A stretch of DNA of 64,000 nt from Gemmatimonadota bacterium. GTDB taxonomy: Bacteria; Gemmatimonadota; Gemmatimonadetes; Palauibacterales; Palauibacteraceae. The position numbers were made by a program, and so were the translations under genes. Of the stretch, positions 1 through 64,000 are shown piece by piece. Position 1 is the first letter of the stretch. Each line of letters opens with the position of its first letter. The DNA lies in assembly GCA_022825725.1 (NCBI GenBank), contig JAJDWE010000061.1, forward strand, positions 1 to 64,000, in the 5' to 3' direction. The notes under the pieces are model-generated. The model was not told where the DNA came from and did not search any database. It was given only the letters and a program-made list of their open reading frames with translations.

Positions 1-176
1 TCACGGGGTGAGTTCCGAAGCGTAGGTCAGGCGGGATCCCGGGGTCGCCGGTAGTCGAGGCCGAGCCCGGAGGGTAGGATCGACCCCGGCGGGAGGCGAA
101 GGCCGCCCCCCGCCGGGGTCGTGTATTCGTACCGAACATCACGACGCCGCATCACGCGGCGCGGGAAAGGGGATCC

Positions 177-1609
177 GTGGAGAACCTCCGCAAGTTCTAC
201 ATCGACGGAGCGTGGGTCGAACCGTCGGTCGACGATACGCTGGACGTGGTCAACCCGGCGACCGAGGAAGTGATCGGAGCCATCGCGATGGGTGGGCAGG
301 CCGACGTGGACGCCGCGGTGGGGGCCGCGACCGCCGCCTTCGACGCCTTCGCGCAGACCGACCGGGAGGAAAGGGTCGCGCTGCTGGAACGCATCTGCGA
401 GGGCTACGCGGCCCGTTCGGCGGAGTTGGCCGCGACCGTCAGCTCGGAGATGGGCGCGCCGATGGCCCTGGCCGTGCAGGCGCAGGTCCCGTCCGGCATG
501 GGGCACTTCCGAACCATGCTGAAGATCCTCGCGGATTTCGAATTCGAGACGGACCTCGGAACGTCTCTCCTCGTGAGGGAGCCGGTGGGGGTGTGCGCCT
601 TCATCACGCCATGGAACTGGCCGCTGAACCAGATCGCCTGCAAGGTGGCGCCGGCGCTCGCGGCGGGGTGCACGATGGTGCTCAAACCGTCGGAGGTCGC
701 GCCGCTGAACGCCCTGATCTTCGCGGAAATCCTGCATGAGGCCGGTGTGCCGCCCGGGGTCTTCAACCTCGTGAACGGCGCGGGTCCGGTCGTGGGAGCG
801 GCGCTTTCCGCGCACCCGGACGTCGACATGGTCTCCTTCACCGGCTCCACCCGGGCCGGGGTGGATGTCGCCCGGAACGCGGCGCCGACGGTGAAGCGCG
901 TGGCGCAGGAACTGGGCGGCAAGTCGGCCAACATCATCCTGGACGACGCCGAGTTCGGGCGAGCGGTGTCCCGGGGCGTCTTCGCCGTCTGCAACAACAC
1001 GGGACAGTCGTGCAACGCGCCGACGCGCATGCTCGTGCCGCATTCGCGGATGAACGAGGCCGCGGAGATCGCCGCCGCCGCGGCCGGAAAAGTCGTGGTC
1101 GGCGATCCCGGCGCCGAGGGGACGACGATCGGCCCGGCGGTGTCCGATGTGCAGTTCGACAGGATCCAGCGGCTGATCGAGCGGGGGATCGAGGAGGGTG
1201 CGCACCTCGCGACGGGAGGGCCCGGGCGGCCGGAGGGACTGGAGCGGGGGTACTACGTCCGGCCGACGGTCTTCTCGCACGTGAGCAACGAGATGGTCGT
1301 CGCGCGAGAGGAGATCTTCGGACCGGTCCTCGTGCTCATCGGATACGAGGACGATGATGACGCGGTTCGCATCGCGAACGACACGCTCTACGGCCTCGCC
1401 GGCTACGTGTCGGCGGGCGACCGCGAACGTGGACGGTCCGTCGCGCGCCGGATCCGATCGGGCCAGGTTAACCTCAACGGCGCGCGTCCGGACTTCAGGG
1501 TGCCGTTCGGCGGCTACAAGCAATCCGGCAACGGGCGCGAGTGGGGCCGCCACGGACTCGAGGAGTTCCTCGAGGTAAAGGCAATCCTCGGCTATCACGA
1601 GGAGGCGAA

Positions 1610-1613
<4 letters not shown>
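177..1613 (+). CDS. NAD(P)-dependent aldehyde dehydrogenase
   Basis: A 478-residue protein of normal length for the ALDH superfamily, which oxidises aldehydes to carboxylic acids in the cytosol. Visible signatures are the N-terminal PWNWPLNQ motif, the FTGSTRAG cofactor loop, the general-base Glu245 in ELGGKS and the catalytic nucleophile Cys279 in GQSCNAPTR. The start is GTG at 177, 3 nt after an AAAGGGGA ribosome-binding site. The stop overlaps the start of the mmsA gene (GTGA), so the two are co-translated. The substrate cannot be read from sequence. Pairing with mmsA suggests an aldehyde from amino-acid, polyol or aminoaldehyde breakdown. Family assignment is firm and substrate is open. 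Confidence 0.93.
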
Positions 1614-3169
<1,556 letters not shown>

Positions 3170-3214
3170 CTACGCCGGCGGACGTCGACTCCAGCGGCAT
3201 CGAACTCCGCACAA

Positions 3215-3243
3215 TTGCGGAATTTCCGTAAAATCCGCATATT
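3215..3243 (+). promoter_or_regulatory. promoter/operator of the toxin-antitoxin pair
   Basis: A locally AT-rich spot holds TTGCGG and CATATT separated by 17 bp, a plausible -35/-10 pair. Overlapping it is an imperfect dyad (3217-3238, ends GCGGA...TCCGC) containing the exact 11-bp palindrome CGGAATTTCCG (3218-3228). Initiation about 7 nt after the -10 box would fall on or next to the ATG at 3250, and no ribosome-binding site is visible, so the message may be leaderless. Phd-family antitoxins usually repress their own promoter through such palindromes; that role is inferred here. Confidence 0.45.
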
Positions 3244-3249
3244 GACTCC

Positions 3250-3555
3250 ATGTCCAACATGGGGAACCTGTCCCGGCATTCACGTACGGTGAGCGCGACC
3301 GAGGCCGCGAAGAACTTCGGCTCGATCCTCACGGAGGTTCGCGAGCGGGGCGCCGAATACGTCGTGGAGCATCGCGGCACAGCCGTCGCCCGGATCAGCC
3401 CCGAGGAGGACCGCACGCTCACCGTGAAGGAGTTCTTCGACCTCGTCGACAATCGCCCCTGGCCTCCCCTCGATGAGGAGTGCCTGCGCGCCATCGAGGA
3501 AGGCATCGCGATCTGGAACCGCGAGGAGGTGCCTCGGAGTCCGTGGGAACGCTGA
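3250..3555 (+). CDS. Phd/YefM-type antitoxin
   Basis: A 101-residue protein. The N-terminal part (about residues 12-55: VSATEAAKNFGSILTEVRER, then VEHRGTAVARISP) matches the Phd/YefM DNA-binding fold, which forms dimers on operator palindromes. The C-terminal part (about 60-101), rich in acidic and tryptophan residues, would wrap and neutralise the toxin. The gene overlaps the PIN-domain toxin by 13 bp in another frame, the usual antitoxin-first arrangement. ATG at 3250 is taken as start; a second in-frame ATG lies at 3259 and neither has a ribosome-binding site. Role is inferred from fold and context. Confidence 0.85.
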   Translation: MSNMGNLSRHSRTVSATEAAKNFGSILTEVRERGAEYVVEHRGTAVARISPEEDRTLTVKEFFDLVDNRPWPPLDEECLRAIEEGIAIWNREEVPRSPWER

Positions 3556-3947
3556 TCGATACCAGCGTCCTGATCGCCGTCGAACGGGGCGAACTGGAGG
3601 TTGATCGCATCCTCGGCGGCGTGCGCGAGACCGGTGCTCCACTGGCGATGGCTGCGATCACGGCTTCGGAATTCCTCCAGGGCGTGCACGCAGCTCGTGG
3701 CGCCCGGCGCGTGGTTGCCGAGCGGTCCTTCAACATGTGGCTCGACGTCCTGCCGGTGCTGCCATTTGATCTCGAAGCCGCCCGCGTCCACGCGATTCTG
3801 GCCCGACAACTCGGGCGGCGCGGAGCCCCGATAGGGGCCCACGACCTGATCATCGCGGCCACAGCGGTCAGCGTCGGCTACCGGGTCGCCACGCGAGACC
3901 GGCGGAGCTTCGCCCGGGTCGAGGGACTGGACGTCGAGTACTGGTAG
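3543..3947 (+). CDS. PIN-domain ribonuclease toxin (VapC-like)
   Basis: A 134-residue PIN protein starting at GTG 3543 (MGTLIDTSVL). The acidic metal-binding set is complete: Asp6 (IDTSVLI), Glu43 (TASEFLQG), Asp101 (AHDLIIAATA) and Asp119 (TRDRRSF). VapC-type toxins are Mg2+-dependent RNases that cut tRNA or rRNA and stop growth unless bound by their antitoxin. The 13-bp overlap with the Phd-type antitoxin indicates translational coupling. The active site looks intact, so nothing suggests decay. A longer reading from 3480 was rejected because it runs inside the antitoxin gene and adds residues before the canonical PIN N-terminus. Confidence 0.9.
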   Translation: MGTLIDTSVLIAVERGELEVDRILGGVRETGAPLAMAAITASEFLQGVHAARGARRVVAERSFNMWLDVLPVLPFDLEAARVHAILARQLGRRGAPIGAHDLIIAATAVSVGYRVATRDRRSFARVEGLDVEYW

Positions 3948-4003
3948 CCCGCCGGGCTCAGCCGCCGCCTCGTCCCGCTACCCCTCTGCCGCGACGCTCC
4001 GGC

Positions 4004-6142
4004 TCAGTCGCCTCCATCATCCATGCCGCTGCTCGCGCCCGGGATCTCGATGTTCCCGCTGTCATCCACCGCGCGGCTCATGATCGACGCGCCGTCGTCC
4101 AGCGCGGCCGGGTCGTACTCGTAGCTCCAGCTCGCGCGGCCCTCGGCCGGGCGCCAGGTCTCCCCCCCATCGAGCGACACTTCGATGGCCGCGACCACGC
4201 CGCCGCCGGCATCGGATGCCGTCCCCGTGATCGTGACCATGCCGCTCTCCTCATCGGGCGCCGAGGGCGGATCGAAGGAGGAGGTCGGCGCCACATCGTC
4301 CGTCGAGGCCATGGCGGCGACGAGGTCGGGCTGCATCGTGGCGGGCTGGACGCCCATGTCCGCGAACAGGTTCACCGTCGCCTGCTGCAGGACGAGATCC
4401 GGGCCGTGCGGATCCACGCCGACGCGCGTGTCCGCGCCGTTCTGTCGCTCCGGCGGCACGCCGGTCTCGGTGTCGTGGTGCGCATCGAGGCCCCACGACC
4501 ACTGCAACGTCCCCGAGCCGAACACGAGCGCGCCGCTCTCGTGGCGGTACAGCACGGCGTGATGTGTGGCCGTGCCCGTCTCGCAGCCGCGCCCGGGATG
4601 GACGCAGTAGAGCGTGTTGTCGATCGGCGTCGCGGCGACCCGGAAGAGACCGGGCGGCCGGAAGCCGTTGTCGATGTCCGAATCCCACTCGTGGCCGAGA
4701 ATCCCCTTGATCGACACGTATCGTTCACCGGGCCGCAGCCGGGCGACCTCGGTGTTCCGCCAGAACCTCAGGTCGGCGAACTCCGCGTCGACGATGATGG
4801 GGTCGTTCCGCCACGCGTTCACCGTGAACAGCGTCCCCGTCAGCGCGTTCTCGGGCCAGGGCCCCTCGGCGTTGATCGGACGGTGGTCGCGGAACTCTCC
4901 GGTCCATTCCACCGGATCGAGCCGTCGATGGTCCTGTGAGTCCTTGTACGTGACAAGCGTCCGGTACGGCTCGCCGGAGCCGTCGATGCTCGCCTCCCAG
5001 CGCACCTTCCAGTAGACCTCGTTCGAGCTGAAGAAGGCGAGGTTGACGCCCGCGGCCCGCGCCGCCTCCACGTTCCGCCGCTGCCGCCCGCTCCAGTACT
5101 CGTCGTGACCGACGGAGAGGAGGATCCTGTGCTCCAGCAGTTCCTCGCCGCGCCGGTCCGTGTCGATGCCCGACGAATAGCTCACGTCGTAGCCGTTCCT
5201 CTCCAGCCAGCGGACCATCGGGTATTCGGAGTTGAAGACCATGTTCACGGCCCGGTAGTGCCGCGTCTCGAAGGGTCGGTTGTAGCTCACCTTCGGTGCG
5301 CGGGGTTCCCCGCCGTGGAGGCGAAGGCGCTCCGGGTTGAGGCGTCCGTACACGCTGTGCCCCCCGTAGCGGTTGTACGCCTGCCAGGTGACATCCGACG
5401 TCTGGAAGAGCATGTCGGACTCGCCGTCGTCGTCCCGCACGACGAAGTAGATGTGGCTCGCGCGCGGCTCGCGCAGACCGTTTCGCATCACGGCTCGGAA
5501 ACCCGGAGCTTCCCACAGCGAGTCTTCCCCCGTTGGCGGGAGCGGTGTCGCCTGGAACTGGTCGTTCTTCACCCAGCCCTCGATCGGGTCCTCCCGCACG
5601 AGCCGCGCGAAGTAGATGCCGGAAGTCGCGTCCTCCGGCGCCTGCCAGGAGGCCGAGACCGCCCAGTTTCCGCAGTCCACGAGCGGCGCGGGCCACGTGT
5701 CCATCCCGCCGCCCTCGGCGAGTACCGGGATCGGGCCCCGCAGACACTCCGGCTGGATCTGGGGCAGCGTCGCAGCGGGCTCGAACGAGTCCACCCGGCG
5801 GGCACCCATGCCGCCGTAGTAGCCCATGCGGTAGATGTCGATCCGGTAGTCGTCCGAGTCCGTGTCGATCTTGAACTCGATCGTTTCGCCCTGCGCGATC
5901 GCGATGTCGGTGCCGAACCCCTGAATGCTGGGGTCGCCATAGCTGTTGATGTCCCACTCCGTGGGCGGGTGCCCCTCGAGACAGTTCTCGGCCACGATCT
6001 CGTTGGCGGGGTTCACGCACGGATCACCCGCTATCGAGACCTGCAGTTCGCAGCCGGCCGCCGCGATGGCCGCGACCAGGAGAACGGAGGATGCGGAGAA
6101 CGCACCGGGGCTTTTGCCACGGGCCGCCTGGGACGCGATCAT
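4004..6142 (-). CDS. lipoprotein with N,N-dimethylformamidase-beta-like fold (copy 2)
   Basis: A 712-residue exported lipoprotein: a hydrophobic signal ends in lipobox AAAGC (Cys about 31). The large central domain (SIQGFGTDI, YRIDIYRMGYYGGMGARRV, GHDEYWSGRQRRNVE, FFSSNEVYWKVRWE) matches the C-terminal domain of the N,N-dimethylformamidase large subunit. About 100 C-terminal residues form an Ig-like module (VSLDGGETW). The characterised enzyme is a cytoplasmic iron amidohydrolase; activity here is unproven. It starts at ATG 6142, overlapping the upstream paralogue's stop as ATGA, with GGAGGT just before it. By eye it is well over 80 percent identical to that paralogue, so the pair is a recent tandem duplication. 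It ends with an acidic tail the other copy lacks. Confidence 0.8.
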   Translation of the reverse strand: MIASQAARGKSPGAFSASSVLLVAAIAAAGCELQVSIAGDPCVNPANEIVAENCLEGHPPTEWDINSYGDPSIQGFGTDIAIAQGETIEFKIDTDSDDYRIDIYRMGYYGGMGARRVDSFEPAATLPQIQPECLRGPIPVLAEGGGMDTWPAPLVDCGNWAVSASWQAPEDATSGIYFARLVREDPIEGWVKNDQFQATPLPPTGEDSLWEAPGFRAVMRNGLREPRASHIYFVVRDDDGESDMLFQTSDVTWQAYNRYGGHSVYGRLNPERLRLHGGEPRAPKVSYNRPFETRHYRAVNMVFNSEYPMVRWLERNGYDVSYSSGIDTDRRGEELLEHRILLSVGHDEYWSGRQRRNVEAARAAGVNLAFFSSNEVYWKVRWEASIDGSGEPYRTLVTYKDSQDHRRLDPVEWTGEFRDHRPINAEGPWPENALTGTLFTVNAWRNDPIIVDAEFADLRFWRNTEVARLRPGERYVSIKGILGHEWDSDIDNGFRPPGLFRVAATPIDNTLYCVHPGRGCETGTATHHAVLYRHESGALVFGSGTLQWSWGLDAHHDTETGVPPERQNGADTRVGVDPHGPDLVLQQATVNLFADMGVQPATMQPDLVAAMASTDDVAPTSSFDPPSAPDEESGMVTITGTASDAGGGVVAAIEVSLDGGETWRPAEGRASWSYEYDPAALDDGASIMSRAVDDSGNIEIPGASSGMDDGGD

Positions 6143-8232
6143 GACGACACCTCCAGGTTGCCGCTGTCGTCCACGGCGCGGCTCAGGATCGATACCTCGC
6201 CGCCCGTCGCGTCCGGATCCCACGCGTAGCTCCAACTCGTGCGGCCGCGGGCCGGTCGCCACGTCATCCCTCCGTCCAACGACACCTCGACCGCCGCCAC
6301 GACACCACCCCCGGCGTCCGACGCCGTCCCCGAGATCGTCATCATGCCGCTATCCGGGTCGGGCCCCGAGGGCGCCCCGAACGAGGATGTCGGCGGCACG
6401 TCATCCGTCGAAGCGCTGCCCCGCACGAGATCCGGTTGCAGGGTGGCGGGCTGCACGCCCATGTCCGCGAACACGTTGAGCGTCGCCTGCTGCAGGACGA
6501 GGTCCGGGCCGTTCGGGTCCACGCCGACCCGCGTGTCCATGCCGTTCTGACGCTCGGGGGGAACGCCGGTCTCGGTGTCATGGTGTGCGTCGAGCCCCCA
6601 CGGCCACTGCAGCGTCCCCGTGTCGAAGACGAGTGCGCCGCTCTCATGCCGGTACATCGTCGCGTTGTGCGTGGCCGAGCCCGTCTCGCACCCCCGCCCG
6701 GGATGGACGCAGTACTGCAGGTTGTCGATCGTCGTCGCGGAGAGCCGGAAGAGCCCCGGCGGGCGGAACCCGTTGTCGATGTCCGAGTCCCATTCGTGGC
6801 CGAGGATTCCCTTGATCGATACGTAGCGCTCATCCGGCTCCAGGAGGGCCACTTCCGTGTTGCGCCAGAAGCGGAGATCGGCGAACTCGGCGTCGACCAT
6901 GAGCGGATCGTTCCGCCACGCGTTCACCGTGAACAGCGTCCCCGTGAGCGCGTTCTCCGGCCACGGACCCTCCGGGTTGATCGAACGGTGATCGCGGAAC
7001 AGCCCCGTCCATTCGACCGGATCGAGTTTCCGGTGGTTCTGCGACTCCTTGTAGGTGACGAAGGTCCGATACGGCTGCTCCGATCCATCGATGCTCGGCT
7101 CCCAGCGCACCTTCCAGAAGACATCGTTCGAACCGAAGAAGCCGAGGTGTACGCCGGCCGCCAGCGCCGCCTCCACGTTGCGCCGCTGTTGGCCCGTCCA
7201 GTACTCGTCGTGTCCGACGGAGAGGAAGACCTTGTGCTCGAGCAGTTCCTCGCCGCGCCGGTCCGTGTCGACCCCGGACGTGTAGCTCACGTCGAACCCG
7301 TTGCGCTCGAGCCAGCGGACCATCGGGTACTCCGAGTTGAACACCATGTTCACGGCGCGGTAGTGCCGCGTCTCGAAGGGACGGTTGTAGCTGACCTTCG
7401 GCGCGCGCGGCGGTCCCCCGTGGAGCCTGAGACGCTCGGGATTCAGCCGTCCGTACACGCTGTGGCCGCCGTAGCGGTTGTACGCCTGCCAGTTGAGGTC
7501 CGAGGTCTGGAAGAGCAGGTCGGACTCGCCGTCGTCGTCCCGGACGACGAAATAGATATGGCTGGCGCGCGCCTCGCGAAGCGGGTTCCGCATCACCGCG
7601 TGGAAGCCGGGGGCCTCCCAGAGCGAGTCCTCGCCGGTCGGGGGGAGCGGCGTGGCCTCGAACTCGTCATTCTTCACCCAGCCCTCGATCGGGTCCTCGC
7701 GCACGAGACGGGCGAAGTAGATGCCTGACGTGGCGTCTTCCGGAGCCTGCCAGGAGGCCGACACCGCCCAGTTGCCGCAGTCCACCAGCGGCGCGGGCCA
7801 CTCCTCGATCCCGCCACCCTCGGCCAGCACCGGGATCGGGGCCCGCAGACACTCCGGCTGGATCTGGGGCAGCGTCGCGGCGGGCTCGAACGAGTCGACG
7901 CGGCGGGCGCCCATGCCGCCGTAGTAGCCCATCCGGTAGATGTCGATCCGGTAGTCGTCGGAATCCGTGTCGACCTTGAACTCGATCGTCTCACCGCGGT
8001 TGATCCCGATATCGGTGCCGAACCCCTGGATGCTGGGGTCCCCGTAGCCGTTGATGTCCCATTCGGTGGCCGGGTGCCCCTCGAGGCAGTTCTCCGCCAC
8101 GATCTCGTTGGCGGGGTTCGCGCACGCCTCCTCCATCGTCATCCGCGGGGGCGCGCAGGCGCTCGCGAGGAGTGCGGTCGAGGCGGTGAAGGCGAGGAAG
8201 GACGGACGGAAGCGCGGGCGTGGCTGGGTCAT
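6139..8232 (-). CDS. lipoprotein with N,N-dimethylformamidase-beta-like fold (copy 1)
   Basis: A 697-residue protein with a lipoprotein signal (TALLASAC; lipid on about Cys26) and the same architecture as its downstream neighbour: an N,N-dimethylformamidase-beta-like domain followed by an Ig-like C-terminal module (VSLDGGMTW). Conserved cysteine pairs (ACANPANEIVAENC, DCGNWAV, YCVHPGRGCE) suggest disulfides in the periplasm or at the surface. The downstream paralogue overlaps it by 4 bp, so both are made from one transcript, probably together with the metallophosphoesterase gene upstream at 8360-9907 on the same strand. Substrate is unknown; a surface amidase or carbohydrate-binding role is possible. 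The fold call comes from recalled family motifs, not from a search. Confidence 0.8.
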   Translation of the reverse strand: MTQPRPRFRPSFLAFTASTALLASACAPPRMTMEEACANPANEIVAENCLEGHPATEWDINGYGDPSIQGFGTDIGINRGETIEFKVDTDSDDYRIDIYRMGYYGGMGARRVDSFEPAATLPQIQPECLRAPIPVLAEGGGIEEWPAPLVDCGNWAVSASWQAPEDATSGIYFARLVREDPIEGWVKNDEFEATPLPPTGEDSLWEAPGFHAVMRNPLREARASHIYFVVRDDDGESDLLFQTSDLNWQAYNRYGGHSVYGRLNPERLRLHGGPPRAPKVSYNRPFETRHYRAVNMVFNSEYPMVRWLERNGFDVSYTSGVDTDRRGEELLEHKVFLSVGHDEYWTGQQRRNVEAALAAGVHLGFFGSNDVFWKVRWEPSIDGSEQPYRTFVTYKESQNHRKLDPVEWTGLFRDHRSINPEGPWPENALTGTLFTVNAWRNDPLMVDAEFADLRFWRNTEVALLEPDERYVSIKGILGHEWDSDIDNGFRPPGLFRLSATTIDNLQYCVHPGRGCETGSATHNATMYRHESGALVFDTGTLQWPWGLDAHHDTETGVPPERQNGMDTRVGVDPNGPDLVLQQATLNVFADMGVQPATLQPDLVRGSASTDDVPPTSSFGAPSGPDPDSGMMTISGTASDAGGGVVAAVEVSLDGGMTWRPARGRTSWSYAWDPDATGGEVSILSRAVDDSGNLEVSS

Positions 8233-8359
8233 GGCGACATCTCCGGGCCCGGGTCAGCATGTGGACGGCCGACCCTCCGGCCGCCCCGTCCCCGCAACAT
8301 GAGCCGGCGGTCGGAGGTCTACAACGCCCGTCGCCGGACCGGGGCGTCAGGCAGGGCTG

Positions 8360-9907
8360 CTAGGGCAGACGCAGGGTCTCGGAATAGACGCGGCCGAAGC
8401 GGTCCGTGGCCTCCACGCGCACCTCCGCCACGCCAGCCGCGGCGGGGGCGTAGAACATGTGGTTCGTGACGCGGGGTTCGACCCACGGCCGGTGGGCGGG
8501 GAGGTCGTCGCCCGAGTGGAGTTCGACGCTCTGCGGGTCGCGTCCCGGCCGGCGGGCCATGAGGCCGCGGGGATCGCCATCGGCGAACCAGCGGACGGTC
8601 CACTCCGGATCCCAGTCCCACACGTTCGCCACGATCTCGTCCGGCGCGGACGGGTCGGACCCCGGCGGGTAGATCCGCATTTGGTGGGTCGCCTCGAAGC
8701 CCGTGGACTTGTAGCGCCACGAGATTTCCTCACCCGCCGCCTCGTACACGCAGTACCCGTTGGGCGCGCCGTCGTGGCAGATCGGGCCGCTCCACCAGGC
8801 GCCGCAGATCGCGCCCGCCACATGTTCGTGCGCGCCGCCCTCGAACACGTGCTCCAACTCGTGCGTGTGACCGGTGAGGATGTGGGCGCGGAAGGGCTCC
8901 AGCAGCCGGTACAGCGCTTCCCGGTTCATGACGGCGGCGGGCGGATCCGGTGAGCGGCGTCCCTGCCGCGCGTGATAGCTGCCGAGGACGGGAATGTGAG
9001 TGGCCACGATGACGGGGGCCCCCGCCTCCACGCGGTCGAGGTCCGCCGCGAGCCACGTCAGCGCGTCGGCATCCAGGTAGCCGAGGTATCCGCTCCCGTG
9101 CCAGAACACGTCATCGAGGACGACGTAGTGCACGGCCCCGCGGTCGAACGAGTAATAGCGGGGGCCGAAGTGGCGAGAGAAGGTGTCGGTCGAACCCTCA
9201 TCCGTGCGGCTCTCCATGTCGAGGTCGTGATTCCCGATCACCTGAAAGAAGGGGACCCCGATCCGACTCACCCCGCGTTCGTACTCGGGATACAGTTCGA
9301 GGTTGTCGAACATGATGTCGCCGTCGGAGATGCCGAAGACGTGGACATCGCCCAGTTCCCGCACCGCTTGCCGGAGGTCGGGGACGGAGCGTTCGTGGAA
9401 CCGCGCCATTTCCTCCCCGGTCTCCGTCTGGATGTCCCCGAGGAGAAGGAGCGCGTGGCGTTCGTCCGACACGTCGAGCGGCGCGAGGTCGAACGCGACG
9501 GACATCTCGCTCTGCCCCGGGTCGATGCGCTCGTAGAAGCGCGCGGTGCCGGACGGGTTCGTCGGGATCTCGTATCCGGCCGGGACCCGGACCCAGACGA
9601 AGCCCCGGTCTGCCGAGGTCACGAGTTCGAAGCGGCCATCGGCGTCGGAATCCACGACCTGGAGTCCATCGGAGACCGCGACGCGCCCCACGCCCCGCCC
9701 CTGGGCCCGGACCATACCTCGAATCCGTACAGGGCGCGCAATCCCGGTGTGACCCGGGACGGGGTCGTAGGGGGCGGCCAGGAGACGGTCGGCCAATGCC
9801 GCGACTCCGCCGGCGGCGAGCGCTCCGCTCCTGAGAAACGTTCGCCGGCTCAGCGTTCGCGCGGGTGCCTCGGTCTCGGTCTTCGTCAGGGGCTCGATCA
9901 TGGCCAT
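8360..9907 (-). CDS. Tat-exported calcineurin-like phosphoesterase
   Basis: A 515-residue metallophosphoesterase. The start ATG 9907 follows AGGTGAG with good spacing and opens a twin-arginine signal (SRRTFLRSG, then an Ala-rich hydrophobic stretch). The catalytic core carries the expected motifs in order: LLLGDIQ, SDGDIMFDN, GNHDLDME, ATHIPV and LTGHTHELEH, which bind the two-metal centre. An N-terminal beta domain (GMVRAQGRGVGRVAVSDG) and a C-terminal Ig-like domain match the family annotated as calcineurin-like phosphoesterase with N- and C-terminal extra domains. It acts outside the cytoplasm on an unknown phosphoester. It precedes the two dimethylformamidase-like lipoproteins on the same strand, 127 bp away. 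Confidence 0.88.
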   Translation of the reverse strand: MAMIEPLTKTETEAPARTLSRRTFLRSGALAAGGVAALADRLLAAPYDPVPGHTGIARPVRIRGMVRAQGRGVGRVAVSDGLQVVDSDADGRFELVTSADRGFVWVRVPAGYEIPTNPSGTARFYERIDPGQSEMSVAFDLAPLDVSDERHALLLLGDIQTETGEEMARFHERSVPDLRQAVRELGDVHVFGISDGDIMFDNLELYPEYERGVSRIGVPFFQVIGNHDLDMESRTDEGSTDTFSRHFGPRYYSFDRGAVHYVVLDDVFWHGSGYLGYLDADALTWLAADLDRVEAGAPVIVATHIPVLGSYHARQGRRSPDPPAAVMNREALYRLLEPFRAHILTGHTHELEHVFEGGAHEHVAGAICGAWWSGPICHDGAPNGYCVYEAAGEEISWRYKSTGFEATHQMRIYPPGSDPSAPDEIVANVWDWDPEWTVRWFADGDPRGLMARRPGRDPQSVELHSGDDLPAHRPWVEPRVTNHMFYAPAAAGVAEVRVEATDRFGRVYSETLRLP

Positions 9908-10184
9908 CGCGTTCTCACCTGGGCTGCGGGGTCTCCCGGCCGCATCGGCAGCACGGTATCGGGCACGGGTCACGCACGATTCAACAACACGTCACGCAGC
10001 CGCAACAAGCGTCGGGAATCCGTGGGGCCGAAACGTTACTCCAGCCGTGAGGACGCGGTTCCAATCCGTTACCCCCGCGGCGTCTCCCGGCTACACGCCT
10101 TCTCTAACCATGTGGCGGGTTGTGTGAACGGCCGCTTCGCGGGCCGGAGACCGTGATGAGGACGGGAGGGGAGAGAGGCCGACC
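9908..10184. other. divergent intergenic region
   Basis: 277 bp between the leftward phosphoesterase gene and the rightward small membrane-protein gene, so promoters in both directions are expected. It is slightly less GC-rich than its flanks around 9980-10110. The long readings that cross it are antisense-like. I see no clear -35/-10 pair, palindrome or small gene. Confidence 0.4.
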
Positions 10185-10538
10185 GTGGAGGAGATGATTC
10201 TGCAACTTCCGGTGCTCCGCAGCATCGCGGAGTGGACGCACTCAGGTACCGATCTTCAGCAGACGATCAAGACATCGCTCTCGCACGGGGTGTGGGCGCT
10301 CCTCGCGATGATCGGCGCCTGGCGGCTGAGGCGGCGGATCGACTTCCCCGTGCTCACGCCCGCCCTCCTGCTCGTCCTGGTCTTCTACGCGGAACGCGAG
10401 TTGCGCGACTACGCGGAGCAGGGGATTGCAAAGGCGTTCGACTGCGCCATGGACTTCGCCGTGCCGGCCGTGATTTCCGTGATGATGTACCGCGGTCTGC
10501 TGAGGCACCGGCACCGTCTCCTCGACGCCTCCCCGTAG
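10185..10538 (+). CDS. small membrane protein of unknown function
   Basis: 117 residues. I do not recognise a family. Two hydrophobic segments are visible (about residues 37-47 with flanking arginines, and 54-67, PVLTPALLLVLVFYAE), and a third at about 90-103 (FAVPAVISVMMY). The basic segments RLRRRI and RGLLRHRHR fit the positive-inside rule. GTG at 10185 has a purine-rich GGGGAGAGAGG site at good distance; an in-frame ATG at 10194 sits too close to GGAGGAG. It ends 3 bp before the flippase-like gene and is likely co-expressed with it and the two glycosyltransferases. Confidence 0.6.
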   Translation: MEEMILQLPVLRSIAEWTHSGTDLQQTIKTSLSHGVWALLAMIGAWRLRRRIDFPVLTPALLLVLVFYAERELRDYAEQGIAKAFDCAMDFAVPAVISVMMYRGLLRHRHRLLDASP

Positions 10539-10541
10539 CGG

Positions 10542-11678
10542 TTGCCTGCCCGCGCTGACGGATGGAAGGGACGGTCGCGCGGCGGCTGGTGGTGGAGTGC
10601 GCTCTCGGTCGCCGTCAGCCTGGGCGTGCTCGGCGTGCTCGGCGGCGGCGTCTCGGATGCGAGCGTCCTTATCGATCGGGTCCCCCTGGAGATTCATCTC
10701 GCCGTGCTCGGGTGCGTCGGGCTCTCGGTGGCCGTGCGTGCCTTCCGGCTGGCCCACATCGGACGCTCCTGCGGGTGGCCCGTCCGGCCCTCGTGCGGAG
10801 CCCGGGCACACTTATGGGCGGAGGCCCTGGCTGCCGTCACGCCGGCCCGCACCGGCGGCGACCCCGCGCGCGTATGGGTGCTGCACCGCGATGGAGTGCC
10901 TCCGGTCTCCGGCGCCGCGTTCGTCGCGGGAGAGGTGGTGGGCGACCTCATCGTCGTCATCGCGCTCTCCCTCGTCTTCGCCTGCATCTCCCCGGACATT
11001 CGAGTCGTGAGCCTGACGGTGGCGGCGTTTTCGGCCGTCATCGTACTGGCCCTCCTCGTCGCCAGCGCGCGACGGCGCCGAGGTGGCCGCCGTGACGCCC
11101 CCCAACTGCTCGCCCGCCTCGGTGTCTCTCGCCGCGCCTGGCGGGGTCTTCGGCTTCAAGCCCTCAAGTTCCGCCGCACGCTGCGCCTCGTGCGGCGGGA
11201 ACCGCTTCGCTCCCGCCTGCTCATCCTGATCCTCAGCGTGCTCAACGTCGGAGCCCGGCTCGCCATCCTACCGCTGCTCGCGCTGCCGCTCGCCGCGGAC
11301 GACTCGCTTCTCCGCCTCATCGCCTGGCCGCTCCTCTTTCTGTATCCCGGCGCGGCACTCCCCCTGCCCGGCGGCGGCGGAGTCATCGAGATGGGTTTCG
11401 CCGCCGCCCTCGCGCAGGACTTCGGCGCCGAGGAGCTATCGGTCGCACTGGTGTGGTGGCGCTTCTACACGCACCACCTCCTTGCGGCCTTTGGCGCGCT
11501 GGCGATAGGCGCGAGCGCCCTCCGACGCCGCCGGCGCGGGAACTCCGCGGGGGCAACGGAGGCCGTGACAAACGTCACGGAGAGCCTTCGCCGGCCTTTA
11601 CGCCTTCGCCTCGCTCCGTTGGACGCTTCGCGACAGGCGCCCCGTAGCGTGGGAAGCGTTCGAACCCCGGGGACGTGA
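10542..11678 (+). CDS. flippase-like membrane protein (LPG-synthase TM family)
   Basis: A 378-residue polytopic protein with roughly eight hydrophobic segments. It resembles the lysylphosphatidylglycerol-synthase transmembrane / UPF0104 (AglD-like) family, in which the membrane domain flips or modifies lipids. Family-like features are the loop RAFRLAHIGRSCG, the helix ALAAVTPARTGGDPARVW, the basic loop RRTLRLVRREPLRSR, and the GGGGVIEMGF motif near the C-terminus. No soluble aminoacyl-transferase domain is attached, so aminoacylation of phosphatidylglycerol is unlikely. The start appears to be TTG at 10542, directly after the previous stop. Two GT4 glycosyltransferases follow, supporting a role in moving or building a glycolipid. 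The 3-prime 40 codons are basic and low-complexity. Confidence 0.72.
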   Translation: MPARADGWKGRSRGGWWWSALSVAVSLGVLGVLGGGVSDASVLIDRVPLEIHLAVLGCVGLSVAVRAFRLAHIGRSCGWPVRPSCGARAHLWAEALAAVTPARTGGDPARVWVLHRDGVPPVSGAAFVAGEVVGDLIVVIALSLVFACISPDIRVVSLTVAAFSAVIVLALLVASARRRRGGRRDAPQLLARLGVSRRAWRGLRLQALKFRRTLRLVRREPLRSRLLILILSVLNVGARLAILPLLALPLAADDSLLRLIAWPLLFLYPGAALPLPGGGGVIEMGFAAALAQDFGAEELSVALVWWRFYTHHLLAAFGALAIGASALRRRRRGNSAGATEAVTNVTESLRRPLRLRLAPLDASRQAPRSVGSVRTPGT

Positions 11679-11696
11679 TGATGCGAGAGGTGCTGG

Positions 11697-12851
11697 ATGC
11701 GAATTGCGTATTTCTCTGAAGTCTACTGGCCCAAGATCAGCGGCGTGTCGAACACGCTGGTGCGGACGGTAGACGGACTCCAGGCCCGCGGACACGCCGT
11801 GCGGGTCTACACGCCTCGTCTGGCGGCGGTCGAGGCCGACCGGCCCGAAGTGCACCGCTCTCCCGGCCGCCCCATCGCGCTCGACCGTTCGATCCCCTGG
11901 GGCTTCCCACGAAAGACGGAAGTCCTCCGCGATCTGAGGCGCTTCGATCCGGACATCGTCCACCTCGCCACGGAGTTTCCGATGGGACGGGTCGGGGCGT
12001 GGGCGGCAAGAAAACTCGCGATCCCGCGCATCGCCTCGGCTCACACGGACTACGAGAAGTACTCGTCGCTGTACGGCCTCGGGATGGCGGTAAAGCCCGG
12101 CTGGGTCTACCTGCGGCGGTTCTACGCGAACGCGGCGCGGGTACTCTGTCCGTCGCGCGCCTACGAGGCGCACCTCAACGCCCGGGGCGTAATGCATACC
12201 GGCATCTGGTCACGGGGCGTGGACACGCGGCGCTTCCATCCCGGATACCGGTGCGATGCCTGGCGGGCGCGCTTCGGGGTCGGGCCGGAGGACCTGCTCG
12301 TCGCCCACGTCGGCCGTCTGGCGCCGGAGAAGAACCTGCGGCTTCTCATGGATGCGTGGGAGGAACTGGACGAGCCGGCCGAGGAAGGCGGATCCCGGGT
12401 CGCTCTCACCTTCGTCGGAGACGGGCTCATGGAGGAGGAGATCCGGGGGCGCGGGCTTCGGAACGCCCACCTGACGGGGCCGCTCGAGGGGACGGAACTC
12501 GCCACCGCCTACGCGTCCGCCGACGTGTTTCTCTTCCCGTCGTTCACCGAGACGTTCGGCAACTGCCTGCTCGAGGCCATGGCATCCGGCGTCCCGGCGG
12601 TCGCCGTCCGGGGCGGGGGCGTCCTCGACTACGCGAAGCACGACGTCAACTCCCTCCTCGCGCATCCGACCGACCCCGGCGACTACGCGGGGCAGATCCG
12701 GCGGCTGCTGGAGGATGCCGAACTGCGCGGCCGGATCCGCGAGGGAGCGCTCGCCACGGCGCGAGCCCGAAGCTGGGATGCAGTCTTCGCGGGGCTTCTG
12801 GACGACTACCGGAAGATTGCCCGCGGCGCGGTCTTCGACCACGCGGCGTGA
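11697..12851 (+). CDS. GT4 glycosyltransferase (MgtA/SqdX-like)
   Basis: A 384-residue GT-B enzyme. The N-terminal half has the typical acceptor side (IAYFSEVYWPKISGVSNTLV, then HLATEFPMG). The C-terminal half has the sugar-nucleotide site: HVGRLAPEKNLRLL, FVGDGLMEEEI and the EX7E-type motif SFTETFGNCLLEAMASGVP. The opening motif resembles lipid alpha-mannosyltransferases (MgtA) and sulfoquinovosyl-diacylglycerol synthases (SqdX), so a membrane glycolipid product is likely but not certain. ATG 11697 is preceded by GAGAGG. It is followed 13 bp later by a second glycosyltransferase and preceded by a flippase-like protein, consistent with one glycan operon. Confidence 0.87.
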   Translation: MRIAYFSEVYWPKISGVSNTLVRTVDGLQARGHAVRVYTPRLAAVEADRPEVHRSPGRPIALDRSIPWGFPRKTEVLRDLRRFDPDIVHLATEFPMGRVGAWAARKLAIPRIASAHTDYEKYSSLYGLGMAVKPGWVYLRRFYANAARVLCPSRAYEAHLNARGVMHTGIWSRGVDTRRFHPGYRCDAWRARFGVGPEDLLVAHVGRLAPEKNLRLLMDAWEELDEPAEEGGSRVALTFVGDGLMEEEIRGRGLRNAHLTGPLEGTELATAYASADVFLFPSFTETFGNCLLEAMASGVPAVAVRGGGVLDYAKHDVNSLLAHPTDPGDYAGQIRRLLEDAELRGRIREGALATARARSWDAVFAGLLDDYRKIARGAVFDHAA

Positions 12852-12864
12852 AGGGAGACTGACG

Positions 12865-16514
<3,650 letters not shown>

Positions 16515-16591
16515 CGGCGCGCGTGAACCTCACGACCGTCGGGCGTGGATCCCTTTCCCCGGAGACCATTCATCCGTCCGACATCTGAGTC

Positions 16592-19500
16592 GTGCCTCTC
16601 AACGTAGTTCGAGCGCCGGCCGCGGCCCCGCTGTGGGAGGCCTGCGTCGACCGCTTTCTGGCGCAGGCCGCGTCGCCGGCTGAAGCGGGTACCGGGGCGT
16701 CCGCATGGATCTGGCTCAACCACCGGAACCTTCGGGATCTCCTGTTCGAGGCCGCGCACGAACGCGGCCTTCCCGGATGGCTCGATCCCCCCGTCACGCT
16801 GTTCGGCGATCTGACCGACCGCTTCGGCATCCGGGAGAAATCCATCGGCCTCCTCACGCGCCGCCGGCTCGTGAGCCGGCACGCGGCGCGGCTGGGAAGC
16901 CGGATCCTGGGGCGGGAGCCCGGCCGGGGGGACGGCGTGATCCGCGGGCACATGCTCGACCGGCTGTTCGGCGACCTGCTGCCGGAGGGCGTTCCGCCGG
17001 AGGAACTGGAACGGGCGCTGGCCCGGCTGGGAGGGGACGACTTCGCGCGTCGGCGCAACGCGTGGGCCGTGGCGACGTACCGCGCGTATCTGGAGTCGCT
17101 CGAGGGACGGGGACTCCTCGACCGGCGCTCGGTGAACGCCCGCATCGCGGAGCGGGTCGAGGCGGGAGGGCTGAGGTCGGCGCTCGGCGGCGCGCGGGAG
17201 TTGCACGTGTACAGCGTCGCGAGCCCGCGCACGCGGCGCCGCATGCTCGAGGCCCTCGCGCGGCAGGAGGAGGTGGAGGTCCATCTCTACCTCCCCCAGG
17301 AGTCCGAGCCGGACCCTTACTTCGATGGGCTGGCGGCCCGGACCGAGGTGATCGCCGGAGCCGGCGGCGGCCCCGGAGATGGCGGCGCCGGTCACGGCGC
17401 CGGGCCGGTGACCGTGCAGCCGGTCCCGGACGCCGCGCGGGAGATGGCCTGGGTCGCGCGGCGGGTGAAGGAGATCCTGGCGGCAGGAGTTGCGGAACCG
17501 CATCAGGTCGCCGTGGTGGCGCGGACGGGGCGCGAGAACACCCACCGCGCGTATCGGGCGCTGCGGCGAGCCGGGGTCCCCGCCACGGCCCGCATCCGAA
17601 CGCCGCTGGATGAGGTCCCGGCCCTCAGGGCTCTCCTCCTCGTTCTGCGCGGGGCGGCGCGGAACTGGGACTTCCGGTCGCTGCGGGCCGTCCTCGCGCA
17701 CCCGTACTTCGACACGCGCGTCGACCTCCGGGGCATCGACGCGATCGCGGCGCTCCGCCGCGTCGAGAGGCTCGATGCGTGGAGCGAGAATCTCGAGCGG
17801 CTCCGCGGCCTCGTGGAGGAGAAGGCGAGGGAAGTCCGCGGCCGGGGGCTCTTCGCCGATCGCGTCGAGAAGGACATCGAGGCCTTCGCGGCCGTGCGAT
17901 CCGTGCTCGAACCGCTGGGCGAGGCGCGCCCCGAAGCGGACTGGATCGACCTCACCCTGGCGCTCGTCAGGGACCGCGGCGTCTTCCAACTGAGGCGGCG
18001 GGTATGCGATCCGGTAGAGGAGCGGTGGGAGGTCGTGCGCTCCGACCAGCGCGGGATCCTCCTCTTCGAGAGACTTCTGCGGGAATGGCGGGATCTCGAC
18101 CACGCCGACGACCCGCTCACGCCGGCCGGGTGGTACGCGCTGCTCGAGAAACTCCTGCACGCGAACGAACTCGTCCTCTCCACCCCCGGACAGAAGGGCG
18201 TCCAGGTTCTGGAGGCGCACGACGCGGCCCTCGTCCCCTTCGCCCACACGTTCGTCGTGCACGCGAACGACCGCGAGTTCCCGCGCGTGAGCGGCGCCAC
18301 GGGCGTGTTCACCGACGCGGAGCGCCGCCGCCTCGCCGCATTGAACCTCCCCGTCGCACACCGGGACGAGACGCTCCGCCGCGAACGGGCCCTGTGGCGC
18401 GCCGTCACGCAGCAGGCGGGTCCGGTATCGATCACCTACCGGACGACGGACGCGGGCGGCACGCCGCTCCTGCCATCGCTCATGGTCCCGCCGCACGAGG
18501 ACGCCGCCGAGCTGCCGCGAATCCGGCGCCCCGCGCGCGACCTGGAGCCCGTGACGCCGGCAGAGGCGGACCGGCGCGCCGCCTTCGCCATATACGAGGC
18601 GCTCGGGAAGCCGGACTCGACGGGCCCGACCCGCATCGCGCCCGCCCGCCCGGGACGCATCGCCCGCGCAATCGTGGCGGCCGCGGCCGAGACCCACCGC
18701 GGCCCGGGGCTCGAACGCTACCCCGGCTTCAGCCTCCCGGCTCGGCTGCCGGGGGCGGAAAGCGCTCTGCACCCCGCCTATCGGCCGAACCCGTGGAACG
18801 GCCATCTGCGCGATCCGGACGTGCGGGCGGAGTTGGCGCGCCGCTTCAACGAGGACTACCGGTGGTCCGCCGGACAGCTTGAAACCTATGCACGTTCCCC
18901 CCTCACCTTCCTCGTCGAGCGCGTGCTCCGCCTCGAGTCCGTGGACGAGGCGGAGGAGGAGACGACGCCGCTCGCCTTCGGGAGCGTGGCGCACGAGATC
19001 CTCGAGCGCTTCTACAGCGAGTTCAGGGAACGGCTGCCCCTCTCGCTCTCAGGCCCCGTCCAAAGCCGTCTCGAGGGAATCGCGCGCGAAGTCTGCGCCC
19101 GGCGCCAGGAGGAGGGAGAATGGCTCGGGGTCGCCGCCCTCTGGGCACAGACGCGGGAGGGGATCGCGACGGCCGTGCGCGACTACGCCGCCTGGGAACT
19201 CGAGTACCTGGCCGAGAAGGGCGAGCGTCCCGTGGACATCGAGGTGGGATTCGGGTTCGAGGACGAGCGCACGTTCCTCGAAGGGGAGGACGTGCTGGGG
19301 CGGGCGGCCCGACTTCGCCTGTGCGGCCGCATCGACCGGGTGGACCGGAGCGGGGAAGAAGGCGGGGCCCACCACGTGCTCGACTACAAGAGCAGCATCA
19401 CGCCGGGTGCGCCGAGTTTCGACGACGCGACCTCGCTCCAGGGTGTCGTCTACGCACAGGTGATGGCCGACCGCGGCTACCGGATGGGCTCCTGCCGCTA

Positions 19501-19765
19501 CCGCGCGATCAAGAAGCCGGGCAGGCCCCAGAACGGAGGCAGCGTCGATTTCGGCTCCGATCGGTACGAACGGGCCCTCTCCCTCGCGCTCTCCATCCCC
19601 GCCCGTGTGCGAGGCGGCTGTTTCGAAGCCGTCGCGTCGTGGAAGGGCGGCTGGAAGTCGTGGGACCCGAAGCGGGAGATCCGCCGCAACGACGCTCGGC
19701 TGCACGAGAGCCATCGCTTCGACGACTTCGGGGACGATTCCCCTCCGGAGGGCGCTGGTGGCTGA
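16592..19765 (+). CDS. addB: AddB-like PD-(D/E)XK nuclease with inactive helicase region
   Basis: 1057 residues. The N-terminal two-thirds resemble the AddB/RecC helicase fold but lack a Walker A motif. The C-terminal nuclease (about 760-1057) shows SAGQLETYARSPLTFLVE, AHEILERF, CGRIDRVD, the catalytic core HVLDYKSS and a QxxxY-like helix (GVVYAQVM). AddB normally uses four cysteines for an Fe-S cluster; here CP at the first site is SP, and the expected C-x2-C-x5-C near the C-terminus reads WKGGWKSWDPKREIR, so the cluster seems absent. The helicase partner follows with an 8-bp overlap. With it the protein would resect double-strand breaks for RecA. GTG 16592 lacks an obvious ribosome-binding site. 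Confidence 0.82.
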   Translation: MPLNVVRAPAAAPLWEACVDRFLAQAASPAEAGTGASAWIWLNHRNLRDLLFEAAHERGLPGWLDPPVTLFGDLTDRFGIREKSIGLLTRRRLVSRHAARLGSRILGREPGRGDGVIRGHMLDRLFGDLLPEGVPPEELERALARLGGDDFARRRNAWAVATYRAYLESLEGRGLLDRRSVNARIAERVEAGGLRSALGGARELHVYSVASPRTRRRMLEALARQEEVEVHLYLPQESEPDPYFDGLAARTEVIAGAGGGPGDGGAGHGAGPVTVQPVPDAAREMAWVARRVKEILAAGVAEPHQVAVVARTGRENTHRAYRALRRAGVPATARIRTPLDEVPALRALLLVLRGAARNWDFRSLRAVLAHPYFDTRVDLRGIDAIAALRRVERLDAWSENLERLRGLVEEKAREVRGRGLFADRVEKDIEAFAAVRSVLEPLGEARPEADWIDLTLALVRDRGVFQLRRRVCDPVEERWEVVRSDQRGILLFERLLREWRDLDHADDPLTPAGWYALLEKLLHANELVLSTPGQKGVQVLEAHDAALVPFAHTFVVHANDREFPRVSGATGVFTDAERRRLAALNLPVAHRDETLRRERALWRAVTQQAGPVSITYRTTDAGGTPLLPSLMVPPHEDAAELPRIRRPARDLEPVTPAEADRRAAFAIYEALGKPDSTGPTRIAPARPGRIARAIVAAAAETHRGPGLERYPGFSLPARLPGAESALHPAYRPNPWNGHLRDPDVRAELARRFNEDYRWSAGQLETYARSPLTFLVERVLRLESVDEAEEETTPLAFGSVAHEILERFYSEFRERLPLSLSGPVQSRLEGIAREVCARRQEEGEWLGVAALWAQTREGIATAVRDYAAWELEYLAEKGERPVDIEVGFGFEDERTFLEGEDVLGRAARLRLCGRIDRVDRSGEEGGAHHVLDYKSSITPGAPSFDDATSLQGVVYAQVMADRGYRMGSCRYRAIKKPGRPQNGGSVDFGSDRYERALSLALSIPARVRGGCFEAVASWKGGWKSWDPKREIRRNDARLHESHRFDDFGDDSPPEGAGG

Positions 19766-22700
19766 GATCCGGTGGACCCCCGAGCAGGTACGGGCGATTC
19801 GGTCGGAGGACGACACGCTGCTCGTCGCGAACGCCGGGACGGGCAAGACGACGACCGTCGTGGGCAAGATCATGTGGCGGCTCGGCCTCCCCTTCGGCGT
19901 GAACGGGGAGACGGGGGAGACGATCGAGCCTCCGGCCGACCCGTGCGGGCTGGAAGAGATCGCCGCCATCACGTTCACGGAGAAGGCGGCCTACGATCTC
20001 AAGCGACAGCTTCGGAAGCGCATCGAGACGTCGTCCCGCGCGGAGGAGCTGCGCTGGCGGATCGACCGAGCCTCGGTAGGCACCATCCATTCCTTCTGCG
20101 GCGAACTCCTCCGCGATCACGCGCTGCGGCTCGGCATCGACCCCACCTTCGAGGTCCTCGACGAGGACCAGGCGTGGGCCGAGCAGGACCAGCTCATCCG
20201 GGCCCTCCTGCTCGAGAGGCTCGAGGTGGAAGATCCCGCCGCGCAGGCGGCCCTGCGCCGGTGGGGCCTCACCGGCTGGCAGCACACCAAGGGCGCCATC
20301 GACCACGTTCGTGACGTGTTGCGCGACCTGCGGTGGCGCGAGAGGCGGTATGCGAAGTGGCTTCGGGGCGATCCGCCGCCGACCGGTGAGACGCTCGACC
20401 TGTTTGCGCCCCAGGGTCCCGGCCTCGACCTGAACGCGATCAGAGCCGCCTGCGCGGAGAGCGAGGCGCGGGACGAAGAGGCGCTCGCGATCTGCTCGGA
20501 TCTCGTCGAACTTGGGCTCGACGCCCGCGCGCGCTGGGACGCCTGGTTGGAGGAGGAGAACCGGCGCGATTTCGACAGCCTCGTCCTGGGGGCGGCGGAC
20601 CTCCTCCTCGGCTCCTCCGGCGGGCCGGCGCTCGCCGCGATCCGCGACCGCTACCGGATGCTCGTCATCGACGAGTTCCAGGACACCGACTTCACGCAGC
20701 GCGACATCACTTTCGCCATCGGGCGCGGGGTCGAGCGTCCGCAACTGTTCCTCGTCGGCGACCCGAAGCAGAGCATCTACCGCTTCCGCGGCGCGGACAT
20801 CTCGGTGTGGAACGCGGTCCGCGCCGACTTCGCCGAGGAGGGCGAGATCCTCGATCTGCCGCGCAACTTCCGCAGCGACCCTCCGATCGTCGACTTCGTC
20901 AACGTCGTCGGTCGCGCCTCGATGGACGAGACGGGCGCCGCGCTCGCCGAGGAACGGCTTCCGAGCCGGATCGACTACGCGGACCTCGTGGCCGGCGTCG
21001 ACGACCACGACCGGCCGGGAGTGGAGTGGATCGAGGCACAGGGGAAGAAGGTGGCGGAGCGCCGCGAGTCCGAGGCCGTCCGCATCGCGTCCCGGATCCT
21101 CGCTTCGGTGGGCCGCGACGAAGTCCGCGATCCCGACACCGGCGAGCTTCGCCCGCTCGCGTTCCGAGACATCGCCCTCCTCTACCGTGCCCGCAGCGGA
21201 CTCGAGCACTTCGAGACGGCGCTGAAGCGGTACGGCATCCCCTACTTCGTGTCCGGCGTGGCGCACCTCGGGGAACGCCAGGAGATCCTCGACGTCCTGA
21301 ACGCGCTGCGGCTGATCGGCAACGAGCGGGACGACATCCGCGCCTTCGGCTATCTCCGGTCTCCCTTCGTCGGACTCCGGGACGAGACCATCGCCCGCAT
21401 CCGCATGCTCCAGCGGGGCGCCCCGCTTCTCCGCCAGGCGAAGCGGTGGCTGCGGGAGGGCGAGTGGCCCGAGGCGCCCGACCATCCGCAACTGGCGGGG
21501 ATCGAACGGCGGGCGCTGGCGGAAGGTCTCGCCGTGCTCGACGACCTGCGGCAGCTCGCGCCGCGACTCGCGCTCGACGAAGTCATCGAGGAACTGCTCG
21601 AGCGCACCGGATACCGTCTGCACGTGCTGCTCATGGAGGGGGCGGAGGAGGTTCTCGCGAATCTCCAGAGTCTCATCCACTTCGCGGAATCCCATCGCGC
21701 GCACGACCTCTCCACCTTCTTCGAAGTGTGGGATCGCTCGACGACCCGTGACATCGGACTTCCGCAGGCGCCGCTCTACTCGAAGGAGGATGACGTCGTC
21801 ACGCTGTCGACGATTCACCAGGCCAAGGGGCTCGAGTGGCCGGTCGTCTTCCTGGTCGGAGTCGACCGGAAGCTCTGGAGTCCGCGCACGAACGAGTACT
21901 GGTCGGACCCCGAACTGGGTCCCCTCTTCTGTCTCCGGGCGGACGACCGGGGCGCGCGAAGCGCCCGCATCCTGCGCCGCGAGGAACTCGAAGCGACGGC
22001 GGAGGAGGCCCGTCTCCTGTACGTGGCCGCGACGCGGGCCCGGAGCCGCCTCATCATCGTGGGTCCGACGGGTGGAGAGAAGGGGTACGACAGGTGGCTC
22101 GCGAAAGGCGGGGCCGAGATTCGGGACGACGTGCAGATGCCGGTGGCCCGGCCGACGAACCGTCCGCCCACGCTGGAATGGCTGGACGGATACGAGGCGG
22201 TCGATCCTCCGGCGCTGATCCATGCCCTCCCCGAACCGGTGCTGCGCTGGACCCGCTCGGCGACCGAACTCATGCTCCTGAACGAGGACCCGAAGGAATG
22301 GAAGCGCCGGTACGAGCACGGCGCCCTGGCCCCCTGGCACTTCGCGCCCGAGACCTCGGGGGAGGAGACCGGACTCCCGGCCCTGGTCCGGGGCCAGATC
22401 ATTCACGGCGCGCTCGAGCGGCTGGAGGCCGAAGCGGAGATCGCCCGCGTCGTGGAGGAGACCATCGGTTCGCTGGACGAGCCCGAACTCGAGGCGATGC
22501 TCCGTCCGGGGAGCGAATATCGCGAGCAACTGGAGGAGGAGATCCGCCGCGTGGCCGCGAGCGAGGAGTGGGCCTGGTACACGGAGGGCGAACTCGGCCG
22601 CGACTACTGGAAGGAACTCACCTTCACCCACCTCGTGGGCGCGCGCGACTGGCGGTTCGGCGCGTTCGACCTGTACCGGCGCCTCGCCGGCCCCGGCCCC

Positions 22701-22949
22701 GGCCCCGGCGCCCCGCCTTCCCGCCTGGCCGGGGCGCTGGGCCTGGAGGAGGGGCTGGCGGCCCTCATCATCGACTTCAAGACGCACGACATCACGGCGG
22801 CTCAGGCACCCGGCGCGGCCCGCGACTACCGCATCCAGGCCGACGTCTACCGCGCCGCCGCCACCAGTCTGGGCGGTCGAACCGCCGTCGGCCTGCATTT
22901 CACCGGACCGAACGAACTCGTCCCCATGCGGGAGCAAGCGCCGGGCTGA
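19758..22949 (+). CDS. addA: AddA-like UvrD helicase-nuclease
   Basis: About 1063 residues from GTG 19758, preceded by GGAGGG and overlapping the addB-like stop. All superfamily-1 motifs are present in order: Walker A ANAGTGKTTTVV (about residue 22), AITFTEKAAYDL, DEFQDTDFTQ (Walker B), GDPKQSIYRFRGAD, LPRNFRSD, TIHQAKGLEWPVVF and LYVAATRARSRL. A RecB-type nuclease domain ends the protein: GQIIHGALERL, then LIIDFKTHD with the catalytic D-F-K, then a Q-containing helix (YRIQADVYRAAA). A Gly-Pro-rich insert (about 978-990) lies inside the nuclease domain. The partner lacks an active helicase, so the pair is AddAB-like rather than AdnAB. Confidence 0.9.
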   Translation: MAEIRWTPEQVRAIRSEDDTLLVANAGTGKTTTVVGKIMWRLGLPFGVNGETGETIEPPADPCGLEEIAAITFTEKAAYDLKRQLRKRIETSSRAEELRWRIDRASVGTIHSFCGELLRDHALRLGIDPTFEVLDEDQAWAEQDQLIRALLLERLEVEDPAAQAALRRWGLTGWQHTKGAIDHVRDVLRDLRWRERRYAKWLRGDPPPTGETLDLFAPQGPGLDLNAIRAACAESEARDEEALAICSDLVELGLDARARWDAWLEEENRRDFDSLVLGAADLLLGSSGGPALAAIRDRYRMLVIDEFQDTDFTQRDITFAIGRGVERPQLFLVGDPKQSIYRFRGADISVWNAVRADFAEEGEILDLPRNFRSDPPIVDFVNVVGRASMDETGAALAEERLPSRIDYADLVAGVDDHDRPGVEWIEAQGKKVAERRESEAVRIASRILASVGRDEVRDPDTGELRPLAFRDIALLYRARSGLEHFETALKRYGIPYFVSGVAHLGERQEILDVLNALRLIGNERDDIRAFGYLRSPFVGLRDETIARIRMLQRGAPLLRQAKRWLREGEWPEAPDHPQLAGIERRALAEGLAVLDDLRQLAPRLALDEVIEELLERTGYRLHVLLMEGAEEVLANLQSLIHFAESHRAHDLSTFFEVWDRSTTRDIGLPQAPLYSKEDDVVTLSTIHQAKGLEWPVVFLVGVDRKLWSPRTNEYWSDPELGPLFCLRADDRGARSARILRREELEATAEEARLLYVAATRARSRLIIVGPTGGEKGYDRWLAKGGAEIRDDVQMPVARPTNRPPTLEWLDGYEAVDPPALIHALPEPVLRWTRSATELMLLNEDPKEWKRRYEHGALAPWHFAPETSGEETGLPALVRGQIIHGALERLEAEAEIARVVEETIGSLDEPELEAMLRPGSEYREQLEEEIRRVAASEEWAWYTEGELGRDYWKELTFTHLVGARDWRFGAFDLYRRLAGPGPGPGAPPSRLAGALGLEEGLAALIIDFKTHDITAAQAPGAARDYRIQADVYRAAATSLGGRTAVGLHFTGPNELVPMREQAPG

Positions 22950-23016
22950 TACCGGCCATAGCGCAATCGAAAGGCGCTTCGCAGGATCAGAGATCCCCCT
23001 GCGAGGAGGCGAGGCG

Positions 23017-24315
23017 ATGACCGGGAAGCTGGAACGCTGGTTCAGGCTGTCGGAGCGCGGCTCCGACGTACGGACCGAGGTGACCGCCGGGGTCACGACC
23101 TTCCTGACGATGGTTTACATCGCCTTCGTCAATCCGTCGATCCTCTCCGAGGCCGGCATGCCGTTCGGCCCCGTGTTCGTCGCGACCTGTCTGGCGGCGG
23201 CGTTCGCCACGCTCGTGATGGGGCTGTACGCGAACTATCCGATCGCGCTGGCGCCCGGGATGGGGCTGAACGCCTTCTTCACCTACGGCGTCGTGCTCGG
23301 AATGGGGTACCCCTGGGAGGTCGCGCTCGGGGCCGTGTTCCTGTCCGGGACGCTGTTCGTCACGCTGAGCGTGCTTCCCGTGCGGCGCTGGATCATCGAC
23401 GCGATCCCGCGGGGCCAGAAAATGGCGATCTCGGCCGGCATCGGCCTCTTCCTCGGCGTGATCGCTCTGCGGAACGCGGGGATCATCGAGGGGAGTCCGG
23501 CCACGCTCGTCACCGTGGGCGAACTCACGTCGGCGCCGGCCGTGCTCGCCCTGCTCGGGTTCTGCGCGATTGCGGCGCTCTCCGCGCGGCGGATCCCGGG
23601 CGCGGCGATCCTCGGGATGCTCGGCGTGACGGCCATCGGCCTGATTCTGGACGTTTCGGAGTGGCACGGATTCGCGTCGCTGCCCCCGGATCCGACCCCT
23701 ACGCTGCTCGCGCTGGACATCGGTGCCGCGCTGCAACTGGGCATGATCGCCGTCATCTTCACGTTCCTCATCGTCGACCTCTTCGACACCGCCGGCACGC
23801 TGATCGGCGTCGCGCACCAGGCCGACCTCCTCGATGAGGATGGAAGGCTGCCGCGCATCCAGCGGGCGCTGATGGCCGACTCGACCGGGACCGTGGCGGG
23901 GACGCTGCTGGGGACCTCGTCGGTCACCAGCTACATCGAGAGCGCCGCGGGCGTGAGCGCGGGAGGACGGACCGGGCTGACCGCCGTCGTCGTGGCCGGC
24001 CTTTTCCTCGCCTGTCTCTTCCTCGCGCCGCTCGCCGAGTCCGTCCCGTCCTTCGCGACCGCGGCGGCGATTCTCTACGTCGCCTGTCTCATGGCCCGCG
24101 CGTTGAAGGACGTGGAGTGGGACGACATCACGGAGTCCGCGGCGGCCGTCGTAACCGCGATCGCCATCCCTCTCACGTACTCCATCGCCGACGGAATCGG
24201 CCTCGGCTTCATCACGTACGTCGCGATCAAGATCCTGGCAGGCCGCTGGCGCGAGTGTCCGCCGATCCTGGTCCTGGTGGCGCTGGTGTTCGCCGCGAAA
24301 TTCATCTGGCTGTAA
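23017..24315 (+). CDS. NCS2-family purine permease (AzgA-like)
   Basis: 432 residues, about 12-14 transmembrane helices. Diagnostic AzgA/GhxP-type segments are TAGVTTFLTMVYIAFVNP, ALAPGMGLNAFFTY, TFLIVDLFDTAGTLIGVA and GTLLGTSSVTSYIESAAG. These proton-coupled permeases import adenine, guanine or hypoxanthine across the inner membrane. ATG 23017 follows GCGAGGAGGCGAGGCG. A Tsx-like outer-membrane channel gene begins 52 bp downstream, so both membranes' steps for nucleobase or nucleoside uptake may be co-expressed. The exact base cannot be read from sequence. Confidence 0.93.
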   Translation: MTGKLERWFRLSERGSDVRTEVTAGVTTFLTMVYIAFVNPSILSEAGMPFGPVFVATCLAAAFATLVMGLYANYPIALAPGMGLNAFFTYGVVLGMGYPWEVALGAVFLSGTLFVTLSVLPVRRWIIDAIPRGQKMAISAGIGLFLGVIALRNAGIIEGSPATLVTVGELTSAPAVLALLGFCAIAALSARRIPGAAILGMLGVTAIGLILDVSEWHGFASLPPDPTPTLLALDIGAALQLGMIAVIFTFLIVDLFDTAGTLIGVAHQADLLDEDGRLPRIQRALMADSTGTVAGTLLGTSSVTSYIESAAGVSAGGRTGLTAVVVAGLFLACLFLAPLAESVPSFATAAAILYVACLMARALKDVEWDDITESAAAVVTAIAIPLTYSIADGIGLGFITYVAIKILAGRWRECPPILVLVALVFAAKFIWL

Positions 24316-24367
24316 CGTCACGACGTGTGAGCGCCCTGGCCCCGATCCTTCTCGACAGAGAGGCTGA

Positions 24368-25153
24368 ATGAATCTCAGCACACGGCTTTCCGCCGGACTG
24401 CCCGCCATCGTCCTCCTCCTCGCCGCGCCGGGAGCCGCGGCCGGCCAGACGGAGTTCCAGCTCCAGCTCGGCAAGCTGGTGAATCCGTTCTCGGATACGG
24501 GGCACGGGACGACGGTCGTCACCTTCCAGAACGCGTCGCAGTGGTCGTGGGGCGACCACTTCATGTTCTTCGACTACACGGCGGACGGGGGGAACGACGG
24601 GTTCAACGAGAAGGACCTGTACGGCGAGTGGTATCCGTCGCTGAGCCTGGGGAAGATCAGCGGGAGCCGCGTCGGGTTCGGCCCGGTCCGGGACTTCGCC
24701 CTGCTCGGCGGCGTGAACTACAGTTCGCAGGCGAAGGTGCTGAAGTACACGCCCGGGTTCCGGGCGTCGTGGGACATCCCGGGGTTCATCTTCCTGAACA
24801 CCGACTTCGCCCGCCTGGTCGACGCCTCGAGCGGGGTCGACAATGGGGGCGCGCCGTCGACGGACAACGGCTGGATGTTCGACGTGAACTGGCTTGCGAC
24901 GTGGGAGATGCTGGGGCAGACGTTCACGTTCACCGGCCATGCGGAGTACATCAGCGCCGTGACGAACGAGTTCGGCGACGAGGTTCGCGCCTGGATCCTC
25001 GCCCAGCCGCAGCTGACCGTGGACGTGGGCCGAGTCCTGGGCGGCGACGGAGGTCGCCTCATGAGCGGCATCGAATACCAGTACTGGCGCAACAAGCTGG
25101 GGACCGACGTGTCGGAGAGCGTGGTCCAGTTCCTCGTCGTGTGGCGGCTGTGA
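24368..25153 (+). CDS. Tsx/OmpK-like nucleoside channel, outer membrane
   Basis: A 261-residue protein with a cleavable signal (LLLAAPGAAAGQ, cut near residue 26), then alternating beta-strand sequence and a C-terminal aromatic-containing strand (VQFLVVWRL). The stretch VVTFQNASQWSWGDHFMFFD, followed by EKDLYGEWYPSLSLGKI, matches the start of Tsx/OmpK-family barrels, which pass nucleosides. Placement directly behind the purine permease supports that role. Its stop overlaps the next gene (GTGA at 25150), so translation is coupled to a secreted Xaa-Pro peptidase. It could also be annotated as DUF5020; both names describe similar small barrels. Confidence 0.78.
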   Translation: MNLSTRLSAGLPAIVLLLAAPGAAAGQTEFQLQLGKLVNPFSDTGHGTTVVTFQNASQWSWGDHFMFFDYTADGGNDGFNEKDLYGEWYPSLSLGKISGSRVGFGPVRDFALLGGVNYSSQAKVLKYTPGFRASWDIPGFIFLNTDFARLVDASSGVDNGGAPSTDNGWMFDVNWLATWEMLGQTFTFTGHAEYISAVTNEFGDEVRAWILAQPQLTVDVGRVLGGDGGRLMSGIEYQYWRNKLGTDVSESVVQFLVVWRL

Positions 25154-26562
25154 ACGCCATCCCCGCCCCTCGCGTGACGAACCGGCGGCTTGGACGCTGC
25201 CTGCTCGCGGGTTCTTTGCTTGCCGCCGCGGCTGCGGCCACGGGAGACATCGGCCGGCTCTCCGCGCAAACGCCGGAGCAGCGCTACTCCGATTGGGTCC
25301 GCCCGGGCTTCCGCCCGCAGGAATACGAGTTTCGACGCAACCGGATCCTCGACGGCCTGCGCGCCACCGGAGGCGGCCTCCTGCTCGTTCCCTCGTCGGA
25401 CGGCATCACGCACGGCGAGACCTTCCGGCAGCTCGAGGACTTCTGGTATCTGACGGGGCTGGAGGTCCCACAATCGATGCTCGTCCTCGACGCGCGACGC
25501 GATGTTTCAATTCTATTCATGCCGCAGCGCGACCCGCGCTTCGAGAACCCGGGCCGGCCGAACGATTTCCCGGGTCGGCCGCTGCTGGACGACTACCAGA
25601 TCCGCGGCATCGGCGGCGCCGACGACTACCGGGACATCGCCGAACTCGGTGGCTTTCTCCGCGAGCGCGTGGGTGTGGGCGAGGTGCTTCGGGTCAACGC
25701 CGGCGCTCCGGGTGAGGTCCCAGATCCGATCGTCCCGCTTGTCGGAAGTCTCGACGCCACGGCGTCTCTGATCCGGCGTCTTCGGGACGACTATCCGGAG
25801 GCGGAGCTCGCCAACGCGTTCGAGATCGTCGCGCGTCTGCGCATGGTGAAGTCGCCCGCCGAGATCATGCGCATGCGCCGCGCCGCCGATGCAACGATGC
25901 GCGGGATTCGGGCGGCTGCGGACCTCATCCGTCCCGGGGTGGATGAACGCACGCTCCAGGGCGAGTTCGAGCGCGTCTGCCGCGCATCAGGCGCCCAGTC
26001 CATCCCGTTCACGCCCATCATCAAGTCGGGTCCGAACAGCCTGTGGCCGTGGCGGGTCCTCGCGGCCCACTACAACCGACGCAACCGGCGGCTGGAGGAC
26101 GGCGACCTCGTGATCTTCGATGTCGGGTGCGAGCTGAACGGATACGTGAGCGACGTGGGACGGACCTTCCCGGCGAACGGGGCGTTCACCGAAGTCCAGC
26201 AGGAGAAGCTCCTCGTGAGCACTGGGGCGGCGGAGGCCGTGATCGCCGCCGTGCGCCCCGGTGTCACGCTGCGCGAACTCACGCAGGTGGCCTACGATGC
26301 GATCCCGGACGAGGAGGAGCCGTACATGCAGACCCCCTCCTTCTTCGGCCACCACATCGGGCTTTCGACGGGAGATCCCGCCCTTCTCGACGAACCGCTC
26401 GCGCCCGGAATGGTCTTCACCGTCGAGCCGTGGTACTACAACCACGACCTCGGCGTCTCCGTGTTCGTGGAAGAGGTCGTCCTCGTCACGGAGGACGGCG
26501 CCGAAATCCTCACCGATGCCCTCCCCCGCGACCCCGATGCCCTGGAGGCACTGGTCCCGTAG
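25150..26562 (+). CDS. exported Xaa-Pro aminopeptidase (M24)
   Basis: 470 residues. The N-terminus carries a signal (RCLLAGSLLAAAAAATG) ahead of an aminopeptidase-P N-domain (YEFRRNRILDGL, FWYLTGLEVPQSM). The pita-bread domain has the five metal ligands: Asp and Asp in FDVGCELNGYVSDVGRTF, His in GHHIGLSTGDP, Glu in FTVEPWYYN and Glu in VFVEEVVLV. It removes an N-terminal residue before proline, here outside the cytoplasm. GTG 25150 overlaps the Tsx-like gene's stop by 4 bp. A peptidase coupled to a nucleoside porin is an unusual partnership; shared nutrient control is the simplest reading. Confidence 0.92.
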   Translation: MNAIPAPRVTNRRLGRCLLAGSLLAAAAAATGDIGRLSAQTPEQRYSDWVRPGFRPQEYEFRRNRILDGLRATGGGLLLVPSSDGITHGETFRQLEDFWYLTGLEVPQSMLVLDARRDVSILFMPQRDPRFENPGRPNDFPGRPLLDDYQIRGIGGADDYRDIAELGGFLRERVGVGEVLRVNAGAPGEVPDPIVPLVGSLDATASLIRRLRDDYPEAELANAFEIVARLRMVKSPAEIMRMRRAADATMRGIRAAADLIRPGVDERTLQGEFERVCRASGAQSIPFTPIIKSGPNSLWPWRVLAAHYNRRNRRLEDGDLVIFDVGCELNGYVSDVGRTFPANGAFTEVQQEKLLVSTGAAEAVIAAVRPGVTLRELTQVAYDAIPDEEEPYMQTPSFFGHHIGLSTGDPALLDEPLAPGMVFTVEPWYYNHDLGVSVFVEEVVLVTEDGAEILTDALPRDPDALEALVP

Positions 26563-26605
26563 GAGGGATCGTCGTCGGTCGGGTGCGCTCCGGCGCCGTT
26601 CGAGG

Positions 26606-27778
26606 CTATCCCGGCGGCTCCTCCGTCCCCTCCCGCAGCACGTCGAGATAACTGTCGTAGGCGAAGATCTTGCCTCGCTGGCGACCCGTCACCTCGCTGA
26701 CCAGGCCCAGCTCCTCGAGCAGCCTCAGGGAGGCGGCGACCGTCGGAGCGGAAAGGCCGGTGCGTTCCGCAATCCCGTTGATCCCGTCGACGGGGCGTTC
26801 CGCCAGCGCTCGGTGCACCCGCAGGGCCGAACCGGCCCGCCGACCCTCTTGAGCGATGCGATCGCGGTTGGCGGCGACAATTTCGCTCGCGGATCTGGCG
26901 GTCGCGACGGCTGCCTCCGCCACGTGCTGCACGCCTTCGAGGAAGAAACGCAACCAGGCTTCCCAGTCTCCCGTCCCGCGCATTTCGTTGAGGAGTTGGT
27001 AGTAGGTGTCCCGCTGTTGCTTGAAGTAGAGGCTGAGATACAGGAGGGGTTCGCGCAGGAGTCCGGCATCGCACAGCATCAACGTGATCAGCAGGCGACC
27101 CAGACGCCCGTTTCCATCCAGGAACGGATGAATCGTCTCGAACTGCACATGCGCGAGCCCGGCCTTGATGAGCGCGGGCAGGTCATCGTCGGTTGCGTGG
27201 ATGAACTGTTCGAGCGCGGCCATGCACTCTTCCACACGGTTCGGCGGCGGCGGGACGAACGCCGCGTTGCCGGGACGCGAGCCCCCGATCCAGTTCTGCG
27301 ACCGCCGGAACTCGCCGGGCATCATCGTCGCGCCGCGGCCGCTCGCGAGCAGCTTGGCGTGCACCTCTCGCATGAGGCGGTTCGAGAGCGGGAAGTCGTC
27401 GTCCCGCAGGCGCCGGATCCCGTGATACAGCGCGGCCACGTAGTTCGATGTCTCCACGACGTCGTCCAGCAGGACCCCGGATGCCCCTCCCGCTTCGTGC
27501 AGCATGAGATCGGAAAGGGAAGACTGCGTGCCTTCGATCTGGGACGAGAGCACAGCTTCTTTGCGTACGTATCCGTAGACAAAAAACGCGGCATCGGGCA
27601 GAAGTTCGGTTACCGCATCGAGGCGTCCCAGGGCGGCGACGGCCGCCTCGAATGGCCGTCGCAGTCCCTCCCGCAGATCCACATCGGGCGAGGGCGGGAG
27701 AGGTACGGGGATGAAGGCGCGGACGGTCTCCCCGCCGGCGACTGTAACGTCGTAGGTGCCTGTCGCTTCGCGTCTCAT
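26606..27778 (-). CDS. Fic protein (AMP-transferase type) with C-terminal winged helix
   Basis: 390 residues from ATG 27778 (MRREATGTYD). The Fic motif HPFLDGNGRLGR (His217) is intact, as is the preceding flap region. An N-terminal inhibitory motif of the (S/T)xxxE(G/N) type is present as SSQIEG (Ser78 to Gly83), placing it among Fic proteins whose inhibitory helix lies at the N-terminus of the same chain. About 330-390 (GINGIAERTGLSAPTVAASL) is a winged-helix DNA-binding domain, so it may autoregulate. Fic enzymes AMPylate or deAMPylate protein targets such as gyrase. Longer readings past 27778 enter the AT-rich repeat region and were not used. The targets are unknown. Confidence 0.92.
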   Translation of the reverse strand: MRREATGTYDVTVAGGETVRAFIPVPLPPSPDVDLREGLRRPFEAAVAALGRLDAVTELLPDAAFFVYGYVRKEAVLSSQIEGTQSSLSDLMLHEAGGASGVLLDDVVETSNYVAALYHGIRRLRDDDFPLSNRLMREVHAKLLASGRGATMMPGEFRRSQNWIGGSRPGNAAFVPPPPNRVEECMAALEQFIHATDDDLPALIKAGLAHVQFETIHPFLDGNGRLGRLLITLMLCDAGLLREPLLYLSLYFKQQRDTYYQLLNEMRGTGDWEAWLRFFLEGVQHVAEAAVATARSASEIVAANRDRIAQEGRRAGSALRVHRALAERPVDGINGIAERTGLSAPTVAASLRLLEELGLVSEVTGRQRGKIFAYDSYLDVLREGTEEPPG

Positions 27779-27893
27779 CCTGGGTGACCCCGGGGGCTTT
27801 GTGCCTGTATGTCGCAAGAGGGTGCAGATCCAGCGAGAACGCCGGCGAATATGTGAAGCCACCTCCTGCTTAGCAAGAGATATTGCCGTTCGC

Positions 27894-28014
27894 TTTCGTT
27901 AGGTTCCGGCGAACGAAGGAACTTTTGCTTACGCGCTTTCGGAGCGTCAACAAGAAAAGCGAACCGGCGTTTTCTTTTCTTACGTGTCGGCTAACGAAGG
28001 AACTTTTTCTTAGG
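27894..28014. repeat. AT-rich region with two 40-bp direct repeats
   Basis: Two imperfect copies of an element about 40 bp long (27894-27933 and 27976-28014). Their cores share AACGAAGGAACTTTT (27912-27926 and 27993-28007), and the central 24 bp (27908-27931, 27989-28012) match at 22 positions. The first copy also contains TTCGTT and AACGAA as inverted arms around an 11-nt loop. The region is far richer in A and T than its surroundings and lies between the divergent Fic and DUF1684 genes. A second small direct repeat, GCCGGGTTGCA (28025-28035 and 28039-28049), follows. It is most likely a double promoter or operator; a remnant of a mobile element is possible. Confidence 0.6.
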
Positions 28015-28066
28015 TCCACCTGCTGCCGGGTTGCACGAGCCGGGTTGCAGGGCCCATGCTGGCGAC

Positions 28067-29044
28067 ATGAGAACGACGGAGCGGTTGAACGATGCTGGCC
28101 GGACAGCCGTTGTCGGGCTGGCGATGGCACTGCTTGGGGCCGCCGTGACGGGCTGCGCCCGTGACATGTGGCCGGAGCCGGCTCCGGTGGATTCCGAGGT
28201 TCTGGCGGCCGAGCATGAGGAGTGGCGCGAGGGGCGACGGAACAGCCTCGCGAACCCCAACGCGGGGGTCATCAGCTGGGATGGGCTCTTCGAGTTGTCT
28301 GAAGGGCCGAACACGTTCGGCTCGGATCCGTCTGCGGCGATCGTTCTGCCCGAGGAAGACGCGCCGCCCCTGGCTGGCACGCTGTACCTCGAGGATGGGA
28401 CCGTGCGTCTCGTCCCCGAAACCGGGAGCGGTCTGCGTCTGAGAGAGCAGGTCACCGGGACAGCAGGTGAACCCGTCACGGAACCCATGCCGCTGCCCGA
28501 CGACCGGAGCGAAGGGACGGTCCGCCTGGCGCTGGGCTCGCTCGGGATGCGGGTCCACGCGGAGCCGGGGACCGACCGGCTCTGGCTCCGGGTGTGGGAC
28601 ACGGATGCCCCGCGCCTCGACGCCTTCGAGCTTCCCGAGTACTTCCCGATCACGAACGAATGGCGCGTCTCGGCGCGGTTCGAGCCCTATGCGGAGCCGC
28701 GCACCGTAACGCTGGGGGATGTACGGGGCGGGACGCTCGAGAACACGGCGCCGGGGGATCTGGTCTTCCGCGTGAACGGAGCCGAACACCGCCTCATGGC
28801 CTTCGCCGGCGCGTCAAGCCGCTCCTACTTCATCAGCCTGTGGGACTCGACCGCGGTGACGGACACCTACCAGGCGGGCCGCTACATGCGTGCGCCCTTC
28901 CCGGACGACGACGGCTGGACGACGATCGACTTCAACCGCGCCTACAATGCGCCGTGCGCCTTCACGCCCTACTCCGTGTGCAGCCTCCCGCCACGCGAGA
29001 ACTACCTCCGCTTCTCCGTAACCGCCGGAGAAAAGCGCCCGTAA
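28067..29044 (+). CDS. DUF1684 lipoprotein
   Basis: A 325-residue exported protein with lipobox AVTGC (lipidated near Cys27) after MRTTERLNDAGRTAVVGLAM. The mature part follows the DUF1684 pattern: HEEWREGRRNSL, WDGLFELSEGPNTFGSD, a catalytic-like core YFPITNEWRVSARFEPY, DTYQAGRYMRAPF and the hallmark DFNRAYNAPCAFTP near the end. No biochemical role is established for DUF1684 that I can recall. The chosen start, ATG 28067, is the one that yields the lipoprotein signal; an upstream in-frame reading adds a non-signal stretch. It is divergent from the Fic gene across the repeat region and faces the GMC oxidoreductase gene 15 bp away. Confidence 0.85.
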   Translation: MRTTERLNDAGRTAVVGLAMALLGAAVTGCARDMWPEPAPVDSEVLAAEHEEWREGRRNSLANPNAGVISWDGLFELSEGPNTFGSDPSAAIVLPEEDAPPLAGTLYLEDGTVRLVPETGSGLRLREQVTGTAGEPVTEPMPLPDDRSEGTVRLALGSLGMRVHAEPGTDRLWLRVWDTDAPRLDAFELPEYFPITNEWRVSARFEPYAEPRTVTLGDVRGGTLENTAPGDLVFRVNGAEHRLMAFAGASSRSYFISLWDSTAVTDTYQAGRYMRAPFPDDDGWTTIDFNRAYNAPCAFTPYSVCSLPPRENYLRFSVTAGEKRP

Positions 29045-29059
29045 GGACGGCGCCCGTCT

Positions 29060-30676
29060 TCAGGCCGAGGGCAGTTCCTTTTGCATCTCCTCGGCGGACA
29101 TGAGGGAGAGGGCGCAGAAGGTGAGGGTCCCGTTCGCGCAGCCGCCGCTGACGATGGTCGGCGCGCCCACGACGAAGAGGTTCTCGTGGTCGTGGGTGCG
29201 GCCCCAGCGGTCCACGACGCTCGTGGCGGGATCGTCGCCCATCCGGCAGCCGCCGCCCGGATGCTCCCACAGCTCGGACGGCTGCCCGATGCTCCTCATG
29301 GTGCCTCCGGCGGCGCGCGCCAACTCCTCGAACCGTCCCGAGATCGTGTCGTTGGTGTGGTCTGCGAGGTCGAGGCTCTCCCGCGCCGGTCGGTAGTCGA
29401 TCTTCGGCATCGGGTCGCCCAGCCAGTTCGTGCGCGCGGCGTCTAGGGTCAGGCGGCTGTCCCGGTCCGGGAGCAGGTCGTAGTAGGCGCGGACGCGCGC
29501 GGTGGACTCGGATTCGGTACGGGCCCTCCAGTCGGCCATGATCTCGTCGCCCCACAGGAGTTGCCCGTCGTCGCCCCTGAGCCTCGCGGTGCGGCCGACG
29601 TTCGACTCCCACAGGCGGAGATCGTGACGCACGTAGCGGTCCAGCGGTCCCGGGCTCGCGAAGCGGCGCGAGAGTAGGCTGTTGTAGACGAACATGCCGG
29701 GATAGAGGCGCATCGGCAGATCGATGAAGCCGCTGAGGAACCAGTGTCCCGTCATGTACCGTCCCACGTTTCCCGTGCGGTTGGCGAGGCCATCCGGGAA
29801 GCGGCTGTTCGCCGAGAGCAGGAGCAGGTGGGAACTCCAGGCGTGCCCGGAGGCGATCACGAACGTGCCCGCGCGGAACTCGATGGGCTCGTCCGGCGCG
29901 TCCCGGTCGACGGCTTCCGCGACCGCGATCCGGTCCGAACCCGGCTCCAGGCTGAGGCGCCGGACGAGGGTGCGGGTGACGAGGTCGATGCGCCCGTCCT
30001 CCAGCAGCCGGTCGAAGGCGAAGTCGGGCGTGTATTTCGCACCCGTCGGACAGACGGAGCAGGTGTCGCACCGCCGGCAGACGTTCCGCCCCTGCCAGGG
30101 CTCCGTGTTGCGCGCCCAGGGCTGCGTCCAGAACGGGATGTCCGTCTTCTCCGTCCACTCCCGCATGCGTTCGAGACTGTACGAGAGCGGCAGCGGGGGC
30201 ATGGGGTAGGGCTTCGAGCGCGGGTCGTACTCCGGCGGACCCTGTTCGCCCGCGACCCCGATCCGCTCCTCGGCCTCCTGGAAGTACGGCTCGATGTCGT
30301 CGAACGAGATGGGCCAGTCGGTGGCGACCCCGTACAGCGACCGCAGGCGGAAGTCCTCCGGGGAAAAGCGCGGGACCGCGCCGCCCCAGTGCATCGCCGC
30401 CCCGCCCACGACCATGGAATTGTACATCGCGCCCGAGCCCGTCTGGCCGCGGATGTGGTCGTTCGGCCAGGGGTTCTCGCCGTAGGCCAGCATCCGCGCC
30501 CGGGTGTCGGATCGTTCCTCGAGGGACGCCGTCCGCTCTCCCGCCTCGACCACGGTGATCGAAGCGCCGGTCCGCTCGGTCAACCGTTCCGCCACCATGG
30601 CGGCCGTGATCCCGCCGCCGATGATGCAGACATCGCTCTCGACGACGCGCCTGGCACGTCCCGTCGCGCGGGTCAT
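29060..30676 (-). CDS. GMC-family FAD oxidoreductase, large subunit
   Basis: 538 residues. The N-terminal dinucleotide fold reads DVCIIGGGITAAMVAERL. A cysteine cluster CRRCDTCSVCPTGAKY (about residues 200-215) and the C-terminal HPGGGCRMG and GCANGTLTFCALSL segments match periplasmic GMC sugar or alcohol dehydrogenases that pair with a gluconate-2-dehydrogenase subunit-3 partner (glucoside-3-dehydrogenase and related). It lacks its own signal peptide; the partner upstream has a Tat signal and overlaps it by 4 bp, so export as a folded complex is likely. A cytochrome subunit that normally accepts electrons is not encoded beside it. The substrate is a polyol or sugar, unproven. Confidence 0.88.
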   Translation of the reverse strand: MTRATGRARRVVESDVCIIGGGITAAMVAERLTERTGASITVVEAGERTASLEERSDTRARMLAYGENPWPNDHIRGQTGSGAMYNSMVVGGAAMHWGGAVPRFSPEDFRLRSLYGVATDWPISFDDIEPYFQEAEERIGVAGEQGPPEYDPRSKPYPMPPLPLSYSLERMREWTEKTDIPFWTQPWARNTEPWQGRNVCRRCDTCSVCPTGAKYTPDFAFDRLLEDGRIDLVTRTLVRRLSLEPGSDRIAVAEAVDRDAPDEPIEFRAGTFVIASGHAWSSHLLLLSANSRFPDGLANRTGNVGRYMTGHWFLSGFIDLPMRLYPGMFVYNSLLSRRFASPGPLDRYVRHDLRLWESNVGRTARLRGDDGQLLWGDEIMADWRARTESESTARVRAYYDLLPDRDSRLTLDAARTNWLGDPMPKIDYRPARESLDLADHTNDTISGRFEELARAAGGTMRSIGQPSELWEHPGGGCRMGDDPATSVVDRWGRTHDHENLFVVGAPTIVSGGCANGTLTFCALSLMSAEEMQKELPSA

Positions 30677-31299
30677 GGGGCGGTTCCCAGCGGCTCGGGT
30701 TCGTCCTCGGCCCCTTCAATGGAGCGGCAAAGCTCCTTCCGAATGGCCCGCCCGTAGCAGATGTCGGTCGCGATCGCAGAGCCGAAGAAGTGGGCCATCA
30801 AGGCCACCGCCACGTGATCAGCGTGCCGGGGTGCGCCGAGAGCGGCCCCCGAGTCTCCGAGCGGCCGCGCCAGGAGTGCGCGTCGCCCGGGCACGTCGAG
30901 ATCGGACAGGGTCATCCCGTGCCGGCTCTCGGACTCCTTCTCGAGACCTTCGAGTTGTGCGGCCCACCCCGGTCTCGGATCGGGTCCCGAATACCGGATC
31001 TCGGGCACGAGGTACGGATGGCTGAGTTCGGCCACGGGCTCCAGGGCATCGGACCAGCGCTCGAAGGCACGCACGGCGCGTTCCCGGCCATCGTCCCCCA
31101 GTTCGTCGGGGAGGACGGCTTCGCCGACGGCCCGCAGGGTCTCGGCGGGAAGGGGGACCGGAGTCGCGCCGGCCGGGGTTGCGTCCCCGTCGGTCCGTGC
31201 CGCGGACTCGCGGGTCTCCCCGGGGGCACACCCGGTGAGGGAAACGGCGGCCACCGTCGCCGCAGACTGCTTGAGGAACGTCCTTCGAGATTCCGCCAT
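30673..31299 (-). CDS. gluconate 2-dehydrogenase subunit 3-like, Tat-exported
   Basis: 208 residues starting at ATG 31299 (MAESRRTFLKQSAATVAAV). The twin-arginine SRRTFLKQ plus lipobox SLTGC suggests a Tat-translocated lipoprotein. The mature part (LPAETLRAVGEAVLPDELG, then AHFFGSAIATDICYGRAI) fits the gluconate 2-dehydrogenase subunit 3 family, which assists folding and export of the FAD subunit. The stop overlaps the GMC gene by 4 bp. Readings extending upstream lack coding character. Identification rests on family motifs and the GMC pairing. Confidence 0.84.
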   Translation of the reverse strand: MAESRRTFLKQSAATVAAVSLTGCAPGETRESAARTDGDATPAGATPVPLPAETLRAVGEAVLPDELGDDGRERAVRAFERWSDALEPVAELSHPYLVPEIRYSGPDPRPGWAAQLEGLEKESESRHGMTLSDLDVPGRRALLARPLGDSGAALGAPRHADHVAVALMAHFFGSAIATDICYGRAIRKELCRSIEGAEDEPEPLGTAP

Positions 31300-31462
31300 G
31301 GCCCACCGGCCTTCCGGAGGTTGGGCTGCCCGAGTCTTCAGTGAAGGAGCGTAGACGCCGAGCCGGAAACGTCGCAACTCCCGGGCGCCGAAACTGGCGA
31401 GCGAAGGGCGTTCTCCCCATCCTTCACCCGCTCGGGACACCGCCGTGTCCCGCTTCTATCGA

Positions 31463-31535
31463 GGGGCCGTAGCTCAGTTGGGAGAGCGCCTGCTTTGCAA
31501 GCAGGAGGTCGTCGGTTCGAATCCGATCGGCTCCA
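31463..31535 (+). tRNA. tRNA-Ala (anticodon TGC)
   Basis: 73 nt folding as a complete cloverleaf: acceptor GGGGCCG pairing with CGGCTCC, D-arm GCTCAGTTGGGAGAGC, anticodon arm CCTGC-TTTGCAA-GCAGG with anticodon TGC, T-arm GTCGG-TTCGAAT-CCGAT and discriminator A. The 3-prime CCA is not encoded (TTG follows). It is a stand-alone copy rather than part of an rRNA spacer. Confidence 0.97.
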
Positions 31536-31556
31536 TTGGGATCAAGCTCTTCTCTT

Positions 31557-32456
31557 TCAGAGAGTAAATCGAAGGCTGACCGTGAAGTTGTACGCCCCCG
31601 TGTCGCGAGTCTCCACGGTGTAGACGATGCGGGATCCGCGACCGACGGTGGAGTCGTGGCTGCGGAGCTGATCCCACTCGTGCGGCTTGCTCTCAAAGGC
31701 GCCAATCATCGCCGGTCGAGTCAGCTTGAGGCCCACCGTGAAGCGATCGGCTGCGCGGTAGTCCAACCCCGCCAGCACCTGGAAACCGAACATGGTGTCG
31801 TTGAGGACGGTTGCCCCGAGCGTGGTGGTGCCGGCCAGCTTCGCGCGAAGCGCGGCATCCTCGAACGTGGTGATGAGCGAGGGGTCGCCGTTCCGCTTCC
31901 ACAGGCTGAAATAGTCGATGGACATGCGCGCGACGCCGCCACCCACTCCCACGTACGGCGTGAGACGACTGTTGGTGCGAAGATCGAGCGCGAGGTTGGC
32001 GAACACGCCGTGAACGCGGACGTGGCCGGCCCCGCCAATCGCCCTCTCGAGTTCCTGCTCGGCCTTCTCCTCCGTGACGGCATCCCCGATTTGCGTGGGT
32101 GCGTAGTCGTAGTGCGGTGCGCCGCGATACCCGTATTGAACTTCCGCGCGCCATCGCCCGAGCCGGTAGCCCAGGGTGAATCCAGCCGCAAAGCCGCGCA
32201 CTCCGCGGGATTCGTTGGTCCACTCCGTGGGCGGCGGTTGCGCATCGCATTCGCCGCTGGTTTCCAGCCCATCAGGGTTGATGAGCTTGTCACACCGGGT
32301 ACCCCAGTCGTTGTCCACACCGACGAGGCGCATGCTCGGCGCGAAGGCGGCTCCCAGCTCCGACCCGATGTACAGGCCGTCCTGCGCCGCCAACTCGCTT
32401 GCAACGAGCAACGCCCCCGCCGCGATGGCGAGTCCGCTCAACCATTTGTTCTGCAT
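31557..32456 (-). CDS. outer-membrane beta-barrel protein
   Basis: A 299-residue protein with a cleavable signal (WLSGLAIAAGALLVASELAAQ, cut near residue 24) and repeated amphipathic strands ending in the aromatic pattern YNFTVSLRFTL typical of outer-membrane barrels. GLYIGSELGAAFAPSM and LTPYVGVGGGVARM resemble the OmpA/porin-like barrel superfamily. One cysteine pair (RCDKLINPDGLETSGEC) probably forms a disulfide in a loop. The chosen start, ATG 32456, has TAAAAT about 9 nt upstream of it on its own strand. Function is unknown; adhesion, transport or structural roles are all possible. Confidence 0.75.
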   Translation of the reverse strand: MQNKWLSGLAIAAGALLVASELAAQDGLYIGSELGAAFAPSMRLVGVDNDWGTRCDKLINPDGLETSGECDAQPPPTEWTNESRGVRGFAAGFTLGYRLGRWRAEVQYGYRGAPHYDYAPTQIGDAVTEEKAEQELERAIGGAGHVRVHGVFANLALDLRTNSRLTPYVGVGGGVARMSIDYFSLWKRNGDPSLITTFEDAALRAKLAGTTTLGATVLNDTMFGFQVLAGLDYRAADRFTVGLKLTRPAMIGAFESKPHEWDQLRSHDSTVGRGSRIVYTVETRDTGAYNFTVSLRFTL

Positions 32457-32586
32457 ACATTTTACGCTATTCGTTTCCCCGGGTGTGAGCAACCGTGAAC
32501 AGGTAGCCGGCGCACCGGAGGTTTCGTGCGCCTGCGGTGGCTACATGTCAGGCGGCGACAAGGCGCGGTGAGAATCGCACAGAAGT

Positions 32587-32647
32587 TGCAAACATGTTAT
32601 CGTATTCGATGCAATCTTGTCATCAAAAACGTTGCAATCTTGTCATC
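32587..32647. repeat. three 15-bp iterons at exact 23-bp spacing
   Basis: TGCAATCTTGTCATC occurs perfectly at 32610-32624 and 32633-32647; a third copy with 12 of 15 matches (TGCAAACATGTTATC) lies at 32587-32601. All three start exactly 23 bp apart, roughly two helical turns, so a protein would meet them on one face of the DNA. The array ends 57 bp before the start chosen for the DUF4143 ATPase and lies in an AT-rich patch of an otherwise GC-rich window. It could be an operator for autoregulation or a nucleation site for the ATPase. Confidence 0.8.
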
Positions 32648-32704
32648 GGCCCGTTGGCGACGACCGATGGCACACCGCGAGGCCATGCGATGGAGGACTG
32701 GGCC

Positions 32705-34054
32705 ATGGGCCGTCCGCCCGACATCCCTTCGCGATACGTCGTTCGTGAACGCCCGCAGCCGGAGGCGGGCGGCCTCGGACCGCGCGAGTACTGGCCCCGG
32801 TTGGCGGACCGCGAACTCCTGCAACGTCTCGCCCGGTCGGGAGCCGTCTTGATCGAGGGTCCCCGGGCCTGCGGCAAGACGGCTGCAGCGCGGCGCATCG
32901 CAGCGAGCCGCGTGATGCTGGACAGGGACGCCTCCGCCCGGCGAGCCGCCGCCGTCGACCCCGGGTTTCTGCTTCACGGCGAAACGCCGCGTCTGATCGA
33001 TGAATGGCAGCTCGTGCCGGAGATATGGAACCACGTGCGTCACGCCGTAGATGATCGGGCGGGACGAGGTCACTTCATTCTCACCGGTTCCGCCGTTCCA
33101 CCCGACGACATCACCCGTCACACGGGCGCGGGACGGATCGGCCGGCTGCGTCTGCGCCCAATGTCGCTCTTCGAACTGCGGCGCTCCACCGGAGCCGTGT
33201 CCCTCGGGAAGCTCTTGGCGGGGAACCCCGTCTCCGGTTCCGCGGCGGAGTTGACGGTGACCGAACTCGCCGAGCTGACATGCGCCGGCGGGTGGCCGGG
33301 GCATTTGGCCTCGGCACCCGGGGAGTCGCCGCTCTCACCCGAGGACGCGATGGCCGAGAATCGCGACTACCTGGGGGAGGTCTGCCGCACCGACGTTCGC
33401 CGGGTCGACGGGTCGGAAAGAGACCCGGGAAGGGTCGGGCGGTTTCTGCAGTCCCTGGGGAGGAACGTCGCCACCTGCGCGAGTCTGGCGACCCTGGCTC
33501 GGGACTCGGCCGGCGCGGATCATGCGCTCTCCCACCACACCGCCGCCGCCTATCTTGCGGCCCTCACGCGCCTGATGGTGGTGGAGGACCAGCCTCCGTG
33601 GGCTCCGCATCTGCGGTCGCGGTCGCGACTCAGGGTCGCGCCCAAACGGCACTTCGCCGACCCTTCGCTCGCCGTGGCGGCCTTGAGCGCCACTCCCGAA
33701 CACCTGCTTCATGACTTCGAGTGGTTCGGCATGCTGTTCGAGTCCCTGGTGGTGCGGGACCTCCGCGTGTATGCGCAGGTGTCGGGGGCCAGCGTCCATC
33801 ACTACCGCGACAACACCGGACTGGAGGTCGACGCGGTGGTCGATGCCGGGCCGGGCCGGTGGGCCGCGTTCGAGATCAAGCTCGGCGCGAGTCGCACGGA
33901 CGAGGGTGCTCGGACCCTGCTCAAGTTCGCATCCCGCGTCGACAGGGAACGGTGCGGCGAGCCCGCAGCCCTCGCGGTGATCGTCGGTAGCGGATACGCG
34001 TACACGCGGGCCGACGGAATAGGGGTCATCCCCATAGGAGCGCTGGGCGCGTAG
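32705..34054 (+). CDS. DUF4143-type AAA ATPase
   Basis: 449 residues from ATG 32705, which has GGAGG 8 nt upstream (an in-frame ATG at 32690 has a poorer site). Walker A is GPRACGKT (residues 52-59), Walker B-like RLIDEWQLVP follows, and sensor 1 is FILTGSAVP. The C-terminal domain (about 340-440: FGMLFESLVVRDLRVY, then VDAVVDAG and FEIKLGA) is DUF4143, a restriction-endonuclease-like fold; the D...ExK residues appear kept (LEVDAVVDAG, AFEIKLG). These ATPases are common, often horizontally moved and of unknown function. It stands alone apart from the upstream iterons. Confidence 0.88.
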   Translation: MGRPPDIPSRYVVRERPQPEAGGLGPREYWPRLADRELLQRLARSGAVLIEGPRACGKTAAARRIAASRVMLDRDASARRAAAVDPGFLLHGETPRLIDEWQLVPEIWNHVRHAVDDRAGRGHFILTGSAVPPDDITRHTGAGRIGRLRLRPMSLFELRRSTGAVSLGKLLAGNPVSGSAAELTVTELAELTCAGGWPGHLASAPGESPLSPEDAMAENRDYLGEVCRTDVRRVDGSERDPGRVGRFLQSLGRNVATCASLATLARDSAGADHALSHHTAAAYLAALTRLMVVEDQPPWAPHLRSRSRLRVAPKRHFADPSLAVAALSATPEHLLHDFEWFGMLFESLVVRDLRVYAQVSGASVHHYRDNTGLEVDAVVDAGPGRWAAFEIKLGASRTDEGARTLLKFASRVDRERCGEPAALAVIVGSGYAYTRADGIGVIPIGALGA

Positions 34055-34070
34055 GCGGGGGGAGCCCCGT

Positions 34071-35249
34071 TCAGCGGGTCTCGATGAAGAGGTCGGCGAT
34101 CTCGTAGATCACGTCTCCGAATACGAGCGCGCCGCCCTGCGGATAGCCGATGTCGGCGATGTTGGCGGCGACCGCGACCGCCACCCCGTCGTCCGGGTAG
34201 ATCAGGAGCAGCGCGTTGCCGCCGATCGCGCCGCCCGCGTGTCCGACGGCGCGGCGCCCGCCCACCCGCGGCGGCGGCATGAGACGCCAGCCGATCCCCA
34301 CCCCGATCTCCTCGCCCGTGACCGTGCGCTGGGAGGTCCACATCAACTCCAGCGTCTCCCGGCTGAACAGACCTGGTTCGAGGTGGGCGTGCGCGAAGCG
34401 GAGCAGGTCCTCCGTCGTGGAGAGGAAGCCGCCCCCGGCCCACTTGTGGGAGTTGTCGATGTAGCGCGCGTTGATGAGGCGGCCGTCCGGGGCGCGGTCG
34501 TAGGGGCGTGCGCGGTTCACGACCAGACTGTCGGTGTGGTCTCCGCCCGTGTGGAGCATGCCGAGGGGCCGGAAGACTTCCTCGTCCAGGTACTGCAGAA
34601 ACCTGCGTCCCGAGGCCCCCGCGATCACCGCGCTCAGGAGATTGAAGCCGTAACTCGAATACGACCACTCGGTTCCGGGCGTCGCCACGAGAGGGTCGTC
34701 CCGGAAGATCTCGAGCGCCTCGAAGACCGTCTCGTAGCGCCGCGTGAGGTAGTACTCCGCCTCGATGTCCACGTAGTGCCGGATCCCTCCCAGGTGTCCG
34801 GCGAGAAGCCGCGCGGTGATTTCGCCTTCGGGTTTACGGGGGAAGGAGGGGACGTACTCCTGAACGGGCGCGTCCAGGTCGAGTTCTCCACGCTGATGGA
34901 GGAGCGCGACCCCTGCCGCGGTCAGGATCTTCGAGACGCTGCCGATCCGATAACGGGTCAGCGGCGTGGCCGGACTCCGGAGCTCGAGGTCTGCATAGCC
35001 CATCCCGTCGGACCACACGACGCGGCGGTCCACCGACACCGAGATGGAGAGACCGGGGATGGACATCTCCCGCCGCAGCGAGTCGAGTTTCCCGCGGGAC
35101 GTCGCGATGACGTCGGCCCACCGGCCCTGGTCCGTGCGGGCGAGCGGCAACTCCTGCGCCGCGATGTCGACCACGGTCGCGTGGGCCAGCACGGCGGCCG
35201 CACCGAGTGCCAGTCCGGTGTACCGCCCTCTCAACGATCTTCCGTCCAT
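34071..35249 (-). CDS. exported serine hydrolase (beta-lactamase class C / LACTB-like)
   Basis: 392 residues with an N-terminal hydrophobic segment (LGAAAVLAHATVVDIAAQ). The nucleophile is in SVSK (RIGSVSKILTAAG), the second motif is YSSYG (Y-x-N-like, with Ser for Asn) and the third is HAGG. The stretch GELDLDAPVQEYVPSFPRK, followed by LLAGHLGGIRHY, resembles mitochondrial LACTB and its bacterial relatives, which are peptidases or esterases rather than drug-resistance enzymes. It probably cleaves a small peptide or ester in the periplasm. The next gene on the same strand, upstream, encodes a secreted beta-propeller 27 bp away. Confidence 0.88.
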   Translation of the reverse strand: MDGRSLRGRYTGLALGAAAVLAHATVVDIAAQELPLARTDQGRWADVIATSRGKLDSLRREMSIPGLSISVSVDRRVVWSDGMGYADLELRSPATPLTRYRIGSVSKILTAAGVALLHQRGELDLDAPVQEYVPSFPRKPEGEITARLLAGHLGGIRHYVDIEAEYYLTRRYETVFEALEIFRDDPLVATPGTEWSYSSYGFNLLSAVIAGASGRRFLQYLDEEVFRPLGMLHTGGDHTDSLVVNRARPYDRAPDGRLINARYIDNSHKWAGGGFLSTTEDLLRFAHAHLEPGLFSRETLELMWTSQRTVTGEEIGVGIGWRLMPPPRVGGRRAVGHAGGAIGGNALLLIYPDDGVAVAVAANIADIGYPQGGALVFGDVIYEIADLFIETR

Positions 35250-35276
35250 GCCGTCCGCCCGAGCAGGACGAAGTCG

Positions 35277-36521
35277 TCAGTTGGCCGTGCGCGGGAGACG
35301 CCTCACGACGACGGTCTCCACATCCAACTCGTCCCGCTCGATGAAGGCCGCGAGTCCGCCGGGGCCGAACGCGTCGGGAAGCTGCGTGGCTCCGGTGCGG
35401 TAGCTGCCGATGTAGCGTCCGTCCGGCGCGAGGATGTCAATGGGGCCGTCGCTGACGGGCTCGTCGCCGCGCCGCAGGACCCAGATCCTGCCGCCCCAGG
35501 TCGTGCGGAGCCTTCGGATAACGGGAACCTCCCCGAAGAACTCGAGCGTCTCGATCCGCTCACGCGCGCGGTCGCCACCCCCGCCTCCCGTCACGCTCAC
35601 GCCGCCCGGCGTCCGGATGACCGAACCCTGTCCAGCTTCCTGCAGGCGGCGATTCCTCTCCGCCCTTTCCATTCGTTCGGTCACCGGCTCGGGCGGGAGC
35701 GGCCGGGTGAGGATCCGCGAGATACCGGACTCAAAGCTTGCGACGTTGATCTCGTAGGCGGAGGAGTCCGAATACGCGAACCCCCCGCCGGGGAGTACGT
35801 CCACCTCGAGTTCCGGCTCGAAGGCGAGGCGCCGGTTCTCGTCCCCGCGTGGCGGCTCCCACGCCTGGGCGATCGTCTCCCGCGCCAACTCCTCGCCCGC
35901 GAAACTCCATCGCTGGACCAGGCGCGCCGGCGGTCCGATGTTGCCGGGCCGCCCCCCCGAGAAAAAGAACCCGGCCAGCTGCGAGCCTACGACAACAGAC
36001 TCGCCATCGCGCTCCGGGAACATCCACGGAACGCGGTGCCCTCCTTCGCCGTCCATGTGGACCTGGCGCACATACTCACCGCGCGTGTCGAAGATCTGAT
36101 AGGCCTGATGTCCAAGGTTGGCTACCACGACCTGACCATCGGAGATGACCGCCATCGCCGTGGGGGTTCTGAACTCCCCCGGTCCTTCGCCGAGGCGACC
36201 GAACTCGCGAAGCAACCCTCCGTCAGGCGCCACCACGAAGATGCGTCCAGCGAGAGAATCGAGCACGTAGAGATTCCCGGCCGCGTCGAAGGCCACTTGG
36301 CGAATGGTGCCGAACTCCTGCCACGCCTCGCCGACTGCGGCCCCGACCCGATACACCTCCTCGAAGTCGGCCTCCAGCCAGCGGTCCTCGCCCGGAAGCT
36401 CGATGACGTCCTGAGCGAAGACCGCTCCCGGCATCGCCGAGATTGCCGCGGCCGTCAGCAGCGCCGCAGCCAGCTTCGCCCGCACCGCGTCGGCCCGCGT
36501 CGGGCGCTCGGGTGTCAGCAC
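35277..36521 (-). CDS. exported 6-bladed beta-propeller protein
   Basis: A 414-residue protein: signal peptide ([19 protein letters not shown], cut about residue 37), then repeated blade motifs of the NHL/6-bladed-propeller type ([19 protein letters not shown], then [19 protein letters not shown], and [16 protein letters not shown]). GEGPGEF is typical of the family called 6-bladed beta-propeller (DUF4934-like) in Bacteroidota and Gemmatimonadota. GTG 36521 overlaps the SRPBCC gene stop. Binding partner or ligand unknown. It is probably co-transcribed with the SRPBCC protein upstream and serine hydrolase downstream. Confidence 0.82.
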
Positions 36522-36967
36522 GGCTCTGCCGCCTCGGCGTACGCCTTCACGGCGTCGAGATCCGCGGCAATCGCCTTGGCCACCACGCTCTTCATGAGCG
36601 GCGTGACGAGTCTGGCGAGGAGCTTGTGGGGTCTCGCCTCCATCACCATGGCCAGCCGCGTCCCGCGGCCACTCGGGCCGGGCTCGACGGTGAAGGTCGT
36701 GTCCCAGATCGTGCCGCCCGCGTCGGAGACGAAGCGAACACGTTCGTCCAGCACGTATTCGGTCACCTCCAACTCCGTGGTCGCTTTTCTGCTCCCCATG
36801 AGACGCGTCTCCCGGAAGCGGGCGCCCACGCCCGTCCTCGCGTCCGACAGGAACTCCACGTGCTCGATGTGCGGCACGGCCTTCGAGAAGTTGGAGATGT
36901 CCGCGACGGTCGAGAACACGACTCCGACCGGAGCGTCGACGGTACGGCTGATTTCGGTGCGCGTCAT
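36515..36967 (-). CDS. SRPBCC family protein
   Basis: A 150-residue START/Bet v1-like protein. [20 protein letters not shown] is the standard first strand and helix of polyketide-cyclase/SRPBCC proteins, and the C-terminal helix ([20 protein letters not shown]) is typical. Such proteins bind hydrophobic ligands in a cavity, and this chain alone does not tell which. ATG 36967 opens the family N-terminus. The stop overlaps the beta-propeller gene by 7 bp, indicating translational coupling. A 131-bp divergent spacer separates it from the DUF2461 gene. Confidence 0.82.
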
Positions 36968-37098
36968 GGCGGGCGGCTCTCCGGTCGCTGGCCTGTATGG
37001 TCGATGAGGGGTCCCCGTGCTTGCCCCCTCAGGGCCGACGCCGTAGCTATCGGCCCCGCTCATCATACCCGTCTCCCCAGCCGACGAGCCACCTTCCG

Positions 37099-37782
37099 AT
37101 GACCGCCTACTTCACGCCGCGCACCTTCAGCTTCCTGAGCGAGTTGGCCGCCAACAACGACCGCGAGTGGTTTCTCGCCAACAAGTCGCGGTACGAGGGG
37201 GACGTCAAAGAGCCGGCGCTCCGTTTCATCACCGATTTCTCCGCACCGCTCGAGGACATCAGCCCCCACTTTCGCGCCGACCCGAGGGCGAACGGCGGCT
37301 CGCTCTTCAGGATCTACCGCGACACCCGCTTCTCCCGGGACAAGAGCCCGTACAAGACTCACACCGGCATCCAGTTCCGGCACGAGGCGGGCAAGGACGC
37401 CCATGCTCCCGGCTTCTACCTGCACATCCAGCCGGGGCATTGCTTCGTGGGTTGCGGATCCTGGCGACCCGCCGGGCCGGCGCTCCGGAAGATCCGCGAG
37501 TCCATCGACGAGGACCCGCAGGCCTGGAAGCGAGCGTCGCGCGACGCCGATTTTCGCGGGACCTTCGAGCTATCGGGCGACTCGCTCGTCCGGGCCCCGC
37601 AGGGCTTCAGCGTAGACCATCCGCTGATCGAGGACCTGCGGCGCAAAGACTTCATCGCGGTCGTGCAACTCCGCGAAGCTGACGTGATGACGGACGACTT
37701 CCTGGACACCTTCACCGCCCTGTGCCGCACGGCCGCGCCCTTCCAGCGCTGGCTCTGCCAAGCGACCGGCGTGTCTTACTGA
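37099..37782 (+). CDS. DUF2461 family protein
   Basis: 227 residues. The order FTPRTFSFLSELAANNDREW, then FRIYRDTRFSRDKSPYKTH, then GFYLHIQPGHCFVGCGSWRP is diagnostic of DUF2461 (TIGR02453). No activity is known for the family to my knowledge. It has no signal peptide or membrane segment, so it is cytosolic. ATG 37099 is the start that matches the conserved N-terminus; the reading upstream is rich in Pro, Ser and Arg. It converges with the cusA gene. Confidence 0.9.
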   Translation: MTAYFTPRTFSFLSELAANNDREWFLANKSRYEGDVKEPALRFITDFSAPLEDISPHFRADPRANGGSLFRIYRDTRFSRDKSPYKTHTGIQFRHEAGKDAHAPGFYLHIQPGHCFVGCGSWRPAGPALRKIRESIDEDPQAWKRASRDADFRGTFELSGDSLVRAPQGFSVDHPLIEDLRRKDFIAVVQLREADVMTDDFLDTFTALCRTAAPFQRWLCQATGVSY

Positions 37783-37807
37783 GGGCGCTGGCCCGCGCAC
37801 ACCCGCG

Positions 37808-40800
37808 TCACCCGGTCCGGAGCTGCCACCGGCGCCACAGCAGGTAGATGGCGGGGATCACGAGCAGCGTCAGCACCGTGGCCGAGATCATCCCGCCGAC
37901 CATCGGCGATGCGATCCGCTTCATGACGTCCGCCCCTGTCCCGGCACTCCACATGATCGGAATCAGCGCCGCCGTGATCGCGGTGACCGTCATCACCACC
38001 GGGCGCAGGCGCTCCAGCGCCCCCTCCCTTACGGCCACGGCCACGTCAGCCGGACTCCGCAGCCGCCCCTCGCGCCGGTGACGGTGGAACGCCTCGTCCA
38101 GGTAGATGAGCATCACGACCCCTGTCTCCGCCGCGACGCCGGCGAGGGCGACGAACCCGACCCAGACCGCCACGCTCGTGTGATACCCCAACAGCCACAG
38201 GAACCAGATGCCGCCCACGAGGGAGAAGGGCAGCGTGAGCATGACGATCAGCGACTCGCCGATCCCCCGGAAGTTGAGGTAGAGGAGGAGGAAGATGATT
38301 CCCAGCGTGATCGGAACGACGATGCCGAGCCGCTCCCGGACACGTTCCATGAACTCGTACTGTCCGCTCCAGGTCAGCGAATACCCGCTCGGGAGGTCCA
38401 GTTGCGCCGCCACGATCCGGCGTGCGTCCTCCACGTAGCTCCCGATGTCCCGGCCTTCGATGTCGATGAAGACGGTCGTCACCGGGAAGGCGTTTTCCGT
38501 CTTGACTGCCATCGGCCCCCGGACGGCCTCGACGCCCGCCACCTGGCCGAGCGGGATCTGCGGCCCGTTCGGCGCCGCGACGAGCACCTCGCGCAGGTTC
38601 TGCAGGTCGTCCCGCAGCTCGCGGGGGTACCGGACGTTGACCGCGTACCGCTCGCGCCCCTCGACCGTCATCGTCGCGTCCATCCCGCCGACCGTCGCCA
38701 TGATCGCGCCGTGGACATCGCCGACGTTGAGCCCGTAGCGGGCCGCCTCCGGCCGGTCCACATCGATGTCCACGTAGTATCCCGACACGCCCCGCTCGGC
38801 GAACGCGCTCCGTGTCCCCGGGATATTGCGCACGATCCGTTCCGCCTCCTCGCCCAGCGCCTGGAGCGTGTCGAGATCCGGCCCGAAGATCTTGATCCCC
38901 ACGGCGGTCCGGACGCCCGTGGCGAGCATGTCGATGCGCCCCTTGATGGGCATCGTCCAGGCATTCGTCACCCCGGGAAGGGCTACGGCCCGGTCCATCT
39001 CCGCCAGCAGGCCGGCCTGCGTCAGGCCGGGACGCCATTCTTCGCGGGGCCTGAGCGTGATCGTGGTCTCGAACATGTCGAGCGGCGCCGGGTCGGTCGC
39101 CGTTTCCGCACGCCCCGCTTTCCCCAACACCGTCTCCACTTCGGGGAAGGAAGCGAGGACGCTGTCCTGATACCGCATGATTTCGCGGGCCTGGGCGATC
39201 GAGGCGCCCGGAACCGTGGTCGGCATGAAGAGGATCGACCCCTCCTGAAGCGGCGGCATGAACTCGCTCCCGAGCCGCTGCCACGGGAACACCGTCGCCG
39301 CCAGCATCACCACGGCGGCCGAAACGACAATCCACGGGCGCCGCAGCGCGAAGTCGATGAAGGGTCTGTAGACGAACCGAAGCATGCGATTCACGGGATT
39401 CGCCCGTTCCGGACGGATGCGCCCACGCACGAGATACCCCATGAGGACGGGCACGACCGTGATCGCAAGGAACGCGGCCCCCGCCATGGCGAATGTCTTC
39501 GTGAACGCGAGCGGCTTGAACAGGCGTCCTTCCTGCTGTTCGAGCGCGAACACCGGCAGGAAGCTGAAGGTGATGATGAGAAGGGAGAAGAAGAGCGGCG
39601 GGCCGACCTGCTTTGCGCTCTCGAGCACGACGTCCCAGCGCGAGGTGTCCGGCTCCGCCCGCTCGAGATGTTTGTGCATGTTCTCGATCATGACGATGGC
39701 GGCGTCGACCATGGCGCCGATCGCGATCGCGATGCCGCCCAGGCTCATGATGTCGGCGTTCACACCGATCCAGCGCATGACGATGAAGGAGATGAGAATC
39801 CCGAGCGGGAGCGTGACGACCGCTACGAGCGCCGAGCGAAAATGGAGCAGGAAAAGGAGCGCCACCGCCGCCACGATGAGCGACTCCTCGACGAGTTTCT
39901 CGCGCAGCGTCTCGATCGCACGGTGGATCAGGTCGCTGCGGTCGTACGCGGGCCGCAGTCGGGTGCCGGCGGGAAGGCCATCGTTGATCTCGTCCAGCCG
40001 CACCTTGACCCGTTCGATCGTCTCCAGCGCATCGGACCCGAAGCGCATCACGACGATCCCGGCGACGACCTCGCCCCGCCCGTCCAGGTCCGCCACCCCG
40101 CGACGCGGCGCGGGCCCGACCTGTACCGTCGCGACATCCGCCACCCGGATCGGCGTCCCGTTCGGCGTCGCGCCCACCGCCACGTTTTCGATGTCGACGG
40201 TGCCCCGCAGGTAGCCGAGGCCGCGGATCATGTACTCGCGCCCACCCATCTCCAGGACGCGCGCGCCGATGTCGATATTGTGCGAGCCGATCGCCCTCGA
40301 CACCTCGGTCACAGGGATGTCGAAGGCCCGCAGCCGCTCCGGATCCACTTCGACCTGGTACTGCTTCACGAACCCGCCGAGGCTCGCCACCTCGGAGACG
40401 CCCGGCACCGCCGTCAGCTGGTACCTGATGTACCAGTCCTGAAGCGTCCGCAGCTCAGCGAGGTCCAGGCTGTCGGATTCGAGCGTGTACTCGTAGACCC
40501 ACCCCACCCCCGTCGCGTCCGGTCCCAGCGCGGGTTCCACCTCCGGAGGAAGCTGCCGCCGGATGCCGTTCAGGTACTCGAGGACGCGGGAGCGGGCCCA
40601 GTAGATGTCGGTCCCGTCCTCGAAGACCACGTAGACGAGGCTGAGTCCGAAGAAGGAGAAGGCCCGCACCACGCGGGCGCCCGGCACCTTGAGCATCTCC
40701 GACGCGATCGGGTAGGTGACCTGGTCCTCCACGATCTGAGGCGCCTGTTCCCGAAAGTCGGTCTGTACGATCACCTGCACGTCCGACAGGTCCGGGATGG

Positions 40801-40912
40801 CGTCGAGCGGGGTCGTGCGCAGTGCCCACAACCCGGCGCCGACGATCGCGACCGCCGCCAGAAGCACGAGAAGGCGGTTGTGGACGGACCACTCGATGAC
40901 GCGGCTAATCAT
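37808..40912 (-). CDS. cusA: Cus-type copper/silver efflux RND pump
   Basis: About 1034 residues with 12 transmembrane segments and two periplasmic loops, the heavy-metal efflux RND layout. All three substrate methionines of CusA are recognisable in context: SILFMPTTVPG, PAPLDMFETTI and GRIDMLATGV, supporting Cu(I)/Ag(I) as substrate. The proton-relay helix reads GAMVDAAIVMIENMHKH. It drives metal from periplasm to outside with the adaptor and TolC-like proteins encoded just upstream. ATG 40912 was chosen over 40930; it overlaps the adaptor gene by 8 bp. Confidence 0.93.
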   Translation of the reverse strand: MISRVIEWSVHNRLLVLLAAVAIVGAGLWALRTTPLDAIPDLSDVQVIVQTDFREQAPQIVEDQVTYPIASEMLKVPGARVVRAFSFFGLSLVYVVFEDGTDIYWARSRVLEYLNGIRRQLPPEVEPALGPDATGVGWVYEYTLESDSLDLAELRTLQDWYIRYQLTAVPGVSEVASLGGFVKQYQVEVDPERLRAFDIPVTEVSRAIGSHNIDIGARVLEMGGREYMIRGLGYLRGTVDIENVAVGATPNGTPIRVADVATVQVGPAPRRGVADLDGRGEVVAGIVVMRFGSDALETIERVKVRLDEINDGLPAGTRLRPAYDRSDLIHRAIETLREKLVEESLIVAAVALLFLLHFRSALVAVVTLPLGILISFIVMRWIGVNADIMSLGGIAIAIGAMVDAAIVMIENMHKHLERAEPDTSRWDVVLESAKQVGPPLFFSLLIITFSFLPVFALEQQEGRLFKPLAFTKTFAMAGAAFLAITVVPVLMGYLVRGRIRPERANPVNRMLRFVYRPFIDFALRRPWIVVSAAVVMLAATVFPWQRLGSEFMPPLQEGSILFMPTTVPGASIAQAREIMRYQDSVLASFPEVETVLGKAGRAETATDPAPLDMFETTITLRPREEWRPGLTQAGLLAEMDRAVALPGVTNAWTMPIKGRIDMLATGVRTAVGIKIFGPDLDTLQALGEEAERIVRNIPGTRSAFAERGVSGYYVDIDVDRPEAARYGLNVGDVHGAIMATVGGMDATMTVEGRERYAVNVRYPRELRDDLQNLREVLVAAPNGPQIPLGQVAGVEAVRGPMAVKTENAFPVTTVFIDIEGRDIGSYVEDARRIVAAQLDLPSGYSLTWSGQYEFMERVRERLGIVVPITLGIIFLLLYLNFRGIGESLIVMLTLPFSLVGGIWFLWLLGYHTSVAVWVGFVALAGVAAETGVVMLIYLDEAFHRHRREGRLRSPADVAVAVREGALERLRPVVMTVTAITAALIPIMWSAGTGADVMKRIASPMVGGMISATVLTLLVIPAIYLLWRRWQLRTG

Positions 40913-42197
40913 CGTGACCCCGATGAGCATCCGTCCCGGCGGTGTCCTGCCCGACCGTGTCCGGGGCGGTGGCGGGCGCGATGATCTCTCCGTGACCCGC
41001 GTGCTGCATGCCGGGCATCCCCCCTCCCGTCGCCCCGAGACGCGATTCCGCGTCGATCAGGAAGTTTGCGGAGGCGACGATGGTTTCTCCCTCCAGCAAT
41101 CCGCTCAGGATCTGGACCCGGTCTCCCGCCCGAGCGCCGAGCACGACTTCATGCGGATCGAGCAGGCCCTCCTCGTCCCGGACAAAGACCAGGTTGCGCT
41201 CGCCCGTTACGACGACCGCTTCCGTGGGTACGGCGATGTCGTCCCGGATCGCGGTGACCTCGAAGAACACCGTGGCGAACATGCCCGGCTTGAAGCGAAG
41301 GCTCGGGTTCGGGACGGAAACCCGCACCCTGTTCGTGCGGCTCGATATTTCCACCGTGGGATGAACGAAGCTCACGTTCCCCATCACGTGTTCGCCCGGA
41401 TAGGCCGTGACCTCGATGTGTGCCTGCGAGCCTACTCCGACGAACTGGAGGTCCCGCTCGAAGACCTCTCCTTCGACCCACACGGTCGAGAGGTCGGCGA
41501 GGCGGTAGAGCCGCATGCCGGACGTCACCCGCTGTCCCTCGACGACATCCTTCTCGAGCACGATCCCGCTTACGGGAGCGACGAGCTGCATCGTCTTCGT
41601 CACCTCGCCGGTCTCCTCGATCCGCTCGATCTGCTCGTCGGTGATGTCCCAGTAGCCGAGTCGGCGGCGGCTGGCCTCGAGCATGGACTGCGCGCTCGAC
41701 CACGCCTCGGAGACCTCGGGGTCGACTTCGGCCGCGAGGCGGCGCGCCGTGAGGAGTTCCTCCTGAGCGGCCACGAGCGCGGGGCTGTAGATCGTGAGCA
41801 GCGGCTGTCCACGTTGCACCGCCTCGCCCGTCGTCGCGACGAACAGTTCCTCGACGAATCCGTCGATCTTGGGTGTGATGTCCGCGATGCTGCGCTCGGG
41901 CGCGTCGATCCGGCCGACGGTGCGGATCTCGCGCGAGACGGTCATGCGTTCGGCCGTGGTATAGGTGACCCCGAGCGCCCGTTCCTGTTCGGAGGTGAGC
42001 TGGACCCGGCCTCGCCCGCCGGGGGGCATCGTATCGATCTCCGGCGGCGCGGCCACGGGCATCGCATGGTCGGCGTGGTTCATTTCCATCCCCGCATCAC
42101 GCGCCGGCTCGGGAGCTGGATCACACGCCGAGAGGGGCACGAGCGCCGATGCGAGGACGGAACGGAAGAAAGGGGTGAATCTGTCGGATCTCATCAT
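40905..42197 (-). CDS. cusB: Cus-type periplasmic adaptor lipoprotein
   Basis: A 430-residue membrane-fusion protein. The signal ends in lipobox PLSAC. The mature protein starts with a Met/His-rich metal-binding stretch (MEMNHADHAMP) and ends with another (GMPGMQHAGHG, then HRGHDD), as expected for copper adaptors. In between are the barrel-sandwich and beta-barrel parts (GFVEELFVATTGEAVQRGQP, then MQLVAPVSGIVLEKDVVEGQ). It connects the CusA-like pump to the outer-membrane channel and hands over metal. It overlaps both neighbours by 4-8 bp. Confidence 0.92.
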   Translation of the reverse strand: MMRSDRFTPFFRSVLASALVPLSACDPAPEPARDAGMEMNHADHAMPVAAPPEIDTMPPGGRGRVQLTSEQERALGVTYTTAERMTVSREIRTVGRIDAPERSIADITPKIDGFVEELFVATTGEAVQRGQPLLTIYSPALVAAQEELLTARRLAAEVDPEVSEAWSSAQSMLEASRRRLGYWDITDEQIERIEETGEVTKTMQLVAPVSGIVLEKDVVEGQRVTSGMRLYRLADLSTVWVEGEVFERDLQFVGVGSQAHIEVTAYPGEHVMGNVSFVHPTVEISSRTNRVRVSVPNPSLRFKPGMFATVFFEVTAIRDDIAVPTEAVVVTGERNLVFVRDEEGLLDPHEVVLGARAGDRVQILSGLLEGETIVASANFLIDAESRLGATGGGMPGMQHAGHGEIIAPATAPDTVGQDTAGTDAHRGHDD

Positions 42198-43504
42198 CGG
42201 ATCACCTCCGGCCTAGCCCCGGTCAGGGCTTCGATTCTGGCCACGGCAGTGTGATAGGAGGCGGTGAGCCTCACGCGCTCGATCTCGTATCGGTTCACGG
42301 TGAGTTCGTTCTGGACGAGAGTCGTGAAATCCACTTCTCCCACCCGGTAGGCGGAGAGCGACGATTCCACCGCGGCCCGCGCCTGCGGGAGGATGGACGT
42401 GGAATACAGGTCGTGCAGCCCGAGGGCCCGATCGGACTCGGCCCGGGCTTCGGCGAGGCGCGCGAAGGTTTCGTTGCGCAGGTCGAGTTCGGTCGCCTCC
42501 GCCACGGCCTGCCGGGCGAGGGCCTCGTCGCGAAGCGGAAACTGGCGGGCCCCGGCCCAAAGAGGCACGCTGAAGCCCACGCTGAAGCTGAGCATGTCCG
42601 GGAACTGCGGCCGCTGGGCGTAATCGGCTGCGAGTCGGAGGTCCGGGTAGAGCGTGCGCCGGGCGGTCTCGTAGGCCGACTCCGCCGCCCGGACCTCAGC
42701 GCGGGCCGCTCGCAGCGCGGGGCGCCCCTCCGCGGCCTGCGCCATCAGCGCTTCCATGCGGGGCAGCGCCTCGCCGGGGGCCGGCAACTGCAGGGCCGGA
42801 ACGCCGTGCTGCGGTCCACGGCCCAGCAGCGCGTTCAGTCGCGCGGCCATCGCCAGACGCGACTGCTCCGCCGCCGTGATTTCTTCCGTCATCGAGGCGA
42901 CCGCGACCTGGGCCTGCAGGACATCGTTCTGGAGGCCCGTTCCCACCGAGTAGAGCGTATTCGAGACGTCGAGGAACTCGCGCAGGAGATCGCGCGTGGC
43001 TCGCATGATGCCGAGCGCCCGGTCCCGGAACGCGAGTTCGTAGTAGGCCGTCTTCAGGCGGAGGACGAGTTGGGCCTCCATCTCGCCCGCCGTCAGGCTG
43101 GCGGCGCTCGCGAGGTGCGATTCCCTCCGCTCCGCGGAACCGAGTTTCCCCGGCCAGGGGAGCGACTGCTGGATCTGGAACGTGTTCGCGGTCATTCGCT
43201 CGTCCGCTCCAAAGCCATCCAGCGGCCGGTTCCGGAGGCCGAACGAAATCACCGGATCCGGAAGGACCCCGGCCTGCGGGATGCGAGCGTGCGCGGCGTC
43301 CGCCCGCAGGCGGAAGGCCCGCAGCATCGGGTTCCCCTCGCGCGCGAGCGCAATCGCGTCCGACAGGCGCAAGGTGTCGGCTTCCTGCGAGGCGGCCACC
43401 GCGGGTGGCGGCACACCGATCCCGGACGACAGCGCCACTCCCGCGAACCACGCGATGGGACGCAGCCGCGCCGGACGAGGGCCGGCGAGATGAACGGCTG
43501 ACAT
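42194..43504 (-). CDS. cusC: TolC-family outer-membrane channel (CusC-like)
   Basis: 436 residues: signal sequence, then two repeats of the outer-membrane efflux protein domain (LRLSDAIALAREGNPMLRAF, then LRLAADYAQRPQF). Long helices with many Ala, Arg and Glu residues build the periplasmic tunnel. The C-terminus (SLSAYRVGEVDFTTLVQNEL) is a family hallmark. ATG 43504 follows AAGAGG. It overlaps the adaptor gene by 4 bp (ATGA). The metal role is inferred from the operon. Confidence 0.9.
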   Translation of the reverse strand: MSAVHLAGPRPARLRPIAWFAGVALSSGIGVPPPAVAASQEADTLRLSDAIALAREGNPMLRAFRLRADAAHARIPQAGVLPDPVISFGLRNRPLDGFGADERMTANTFQIQQSLPWPGKLGSAERRESHLASAASLTAGEMEAQLVLRLKTAYYELAFRDRALGIMRATRDLLREFLDVSNTLYSVGTGLQNDVLQAQVAVASMTEEITAAEQSRLAMAARLNALLGRGPQHGVPALQLPAPGEALPRMEALMAQAAEGRPALRAARAEVRAAESAYETARRTLYPDLRLAADYAQRPQFPDMLSFSVGFSVPLWAGARQFPLRDEALARQAVAEATELDLRNETFARLAEARAESDRALGLHDLYSTSILPQARAAVESSLSAYRVGEVDFTTLVQNELTVNRYEIERVRLTASYHTAVARIEALTGARPEVIR

Positions 43505-43516
43505 GACATACCTCTT

Positions 43517-43597
43517 GTCTGAACGATGACGTCAAGCCACCGACCACCGCGTCACGGACGGGCGGTCGGGGCAGTTGTGCGGCTTCTTCGTTCAGAC
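43517..43597. promoter_or_regulatory. long inverted repeat between leader ORF and cusC-like gene
   Basis: Perfect 10-bp arms GTCTGAACGA (43517-43526) and TCGTTCAGAC (43588-43597) bracket 61 nt that include a second, inner inverted pair (CCGACC and GGTCGG). In the mRNA this would fold into a long two-tier hairpin whose first arm overlaps the stop codon of the small upstream gene and whose last arm ends 12 nt before the cusC ATG, next to its ribosome-binding site. Attenuation or translational control of the pump genes is an inference. Confidence 0.5.
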
Positions 43598-43933
43598 GTT
43601 CTTCGGAGGGGGCGTATCCGGGGAGGCTCGGGATCGGATGGGCGCCGCGGTGATCGCCAGTGCGTCGCCCCCCGCGTGCGTGATCGCCCGGAAGCCGGTC
43701 GCCACGGCCGGAAGCGACGCCTGCAGCACGATGGCGCAGCCCATGAGCCTGTGGCAGTCCGTCCCCGCCTCCGAGCCGTGACCCGGCTGGTCGACGAGGG
43801 CGTGGACTCCGGCGGGCGCATCGTGGTCCGCGTGCTCGTGAGATCCCGCCTGGCACAGCGGTGCCCGCGCGTACGGCAGCACGAGCACGACGAGAATCAC
43901 GAGAGCGGACGATCGACGCGTGAACGGATCCAT
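43592..43933 (-). CDS. small exported His-rich protein of the copper operon
   Basis: 113 residues from ATG 43933. A signal or anchor (SSALVILVVLVLPYARAPLC) is followed by a His-rich segment (SHEHADHDAPAGVHALVDQ) and two further cysteines (DCHRLMGC). I do not recognise the family; it is reminiscent of small periplasmic metal-binding proteins found before cus genes (DUF2946-like). It leads the operon that continues with the cusC, cusB and cusA-like genes. A copper-binding or sensing role is inferred from composition and place. Confidence 0.65.
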   Translation of the reverse strand: MDPFTRRSSALVILVVLVLPYARAPLCQAGSHEHADHDAPAGVHALVDQPGHGSEAGTDCHRLMGCAIVLQASLPAVATGFRAITHAGGDALAITAAPIRSRASPDTPPPKNV

Positions 43934-43995
43934 GCCCGAAAGGTAGGTCGGTGCGGGGAAGGTGTCGACAGACAGCGCCGCGGGTTGGGCCGGGA

Positions 43996-46293
43996 TCACT
44001 CGGGCGCCGGGCGTGACGGCATGAAGAAGGCGTCGTTGTCCGTGATGACGGGGCCGCGGCCGATGTAGTCCGTCAGGTCCGCTTCGGCCATCGCCACGTA
44101 GCCAGCGATGGTCTCCGGCGGTCCGAGGTCCCGGGCGACGATCGGATTGGCGGCGGCCCGCGTGAGCACCGACTGCATCACCACGGACGACATCGGCTCG
44201 CGCGTGGCGACCACGTAACTGTGCGTCGATCCGGTCGACCACAGCACCATGTTGGGGAAGATGTCCCAGACGGTCCGCAGGATGTCGCGATAATCGTCCT
44301 CGCGGACCCCGTGGATCGGGATCCATTGCATGAAGACGCCGTCCTCGGCGAGCCGGCTCTCGACCAACTGGTAGAACTCGCTCGTGAACAGCGCCCAGGA
44401 ACTCGCGTTCGCGGGGTGCGTCGCGTCCACCGAGATGATGTCGTAGGGCTCCTCCGCCCGAAGGAGGAAGTTCCGCCCGTCCTCGACATGCAGCCGCAGC
44501 CGGTCGCTGTCGAGAACATCGTAGTTCTCCTCGGAGTAGACCGCGGCCGCTTCCATCATCTCGGGAGAAAGGTCCACCGCGTCGATCACCGGGATGTCGT
44601 GCGTGTTCATCGTCCCGGTCGCGATCCCGTTGCCGAAGCTCAGCACCAGCGCGTTGCGGGCACCGGGCCGGAGCAGCGGCGGCAGATGTCCGAGCAGCCG
44701 GAACGCGGACATGCTCGCGCGATCCGTCGGCACTTCGTCGCGGCCGTTGACGAAGGAGATCTTGAAGTTGTCCTCCGGGACCTCGAGCACGGCGACCGTG
44801 GTCTCCACGCCCTCCTTGTAGAAGATGAGCCGGTCGGTCTCCGTGTAGTACGAGCCGAGGTAGAAGCCGGTGGGGAGGATCGCGACGGCCAGCAGCGTGG
44901 CCACCATCGCGCCCGCCGGCGCAAATCGCAGCGCCCGCCGGCCCCCGCGGTCGAAGCGAAGGGCCACGGCTCCGAGTGCGAGGTTCAGCACCGCCAGCGC
45001 GACCGTCGTGTTGCGCAGTCCGAGGAGCGGCACGAGCACGAACCCCGCGCCGAGCGAGCCGGCGATGGCTCCCACCGTATTGAACGCATTCACGCGGCCG
45101 ATGCGAAGCCCCACGACTTGGGTCCGCTCACGCGTGTACAGGCTCCCGACGACTGGGAACAGCGCCCCGAGGAGGAGAGTGGGAGGAAAGAGCGTGACGA
45201 AGGCGATGAGGAACTCGTAGGCGACGGTGTAGCCGCCGAACCAGTCCTCGAGGTGGAGCGCGGGGAGTCGCGCGAAGGCGTGGAGGATGAGGACGGCCAG
45301 CAGCCCGAGCGCGAGCTGGATCGCCCCGAAGTGCCTCACCGTCGCCCGTTTCCGCCGCAGGACCCAGCTCCCGCCGGCGCCTCCGAGCGCGAGCCCGGCG
45401 AGGAAGACCGTCAGCATGAGCGAGAACGAGTAGGCGGCGTGCGAGGAGTGGATGTAGAGGATCCGCGCCCACACCACCTCGTAGCCCAGCGCGATGAAGC
45501 CCGAGATGCCGTAGGCGACCGCGACGTAACGCAGCGCCCCGGCCGAGATCGGGAGCGCGGCGTCCGAGGGTCCGACTGCAACCGCCGAATCGGTTGCGGC
45601 GTCGCCGGTACCGCTCGCCGCGCCACGTGCCCCGCTCGCCGCGTCGCCAGCCCGCCGGGCCGGAGCCAGACGGGTGAGCGCGAGCGCTCCCCCCGCAACG
45701 AACAGATTGATCGCCGCACCGAGGAAGATGGTCTCCCGCGCGCCCAGATACCGGAGGAAGACGAGTCCGGTGAGGACGCAGCCCAGGGCGGCGCCCGCCG
45801 TGTTCACGAGGTAGAGCCGGCCCACATCGCTTCCGACGCGCCCGCCGTGCGTAGCGTAGATCCGGCTCATGACGGGCAGCGTGGCCCCGATGAGGAAGGT
45901 CGTCGGCGTGAGCACGGCCAGGGAGAAGGCAAGCCGACCCAGCGTGAGCCAGAAGCCTCCGGCGGGCAGGGCGTTGCTGAGCCCCGGATAGATTGTATGC
46001 AGGGCCCCGAGCAGGAAGGGCGACAGCGCGGCGAGCGCGGCGATCCCCACCTCGAGTGCCGCGTACGTGCGCAGGGGCCGCGCGTGCGCGTCGATTCGCC
46101 GGCCCATCAGGTAGCTGCCCAGCGCGAGCCCGATCATGTACGCCCCGATGACCGTGCTGTACGCGTAGATGCTGACGCCGAACGTGAAGATGGACTGTCG
46201 CACCCACGCGATCTGGTAGATCAGCCCGCTGATGCCCGACAGGAAAAAGAGAAGGAGCAGTCCGGAGCGGGGCGCGCGGCTATTCGGCCTCAA
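43996..46293 (-). CDS. membrane-fused spermidine-synthase-like protein
   Basis: A 765-residue fusion. The first about 480 residues form some 14 transmembrane helices of an MFS-like kind (LLLLFFLSGISGLIYQIAW is the typical opening). The C-terminal about 280 residues are a Rossmann methyltransferase-like spermidine-synthase domain (LVLSFGNGIATGTM, VDLSPEMMEAA, VEDGRNFL). The aminopropyl-acceptor motif DSTDP of true spermidine synthases is ISVDATHPANASS here, and the SAM-loop GGGDGG is GNGIATG, so the substrate is probably not putrescine. The Ala-rich linker AGDAASGARGAASGTGDAAT (about 215-234) varies in low-complexity fashion. Function unknown. Confidence 0.85.
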   Translation of the reverse strand: MRPNSRAPRSGLLLLFFLSGISGLIYQIAWVRQSIFTFGVSIYAYSTVIGAYMIGLALGSYLMGRRIDAHARPLRTYAALEVGIAALAALSPFLLGALHTIYPGLSNALPAGGFWLTLGRLAFSLAVLTPTTFLIGATLPVMSRIYATHGGRVGSDVGRLYLVNTAGAALGCVLTGLVFLRYLGARETIFLGAAINLFVAGGALALTRLAPARRAGDAASGARGAASGTGDAATDSAVAVGPSDAALPISAGALRYVAVAYGISGFIALGYEVVWARILYIHSSHAAYSFSLMLTVFLAGLALGGAGGSWVLRRKRATVRHFGAIQLALGLLAVLILHAFARLPALHLEDWFGGYTVAYEFLIAFVTLFPPTLLLGALFPVVGSLYTRERTQVVGLRIGRVNAFNTVGAIAGSLGAGFVLVPLLGLRNTTVALAVLNLALGAVALRFDRGGRRALRFAPAGAMVATLLAVAILPTGFYLGSYYTETDRLIFYKEGVETTVAVLEVPEDNFKISFVNGRDEVPTDRASMSAFRLLGHLPPLLRPGARNALVLSFGNGIATGTMNTHDIPVIDAVDLSPEMMEAAAVYSEENYDVLDSDRLRLHVEDGRNFLLRAEEPYDIISVDATHPANASSWALFTSEFYQLVESRLAEDGVFMQWIPIHGVREDDYRDILRTVWDIFPNMVLWSTGSTHSYVVATREPMSSVVMQSVLTRAAANPIVARDLGPPETIAGYVAMAEADLTDYIGRGPVITDNDAFFMPSRPAPE

Positions 46294-46452
46294 GGGGGCT
46301 CCGGCGGTCGAGGGTCGTGTAGGGCGTCATCGGTCGGCGGCAACGTAGTCTGACCCCCCGGCAGTCGATAGTCCGCTCGAACCGGCCGCATGGACGTTCC
46401 CGCGGGACCGTCCCGGTCGTCTGGCCGCGCTCGAACGCGGGCGACAGGTTTC

Positions 46453-46467
46453 GTGGATGCCATCCAC
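46453..46467. promoter_or_regulatory. 15-bp dyad upstream of amidohydrolase gene
   Basis: GTGGATGCCATCCAC has perfect 7-bp arms around one central base and ends 33 bp before the amidohydrolase ATG, in the 207-bp divergent spacer (46294-46500) shared with the spermidine-synthase-like gene. It has the size and symmetry of a repressor operator. No clear -35/-10 boxes were seen nearby. Confidence 0.35.
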
Positions 46468-46500
46468 CTGACGACCACCCGCCGACTCGAGGAGCGTCCC

Positions 46501-47886
46501 ATGCGAACGACAGCGATGACCCTGCGGACCGCGGTGCTGGCCGCGGCCTTCATCCCCTCCGCCCCCTCCCCGGCGCACGGCGCCACTCCGATGATGGCTG
46601 CCGCGAGCCCTCCGGCGGCCCAGGAAGTGACCGCGATCCGGGCCGGCCGGCTCATCGACGGCACGGGCCAGCCGGCTCGCGATAACCAGGTCATTATCGT
46701 GCGCGGCGAGCGGATCGAAGCCGTGGGCGACGCGGCGGCCGTCACGATCCCGGACGGCGCCCGGGTCGTCGACCTGAGCGGACACACCGTGATGCCCGGG
46801 ATCGTCGACGCGCATGCGCACCTCTCGATCCGGCCCGACATTCGCACGCTCCGGGGTCAGCTCGAAGGGATGGAGCAGCACGACGCCATGCAGATGGCGC
46901 GCATCGTGCGGAACATCCGGGTCCAGCTCATGTCCGGCGTCACGAGCATCTACGTTGTCGGAGAGGTCCATTACAACGACATCCAGGCCTCGCAGGCCGT
47001 GGAGGAGGGGATCATTCCGGGCCCCCGGATCTATCCCAGCGGGAACTTCATCTCGACCACCGCCGGCCACGGCCCGGCCGAGTACCGGACGACCAACGGG
47101 CCCTGGGAGATGCGCACATTCGTCCGCCAGAACTACGAGATGGGCGCGCACCACATGAAGCTGACGATCACCGACCGCGCCAGGGTGGGTCCCAACAACG
47201 GCACCCCGTACGCTCCGGGCGAGAGCAACTACACGAAGGAGGAAATCGACGCCGCCGTGAACGAGCTGCACCGACTCGGGATCGAGGCCACCGCGCACGC
47301 GAACGGCGAGTCCATCCGCCTGGCGGTCGAGGCGGGAGTCAACTCGATCCAGCACGGGGGGAACCTCAACGAGGAACTGATGGACCTCATGGCGAGCCGC
47401 GACGTGGGGTTCGTGAACACGTACACCATCGGCTTCCAGAGCGTCTTCAACGAGTGGGGCTTCCTCGACAACGAAGCGCGCGACATCCGCGACTGGCTCG
47501 AGCGCGGTCGCCGGGTGCACGAGCAGGAGCTGTCACGGAACGAGGGTCGGGCGCAGCGGCGCGTGGACCGCCTGGGACAGCTCAGCCGCTCGAAGGAGAA
47601 GGGGGTCAAGGTCGGCATCGGGACGGACAGCATGCACGGCTACATGCTGCTCGAAATGGAGAACCTCGTCGCCGCCGGGTTCACGCCGCTCGAGGCGATC
47701 ACCGCGGCCACGGGGCTGAACGCCGAGATCGTGGGGATCGAGGATGAAGTGGGGACGGTCGAGGCGGGCCGCTTCGCGGACATCATCGCGATCGATGGCC
47801 GGCCCGACGAGAATATCCGCGATATGGGAAGCGTGGCGTTCATCATGGTCGGCGGCCGCGACCAGTCCGCCCTCAGCTTCCGGTAA
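46501..47886 (+). CDS. exported metal-dependent amidohydrolase
   Basis: A 461-residue protein with an N-terminal signal (TAVLAAAFIPSAPSPAHG). The amidohydrolase site is intact: DAHAHL (HxH), the likely carboxylated Lys in HHMKLTITD, His in ATAHANGES, His in IQHGG and Asp in GTDSMHG. ATG 46501 is preceded by GAGGAGCG. Subfamily features (VVDLSGHTVMPGIVDAHAHL, then the imidazolonepropionase-like C-terminus) suggest hydrolysis of a cyclic amide or a dipeptide (prolidase-type), outside the cytoplasm. It converges with the oxygenase gene 9 bp away. Confidence 0.9.
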   Translation: MRTTAMTLRTAVLAAAFIPSAPSPAHGATPMMAAASPPAAQEVTAIRAGRLIDGTGQPARDNQVIIVRGERIEAVGDAAAVTIPDGARVVDLSGHTVMPGIVDAHAHLSIRPDIRTLRGQLEGMEQHDAMQMARIVRNIRVQLMSGVTSIYVVGEVHYNDIQASQAVEEGIIPGPRIYPSGNFISTTAGHGPAEYRTTNGPWEMRTFVRQNYEMGAHHMKLTITDRARVGPNNGTPYAPGESNYTKEEIDAAVNELHRLGIEATAHANGESIRLAVEAGVNSIQHGGNLNEELMDLMASRDVGFVNTYTIGFQSVFNEWGFLDNEARDIRDWLERGRRVHEQELSRNEGRAQRRVDRLGQLSRSKEKGVKVGIGTDSMHGYMLLEMENLVAAGFTPLEAITAATGLNAEIVGIEDEVGTVEAGRFADIIAIDGRPDENIRDMGSVAFIMVGGRDQSALSFR

Positions 47887-47895
47887 CCGGAGCGT

Positions 47896-49083
47896 CTACC
47901 AGGAGCGTGACGCTTCGTCGTGGAGCGTGGTGGGCAAGCTGTAGGACTGCTCGAAGTCGCCGACGTTGGAGATGTCGAGCATCTCCATGTAGTCGTAGCC
48001 TCGATCGAGTTTGTGGAACCCCGGAACCCACTCCAGCGCCGCCCTCCTCAACCGGTGCTTCAACCACAGCAGCGGGACTTGCGGGATCTTCCGGGAGGGG
48101 GGGAACATGAACTGGTCGGCCAGCTCGTCTCCAACGAGCTCCCGGCACACCTGATATATGAACGTGGCGAACGGCCGGCGTTCCTTGGGGTCCTTTACGC
48201 CGAGCAGGAGCGGCGCGCTGTTCACGATGCTGTTCGCCATGATGATGGCGTCGTCGTCCGGGACGGGCTCGCACAGCATCCCGATCTCGAATCTGCGACG
48301 TGCCGCGTCATAGTCCTCGAAGAGGAGCGCCTCCGGGACGCCCATGATCCAGGCCGTGTATCTCCACACATGGACGTAACCCTCCCACTCCATGTCGCTG
48401 AATTTTGCGCCGAGGCGCTTGGCGTGCTGCAGGAGACGCGCCGAGAAGGTCGTGGAGGCGAGCATGATGTGGGCCGCACTGAGGGGCATGCCGTGAGCCG
48501 CCGCGTCCCATTCGTCGGAAGCCTCGAGCAACATCCTGGACTGTGCGTGCACGAGTCGGATGCGAAGCGTCAGTCTCCAGCCGTCCCCGCCCGGTTCCAT
48601 CCCGCCGGGGAGATACTGGTCGGCGAGGTGCAGCAGGTTCTGGCGAAGGCGGCGTACCCCGTTCTGGGTGATGCGGCCCCGAATCCTGAAGGACTTGCTG
48701 ATCAGCGTCGAAAAACCCTCGACGATCGCGGCCCCGGCCAGGGCCGCCGGAATGATGTTGGAATTGCGGATGAAACCGCGCGTGGCCGCCTGGGCCAGTT
48801 CCGGATCGTACCAGTCCGGAATGACGGACACTTCGGCCACCAGTTCCTGGAGAGAGTCCGGGAGACCATCGGGCAGCTGGAACGGATCCCGCAGGGCCGA
48901 AGCTATGAGTGCGTGGACCTCGCCCGGGGCGCAGGTGGCCGCAAGGTCCTCGACGACCCGGTCGGCAAGGGGGTCGCCGAGGGTGGTATGACGGATGTAA
49001 TCGTCCGCAAGTCGGGGATCGATGGCCCGCGCGGCCTCGTACCCGGGAGCGTAGCTGGACGGAATCGTGATATGAGTGTTGAT
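47896..49083 (-). CDS. MpaB/latex-clearing-like oxygenase, non-canonical start
   Basis: The first ordinary start is GTG 48840 (314 residues), but the same frame stays open another 87 codons to a TGA at 49102-49104 and looks coding there: it reads YIRHTTLGDPLADRVVEDLA, containing the GDPLAD motif expected near the N-terminus of the MpaB/DUF2236 family. That stretch contains no ATG, GTG or TTG. An AAGGGAG site at 49095-49101 precedes ATC (49083), so a rare ATC, ATT or ACG start, or a base error, is needed; 49083 is my proposal. Core family motifs follow: RIRLVHAQSRM, the likely haem-binding histidines near VHVWRYTAW and the C-terminal helix bundle. Such haem b proteins act on lipids, isoprenoids or small hydrophobics. 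Confidence 0.72.
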   Translation of the reverse strand: MNTHITIPSSYAPGYEAARAIDPRLADDYIRHTTLGDPLADRVVEDLAATCAPGEVHALIASALRDPFQLPDGLPDSLQELVAEVSVIPDWYDPELAQAATRGFIRNSNIIPAALAGAAIVEGFSTLISKSFRIRGRITQNGVRRLRQNLLHLADQYLPGGMEPGGDGWRLTLRIRLVHAQSRMLLEASDEWDAAAHGMPLSAAHIMLASTTFSARLLQHAKRLGAKFSDMEWEGYVHVWRYTAWIMGVPEALLFEDYDAARRRFEIGMLCEPVPDDDAIIMANSIVNSAPLLLGVKDPKERRPFATFIYQVCRELVGDELADQFMFPPSRKIPQVPLLWLKHRLRRAALEWVPGFHKLDRGYDYMEMLDISNVGDFEQSYSLPTTLHDEASRSW

Positions 49084-49209
49084 CTCGCTCTTCTCTCCCT
49101 TTCAACCGATAAGAATACCCCCAAAATGGGGTGCCGCAAAGTTTCAAAGCACCGAATTGGCGTGGCCGGTTCGCGCGGCGCTCTGGCGAATCGGTCGCGC
49201 GCCGCGTAA

Positions 49210-49253
49210 ACCGTTAGGCCTGCGAACGTCGACCGTCAGGCCTGCGAGCGTCG
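49210..49253. repeat. tandem 22-bp repeat in divergent promoter region
   Basis: Two adjacent copies (49210-49231 and 49232-49253) agree at 20 of 22 positions; the core is AGGCCTGCGARCGTCG. Each unit is two helical turns long and contains AGGCCT. The array lies between the leftward oxygenase gene and the rightward RND pump gene, 38 bp before the chosen pump start. It is a candidate operator for a regulator of the pump, the oxygenase, or both. Confidence 0.65.
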
Positions 49254-49291
49254 GCTGAGGGGAGGTGGGACACATCACGGAAGAGCGCCGT

Positions 49292-52200
49292 GTGAGTGAC
49301 GACGGTCACTTCGACCGAAGCAGTAGCCGGGGCCCCATCGGCTTCATGGCAAAGAACGGCATCGCCGCAAACGTGGTCATGCTGTTCCTCGTCCTCGCCG
49401 GTCTGGCCTCGGCCCGGAACCTGGTCCAGGAAGTCCTGCCCGATTTTTCCCTGGACCGCGTCCAGATCGTCGTCCCCTATCCCGGTGCGGCTCCCGAGGA
49501 GGTCGAGGAATCCATCGTCCGCCGGATCGAGGAGCAGATCCGGGCGGTGGACGGCCTGAGCCGGGTGGAAGCCACGGCGTCCGAGGGGCTCGCGTCGGTG
49601 ATTGCGGAGTTCACTTCGGGCACGGACGTCAACCGCGCCCTCAACGAAGTGAAGGCCGAGGTCGACCGCATTCCGACCTTTCCGGCCGCCGCGGAACGGC
49701 CCGAGATACGGGAGATCACGAGTCGGCAGAGCGTCATTCGTCTTCTCGTGTACGGTGATGTGCCGGAACGCACGCTCAAGGAACTGGCATACGGCATCGA
49801 GGAAGGACTCTCCGCCCTTCCCGAGGTGTCGCTGGCCGAGATCAGCGGCGCCCGTCCGTACGAGATCTCGATCGAGGTGCCCCTGCGACGGCTTCGCGCC
49901 CTCGGTCTGACTCTGGACGACATCGCGTTCGCGGTGCGGCAGAGTTCGCTCGAACTGTCCGCCGGCCGGGTATCCACCAGTGGCGAGGACATCCTCGTTC
50001 GCACGCTGGGGCAGAATTACGAGCAGGTGGATTTCGAGGAGATCATCCTCCTCGGCCGTCCGGACGGCACGTCGGTGCGGCTCGGCGAGATCGCGACGGT
50101 GCGGGACGGCTTCGCCGACACCGATCTGAGCGTGCGCTACAACGGGCAGACGGCGGTCCGGGTCGATGTCTACCGGACCTCCGACGAGCAGGTGCTGGAC
50201 ATCGCCGAAGCCGTAAAGCGGTATCTCGACGTCGAAGTCGTGCCGGCCCTGCCCGAAGGCGTGTCGGTGGAACTGTGGAAGGATGATTCGGAGGAGGTCA
50301 GCGGGCGTCTCGGCCTCATGACGGAGAACGCCCTGATCGGGTTCGCGCTCGTCTTCGCGGCGCTGGCGCTCTTCCTGGAGATCCGACTCGCCATGTGGGT
50401 GGCCGTGGGTCTGGCCGTCTCGTTCATGGGCGCGTTCCTCGTGATGGGGTTCCTGGGCATCTCGATCAACATGTTCTCGCTGATGGCGCTCGTCCTGGCG
50501 CTGGGCATCGTCGTGGACGACGCGATCGTCGTTGGAGAGAGCATCTTCGCGGAGAGAGAGCGGGGATACCGGGGACTTGCGGCCGCCATCCGCGGCACGC
50601 GCCGCGTCAGCACTCCCGTCATATTCTCGGTTCTCACGACGATCACGGCGTTCGCCGCGCTGCTGAACGCGCCCGGCCCGCAGGGAGAACTCGGTCGCGG
50701 CATTCCACTCGTGGTGATCGCGGTGCTCGTGATCTCGCTGATGGAATCGCTGCTCGTTCTCCCGAACCACCTCTCCCACCTGGCGGCTCCCGGCCGCGTG
50801 CGGAGGTCCGGCGCCGCCCATCGGATGCTGGAGCGGGCCCAGGGGGCGGTTGACCGGACCATGAAGCGCATCGCGGACGGACCCCTCGACCGCGGGCTCC
50901 GCCTTGCGACGGAGCAGCCCTCCATCATCCTCGCCGCGGCGGCAGGCTTGCTCGTGATCTCGATGGGGACGGTGGCGTCGGGCATCGTACCCAACCAGTT
51001 CATCACCCCGATCGAGGGCGATGTCGTCTCGGCGAACCTGGAGATGCCGACGGGGACCCCGGCCGAACGCACCGCCCGGATCGTCGCGGAGATCGAAGCC
51101 GCGGGACACCGGGCCGTGGCCCGCCTTTCGGAGGATGAGGCTGGAGGCGAGGACCCGCTGGAGTTCGACGTCGCTGTCACCGTGGGCGAGTTGGCGGCGC
51201 TGTACGATCCTCTCGGCGGGGACGCGGTGGAGGCGGCTCGAGGCCACCTCGGCACGGTGCAGTTCAAGCTCCACGACTGGGACAGCCGGGGCATTGCCGC
51301 TTCCACCTTCGAGCGCGTGTGGCGGGAAGAGGTCGGCGTCGCCACCGAAGCGAAATCGCTCTCGATCTCATCGAACCTGCTGGGTCTGGGGCTGCCCGTT
51401 CACTACGAACTGTCCCATCCGGACCCGGATCGCCTGGAGGCCATTGCGGGCGAATTCGCGGCTGAACTGACGGCCATGGAAGGGACCTTCGACGTTCGGA
51501 GCAACCTCGATGAAGGGTTCCGGGAACTTCAGTTGGAGTTGAATCCGGAGGGCCGCTCCCTGAATCTGACGCTCGACCGCTTCGCGACGCAGGTGCGCTC
51601 GGCCTTCTTCGGGACGGAAGCGCTGAGAGTGCCTCGGGGGCGCGAAGACATGCGCGTGTGGGTCCGGCTTCCCGAGGAGGAGCGCAACTCCGCGACCGAT
51701 GTCGAGAACTACCTCGTCCGCACGCCGGGGGGCGAAGTGCCGCTGGGCCAGATCGCGTCCGCCGGATTCTCCCGCTCGTCAGCCGCCATTCACCGGGTTG
51801 ACGGACGCCGCGCCGTGACGATCACCGCGGACGTGGATCCGCGCAGCGCCACCGGCCAGCAGGTGAACGCCAAGCTGGACAACGAAGTCCTCGCGCGACT
51901 GACGGGCGATAACCCGGATCTCGACTACACGTACGGCGGTCAGAGGAAGGAGCAGGACCACGCGATCTCCGTGCTGGGCCGGTCGCTCATTCTCGCTCTC
52001 CTCATCATGTACAGCCTGATGGCGATCCCGTTCGGCTCGTACACGCAGCCCCTCATCATCATGGCCGCCGTTCCGCTCGGCGCGATCGGCGCGCTCGCCG
52101 GCCACATGCTGCTCGGTCTCAGTTGGGGACTGTGGTCGCTGTACGGACTCGTCGGCGTCTTCGGCGTGGTCGTGAACGACTCGCTCATGATGATCCGGTT

Positions 52201-52489
52201 CATCAACGACCTCAGGGACTCCGGCCTCGAGCCCGCGGATGCGATCATCAGCGGGGCCAAGGAGAGATTCCGGGCGATCATGCTCACGTCGATTACCACA
52301 TTCCTGGGCGTGGCCCCGCTGGTTTTCGAGACGAGCACGTACGCTCAGCACCTCGTTCCGCTGGCGACCTCCGTCGGCTTCGGCGTGTTCATCGCCACGA
52401 TCCTCCTCATGGTCGTCGTGCCCGCGCTGGTGATGACGCAGTACAACCTCGAGGCGCGGCGGGAACGCTGGCGGCTGGCGCGCGCCTGA
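49292..52489 (+). CDS. AcrB-type RND efflux transporter
   Basis: About 1065 residues with the RND layout: first helix GIAANVVMLFLVLAGLASAR, large periplasmic loop, helix 4 with the proton-relay Asp pair (LGIVVDDAIVVGES), then a second half ending GFGVFIATILLMVVVPALVM. The loop lacks the three methionines of the CusA group, so it is not a second copper pump; it fits the hydrophobe/amphiphile efflux branch. GTG 49292 was preferred because GGAAGAG lies 6 nt upstream; GTG 49265 has a purine run but too little space. No adaptor or TolC gene adjoins it, so it is an orphan pump within this window. Confidence 0.9.
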   Translation: MSDDGHFDRSSSRGPIGFMAKNGIAANVVMLFLVLAGLASARNLVQEVLPDFSLDRVQIVVPYPGAAPEEVEESIVRRIEEQIRAVDGLSRVEATASEGLASVIAEFTSGTDVNRALNEVKAEVDRIPTFPAAAERPEIREITSRQSVIRLLVYGDVPERTLKELAYGIEEGLSALPEVSLAEISGARPYEISIEVPLRRLRALGLTLDDIAFAVRQSSLELSAGRVSTSGEDILVRTLGQNYEQVDFEEIILLGRPDGTSVRLGEIATVRDGFADTDLSVRYNGQTAVRVDVYRTSDEQVLDIAEAVKRYLDVEVVPALPEGVSVELWKDDSEEVSGRLGLMTENALIGFALVFAALALFLEIRLAMWVAVGLAVSFMGAFLVMGFLGISINMFSLMALVLALGIVVDDAIVVGESIFAERERGYRGLAAAIRGTRRVSTPVIFSVLTTITAFAALLNAPGPQGELGRGIPLVVIAVLVISLMESLLVLPNHLSHLAAPGRVRRSGAAHRMLERAQGAVDRTMKRIADGPLDRGLRLATEQPSIILAAAAGLLVISMGTVASGIVPNQFITPIEGDVVSANLEMPTGTPAERTARIVAEIEAAGHRAVARLSEDEAGGEDPLEFDVAVTVGELAALYDPLGGDAVEAARGHLGTVQFKLHDWDSRGIAASTFERVWREEVGVATEAKSLSISSNLLGLGLPVHYELSHPDPDRLEAIAGEFAAELTAMEGTFDVRSNLDEGFRELQLELNPEGRSLNLTLDRFATQVRSAFFGTEALRVPRGREDMRVWVRLPEEERNSATDVENYLVRTPGGEVPLGQIASAGFSRSSAAIHRVDGRRAVTITADVDPRSATGQQVNAKLDNEVLARLTGDNPDLDYTYGGQRKEQDHAISVLGRSLILALLIMYSLMAIPFGSYTQPLIIMAAVPLGAIGALAGHMLLGLSWGLWSLYGLVGVFGVVVNDSLMMIRFINDLRDSGLEPADAIISGAKERFRAIMLTSITTFLGVAPLVFETSTYAQHLVPLATSVGFGVFIATILLMVVVPALVMTQYNLEARRERWRLARA

Positions 52490-52510
52490 CCTCCGGATGC
52501 CAGGTGCTCG

Positions 52511-53482
52511 TCAGGCGCCCCGGGCGGCGAGCCGACGGCAGTACCGCGCGATCCAGCGATTGGAGAAGCCGAAGAGCTTCGCACGACGCGTGATCGCGAG
52601 GACCTCCCGGCGGGTCATCTTCGTCTCCCGGTCCAGCACCTCCGGATTCGTGCGGCTGATGGCCAGGGTCCGCACGGCGAAGAGGAGCGGGAGCAGGCAG
52701 AAGAGGCGCACCCGGTGGTACCGTCTCGGGATCATCCGCATGTAGCTCCGGGCCGCCGCCAGGTGGCGGTCGGCCTTCTCCACGAGTCGCTCGAGCACCG
52801 TCATCGCCGCCGCGTGGTTCGCGGGCTCGAACAGCTCGCGGGGATCCATGCCGTCGGGGAGGAAGGACGCGGGCACGTACACCCAGCCGCGATGCCGGTC
52901 TTCGTGCAGCCCTCTGATCACGTTGACCGTCTGCAGCGCGAGGCCGAACTCCCGTCCCAGCGCCATCATTCGTGCACGGTCCCTTCCGACGCCCGGCAGC
53001 CGATGGGCGAACAGTTCCGTCAGCAGATGGCCCACCCGCCCGGCGACCTCGTGCATGTAGTCGTCCAGATCCTCCTCGGTCCCGAACTCCGACCCCCGCT
53101 CCGTCCACCGCGCCATCCCGGCGCTGGACTCCCGCACGCGGCGCACGATGATCTCGCGCGCCTCGGGCGCCAGGCGATCGAGTCCTTCGAGCACGCGCGC
53201 CGTGTGCCGGGCCACGGACGCGTCCGGTGTGTCTTCCGCGGCCTCTCCCAGGCGATCGATCAGCGCCGCGCGTCCGGGACCTCCGTCGAGCACGCGCCGC
53301 CACTCCTCCAGCAGAAACACCTTCTCGTCCTCCGCGATTTCCTGGTTGTCCTCCAGGTAGTCGGAGACGCGCAGCAGCAGGTAGGCCACGGTGATCTCGT
53401 CCCGCAGCGGGGGCGGGAGGATCTCGATGCCGACCGCAAACGTCCGGCTCGCACGCACGAGAAGCTCGTGAAGCGTGGTCAT
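52511..53482 (-). CDS. squalene/phytoene synthase-like enzyme
   Basis: 323 residues. Signatures of head-to-head prenyl transferases are SRTFAVGIEILPPPLRDEI, the first Asp-rich motif (LLLRVSDYLEDN) and the second (LALQTVNVIRGLHEDRHRGW, then VYVP). Both metal-binding Asp motifs are slightly altered but the second keeps the ED pair. It condenses two farnesyl or geranylgeranyl diphosphates to squalene or phytoene, or is a related cyclic-carotenoid or hopanoid precursor enzyme. No desaturase or cyclase gene adjoins it, so the product is open. ATG 53482 starts the family N-terminus. Confidence 0.83.
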   Translation of the reverse strand: MTTLHELLVRASRTFAVGIEILPPPLRDEITVAYLLLRVSDYLEDNQEIAEDEKVFLLEEWRRVLDGGPGRAALIDRLGEAAEDTPDASVARHTARVLEGLDRLAPEAREIIVRRVRESSAGMARWTERGSEFGTEEDLDDYMHEVAGRVGHLLTELFAHRLPGVGRDRARMMALGREFGLALQTVNVIRGLHEDRHRGWVYVPASFLPDGMDPRELFEPANHAAAMTVLERLVEKADRHLAAARSYMRMIPRRYHRVRLFCLLPLLFAVRTLAISRTNPEVLDRETKMTRREVLAITRRAKLFGFSNRWIARYCRRLAARGA

Positions 53483-53501
53483 CTCCCGGGACGGCTCCGG
53501 G

Positions 53502-54866
53502 TCACGAGACGGTCCGCTGCGCGGCGGGATCGGACTTGATCAGGAGGAGGCGGCTGTTCGCGGGATAGAGCCACTCGACGCCGCGTTCGGTGACGACCGC
53601 ATCATCCTCCAGCGGCACCCGCAGCTTCGCGCCCCCCCATTCGGGGACCGCGGTGTACGCGAACATTTCGATCGCGAGGAGATTCGACGGCACGACCTCG
53701 AAGGTGAGGCGGCGCGGGTTCCACGTCGCGATCGAGGGGCCGATCCCGTGCCCGAGGTTGCCGACCGAGTGGTGTCCCTCCCAGGTCACGTCCGTCTGCG
53801 GCCCATCCGTGGGCTGGTTGAAGGGAATGGGATTGAACCCGGCCGCCGTGAGCGCGGCCCCGATCCGGTCCATGTTCTCGCGCGCGGTGATGCCGGCCCG
53901 GATCGCGCGGCGCGACACCTCCCGTGCTTCGATCGCCCGGTCGAACGCGTTCTGCACGCCCGGCATCGCCTCCGTCTCCTCCGGTCGCATCACGTAGGCG
54001 ACGCGCTTCATGTCGGTGCAGAAGTTCAGGTAGCAGACGCCCCAGTCGATCATCATGACGTCGCCGCCCTGGATGATTCGGTCGCTGGAGGTCGCCTCGA
54101 TGCCTTCGGGCCCCGTGATATAGATGGACGGGAAGCCGAAGGAGGAACCGAGCCCGCGCTCGAGCAGCCGGTCCATGAGCCACCATGCCACATCCCTGAG
54201 CGTCGTGACGCCGGGAGTGACGACTTCGTTCGAGAGGGCCCGTTCCGCGAGTACGCGTGACATCTCGCCCGCCTCGCCGAAGCCGGCGATCTCCGATGCG
54301 ACGCGACGCGACCTGAAATCGGAGACGAGCTTCTCCGCGGAGACGAAACGCGACGCCCAGGGTTCGCCCAGCGTCTCCGCGAGGTGCTGGTAGCCGGTGT
54401 GGGAGAGTCCGTCGGCCGCGCCGATGTTGGATCCCATGTTGAGGCCGATCCGCTCCGGATCCCGCTCGGCGACGAACTCCCTAAGATCGAAGTTGCCGGT
54501 GACGATGTCGTAGGCGCCGTTTCCCGCCAGCAGGTAGCCGCCGATTCCCAGGGCGGCGCGCTCGATCCGGTCACCGCCGCGGTCCGTGAAGATGTAGTAC
54601 CCGATGGGATTCACGTACCCGGGCCCGAAATCGGGGGTGAGCGGATCGTCGAGTCCCTCCTTGCGCACGGTGATCCACATGTCGATCCCGTTCTCGCGCA
54701 TGACCTCCGGCAGCACGACATCGAACTTCTCGCGCCGCATCTGGTTCATCCGCTCCCAGCGCCGCCGCGCCTCCTGCCCCTCCGCCGGAACGGGCAGCAA
54801 GGGCACGAGCAGGGCCGCCAGAATCCCGGCGCACGCAATCCGGTCGATCTTGATGATTCGATGCAT
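53502..54866 (-). CDS. exported M24 peptidase (Xaa-Pro type)
   Basis: 454 residues; signal MHRIIKIDRIACAGILAALL then VPLLPVPAEGQ. The pita-bread domain is divergent but keeps the metal set: Asp in MMIDWGVCYLNFCTDMKRVA, His in GHHSVGNLGHGIGPS, Glu in LLAIEMFAYT and Glu in RVPLEDDAVVTERG. It differs strongly from the M24 enzyme at 25150-26562, so the two likely have different specificity. ATG 54866 follows GGGAGG. It would release N-terminal residues or act on dipeptides in the periplasm. The neighbouring VapC toxin on the same strand lies 18 bp upstream of it. Confidence 0.86.
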   Translation of the reverse strand: MHRIIKIDRIACAGILAALLVPLLPVPAEGQEARRRWERMNQMRREKFDVVLPEVMRENGIDMWITVRKEGLDDPLTPDFGPGYVNPIGYYIFTDRGGDRIERAALGIGGYLLAGNGAYDIVTGNFDLREFVAERDPERIGLNMGSNIGAADGLSHTGYQHLAETLGEPWASRFVSAEKLVSDFRSRRVASEIAGFGEAGEMSRVLAERALSNEVVTPGVTTLRDVAWWLMDRLLERGLGSSFGFPSIYITGPEGIEATSSDRIIQGGDVMMIDWGVCYLNFCTDMKRVAYVMRPEETEAMPGVQNAFDRAIEAREVSRRAIRAGITARENMDRIGAALTAAGFNPIPFNQPTDGPQTDVTWEGHHSVGNLGHGIGPSIATWNPRRLTFEVVPSNLLAIEMFAYTAVPEWGGAKLRVPLEDDAVVTERGVEWLYPANSRLLLIKSDPAAQRTVS

Positions 54867-54884
54867 GGATCCTCCCGACAAACG

Positions 54885-55298
54885 CTAGAGATCCCTAGGC
54901 CAGAGTTGCGGCCGCCCGCGCAGAGAAACGGCTCCGAAGTCACGCAGATCGACGGTCACAATCGCTCGCGCGCGTAGCCGCTCCGCTACGGCCATGACCA
55001 CGCCATCCACCAACCCCAACTGCAGAGCCCGGTAGGCGGCGTTCAGCTCCTCCGCTCGCCGCAGATCGGCGAGCCCTCCCCATTCGATCATGAATCCGCC
55101 TCCGGCGAGGTCCTCACGCAGCGCAGCCGCGACGGCCGTGCCCAATCGGGCGGCCACGACATAATCGAGTTCCGGGAGGATGGCCCACGGAAGGGTCCAC
55201 TGCGCAGGCTGCCTCTCGTAGGCATCGCGGATCGCGTCGTGATCCCGTGCTCGACGGTCGAGCAGCGCCACCATTGCGCTCGTGTCCGCGACGATCAC
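54885..55298 (-). CDS. PIN-domain ribonuclease toxin (VapC)
   Basis: 137 residues with the acidic set Asp5 (VADTSAMVAL), Glu43 (LPELDYVV), Asp98 (GLVDGVVMAVA) and Asp117 (VTVDLRDF). The active site is complete. It lies 2 bp behind its ribbon-helix-helix antitoxin, so both are co-translated. It cuts RNA when free. It is unrelated in sequence to the PIN toxin at 3543-3947, so the window has two independent systems. Confidence 0.9.
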   Translation of the reverse strand: MIVADTSAMVALLDRRARDHDAIRDAYERQPAQWTLPWAILPELDYVVAARLGTAVAAALREDLAGGGFMIEWGGLADLRRAEELNAAYRALQLGLVDGVVMAVAERLRARAIVTVDLRDFGAVSLRGRPQLWPRDL

Positions 55299-55300
55299 GG

Positions 55301-55615
55301 TCAGTCGCCGCGATGCGCGGCGCTTGCATCCGGCCCCTGCGGGTCATCGTCCGCTTCAGGTGCGGCTCCGGCAGGGTGGTCCTCACCGAACCCGTCGAGG
55401 TACTCCTCGTACCTCTCGGCCAGATCCGGTATGCCGCTGTCGCCCATACCGATGCTACGTGGCAGCCGCGCGCGCGCCTTGCGGGCGGCATACTCGGCCA
55501 CGGCTTCTCGGACCAGTTCGGCCGCAGAGCGGTTTTCGGCGTCGGCGATCGACTTCAGCTTGCCGTAATCGGTTGCGCGCAGGTAGACCGTCGTCTTGAC
55601 TCTATCCATGGACAT
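55301..55615 (-). CDS. ribbon-helix-helix antitoxin (VapB-type)
   Basis: 104 residues. The first about 45 (RVKTTVYLRATDYGKLKSIA, then RSAAELVREAVAEYAARK) form an RHH DNA-binding dimer. The acidic tail (LAERYEEYLDGFGEDHP onward) would bind the toxin. ATG 55615 is used; ATG 55609 is a close second and one reading of the promoter would make the transcript begin there. Antitoxin-first order with the VapC gene is normal. It overlaps no other gene; an aminotransferase gene diverges 86 bp away. Confidence 0.85.
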   Translation of the reverse strand: MSMDRVKTTVYLRATDYGKLKSIADAENRSAAELVREAVAEYAARKARARLPRSIGMGDSGIPDLAERYEEYLDGFGEDHPAGAAPEADDDPQGPDASAAHRGD

Positions 55616-55644
55616 ATGGTATATGGTTGCCAGCTATCGCGCAA
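55614..55644 (-). promoter_or_regulatory. promoter/operator of vapBC-like pair
   Basis: On the minus strand TTGCGC (55644-55639) and TACCAT (55621-55616) are 17 bp apart. The top-strand tandem heptamer ATATGGTATATGGT (55614-55627) overlaps the -10 area and the first start codon, a position typical for antitoxin binding. The -10 box abuts the ATG at 55615, so a leaderless message starting at ATG 55609 is possible. Same layout as the promoter at 3215-3243. Confidence 0.3.
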
Positions 55645-55701
55645 TCCACTACCTCGCCTCAATCTACTGGCACCCGCGGGGCGACAGGTACATTATCGGG
55701 C

Positions 55702-57000
55702 ATGCCCATCCTGGCGCAGCGCCTCGCCGATCTCGGGACCGAGAACGCCTTCAAGGTCAACGACGACATCCAGGTGTGTCTCGACCGGGGGATGGACGTC
55801 ATCCGGTTCAACATCGGGGCGCCCGATTTCCGCAGCGCGCCTCACCTGAATCGGGTCGCCGTCGCGGAACTCGAGGCCGGGAACTCGGGATACTGCGACG
55901 CGGCCGGGCTCCCGTCCTTCCGCGAGGCGATCGCCCGTCACGTCTCGGCCACGCGGGGGATCGCCGCGGGGGCGGATCAGGTCGTCGTCACGCCCGGGGC
56001 CAAGCCGCCGATCGGCTACACCTTCCAGACGTACGTGGACCGGGGCGACGAGGTCGTCTACCCGAGTCCGGGATTCCCCATCTACGAGTCCTGGGCGACG
56101 TTCGTCGGCGCGCGTCCCGTGCCGCTGCACCTCTCCGAGGAGAAGGGCTTCGCGTTCACGGCGGATGACCTCGGGTCGCTCCTCACCGAGCGCACCCGCC
56201 TCATCATCCTCTGTTCGCCCTCGAATCCGACCGGAGGCGTGCTGTCGGCCGAGGACCTTGCGGGCGTCGCGGCCGTGATCCGCGAACGCTGTCACCCGGA
56301 CGTCCGCATCTACTCCGACGAGATCTACGAGCACATCCTGTTCGACGGCCTGGAGCACCACAGCATCGCGTCGCACGAGGGGATGGCGGAGAGGACGGTC
56401 ATAGCCAGCGGCCATTCCAAGGGATTCGCCATGACCGGGTGGCGCCTGGGCTGGGCCGTCCTGCCGACGGAAGAAGAGGCCGACGTCTTCAAGCAGTTGA
56501 ACATCAACATCATGTCGTGCGTGCCGCCCTTCCTGCAGGAAGGTGGGCGGGCCGCGTACGAGGATCCGGCCACGGCCGGCGTCGTGGCGCACATGGTGGG
56601 CGAGTTCGAGCGGAGGCGGGACTTCATCGTGCCCGCGCTCAACGCGATCGAGGGCCTGAGTTGCCAGTTGCCGAAGGGCGCGTTCTACGTCTTCCCGAAC
56701 GTGTCGGGCATGTGCGAGCGGCTGGGCGTGTTCGAGGCGCACGACGCGATGCCCGCCGAATCCCGCGCGCGGACGACCCCATCGAGCATGCTGCAGATGT
56801 TTCTGCTGTACCGGTACGGCGTGGCCACGATGGATCGGGCCTCCTTCTGCCGCATCGGCTCCGGGGGCCAGGACTTCCTCCGCATCTCGATCGCGAACAG
56901 CATGGAGGACATCGAGCGCGGTGTGGCCCGTATCGAGCGCGCCGCCGACGATCCGGACGGATTCCGGGAGTTCGTCGAGACGGAGCGCCTGTGGGACTGA
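55702..57000 (+). CDS. class I aspartate-type aminotransferase
   Basis: 432 residues. PLP lysine is Lys240 in SGHSKGFAMTGWRLGW; the substrate-carboxylate Arg is in FLRISIAN; SPSNPTGG and YSDEIYEH are standard class I motifs. It moves the amino group between an amino acid and 2-oxoglutarate. ATG 55702 begins the family N-terminus (MPILAQRLADLG). The long C-terminus (about 345-432, with ESRARTTPSSML) contains an extra loop relative to plain aspartate aminotransferases. Exact amino acid is open. A barrel-protein gene overlaps its end by 10 bp. Confidence 0.92.
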   Translation: MPILAQRLADLGTENAFKVNDDIQVCLDRGMDVIRFNIGAPDFRSAPHLNRVAVAELEAGNSGYCDAAGLPSFREAIARHVSATRGIAAGADQVVVTPGAKPPIGYTFQTYVDRGDEVVYPSPGFPIYESWATFVGARPVPLHLSEEKGFAFTADDLGSLLTERTRLIILCSPSNPTGGVLSAEDLAGVAAVIRERCHPDVRIYSDEIYEHILFDGLEHHSIASHEGMAERTVIASGHSKGFAMTGWRLGWAVLPTEEEADVFKQLNINIMSCVPPFLQEGGRAAYEDPATAGVVAHMVGEFERRRDFIVPALNAIEGLSCQLPKGAFYVFPNVSGMCERLGVFEAHDAMPAESRARTTPSSMLQMFLLYRYGVATMDRASFCRIGSGGQDFLRISIANSMEDIERGVARIERAADDPDGFREFVETERLWD

Positions 57001-57968
57001 GGTCCGCGCGGGAGCGAGCCGCGCCATCTCCTGCCGCACGGCTCGCGGTTTCGCTGCCGCTCGCGGTTCTGGCCATCGGCGCCACCGCGGGCGGGGGCCG
57101 GGCCCAGACCCCTACGGAGTGGGAGCACTACCGCGCCCTCGTGCTCCAGGCCCCGGCCAGCGTGGAAGCGGCGGCCTACGGGAACGCGCCCTACCTGCTG
57201 GGTGGCGGAGCGGATCTCCTCTTCTACGCGCCTGCCCTCATAGGGCGGGTAGACGGCATGGCGGCGGGTCTGCACCGGTACGGCTCGGAAGGCACCCTCG
57301 CGACGCTCGCCTCGAAGGGAAGCGTCGGACTGGGCGACTTCGCGGTCGGTTTCCAGTACATGCGCCACGGCGGCTCCGGTGCCGCCTCGTATCCGGACCT
57401 ACAGACCGTGGCGTTCGGGGACGGCGAACCCGTGACCGAGTTCGCTGCCTCGCTCGGCTACGCACGCGCGTTGTTCGGCGTGGTCGATGCCGGCGTCGTC
57501 GCGAGGTATCTCGAACTTCACTACAAGCGCGCGCTACGCGATCGTACGCTCGTGTGGGATCTGGGAGTGGCGCGCGAGTTCGGACCCGCGATGGTCAGCC
57601 TGTCCGTCCGCAACCTGGGACCGGATCTGGAGACGAGGGACATCACCGACAGAATCCCCACCCAACTCGCCCTGGGAATCTCGACGGAGACCTTCGAGGT
57701 CGGGGAACTGGACATGTTCCTCACCAGCCAGGTCGCCCGGCGTCGGGACGGCGAGATCATCCCGGCCGGCGGCGTCGAGGTCTCCTACTGGCCCGTTCAG
57801 GGCTACACGTTCCGCCTCCGCGCCGGGCTCCAGCGCGTCGTGGAGGACCAGAGGAGCCCGTTCACCTTCGGCCTCGCGTTCACGGGCGACGCCCTGACGC
57901 TGGAGTACGCCTTCCAGGCCTTCGACGTGGACGGAAACGCCCACCGCTTCGGCCTCAGCTTCCGCTGA
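56991..57968 (+). CDS. PorV/PorQ-like outer-membrane barrel protein
   Basis: 325 residues from GTG 56991, overlapping the aminotransferase stop by 10 bp. A signal (RLAVSLPLAVLAIGATAGGG, then RAQ) precedes repeated beta strands (YGNAPYLLGGGADLLFYAP, VGLGDFAVGFQYM, VARYLELHYKRAL) and a C-terminal aromatic strand (AHRFGLSFR). The pattern resembles UPF0164/PorV-type barrels. The frame continues upstream inside the aminotransferase but has antisense-like Arg/Gly composition there. Function is unknown. Confidence 0.7.
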   Translation: MGLRSARERAAPSPAARLAVSLPLAVLAIGATAGGGRAQTPTEWEHYRALVLQAPASVEAAAYGNAPYLLGGGADLLFYAPALIGRVDGMAAGLHRYGSEGTLATLASKGSVGLGDFAVGFQYMRHGGSGAASYPDLQTVAFGDGEPVTEFAASLGYARALFGVVDAGVVARYLELHYKRALRDRTLVWDLGVAREFGPAMVSLSVRNLGPDLETRDITDRIPTQLALGISTETFEVGELDMFLTSQVARRRDGEIIPAGGVEVSYWPVQGYTFRLRAGLQRVVEDQRSPFTFGLAFTGDALTLEYAFQAFDVDGNAHRFGLSFR

Positions 57969-57990
57969 CGCGGGGTTTCGCCACGGACTG

Positions 57991-58632
57991 TTAGGGCGGG
58001 TCCTCGCCGGTGTAGAAGGCAGTCACGCGGTCGGCAGCGGCACGAGCGGCCGCTTCGTCGGTTCCCAGGGCGATGGAAGCCTCGCACCACGCGGCGCTGC
58101 TGCGGCGGGCGAAATCCTTCCCTTCCTCCGAGGCGGTCCATGCTTCCGCAGTCTCCGGGACGACCGTGGGGGCTGGCGAGAAATGCTCTTCGAGGCCGAA
58201 GAGCGCCATGTCCCAGCCGATGCCGACCGCCCCCGGCCCGAACTCCTCCCAGAACTCCCGCGGAAACTGCGCGAGATGTTCGAGGCGCACCTCGGTGCGG
58301 CCCTCCGGCATCTCAGACAGCGTCACGGTCACCCAACTGACGTCTCCGTGCATGTGCCAAGTCAGGGCGAAGCGTTCCGGCGGTTCACACGCGATGATCT
58401 CGCCGCCCGCGTTTCCCTCCAGCTGGTAGCTGCCGCCCGCGCGCAGGTCACCGGATATCGGCAGGAACCACTTCGGGATCCTGGTGGCGTTGGTCAGGGC
58501 GTCCCAGAGGTCCTCCCGGCCCGCGCCAACCACCCGGCTCGCCACCAGCGCGTGCACCGGTTTGCCCTCGTGCTCGCGCCGGCCGAGTTCGCGCGTGACG
58601 GAGCCCACGGGTCGGGTGTGGGTGTGGTTCAA
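57991..58632 (-). CDS. SRPBCC (AHSA1-like) protein
   Basis: 213 residues from TTG 58632, which overlaps the hydrolase stop as TTGA. The core (VHALVASRVVGAGREDLWDA, TRIPKWFLPISGDLRAGGSY, FALTWHMHGDVSWVTVTLSE) is the Aha1/SRPBCC fold. About 60 C-terminal residues (EEHFSPAPTVVPETAEAW onward) form a helical tail. A GTG at 58608 is an alternative start. Such proteins bind small ligands or act as stress co-factors; which one here is unknown. Three-gene coupling with the lipoprotein hydrolase and FAD oxidase suggests one pathway. Confidence 0.8.
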   Translation of the reverse strand: MNHTHTRPVGSVTRELGRREHEGKPVHALVASRVVGAGREDLWDALTNATRIPKWFLPISGDLRAGGSYQLEGNAGGEIIACEPPERFALTWHMHGDVSWVTVTLSEMPEGRTEVRLEHLAQFPREFWEEFGPGAVGIGWDMALFGLEEHFSPAPTVVPETAEAWTASEEGKDFARRSSAAWCEASIALGTDEAAARAAADRVTAFYTGEDPP

Positions 58633-60551
58633 CGGTCGGGCCGCCTTTCCGAAAAGCCGATGTCGTCCACGACGACGGTGCCGGCCGCCGTGCGGTCGAA
58701 GAGGAGGCGGATCTCCCGGGGCGTGGCCGGATCGAACGAGGGATTGGCTTCGACGAAGTCCGCGAGCGGGAGGGAGAAGGACTGGAGCACGAGTTCCCAC
58801 TGATTGTCGAAGGACTCCGCATCGTTGCGGCGCCGCACGACGGTCTCCAGGGGTCGGCGGATGGGCCCGTAGTCCGATAGCCGCACGCTCACGGATTCGC
58901 CGTTCGCGTCCGTGACCACGACGGACAGGTCCACCGGCTCATCGTCTTCGTCGCGAACCTCATCCCGGCTGTCCTCGGCCGCGTCTTCCGCAGCGGGAGG
59001 CGCACCCGCGTCCGCGTCGTCGTCCCCGGGCCTTCGCGGCCCCGGGCGGCCCTCCACGGCCCCAAGCTGCAGATCCAGATGGGAGGCGGCGCTCAGGCCC
59101 CACGCCGACCCCAGCCCGTCCGGCAACCCGATGGCGTAGCTCGCGGCTGTCCCCACCGCGTCCTCGTCACCGGCGACCCGGTTGTTCCAGCCCAGCCAGA
59201 GCGCGTTGTTGTCCTGGGAACTCGAGGTCGTGGGCCGGTTCCGCGAGCGGAGGTCGAGGAGGTTCTCCCGCCACGTCCCGAGCGAATCTCCCTCCAGCGT
59301 CACCCCTGGCGCCGTGCCGGTGGTGAGGTCGATGTCCTCTTCGAACGACGCGAGCGGCCGGAAGCCGCTCGACTCGAACTGCGTGATGTACATCGTCTCG
59401 GGCAGCCAGCCTCCGATCACGCGATGGTCCCGGAACATCGGCATGTAGTCCGGACTGTCGCGCAGCGTCGTCTCAAGGAAGGCTGAAATATAGATCTCTC
59501 CGAACTCCCGCTGCGCTTCACCGTCTATGAGCCCCCGCAGGTCGAGGCGCCGGGCGCTGCGCGGGCCATTGTCCTTGTTCCCCCAGACGGTATTCCATTG
59601 TCCGTGGTTTGCCCGATACATGTAAATCGCGGTCTTGAAGTAGTCGCCATTATCGGTGAACGACAGACGATTATAGAGGCGCAGGCCGTGGAAGCTCGTG
59701 ACATCGCCGTCGTGCGAGCCGTGGAAGACCATGTAGTTGACGTTCTCGACGGGCACGAAGCGTCCTGTTGGAAGGTACTGTCCGTCGACGGGCGCGATGG
59801 CGATGATCGCGCGGATCCCGTGGTTGAAGTCGAACTCCAGCGAAGCGTCGTCCGGATACCGTGACAGCCGGTTGAAGGCTGCCGCGTGCCCGACCGCTTC
59901 GCCCCCGCGGGAATGGCCGATGAGGGCGATGCGGTCGAAGTCGATCTTCCCGTGGAACGGGGTGGCTTCGTCCGCCGCGAATTCCTTGAAGGCGTCGATG
60001 TGCTTGAGGAGGAACCAGCCCCGCCCGTCGTTCTCGTTGCGGATGCCGCCGTTGATGAAATTCATGTCGACGGAGGCGAACACGTAGCCGCGGCTGGCGA
60101 GCAACTCGCCGAGATAGCCGTACCCCGGGTCCGAGAAATCCTTCATGTCGTGGTTCCCGTGGACGATGAGGACCAGCGGGAAGGGACCCTCGCCCTCGGG
60201 ATACCAGGCGCGTCCGTTGATGGGGAATTCCTTCGGCGTGAAGCCCCAGTAGCCGTTCCGCTCGCCCGCGGACGCGCCGAGAGAGACGAGCTTCGAGGCG
60301 TCCACCGTCTCCGTCACGATCGACACCGAGTCGCGGTACTCGGGCCGGCGCCTGTCCGTGCCGCTCCCGTAGTAGAGCCGTCCCACCTCGTAGGGGCCGG
60401 GCGTCGCCGGGTGCTCCGCCTGCAGCCGCTGCTCGGACAGGACCGTGGCGTGGTCCGAGGGTGTGAGCCGGAGCGGCCCGTAGCACCCTGCGACCGCGAC
60501 CGCGGTGGTCGCCAGGATGCCGGCCACCGCGGGATATCGTTGCGTCTTCAA
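58629..60551 (-). CDS. alpha/beta-hydrolase lipoprotein with C-terminal extension
   Basis: 640 residues. TTG 60551 gives a lipoprotein signal (MKTQRYPAVAGILATTAVAV, lipobox AVAGC); no ATG or GTG serves as well. The hydrolase core (about 100-340) has FPLVLIVHGNHD, the nucleophile elbow GHSRGG and a late Asp/His region (MVFHGSHDGDV, RANHGQWNT). The C-terminal part (about 400-640) is a beta-rich domain with an acidic Asp/Glu-rich linker (PGDDDADAGAPPAAEDAAED). It may be a PET-hydrolase/chlorophyllase-like esterase or lipase. It is coupled to the FAD oxidase upstream (TTGA overlap) and SRPBCC gene downstream. Confidence 0.82.
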   Translation of the reverse strand: MKTQRYPAVAGILATTAVAVAGCYGPLRLTPSDHATVLSEQRLQAEHPATPGPYEVGRLYYGSGTDRRRPEYRDSVSIVTETVDASKLVSLGASAGERNGYWGFTPKEFPINGRAWYPEGEGPFPLVLIVHGNHDMKDFSDPGYGYLGELLASRGYVFASVDMNFINGGIRNENDGRGWFLLKHIDAFKEFAADEATPFHGKIDFDRIALIGHSRGGEAVGHAAAFNRLSRYPDDASLEFDFNHGIRAIIAIAPVDGQYLPTGRFVPVENVNYMVFHGSHDGDVTSFHGLRLYNRLSFTDNGDYFKTAIYMYRANHGQWNTVWGNKDNGPRSARRLDLRGLIDGEAQREFGEIYISAFLETTLRDSPDYMPMFRDHRVIGGWLPETMYITQFESSGFRPLASFEEDIDLTTGTAPGVTLEGDSLGTWRENLLDLRSRNRPTTSSSQDNNALWLGWNNRVAGDEDAVGTAASYAIGLPDGLGSAWGLSAASHLDLQLGAVEGRPGPRRPGDDDADAGAPPAAEDAAEDSRDEVRDEDDEPVDLSVVVTDANGESVSVRLSDYGPIRRPLETVVRRRNDAESFDNQWELVLQSFSLPLADFVEANPSFDPATPREIRLLFDRTAAGTVVVDDIGFSERRPDR

Positions 60552-61900
60552 CCTCCGAGATCCTCCGCTTCCGGGTCCATTTCCCGCTCTCGCTGCCCGC
60601 CTTCCGCCGCCTCCATCGAGAAGCGGAACTGCTCCGCGAGTTCGGGGTCGTCCTCGATCTCCAGGACGCGTTTGGCGATGTACTCGCCGAGCACCGGCCC
60701 CTGCTTGAACGACTCGGCCGTCCCGAGGCCGGCGAGCCACACGTTGTCGAAGTCCGGGTGCTTGTCGATGAGGAAGTTGCGGCTCGGACCGAAGCAGTAG
60801 TGGCAGGCGCGCGTCTCGTTGATCGCCGCGCCGACCATGTCGGGGAAGTACCGCTCGAGGATCTCGCGGGGTCGCTCGTGGGCCTCGGGCGGCACCCAGC
60901 GGTCGCTGGTGTCGGGATCGTCACCCTGCTGCCCGCCGACCCGCACGCGGAAGCCGCGGTGGTCCGGGCCGAGCGCGGGCCAGCCCGTACACCCCGGCAC
61001 GCCGTAGCTCGGCATGTTGGGGAACATGAAGCGCTGATCCGGGACCGCGAAGTAGAACACGTTGCCGACCGGGATGCGGACGCGGTCCCCGATGAGTTCG
61101 GGGAACGTCTTCCCGATCCAGGGGCCGACCGCGAACACGAACGTGGACGCCGCCAGCGACTCGTCCCCTCCGAGGGTGACGTCGTTCAGCCGGCGACCGT
61201 CCGATCCCCCGAGCGCCGCGCGCGCGATCCGGATCTCGCCGCCCTCCATCTCGAACCGCTTCGCCACGGATTCGATCGCCCGCCGCGCCCGCACGACCCC
61301 CGCGTTGGGTTCGTGGAGCCCGAGAGACACCCCCTCCTCCGTCCGGATCCAGGGCCAGCGGTAGTGGATCTCTTCCACGTCGAGCAGTTCGTAGTCGACG
61401 CCGAGCCGGTCCCACTGGGCCATCGTGTCTTCGAGATAGGGGACCATCTCCTCGCGCAGGATGAGATCGCCCGTCTGATAGAAGACACGCGGCAGCAGGA
61501 GTTCCTGTCCCTCTTCGTCCCACTGGATCCAGCGGCGGATGGCCTCGTTGGCCCAGCGGTTCCAGACGAAGCCCTCGGGACGCCCCCCGTAGGAGGAACG
61601 GACGCCGCGCGTTTCCCCGCCCGAGGTGGAACGCGAGTTGCCGGGTCCGTAGGCGTCGAGAACGGTGACGGAGACGCCGAGCCGCTGGAGGTTGAGCGCC
61701 GTCCAGATGCCGAAGTTGCCCGCTCCGATGACGACGACGTCGGGCGCCTGGCCGGCGCGCCTGCGGAGGGGTGTGGCGCGCGGCTGGGGGACGCTGCCTG
61801 CGAAGATGGACCCGCCCGACAGCGGCGGGACGGCGCCGAGCGAGACGCCCGCCGCTCCGGCCGTCGCGCTCTTCAGAAACTCCCGTCGATCGATCGCCAA
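60548..61900 (-). CDS. Tat-exported DAO-family FAD oxidoreductase (sarcosine-oxidase-like)
   Basis: 450 residues. A twin-arginine signal (DRREFLKSATAGAAGVSL) precedes the FAD Rossmann motif VVVIGAGNFGIWTALNL. SGGETRGVRSSYG follows the expected flavin-binding order. ETRACHYCFGPSRNFLIDKH aligns with the MSOX segment that holds the covalent-flavin Cys (CMYTNTPD); here Cys is kept but TPD is replaced. The expected product is an imine or aldehyde plus H2O2 in the periplasm. Substrate (N-methyl amino acid or other amine) is unknown. It is the first gene of a three-gene coupled set. Confidence 0.87.
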   Translation of the reverse strand: MAIDRREFLKSATAGAAGVSLGAVPPLSGGSIFAGSVPQPRATPLRRRAGQAPDVVVIGAGNFGIWTALNLQRLGVSVTVLDAYGPGNSRSTSGGETRGVRSSYGGRPEGFVWNRWANEAIRRWIQWDEEGQELLLPRVFYQTGDLILREEMVPYLEDTMAQWDRLGVDYELLDVEEIHYRWPWIRTEEGVSLGLHEPNAGVVRARRAIESVAKRFEMEGGEIRIARAALGGSDGRRLNDVTLGGDESLAASTFVFAVGPWIGKTFPELIGDRVRIPVGNVFYFAVPDQRFMFPNMPSYGVPGCTGWPALGPDHRGFRVRVGGQQGDDPDTSDRWVPPEAHERPREILERYFPDMVGAAINETRACHYCFGPSRNFLIDKHPDFDNVWLAGLGTAESFKQGPVLGEYIAKRVLEIEDDPELAEQFRFSMEAAEGGQREREMDPEAEDLGG

Positions 61901-61991
61901 GTGGAGCGTCCCCCTCTGGAGCGAGTCAGTGCGGCGTCAAAGCTGTCCCGCGCGTCACGCGCCGTGCAAGCGCGGCGGCGCGATCCCTCGT

Positions 61992-62020
61992 CCTGTAACA
62001 ACAGGGCCGCCGCTTGCGGC
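61992..62020 (-). terminator. possible hairpin terminator of aminopeptidase gene
   Basis: Just 3-prime of the M1 aminopeptidase (reading leftward) are two compact hairpins: GCCGC/GCGGC (62009-62020, 2-nt loop) and CCTGT/ACAGG (61992-62005, 4-nt loop). No T-tract follows, so intrinsic termination is uncertain. The 126-bp spacer (61901-62026) holds no gene. Confidence 0.35.
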
Positions 62021-62026
62021 GCTGCG

Positions 62027-63769
62027 CTAACGGCGCTCGAACGCCGCGTCCATGAGAAGCCACGTGTTCGGGTCGAAGACGACATCCAGCGGCTCGGCAG
62101 GAACGGGGATCGTGAACCGACCCTCCCGCCCCTCGACGTCGATCACTTCGAATCGAGGCGGCCGGGTGGCCCCGTGCACCCCGCCCTCGAGCGGACCATC
62201 GGGCGGAAGGTGGATCGCGATCTCCACCGGCATGCGGAACGTGTAGCGTTCGTCCTGTGTTTGCCGGAGGTCGACGTGAATCGCCCCCGCCGCCGCGTCG
62301 TAGCTCCAGCCGCCCTCGTACTCCAGCCACCCGCCGCGGTAGAGCCACTGGTCGAAGAACGTCCGCAGGTCGAGCCCCGATGCCTCCTCCATCGCCCGCC
62401 GAAAATCCGCCGTCGTCGCGCTCCCGTCCCGGAACTCCCGGTAATACGCCTGGACTCCGGCCCAGAACGCGTCCTCCCCGACGACCCCGCGCAGCATGTG
62501 CAGCGTCCACGACCCCTTCTGGTACGTTCCCGGCCCGCTCGTCACGAGGCCCATGTCCGAGAGATTGTCGTGAACAACCCGATAGTCCGGGTTCACCGCC
62601 ATGAAGTCCCGGATCCGGTCGCGGCTCACCTTCAACCGCTCGATGAACTCGTCGCGCCCGTATTGATGTTCGATGAAGAGCAGCGTGAAGTACGTCGCGA
62701 ACCCTTCGCTCAGCCAGATGTCGTCCCAGTCATATTCGGTGACGGAATTTCCGAACCACTGATGCGCCACCTCGTGGATGATCACGTTCCGCCAGCGCAC
62801 GTCCCGTTCGCCCGTGACCGAGGCGTCGCCGTAGAAGATGGCGGTCGCCGCCTCCATTCCGCCCCCCACGCTGTTCGACTGCACGTTCGCCAGCTTCTCG
62901 TACGAGTAGGGGCCGACCATGTCCTCGTAGAACTCCATCGCCTGCTTCGTCGGCACCGCGAAATCGTGGAACCCGGCGTCGCGATCCTGGGCGTAGACCC
63001 ACGTCTGGATCGGGATGCCCCGGAAGAAGTCCACGGTCTGCACCGCGAACCGGGCGACCCCGAGTGAGTACAGCCACGTGGCGATCGGAACGGACTGCTT
63101 CCAGTGCGAGCGGCGCGTGCCGTCCAGGAGGTCGGTCTCCTCGATGAGCAGTCCGTTGGAGATGACCTGGTAGTGGGCCGGCGCCGTGACGATGAGTTCG
63201 CTCGTCGCCTTGTCGTACGGGTGGTCGATCGTCGGGAGCCAGTTCCGCGCCTTGTTGGGCCAGTTGTCGCTGAAAAAGGTGCGGTCGCCGTGCTTGTTCG
63301 GCCCGATGATGAGACCGGTGGCCGGGATCCCTTCATATGCGACCGTGATCCGGCGCCGCTCGCCGGCTTCCGTCGGCGTCGCGAGCGAGATGTAGAGCGC
63401 GTTGTCCCGGTGCTCGAACTCCAGCGGACCGTCGGCCCCCGTTACGGCCTGTACCCGCATGCCGGTCCCCTCGGGATTCTCTTCGATCAGATCCAGCCGC
63501 ACCTCCTCGATCCCCGCCTCCAGGAATCGGAGATCGATCGTCGCCTCGCCCGAGATCACGTCCGTCTCGTCGGAGAGCGTGAGCGCGAAGGCGTAATTCA
63601 GAGCGTCGATGGCCGGGTTCTTCGGATACGTGTCCATCGCACGCTCCGATGGCGGCGCCCGGGACGGCTCCGGCCCGGTTCGGCCCGGTTCCGGAGTCGG
63701 GCGCGATCCGTCGTGCGTCGAACCCAGCGTGAGCGATGAGACGAGCAGCAGCGGCAGAGCGTATTTCAT
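62027..63769 (-). CDS. exported M1-family aminopeptidase
   Basis: 580 residues; signal (MKYALPLLLVSSLTLGS) from ATG 63769 with GAGGTACC upstream. The zinc site is HEVAHQWFGNSV, followed after about 18 residues by the third ligand in WLSEGFATY. The exopeptidase signature is GGGMEAATA. It has the M1 N-terminal beta domain and a short C-terminal domain (total shorter than 850-residue PepN). It trims N-terminal amino acids from peptides in the periplasm. With the M24 enzymes it forms the window's third exported exopeptidase. A 145-bp divergent spacer leads to the last partial gene. Confidence 0.92.
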   Translation of the reverse strand: MKYALPLLLVSSLTLGSTHDGSRPTPEPGRTGPEPSRAPPSERAMDTYPKNPAIDALNYAFALTLSDETDVISGEATIDLRFLEAGIEEVRLDLIEENPEGTGMRVQAVTGADGPLEFEHRDNALYISLATPTEAGERRRITVAYEGIPATGLIIGPNKHGDRTFFSDNWPNKARNWLPTIDHPYDKATSELIVTAPAHYQVISNGLLIEETDLLDGTRRSHWKQSVPIATWLYSLGVARFAVQTVDFFRGIPIQTWVYAQDRDAGFHDFAVPTKQAMEFYEDMVGPYSYEKLANVQSNSVGGGMEAATAIFYGDASVTGERDVRWRNVIIHEVAHQWFGNSVTEYDWDDIWLSEGFATYFTLLFIEHQYGRDEFIERLKVSRDRIRDFMAVNPDYRVVHDNLSDMGLVTSGPGTYQKGSWTLHMLRGVVGEDAFWAGVQAYYREFRDGSATTADFRRAMEEASGLDLRTFFDQWLYRGGWLEYEGGWSYDAAAGAIHVDLRQTQDERYTFRMPVEIAIHLPPDGPLEGGVHGATRPPRFEVIDVEGREGRFTIPVPAEPLDVVFDPNTWLLMDAAFERR

Positions 63770-63914
63770 CGGTACCTCGCGAAAGTGGTTCTGCGTCCGT
63801 CCCCAACCTGCACCGGAGAGTCCTCTCCCCGCACGTCCCGTAATCCGACAACGATTGACGGGTTCCGGCGGGAGCACCGATTGTGGCCGGGAACCGAGAC
63901 GCGGAGGTGCCGGA

Positions 63915-64000
63915 ATGACTCGTCGATTCGCCGTTGTGCTGGTCGCTGGCTTCGCCTTTTCCTCGCCGTTCTCCCCGCACGTGGCAGGCCAGGAGACGAT
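63915..64000 (+). CDS. start of an exported protein (cut by window end)
   Basis: The first 28 residues are visible: ATG 63915, preceded by GGAGG about 8 nt upstream, then RRFAVVLVAGFAFSS with a likely signal cleavage after VAGQ. Nothing of the mature protein is in the window, so its role cannot be stated. Confidence 0.6.
   Translation, partial: MTRRFAVVLVAGFAFSSPFSPHVAGQET

What the first reader, a model, noticed from the sequence alone, without database searches (positions are those of the whole stretch)
27779..28066. AT-rich repeat island between Fic and DUF1684 genes
About 120 bp of strongly AT-biased sequence in a GC-rich genome holds two 40-bp direct repeats plus nested inverted repeats (TTCGTT/AACGAA, GTTCGC/GCGAAC). 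It sits between divergent genes, one of which encodes a winged-helix Fic protein that could bind it. The base composition also fits a mobile or foreign remnant.
Basis: partly seen in the sequence, partly recalled or inferred. Interest (0 to 1): 0.5.

Follow-up and report, generated by a model that had tools for sequence, protein, structure and literature searches.

The report
Operator array of a self-regulating defence toxin
The AT-rich repeat island is most likely the switch of the neighbouring gene, a phage-defence-type enzyme whose own DNA-binding tail probably docks on it to keep the gene down, and comparable switches, often with other letters, stand before many related genes in other bacteria.

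Summary
The island is real: a 142-bp array (27871-28012) with two 45-nt direct repeats, 80% identical, 81 bp apart, found nowhere else in the genome. On the fic strand it reads as four imperfect palindromes (21, 32, 21, 31 bp; spacers 9, 19, 9) with half-sites like TAASGAAA. It is not a remnant: its length is 141-144 bp in nine orthologs, while the leader beside it ranges from 26 to 83 nt. It follows fic, not the place: four orthologs elsewhere keep it with no DUF1684 or M24 gene found nearby. The Fic protein resembles SoFic (anti-phage defence) and ends in a winged helix. Strong palindromes precede 63 of 116 non-redundant homologs against 11 of 119 neighbouring ORFs; the window's own palindromes are below that threshold. 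Best explanation: Fic dimers bind the array through the winged helix and repress their own promoter, as shown for Yersinia CccR. Binding was not tested. Half-site type tracks recognition-helix residue 344, but shared ancestry is not excluded. Fic plus array is an accessory cassette: in three relatives DUF1684 follows M24 directly. Verdict: a new variant of a known kind (autoregulated toxin operator).

The parts
27992..28012 (-). Palindrome P21a (21 bp, imperfect), array unit 1
   Evidence: sequence; register kept in orthologs
27951..27982 (-). Palindrome P32a (32 bp, imperfect), array unit 1; 9-bp spacer 27983-27991 before it
   Evidence: sequence; inverted arms in window and orthologs
27911..27931 (-). 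Palindrome P21b (21 bp, imperfect), array unit 2; 19-bp spacer 27932-27950 before it
   Evidence: sequence
27871..27901 (-). Palindrome P31b (31 bp, imperfect), array unit 2; 9-bp spacer 27902-27910 before it; its last half-site overlaps the putative -35
   Evidence: sequence
27848..27876 (-). Putative fic promoter TTGCTA - 17 nt - CATATT; inferred, 8 of 12 consensus bases, below the scan threshold
   Evidence: sequence and ortholog alignment; the scan found none
26606..27778 (-). fic gene: SoFic-like Fic_N + Fic (HPFLDGNGRLGR) + C-terminal winged helix (helices 312-327, 333-340, 344-356; strands 360-362, 371-374)
   Evidence: Pfam, PADLOC SoFic E=1.5e-114, AlphaFold2 mean pLDDT 92, Foldseek to SoFic 3eqx/3zec
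28067..29044 (+). Divergent DUF1684 gene; possible second target of the array
   Evidence: Pfam
25267..26562 (+). M24 peptidase (start of the gene not determined, lies further upstream); in three relatives directly followed by DUF1684
   Evidence: Pfam

Best explanation
The island is the operator array of the fic gene. The Fic protein (a SoFic-like AMP-transferase of the phage-defence type) is taken to be a dimer, as Sofic is, with one winged helix per subunit. The dimers bind convergent half-sites (TAASGAAA-like) in four palindromes upstream of, and overlapping, the fic promoter and hold down their own transcription, so that the toxic enzyme stays low until a trigger such as infection relieves it. 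Shown here: the array, its conserved geometry, its linkage to fic rather than to the locus, the predicted winged-helix fold, and enrichment of palindromes before homologs. Inferred: binding, repression rather than activation, the promoter, the trigger, and any effect on DUF1684.
For: Array length 141-144 bp with 4 gap columns of 144 in 9 orthologs, against a stretch from the putative -10 to the ATG of 26-83 nt with 75 gap columns of 89. Four of the nine (L136, L137, L139, L141) come from other assemblies, and no DUF1684 or M24 relative was found in the held flanks (about 1.5 kb or less) of any of L136-L214. Palindrome score 9 or more in the 200 nt before fic in 63 of 116 loci, against 155 of 3480 shuffles, 12 of 108 downstream regions and 6 of 115 intragenic stretches, and 11 of 119 regions before neighbouring ORFs, Fisher p=3.6e-14. 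Of 21 further usable SoFic-family loci, 10 score 9 or more. Winged helix by Pfam and AlphaFold2. No other place in the genome matches the core. Residue 344 goes with half-site type: F/Y/V/L/I, 37 TTATT-type to 3 TAASG-type; other residues 4 to 16, in 60 classifiable loci of 114. Precedent: CccR, a Fic-HTH protein, footprints an inverted repeat in its own promoter and represses it (PMC9755527, passages).
Against: No binding, footprint or expression data. The window's own array scores only 7 in the 200-nt palindrome test (8 with 260 nt), below the threshold; of its eight aligned orthologs three reach 9 (L036, L037, L038), so for this clade the case rests on geometry and conservation. 53 of 116 homologs do not reach 9 and 6 do not reach 7. 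The residue-344 association has only 2 supported independent pairs, so shared ancestry may explain it; operator similarity follows the catalytic domain as closely as the recognition helix (partial correlations 0.151 and 0.136). Two other Fic paralogs of this genome lack such an array: L260 scores 7; L261 scores 9 but with a GC-rich hairpin. The promoter is weak by consensus. Palindromes near the start also precede Fics in which Pfam finds no HTH (L250, L251, L257-L259). The 2025 Sofic paper treats the C-terminal domain as a regulator of toxicity; the abstract, introduction and first results sections read do not mention DNA binding (passages).
Confidence: 0.77

Rival explanations
1. The array is a shared operator that controls both divergent genes, and its main client is DUF1684.
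For: It lies 54 nt before the DUF1684 ATG, and the 31/32-9-21 order runs towards DUF1684, the order seen towards fic in other loci. In three relatives without fic at this place DUF1684 directly follows M24, so the cassette gave it a new upstream region.
Against: Four orthologs keep the array with no DUF1684 found in the held flanks. Palindromes are enriched before fic homologs in other surroundings.
Confidence: 0.1
2. The sites bind another factor (a host regulator or an antitoxin-like partner), not Fic itself.
For: No binding data; Sofic of E. coli H397 has a separate small antitoxin, AS1, downstream (PMC12249575); palindromes also precede Fics without a Pfam-detected HTH.
Against: Half-sites differ between Fic subgroups, yet similar ones recur in records titled with different phyla, which suits a regulator encoded with its operator. 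The Fic carries a winged helix, and CccR binds its own promoter.
Confidence: 0.1
3. The island is a mobile-element remnant or dispersed repeat.
For: Low GC; fic plus array is an accessory cassette.
Against: One place in the genome, constrained length in nine orthologs.
Confidence: 0.01
4. The repeats act as RNA structure (leader or terminator).
For: Inverted arms could pair.
Against: The array lies upstream of the putative -10 (inferred); no Rfam match at E up to 1 over 27000-29000; no terminator-like site.
Confidence: 0.02

Closest known systems
CccR of Yersinia pseudotuberculosis (Fic + C-terminal HTH, PMC9755527, passages read)
   Same: Fic enzyme with C-terminal HTH; inverted repeat in its own promoter; dimer needed for binding; negative autoregulation (shown there)
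   Different: CccR has one 46-nt site (10-N26-10) and is a T6SS effector; here a tandem array of four palindromes (21/32/21/31 bp) with other half-sites, and no secretion evidence was sought
SoFic / Sofic anti-phage defence protein (PDB 3eqx, 3zcn; PMC12249575, part read)
   Same: Fold and domain order; SoFic profile match E=1.5e-114
   Different: No operator or DNA binding in the parts of the Sofic paper seen; the NCBIfam SoFic equivalog cut-off is not met (157 vs 550 bits)
CbFic2 of Coxiella (PMC10628234, passages read)
   Same: Fic with C-terminal winged helix that binds DNA; DNA binding changes enzyme activity
   Different: DUF4172-type, tested with random DNA, no operator described in the passages read
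Type II toxin-antitoxin operators (general knowledge; listing only)
   Same: Palindromic operators in an autoregulated toxin promoter
   Different: Here toxin enzyme and DNA-binding domain are one polypeptide

Membership tests
SoFic-type Fic proteins | Fic_N + Fic domain with HPFxDGNGR motif | tested here: met
   Pfam; HPFLDGNGR invariant in 52 aligned homologs
SoFic-type Fic proteins | SoFic profile and fold match | tested here: met
   PADLOC SoFic E=1.5e-114; Foldseek 3zec/3eqx TM 0.76-0.82 by query length
SoFic-type Fic proteins | NCBIfam equivalog cut-off (NF046030) | tested here: not met
   157 vs 550 bits: a relative, not that equivalog
SoFic-type Fic proteins | Protection against phage | not testable with these tools
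   needs a plaque assay
Autoregulated Fic-HTH (CccR-like) | C-terminal HTH | tested here: met
   HTH_5 above cut-off; winged helix in the AlphaFold2 model
Autoregulated Fic-HTH (CccR-like) | Inverted repeats before its own gene | tested here: met
   imperfect palindromes, in register in orthologs; palindrome score of the window alone only 7-8
Autoregulated Fic-HTH (CccR-like) | Single 10-N26-10 operator | tested here: not met
   four palindromes of 21-32 bp
Autoregulated Fic-HTH (CccR-like) | Protein binds and represses | not testable with these tools
   needs EMSA, footprint, reporter

The most novel reading that the evidence does not exclude
SoFic-like phage-defence toxins are self-repressing DNA sensors. 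The operator array is an inbuilt DNA antitoxin: binding several dimers both silences the gene and locks the enzyme, and phage-driven loss of the array's DNA or of its occupancy releases active toxin. Operator and recognition helix co-diversify so that neighbouring copies do not cross-talk.
Probability: 0.15. Interest if true: 0.8.

Novelty: new variant of a known kind. Interest (0 to 1): 0.5.

Why it matters
[quoted passage not shown] A conserved operator array before such genes points to one answer, transcriptional self-repression through the C-terminal winged helix, and gives natural operator/helix pairs to test, also on plasmids of named, sequenced bacteria (Aminobacter, Agrobacterium, Picosynechococcus, Thermus).

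Tried and rejected
Dispersed repeat or MITE: whole-island and core searches of the own genome found only this place. A gapped pattern matched nothing, not even the array, and says nothing. Known RNA: no Rfam match at E up to 1 over 27000-29000. Terminator or consensus promoter: none by scan. Small antitoxin gene in the island: short ORFs exist but were not tested for conservation, so not excluded. Helix-specific coevolution: weakened by the partial Mantel test and the independent-pairs test. Fic without HTH as a control was inconclusive: L254 scores 7 and L256's best palindrome (9) lies 173 nt upstream, but Fics with no Pfam HTH hit (L250, L251, L257-L259) have palindromes near the start.

Rows dropped: 158 loci reduced to 116 by protein 3-mer overlap over 0.75 (none was dropped for a short upstream); 2 truncated proteins left out; 23 without the simple motif, which one search replaced by an alignment column; 54 of 114 with unclassifiable half-sites left out. 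In one search, of 30 fetched loci 3 had no start and 6 were duplicates; several of the remaining 21 starts look wrong but were kept. The SoFic family search listed more matches than the 30 loci fetched. Start codons were chosen by rule, some uncertain (L087, L138, L181). Control ORFs are mechanical. In one search my DUF1684 query was out of frame; one search repeats it correctly and only one search is used. The leader lengths printed miss trailing columns; one search gives them whole.

Full report
Observation. The 288-bp gap (27779-28066) between a fic gene (minus strand, ATG beginning at 27778) and a DUF1684 gene (plus strand, ATG at 28067) holds two 45-nt direct repeats, 80% identical, 81 bp apart. 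GC falls to 49%, against 57-77% in surrounding 120-base windows. The 20-nt core at up to 3 mismatches was met in 0 of 100 shuffles and at no other place of the 3.49-Mb assembly; the island as a whole matches only itself.

Anatomy. On the fic strand I read four imperfect palindromes with half-sites like TAASGAAA: 21 bp (28012-27992), spacer 9, 32 bp (27982-27951), spacer 19, 21 bp (27931-27911), spacer 9, 31 bp (27901-27871). Palindrome lengths and spacers differ by about 10, roughly one helical turn. Over 116 loci, 15 distances between centres of long and short palindromes exceed all 20 shuffles by more than 2 loci, the strongest being 20 (21 loci, expected 0.35) and 36 (13 loci, expected 0.5); the centres of the 21- and 32-bp palindromes of one unit of the window are about 36 apart. 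This fits phased binding and does not prove it. The last half-site overlaps a putative weak promoter TTGCTA-17-CATATT (inference; the scan found none).

Conservation in the genus. Of 17 genus genomes, five have an intact copy of this fic (89-100% identity) with the array: own, G003, G011, G012, G015. The 21-nt core pattern matched 7 of 17: four of these five (G015's array is too diverged), G001 and G016, and G014 with 3 mismatches, not followed up. G001 and G016 have a broken fic (residues 211-390 with a stop) and one array unit left. In the five, the array stays in register while the leader drifts (39% identity, 27 gap columns). The M24 peptidase lies beyond fic in four of the five; it was not found in the held flank of G015. 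In L011, L013 and L015 (G008, G010, G009) M24 is directly followed by DUF1684; G008 and G010 carry a 60-65% identical fic elsewhere. So fic plus array is an accessory cassette; which state is ancestral was not settled.

The array follows fic. Four orthologs 70-78% identical (L136, L137, L139, L141) have arrays of 142-144 bp alignable with the window's: over nine orthologs 141-144 bp and 4 gap columns of 144, against 26-83 nt and 75 gap columns of 89 from the putative -10 to the ATG. No DUF1684 or M24 relative (E up to 1e-4) was found in the held flanks, about 1.5 kb or less, of L136-L214. L138 and L140, in the same identity range, were not aligned: the start of L138 is uncertain and L140 shows no clear array of this type.

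Generality. From 80 genome loci (the best 80 kept of 572), 70 viral-contig loci and 8 genus records I took 158 upstream regions and kept 116 non-redundant: 71, 43 and 2. A palindrome score of 9 or more in the 200 nt before fic is reached in 63 of 116, against 155 of 3480 shuffles, 12 of 108 downstream regions, 6 of 115 intragenic stretches, 11 of 119 regions before neighbouring ORFs and 2 of 35 before window ORFs. The window itself scores 7 (8 over 260 nt), its orthologs L035 to L038 score 7, 9, 10 and 9, and L136, L137, L139 and L141 score 7-8: this clade is not among the best examples. Of 21 further usable SoFic-family loci of the phylum, 10 reach 9. By eye, many other loci have a palindrome of about 31-34 bp followed by one of 20-22 bp close to the start codon, with half-sites such as TTATTCA or TTATTAAAGG. 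The window's order (21 then 32 towards fic) is the reverse of theirs, which I cannot explain.

Protein. Fic_N, Fic and an HTH_5 hit above cut-off; PADLOC SoFic E=1.5e-114; below the NCBIfam SoFic equivalog cut-off. The AlphaFold2 model (52 sequences, mean pLDDT 92) ends in a winged helix with recognition helix 344-356; the best PDB folds are 7cb8 and SoFic 3zec/3eqx. In 60 classifiable loci of 114, F/Y/V/L/I at 344 goes with TTATT-type half-sites (37 to 3) and other residues with TAASG-type (4 to 16), but only 2 supported independent pairs exist, and operator similarity follows the catalytic domain as well as the helix.

Mechanism and literature. In CccR the HTH of a Fic protein binds AGATAATCAT-N26-ATGATAATCT in its own promoter, and the promoter reporter rises 3.3-fold without CccR (PMC9755527, passages). 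CbFic2 binds DNA through a winged helix and changes activity (PMC10628234, passages). The 2025 Sofic paper (PMC12249575; first quarter of the text and search passages) gives the C-terminal domain a role in toxicity and describes a downstream antitoxin, AS1; I saw no DNA binding there. A term search of the 2013 SoFic structure paper (PMC3667792) found no mention of a winged helix, DNA binding or promoter. The rows listed (all but cut to the best rows) show no paper on operators of SoFic proteins; preprints and most subscription journals are not held. I conclude that the island is a self-repression operator array (0.77), a new variant of the CccR kind.

Limits. Palindrome enrichment does not show binding. 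53 of 116 homologs, the window's among them, fall below the threshold. Two other Fic paralogs in the own genome show no such array (L260 scores 7, L261 a GC-rich hairpin). Palindromes near the start also occur before some Fics in which Pfam sees no HTH, so either the HTH is missed or another factor binds there.

Noticed in passing
L245 (Aminobacter aminovorans plasmid pAA04), 470-4143: The Fic-winged-helix homolog sits between a TIR-domain gene and Hachiman genes (HamA, then a helicase), as in a defence island, with a 32-bp palindrome starting 56 nt before the start codon.
   Followed up: partly
L009, L010 (G001, G016): Broken fic copies that keep one array unit next to DUF1684: decay in progress.
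   Followed up: partly
L037, L038 (genus orthologs), array region: The two array units of one genome share variants (GAGGCG in both units of L037, GACGCG in both of L038), as if homogenised.
   Followed up: no
L251, L252, L255, L257, L258 and L250, L259: DUF4172-type and Streptomyces Fic genes also have palindromes close to the start codon (scores 7-10), so such operators may extend beyond SoFic-like proteins.
   Followed up: partly
L011, L013, L015 versus window 28067-28153: Similarity of DUF1684 between loci with and without the fic cassette starts only at residue 30.
   Followed up: no
L044, L048, L050 upstream of fic: Another Fic subgroup of the same genus has TGGCACACAA-type repeats upstream, unlike those of the window.
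   Followed up: no
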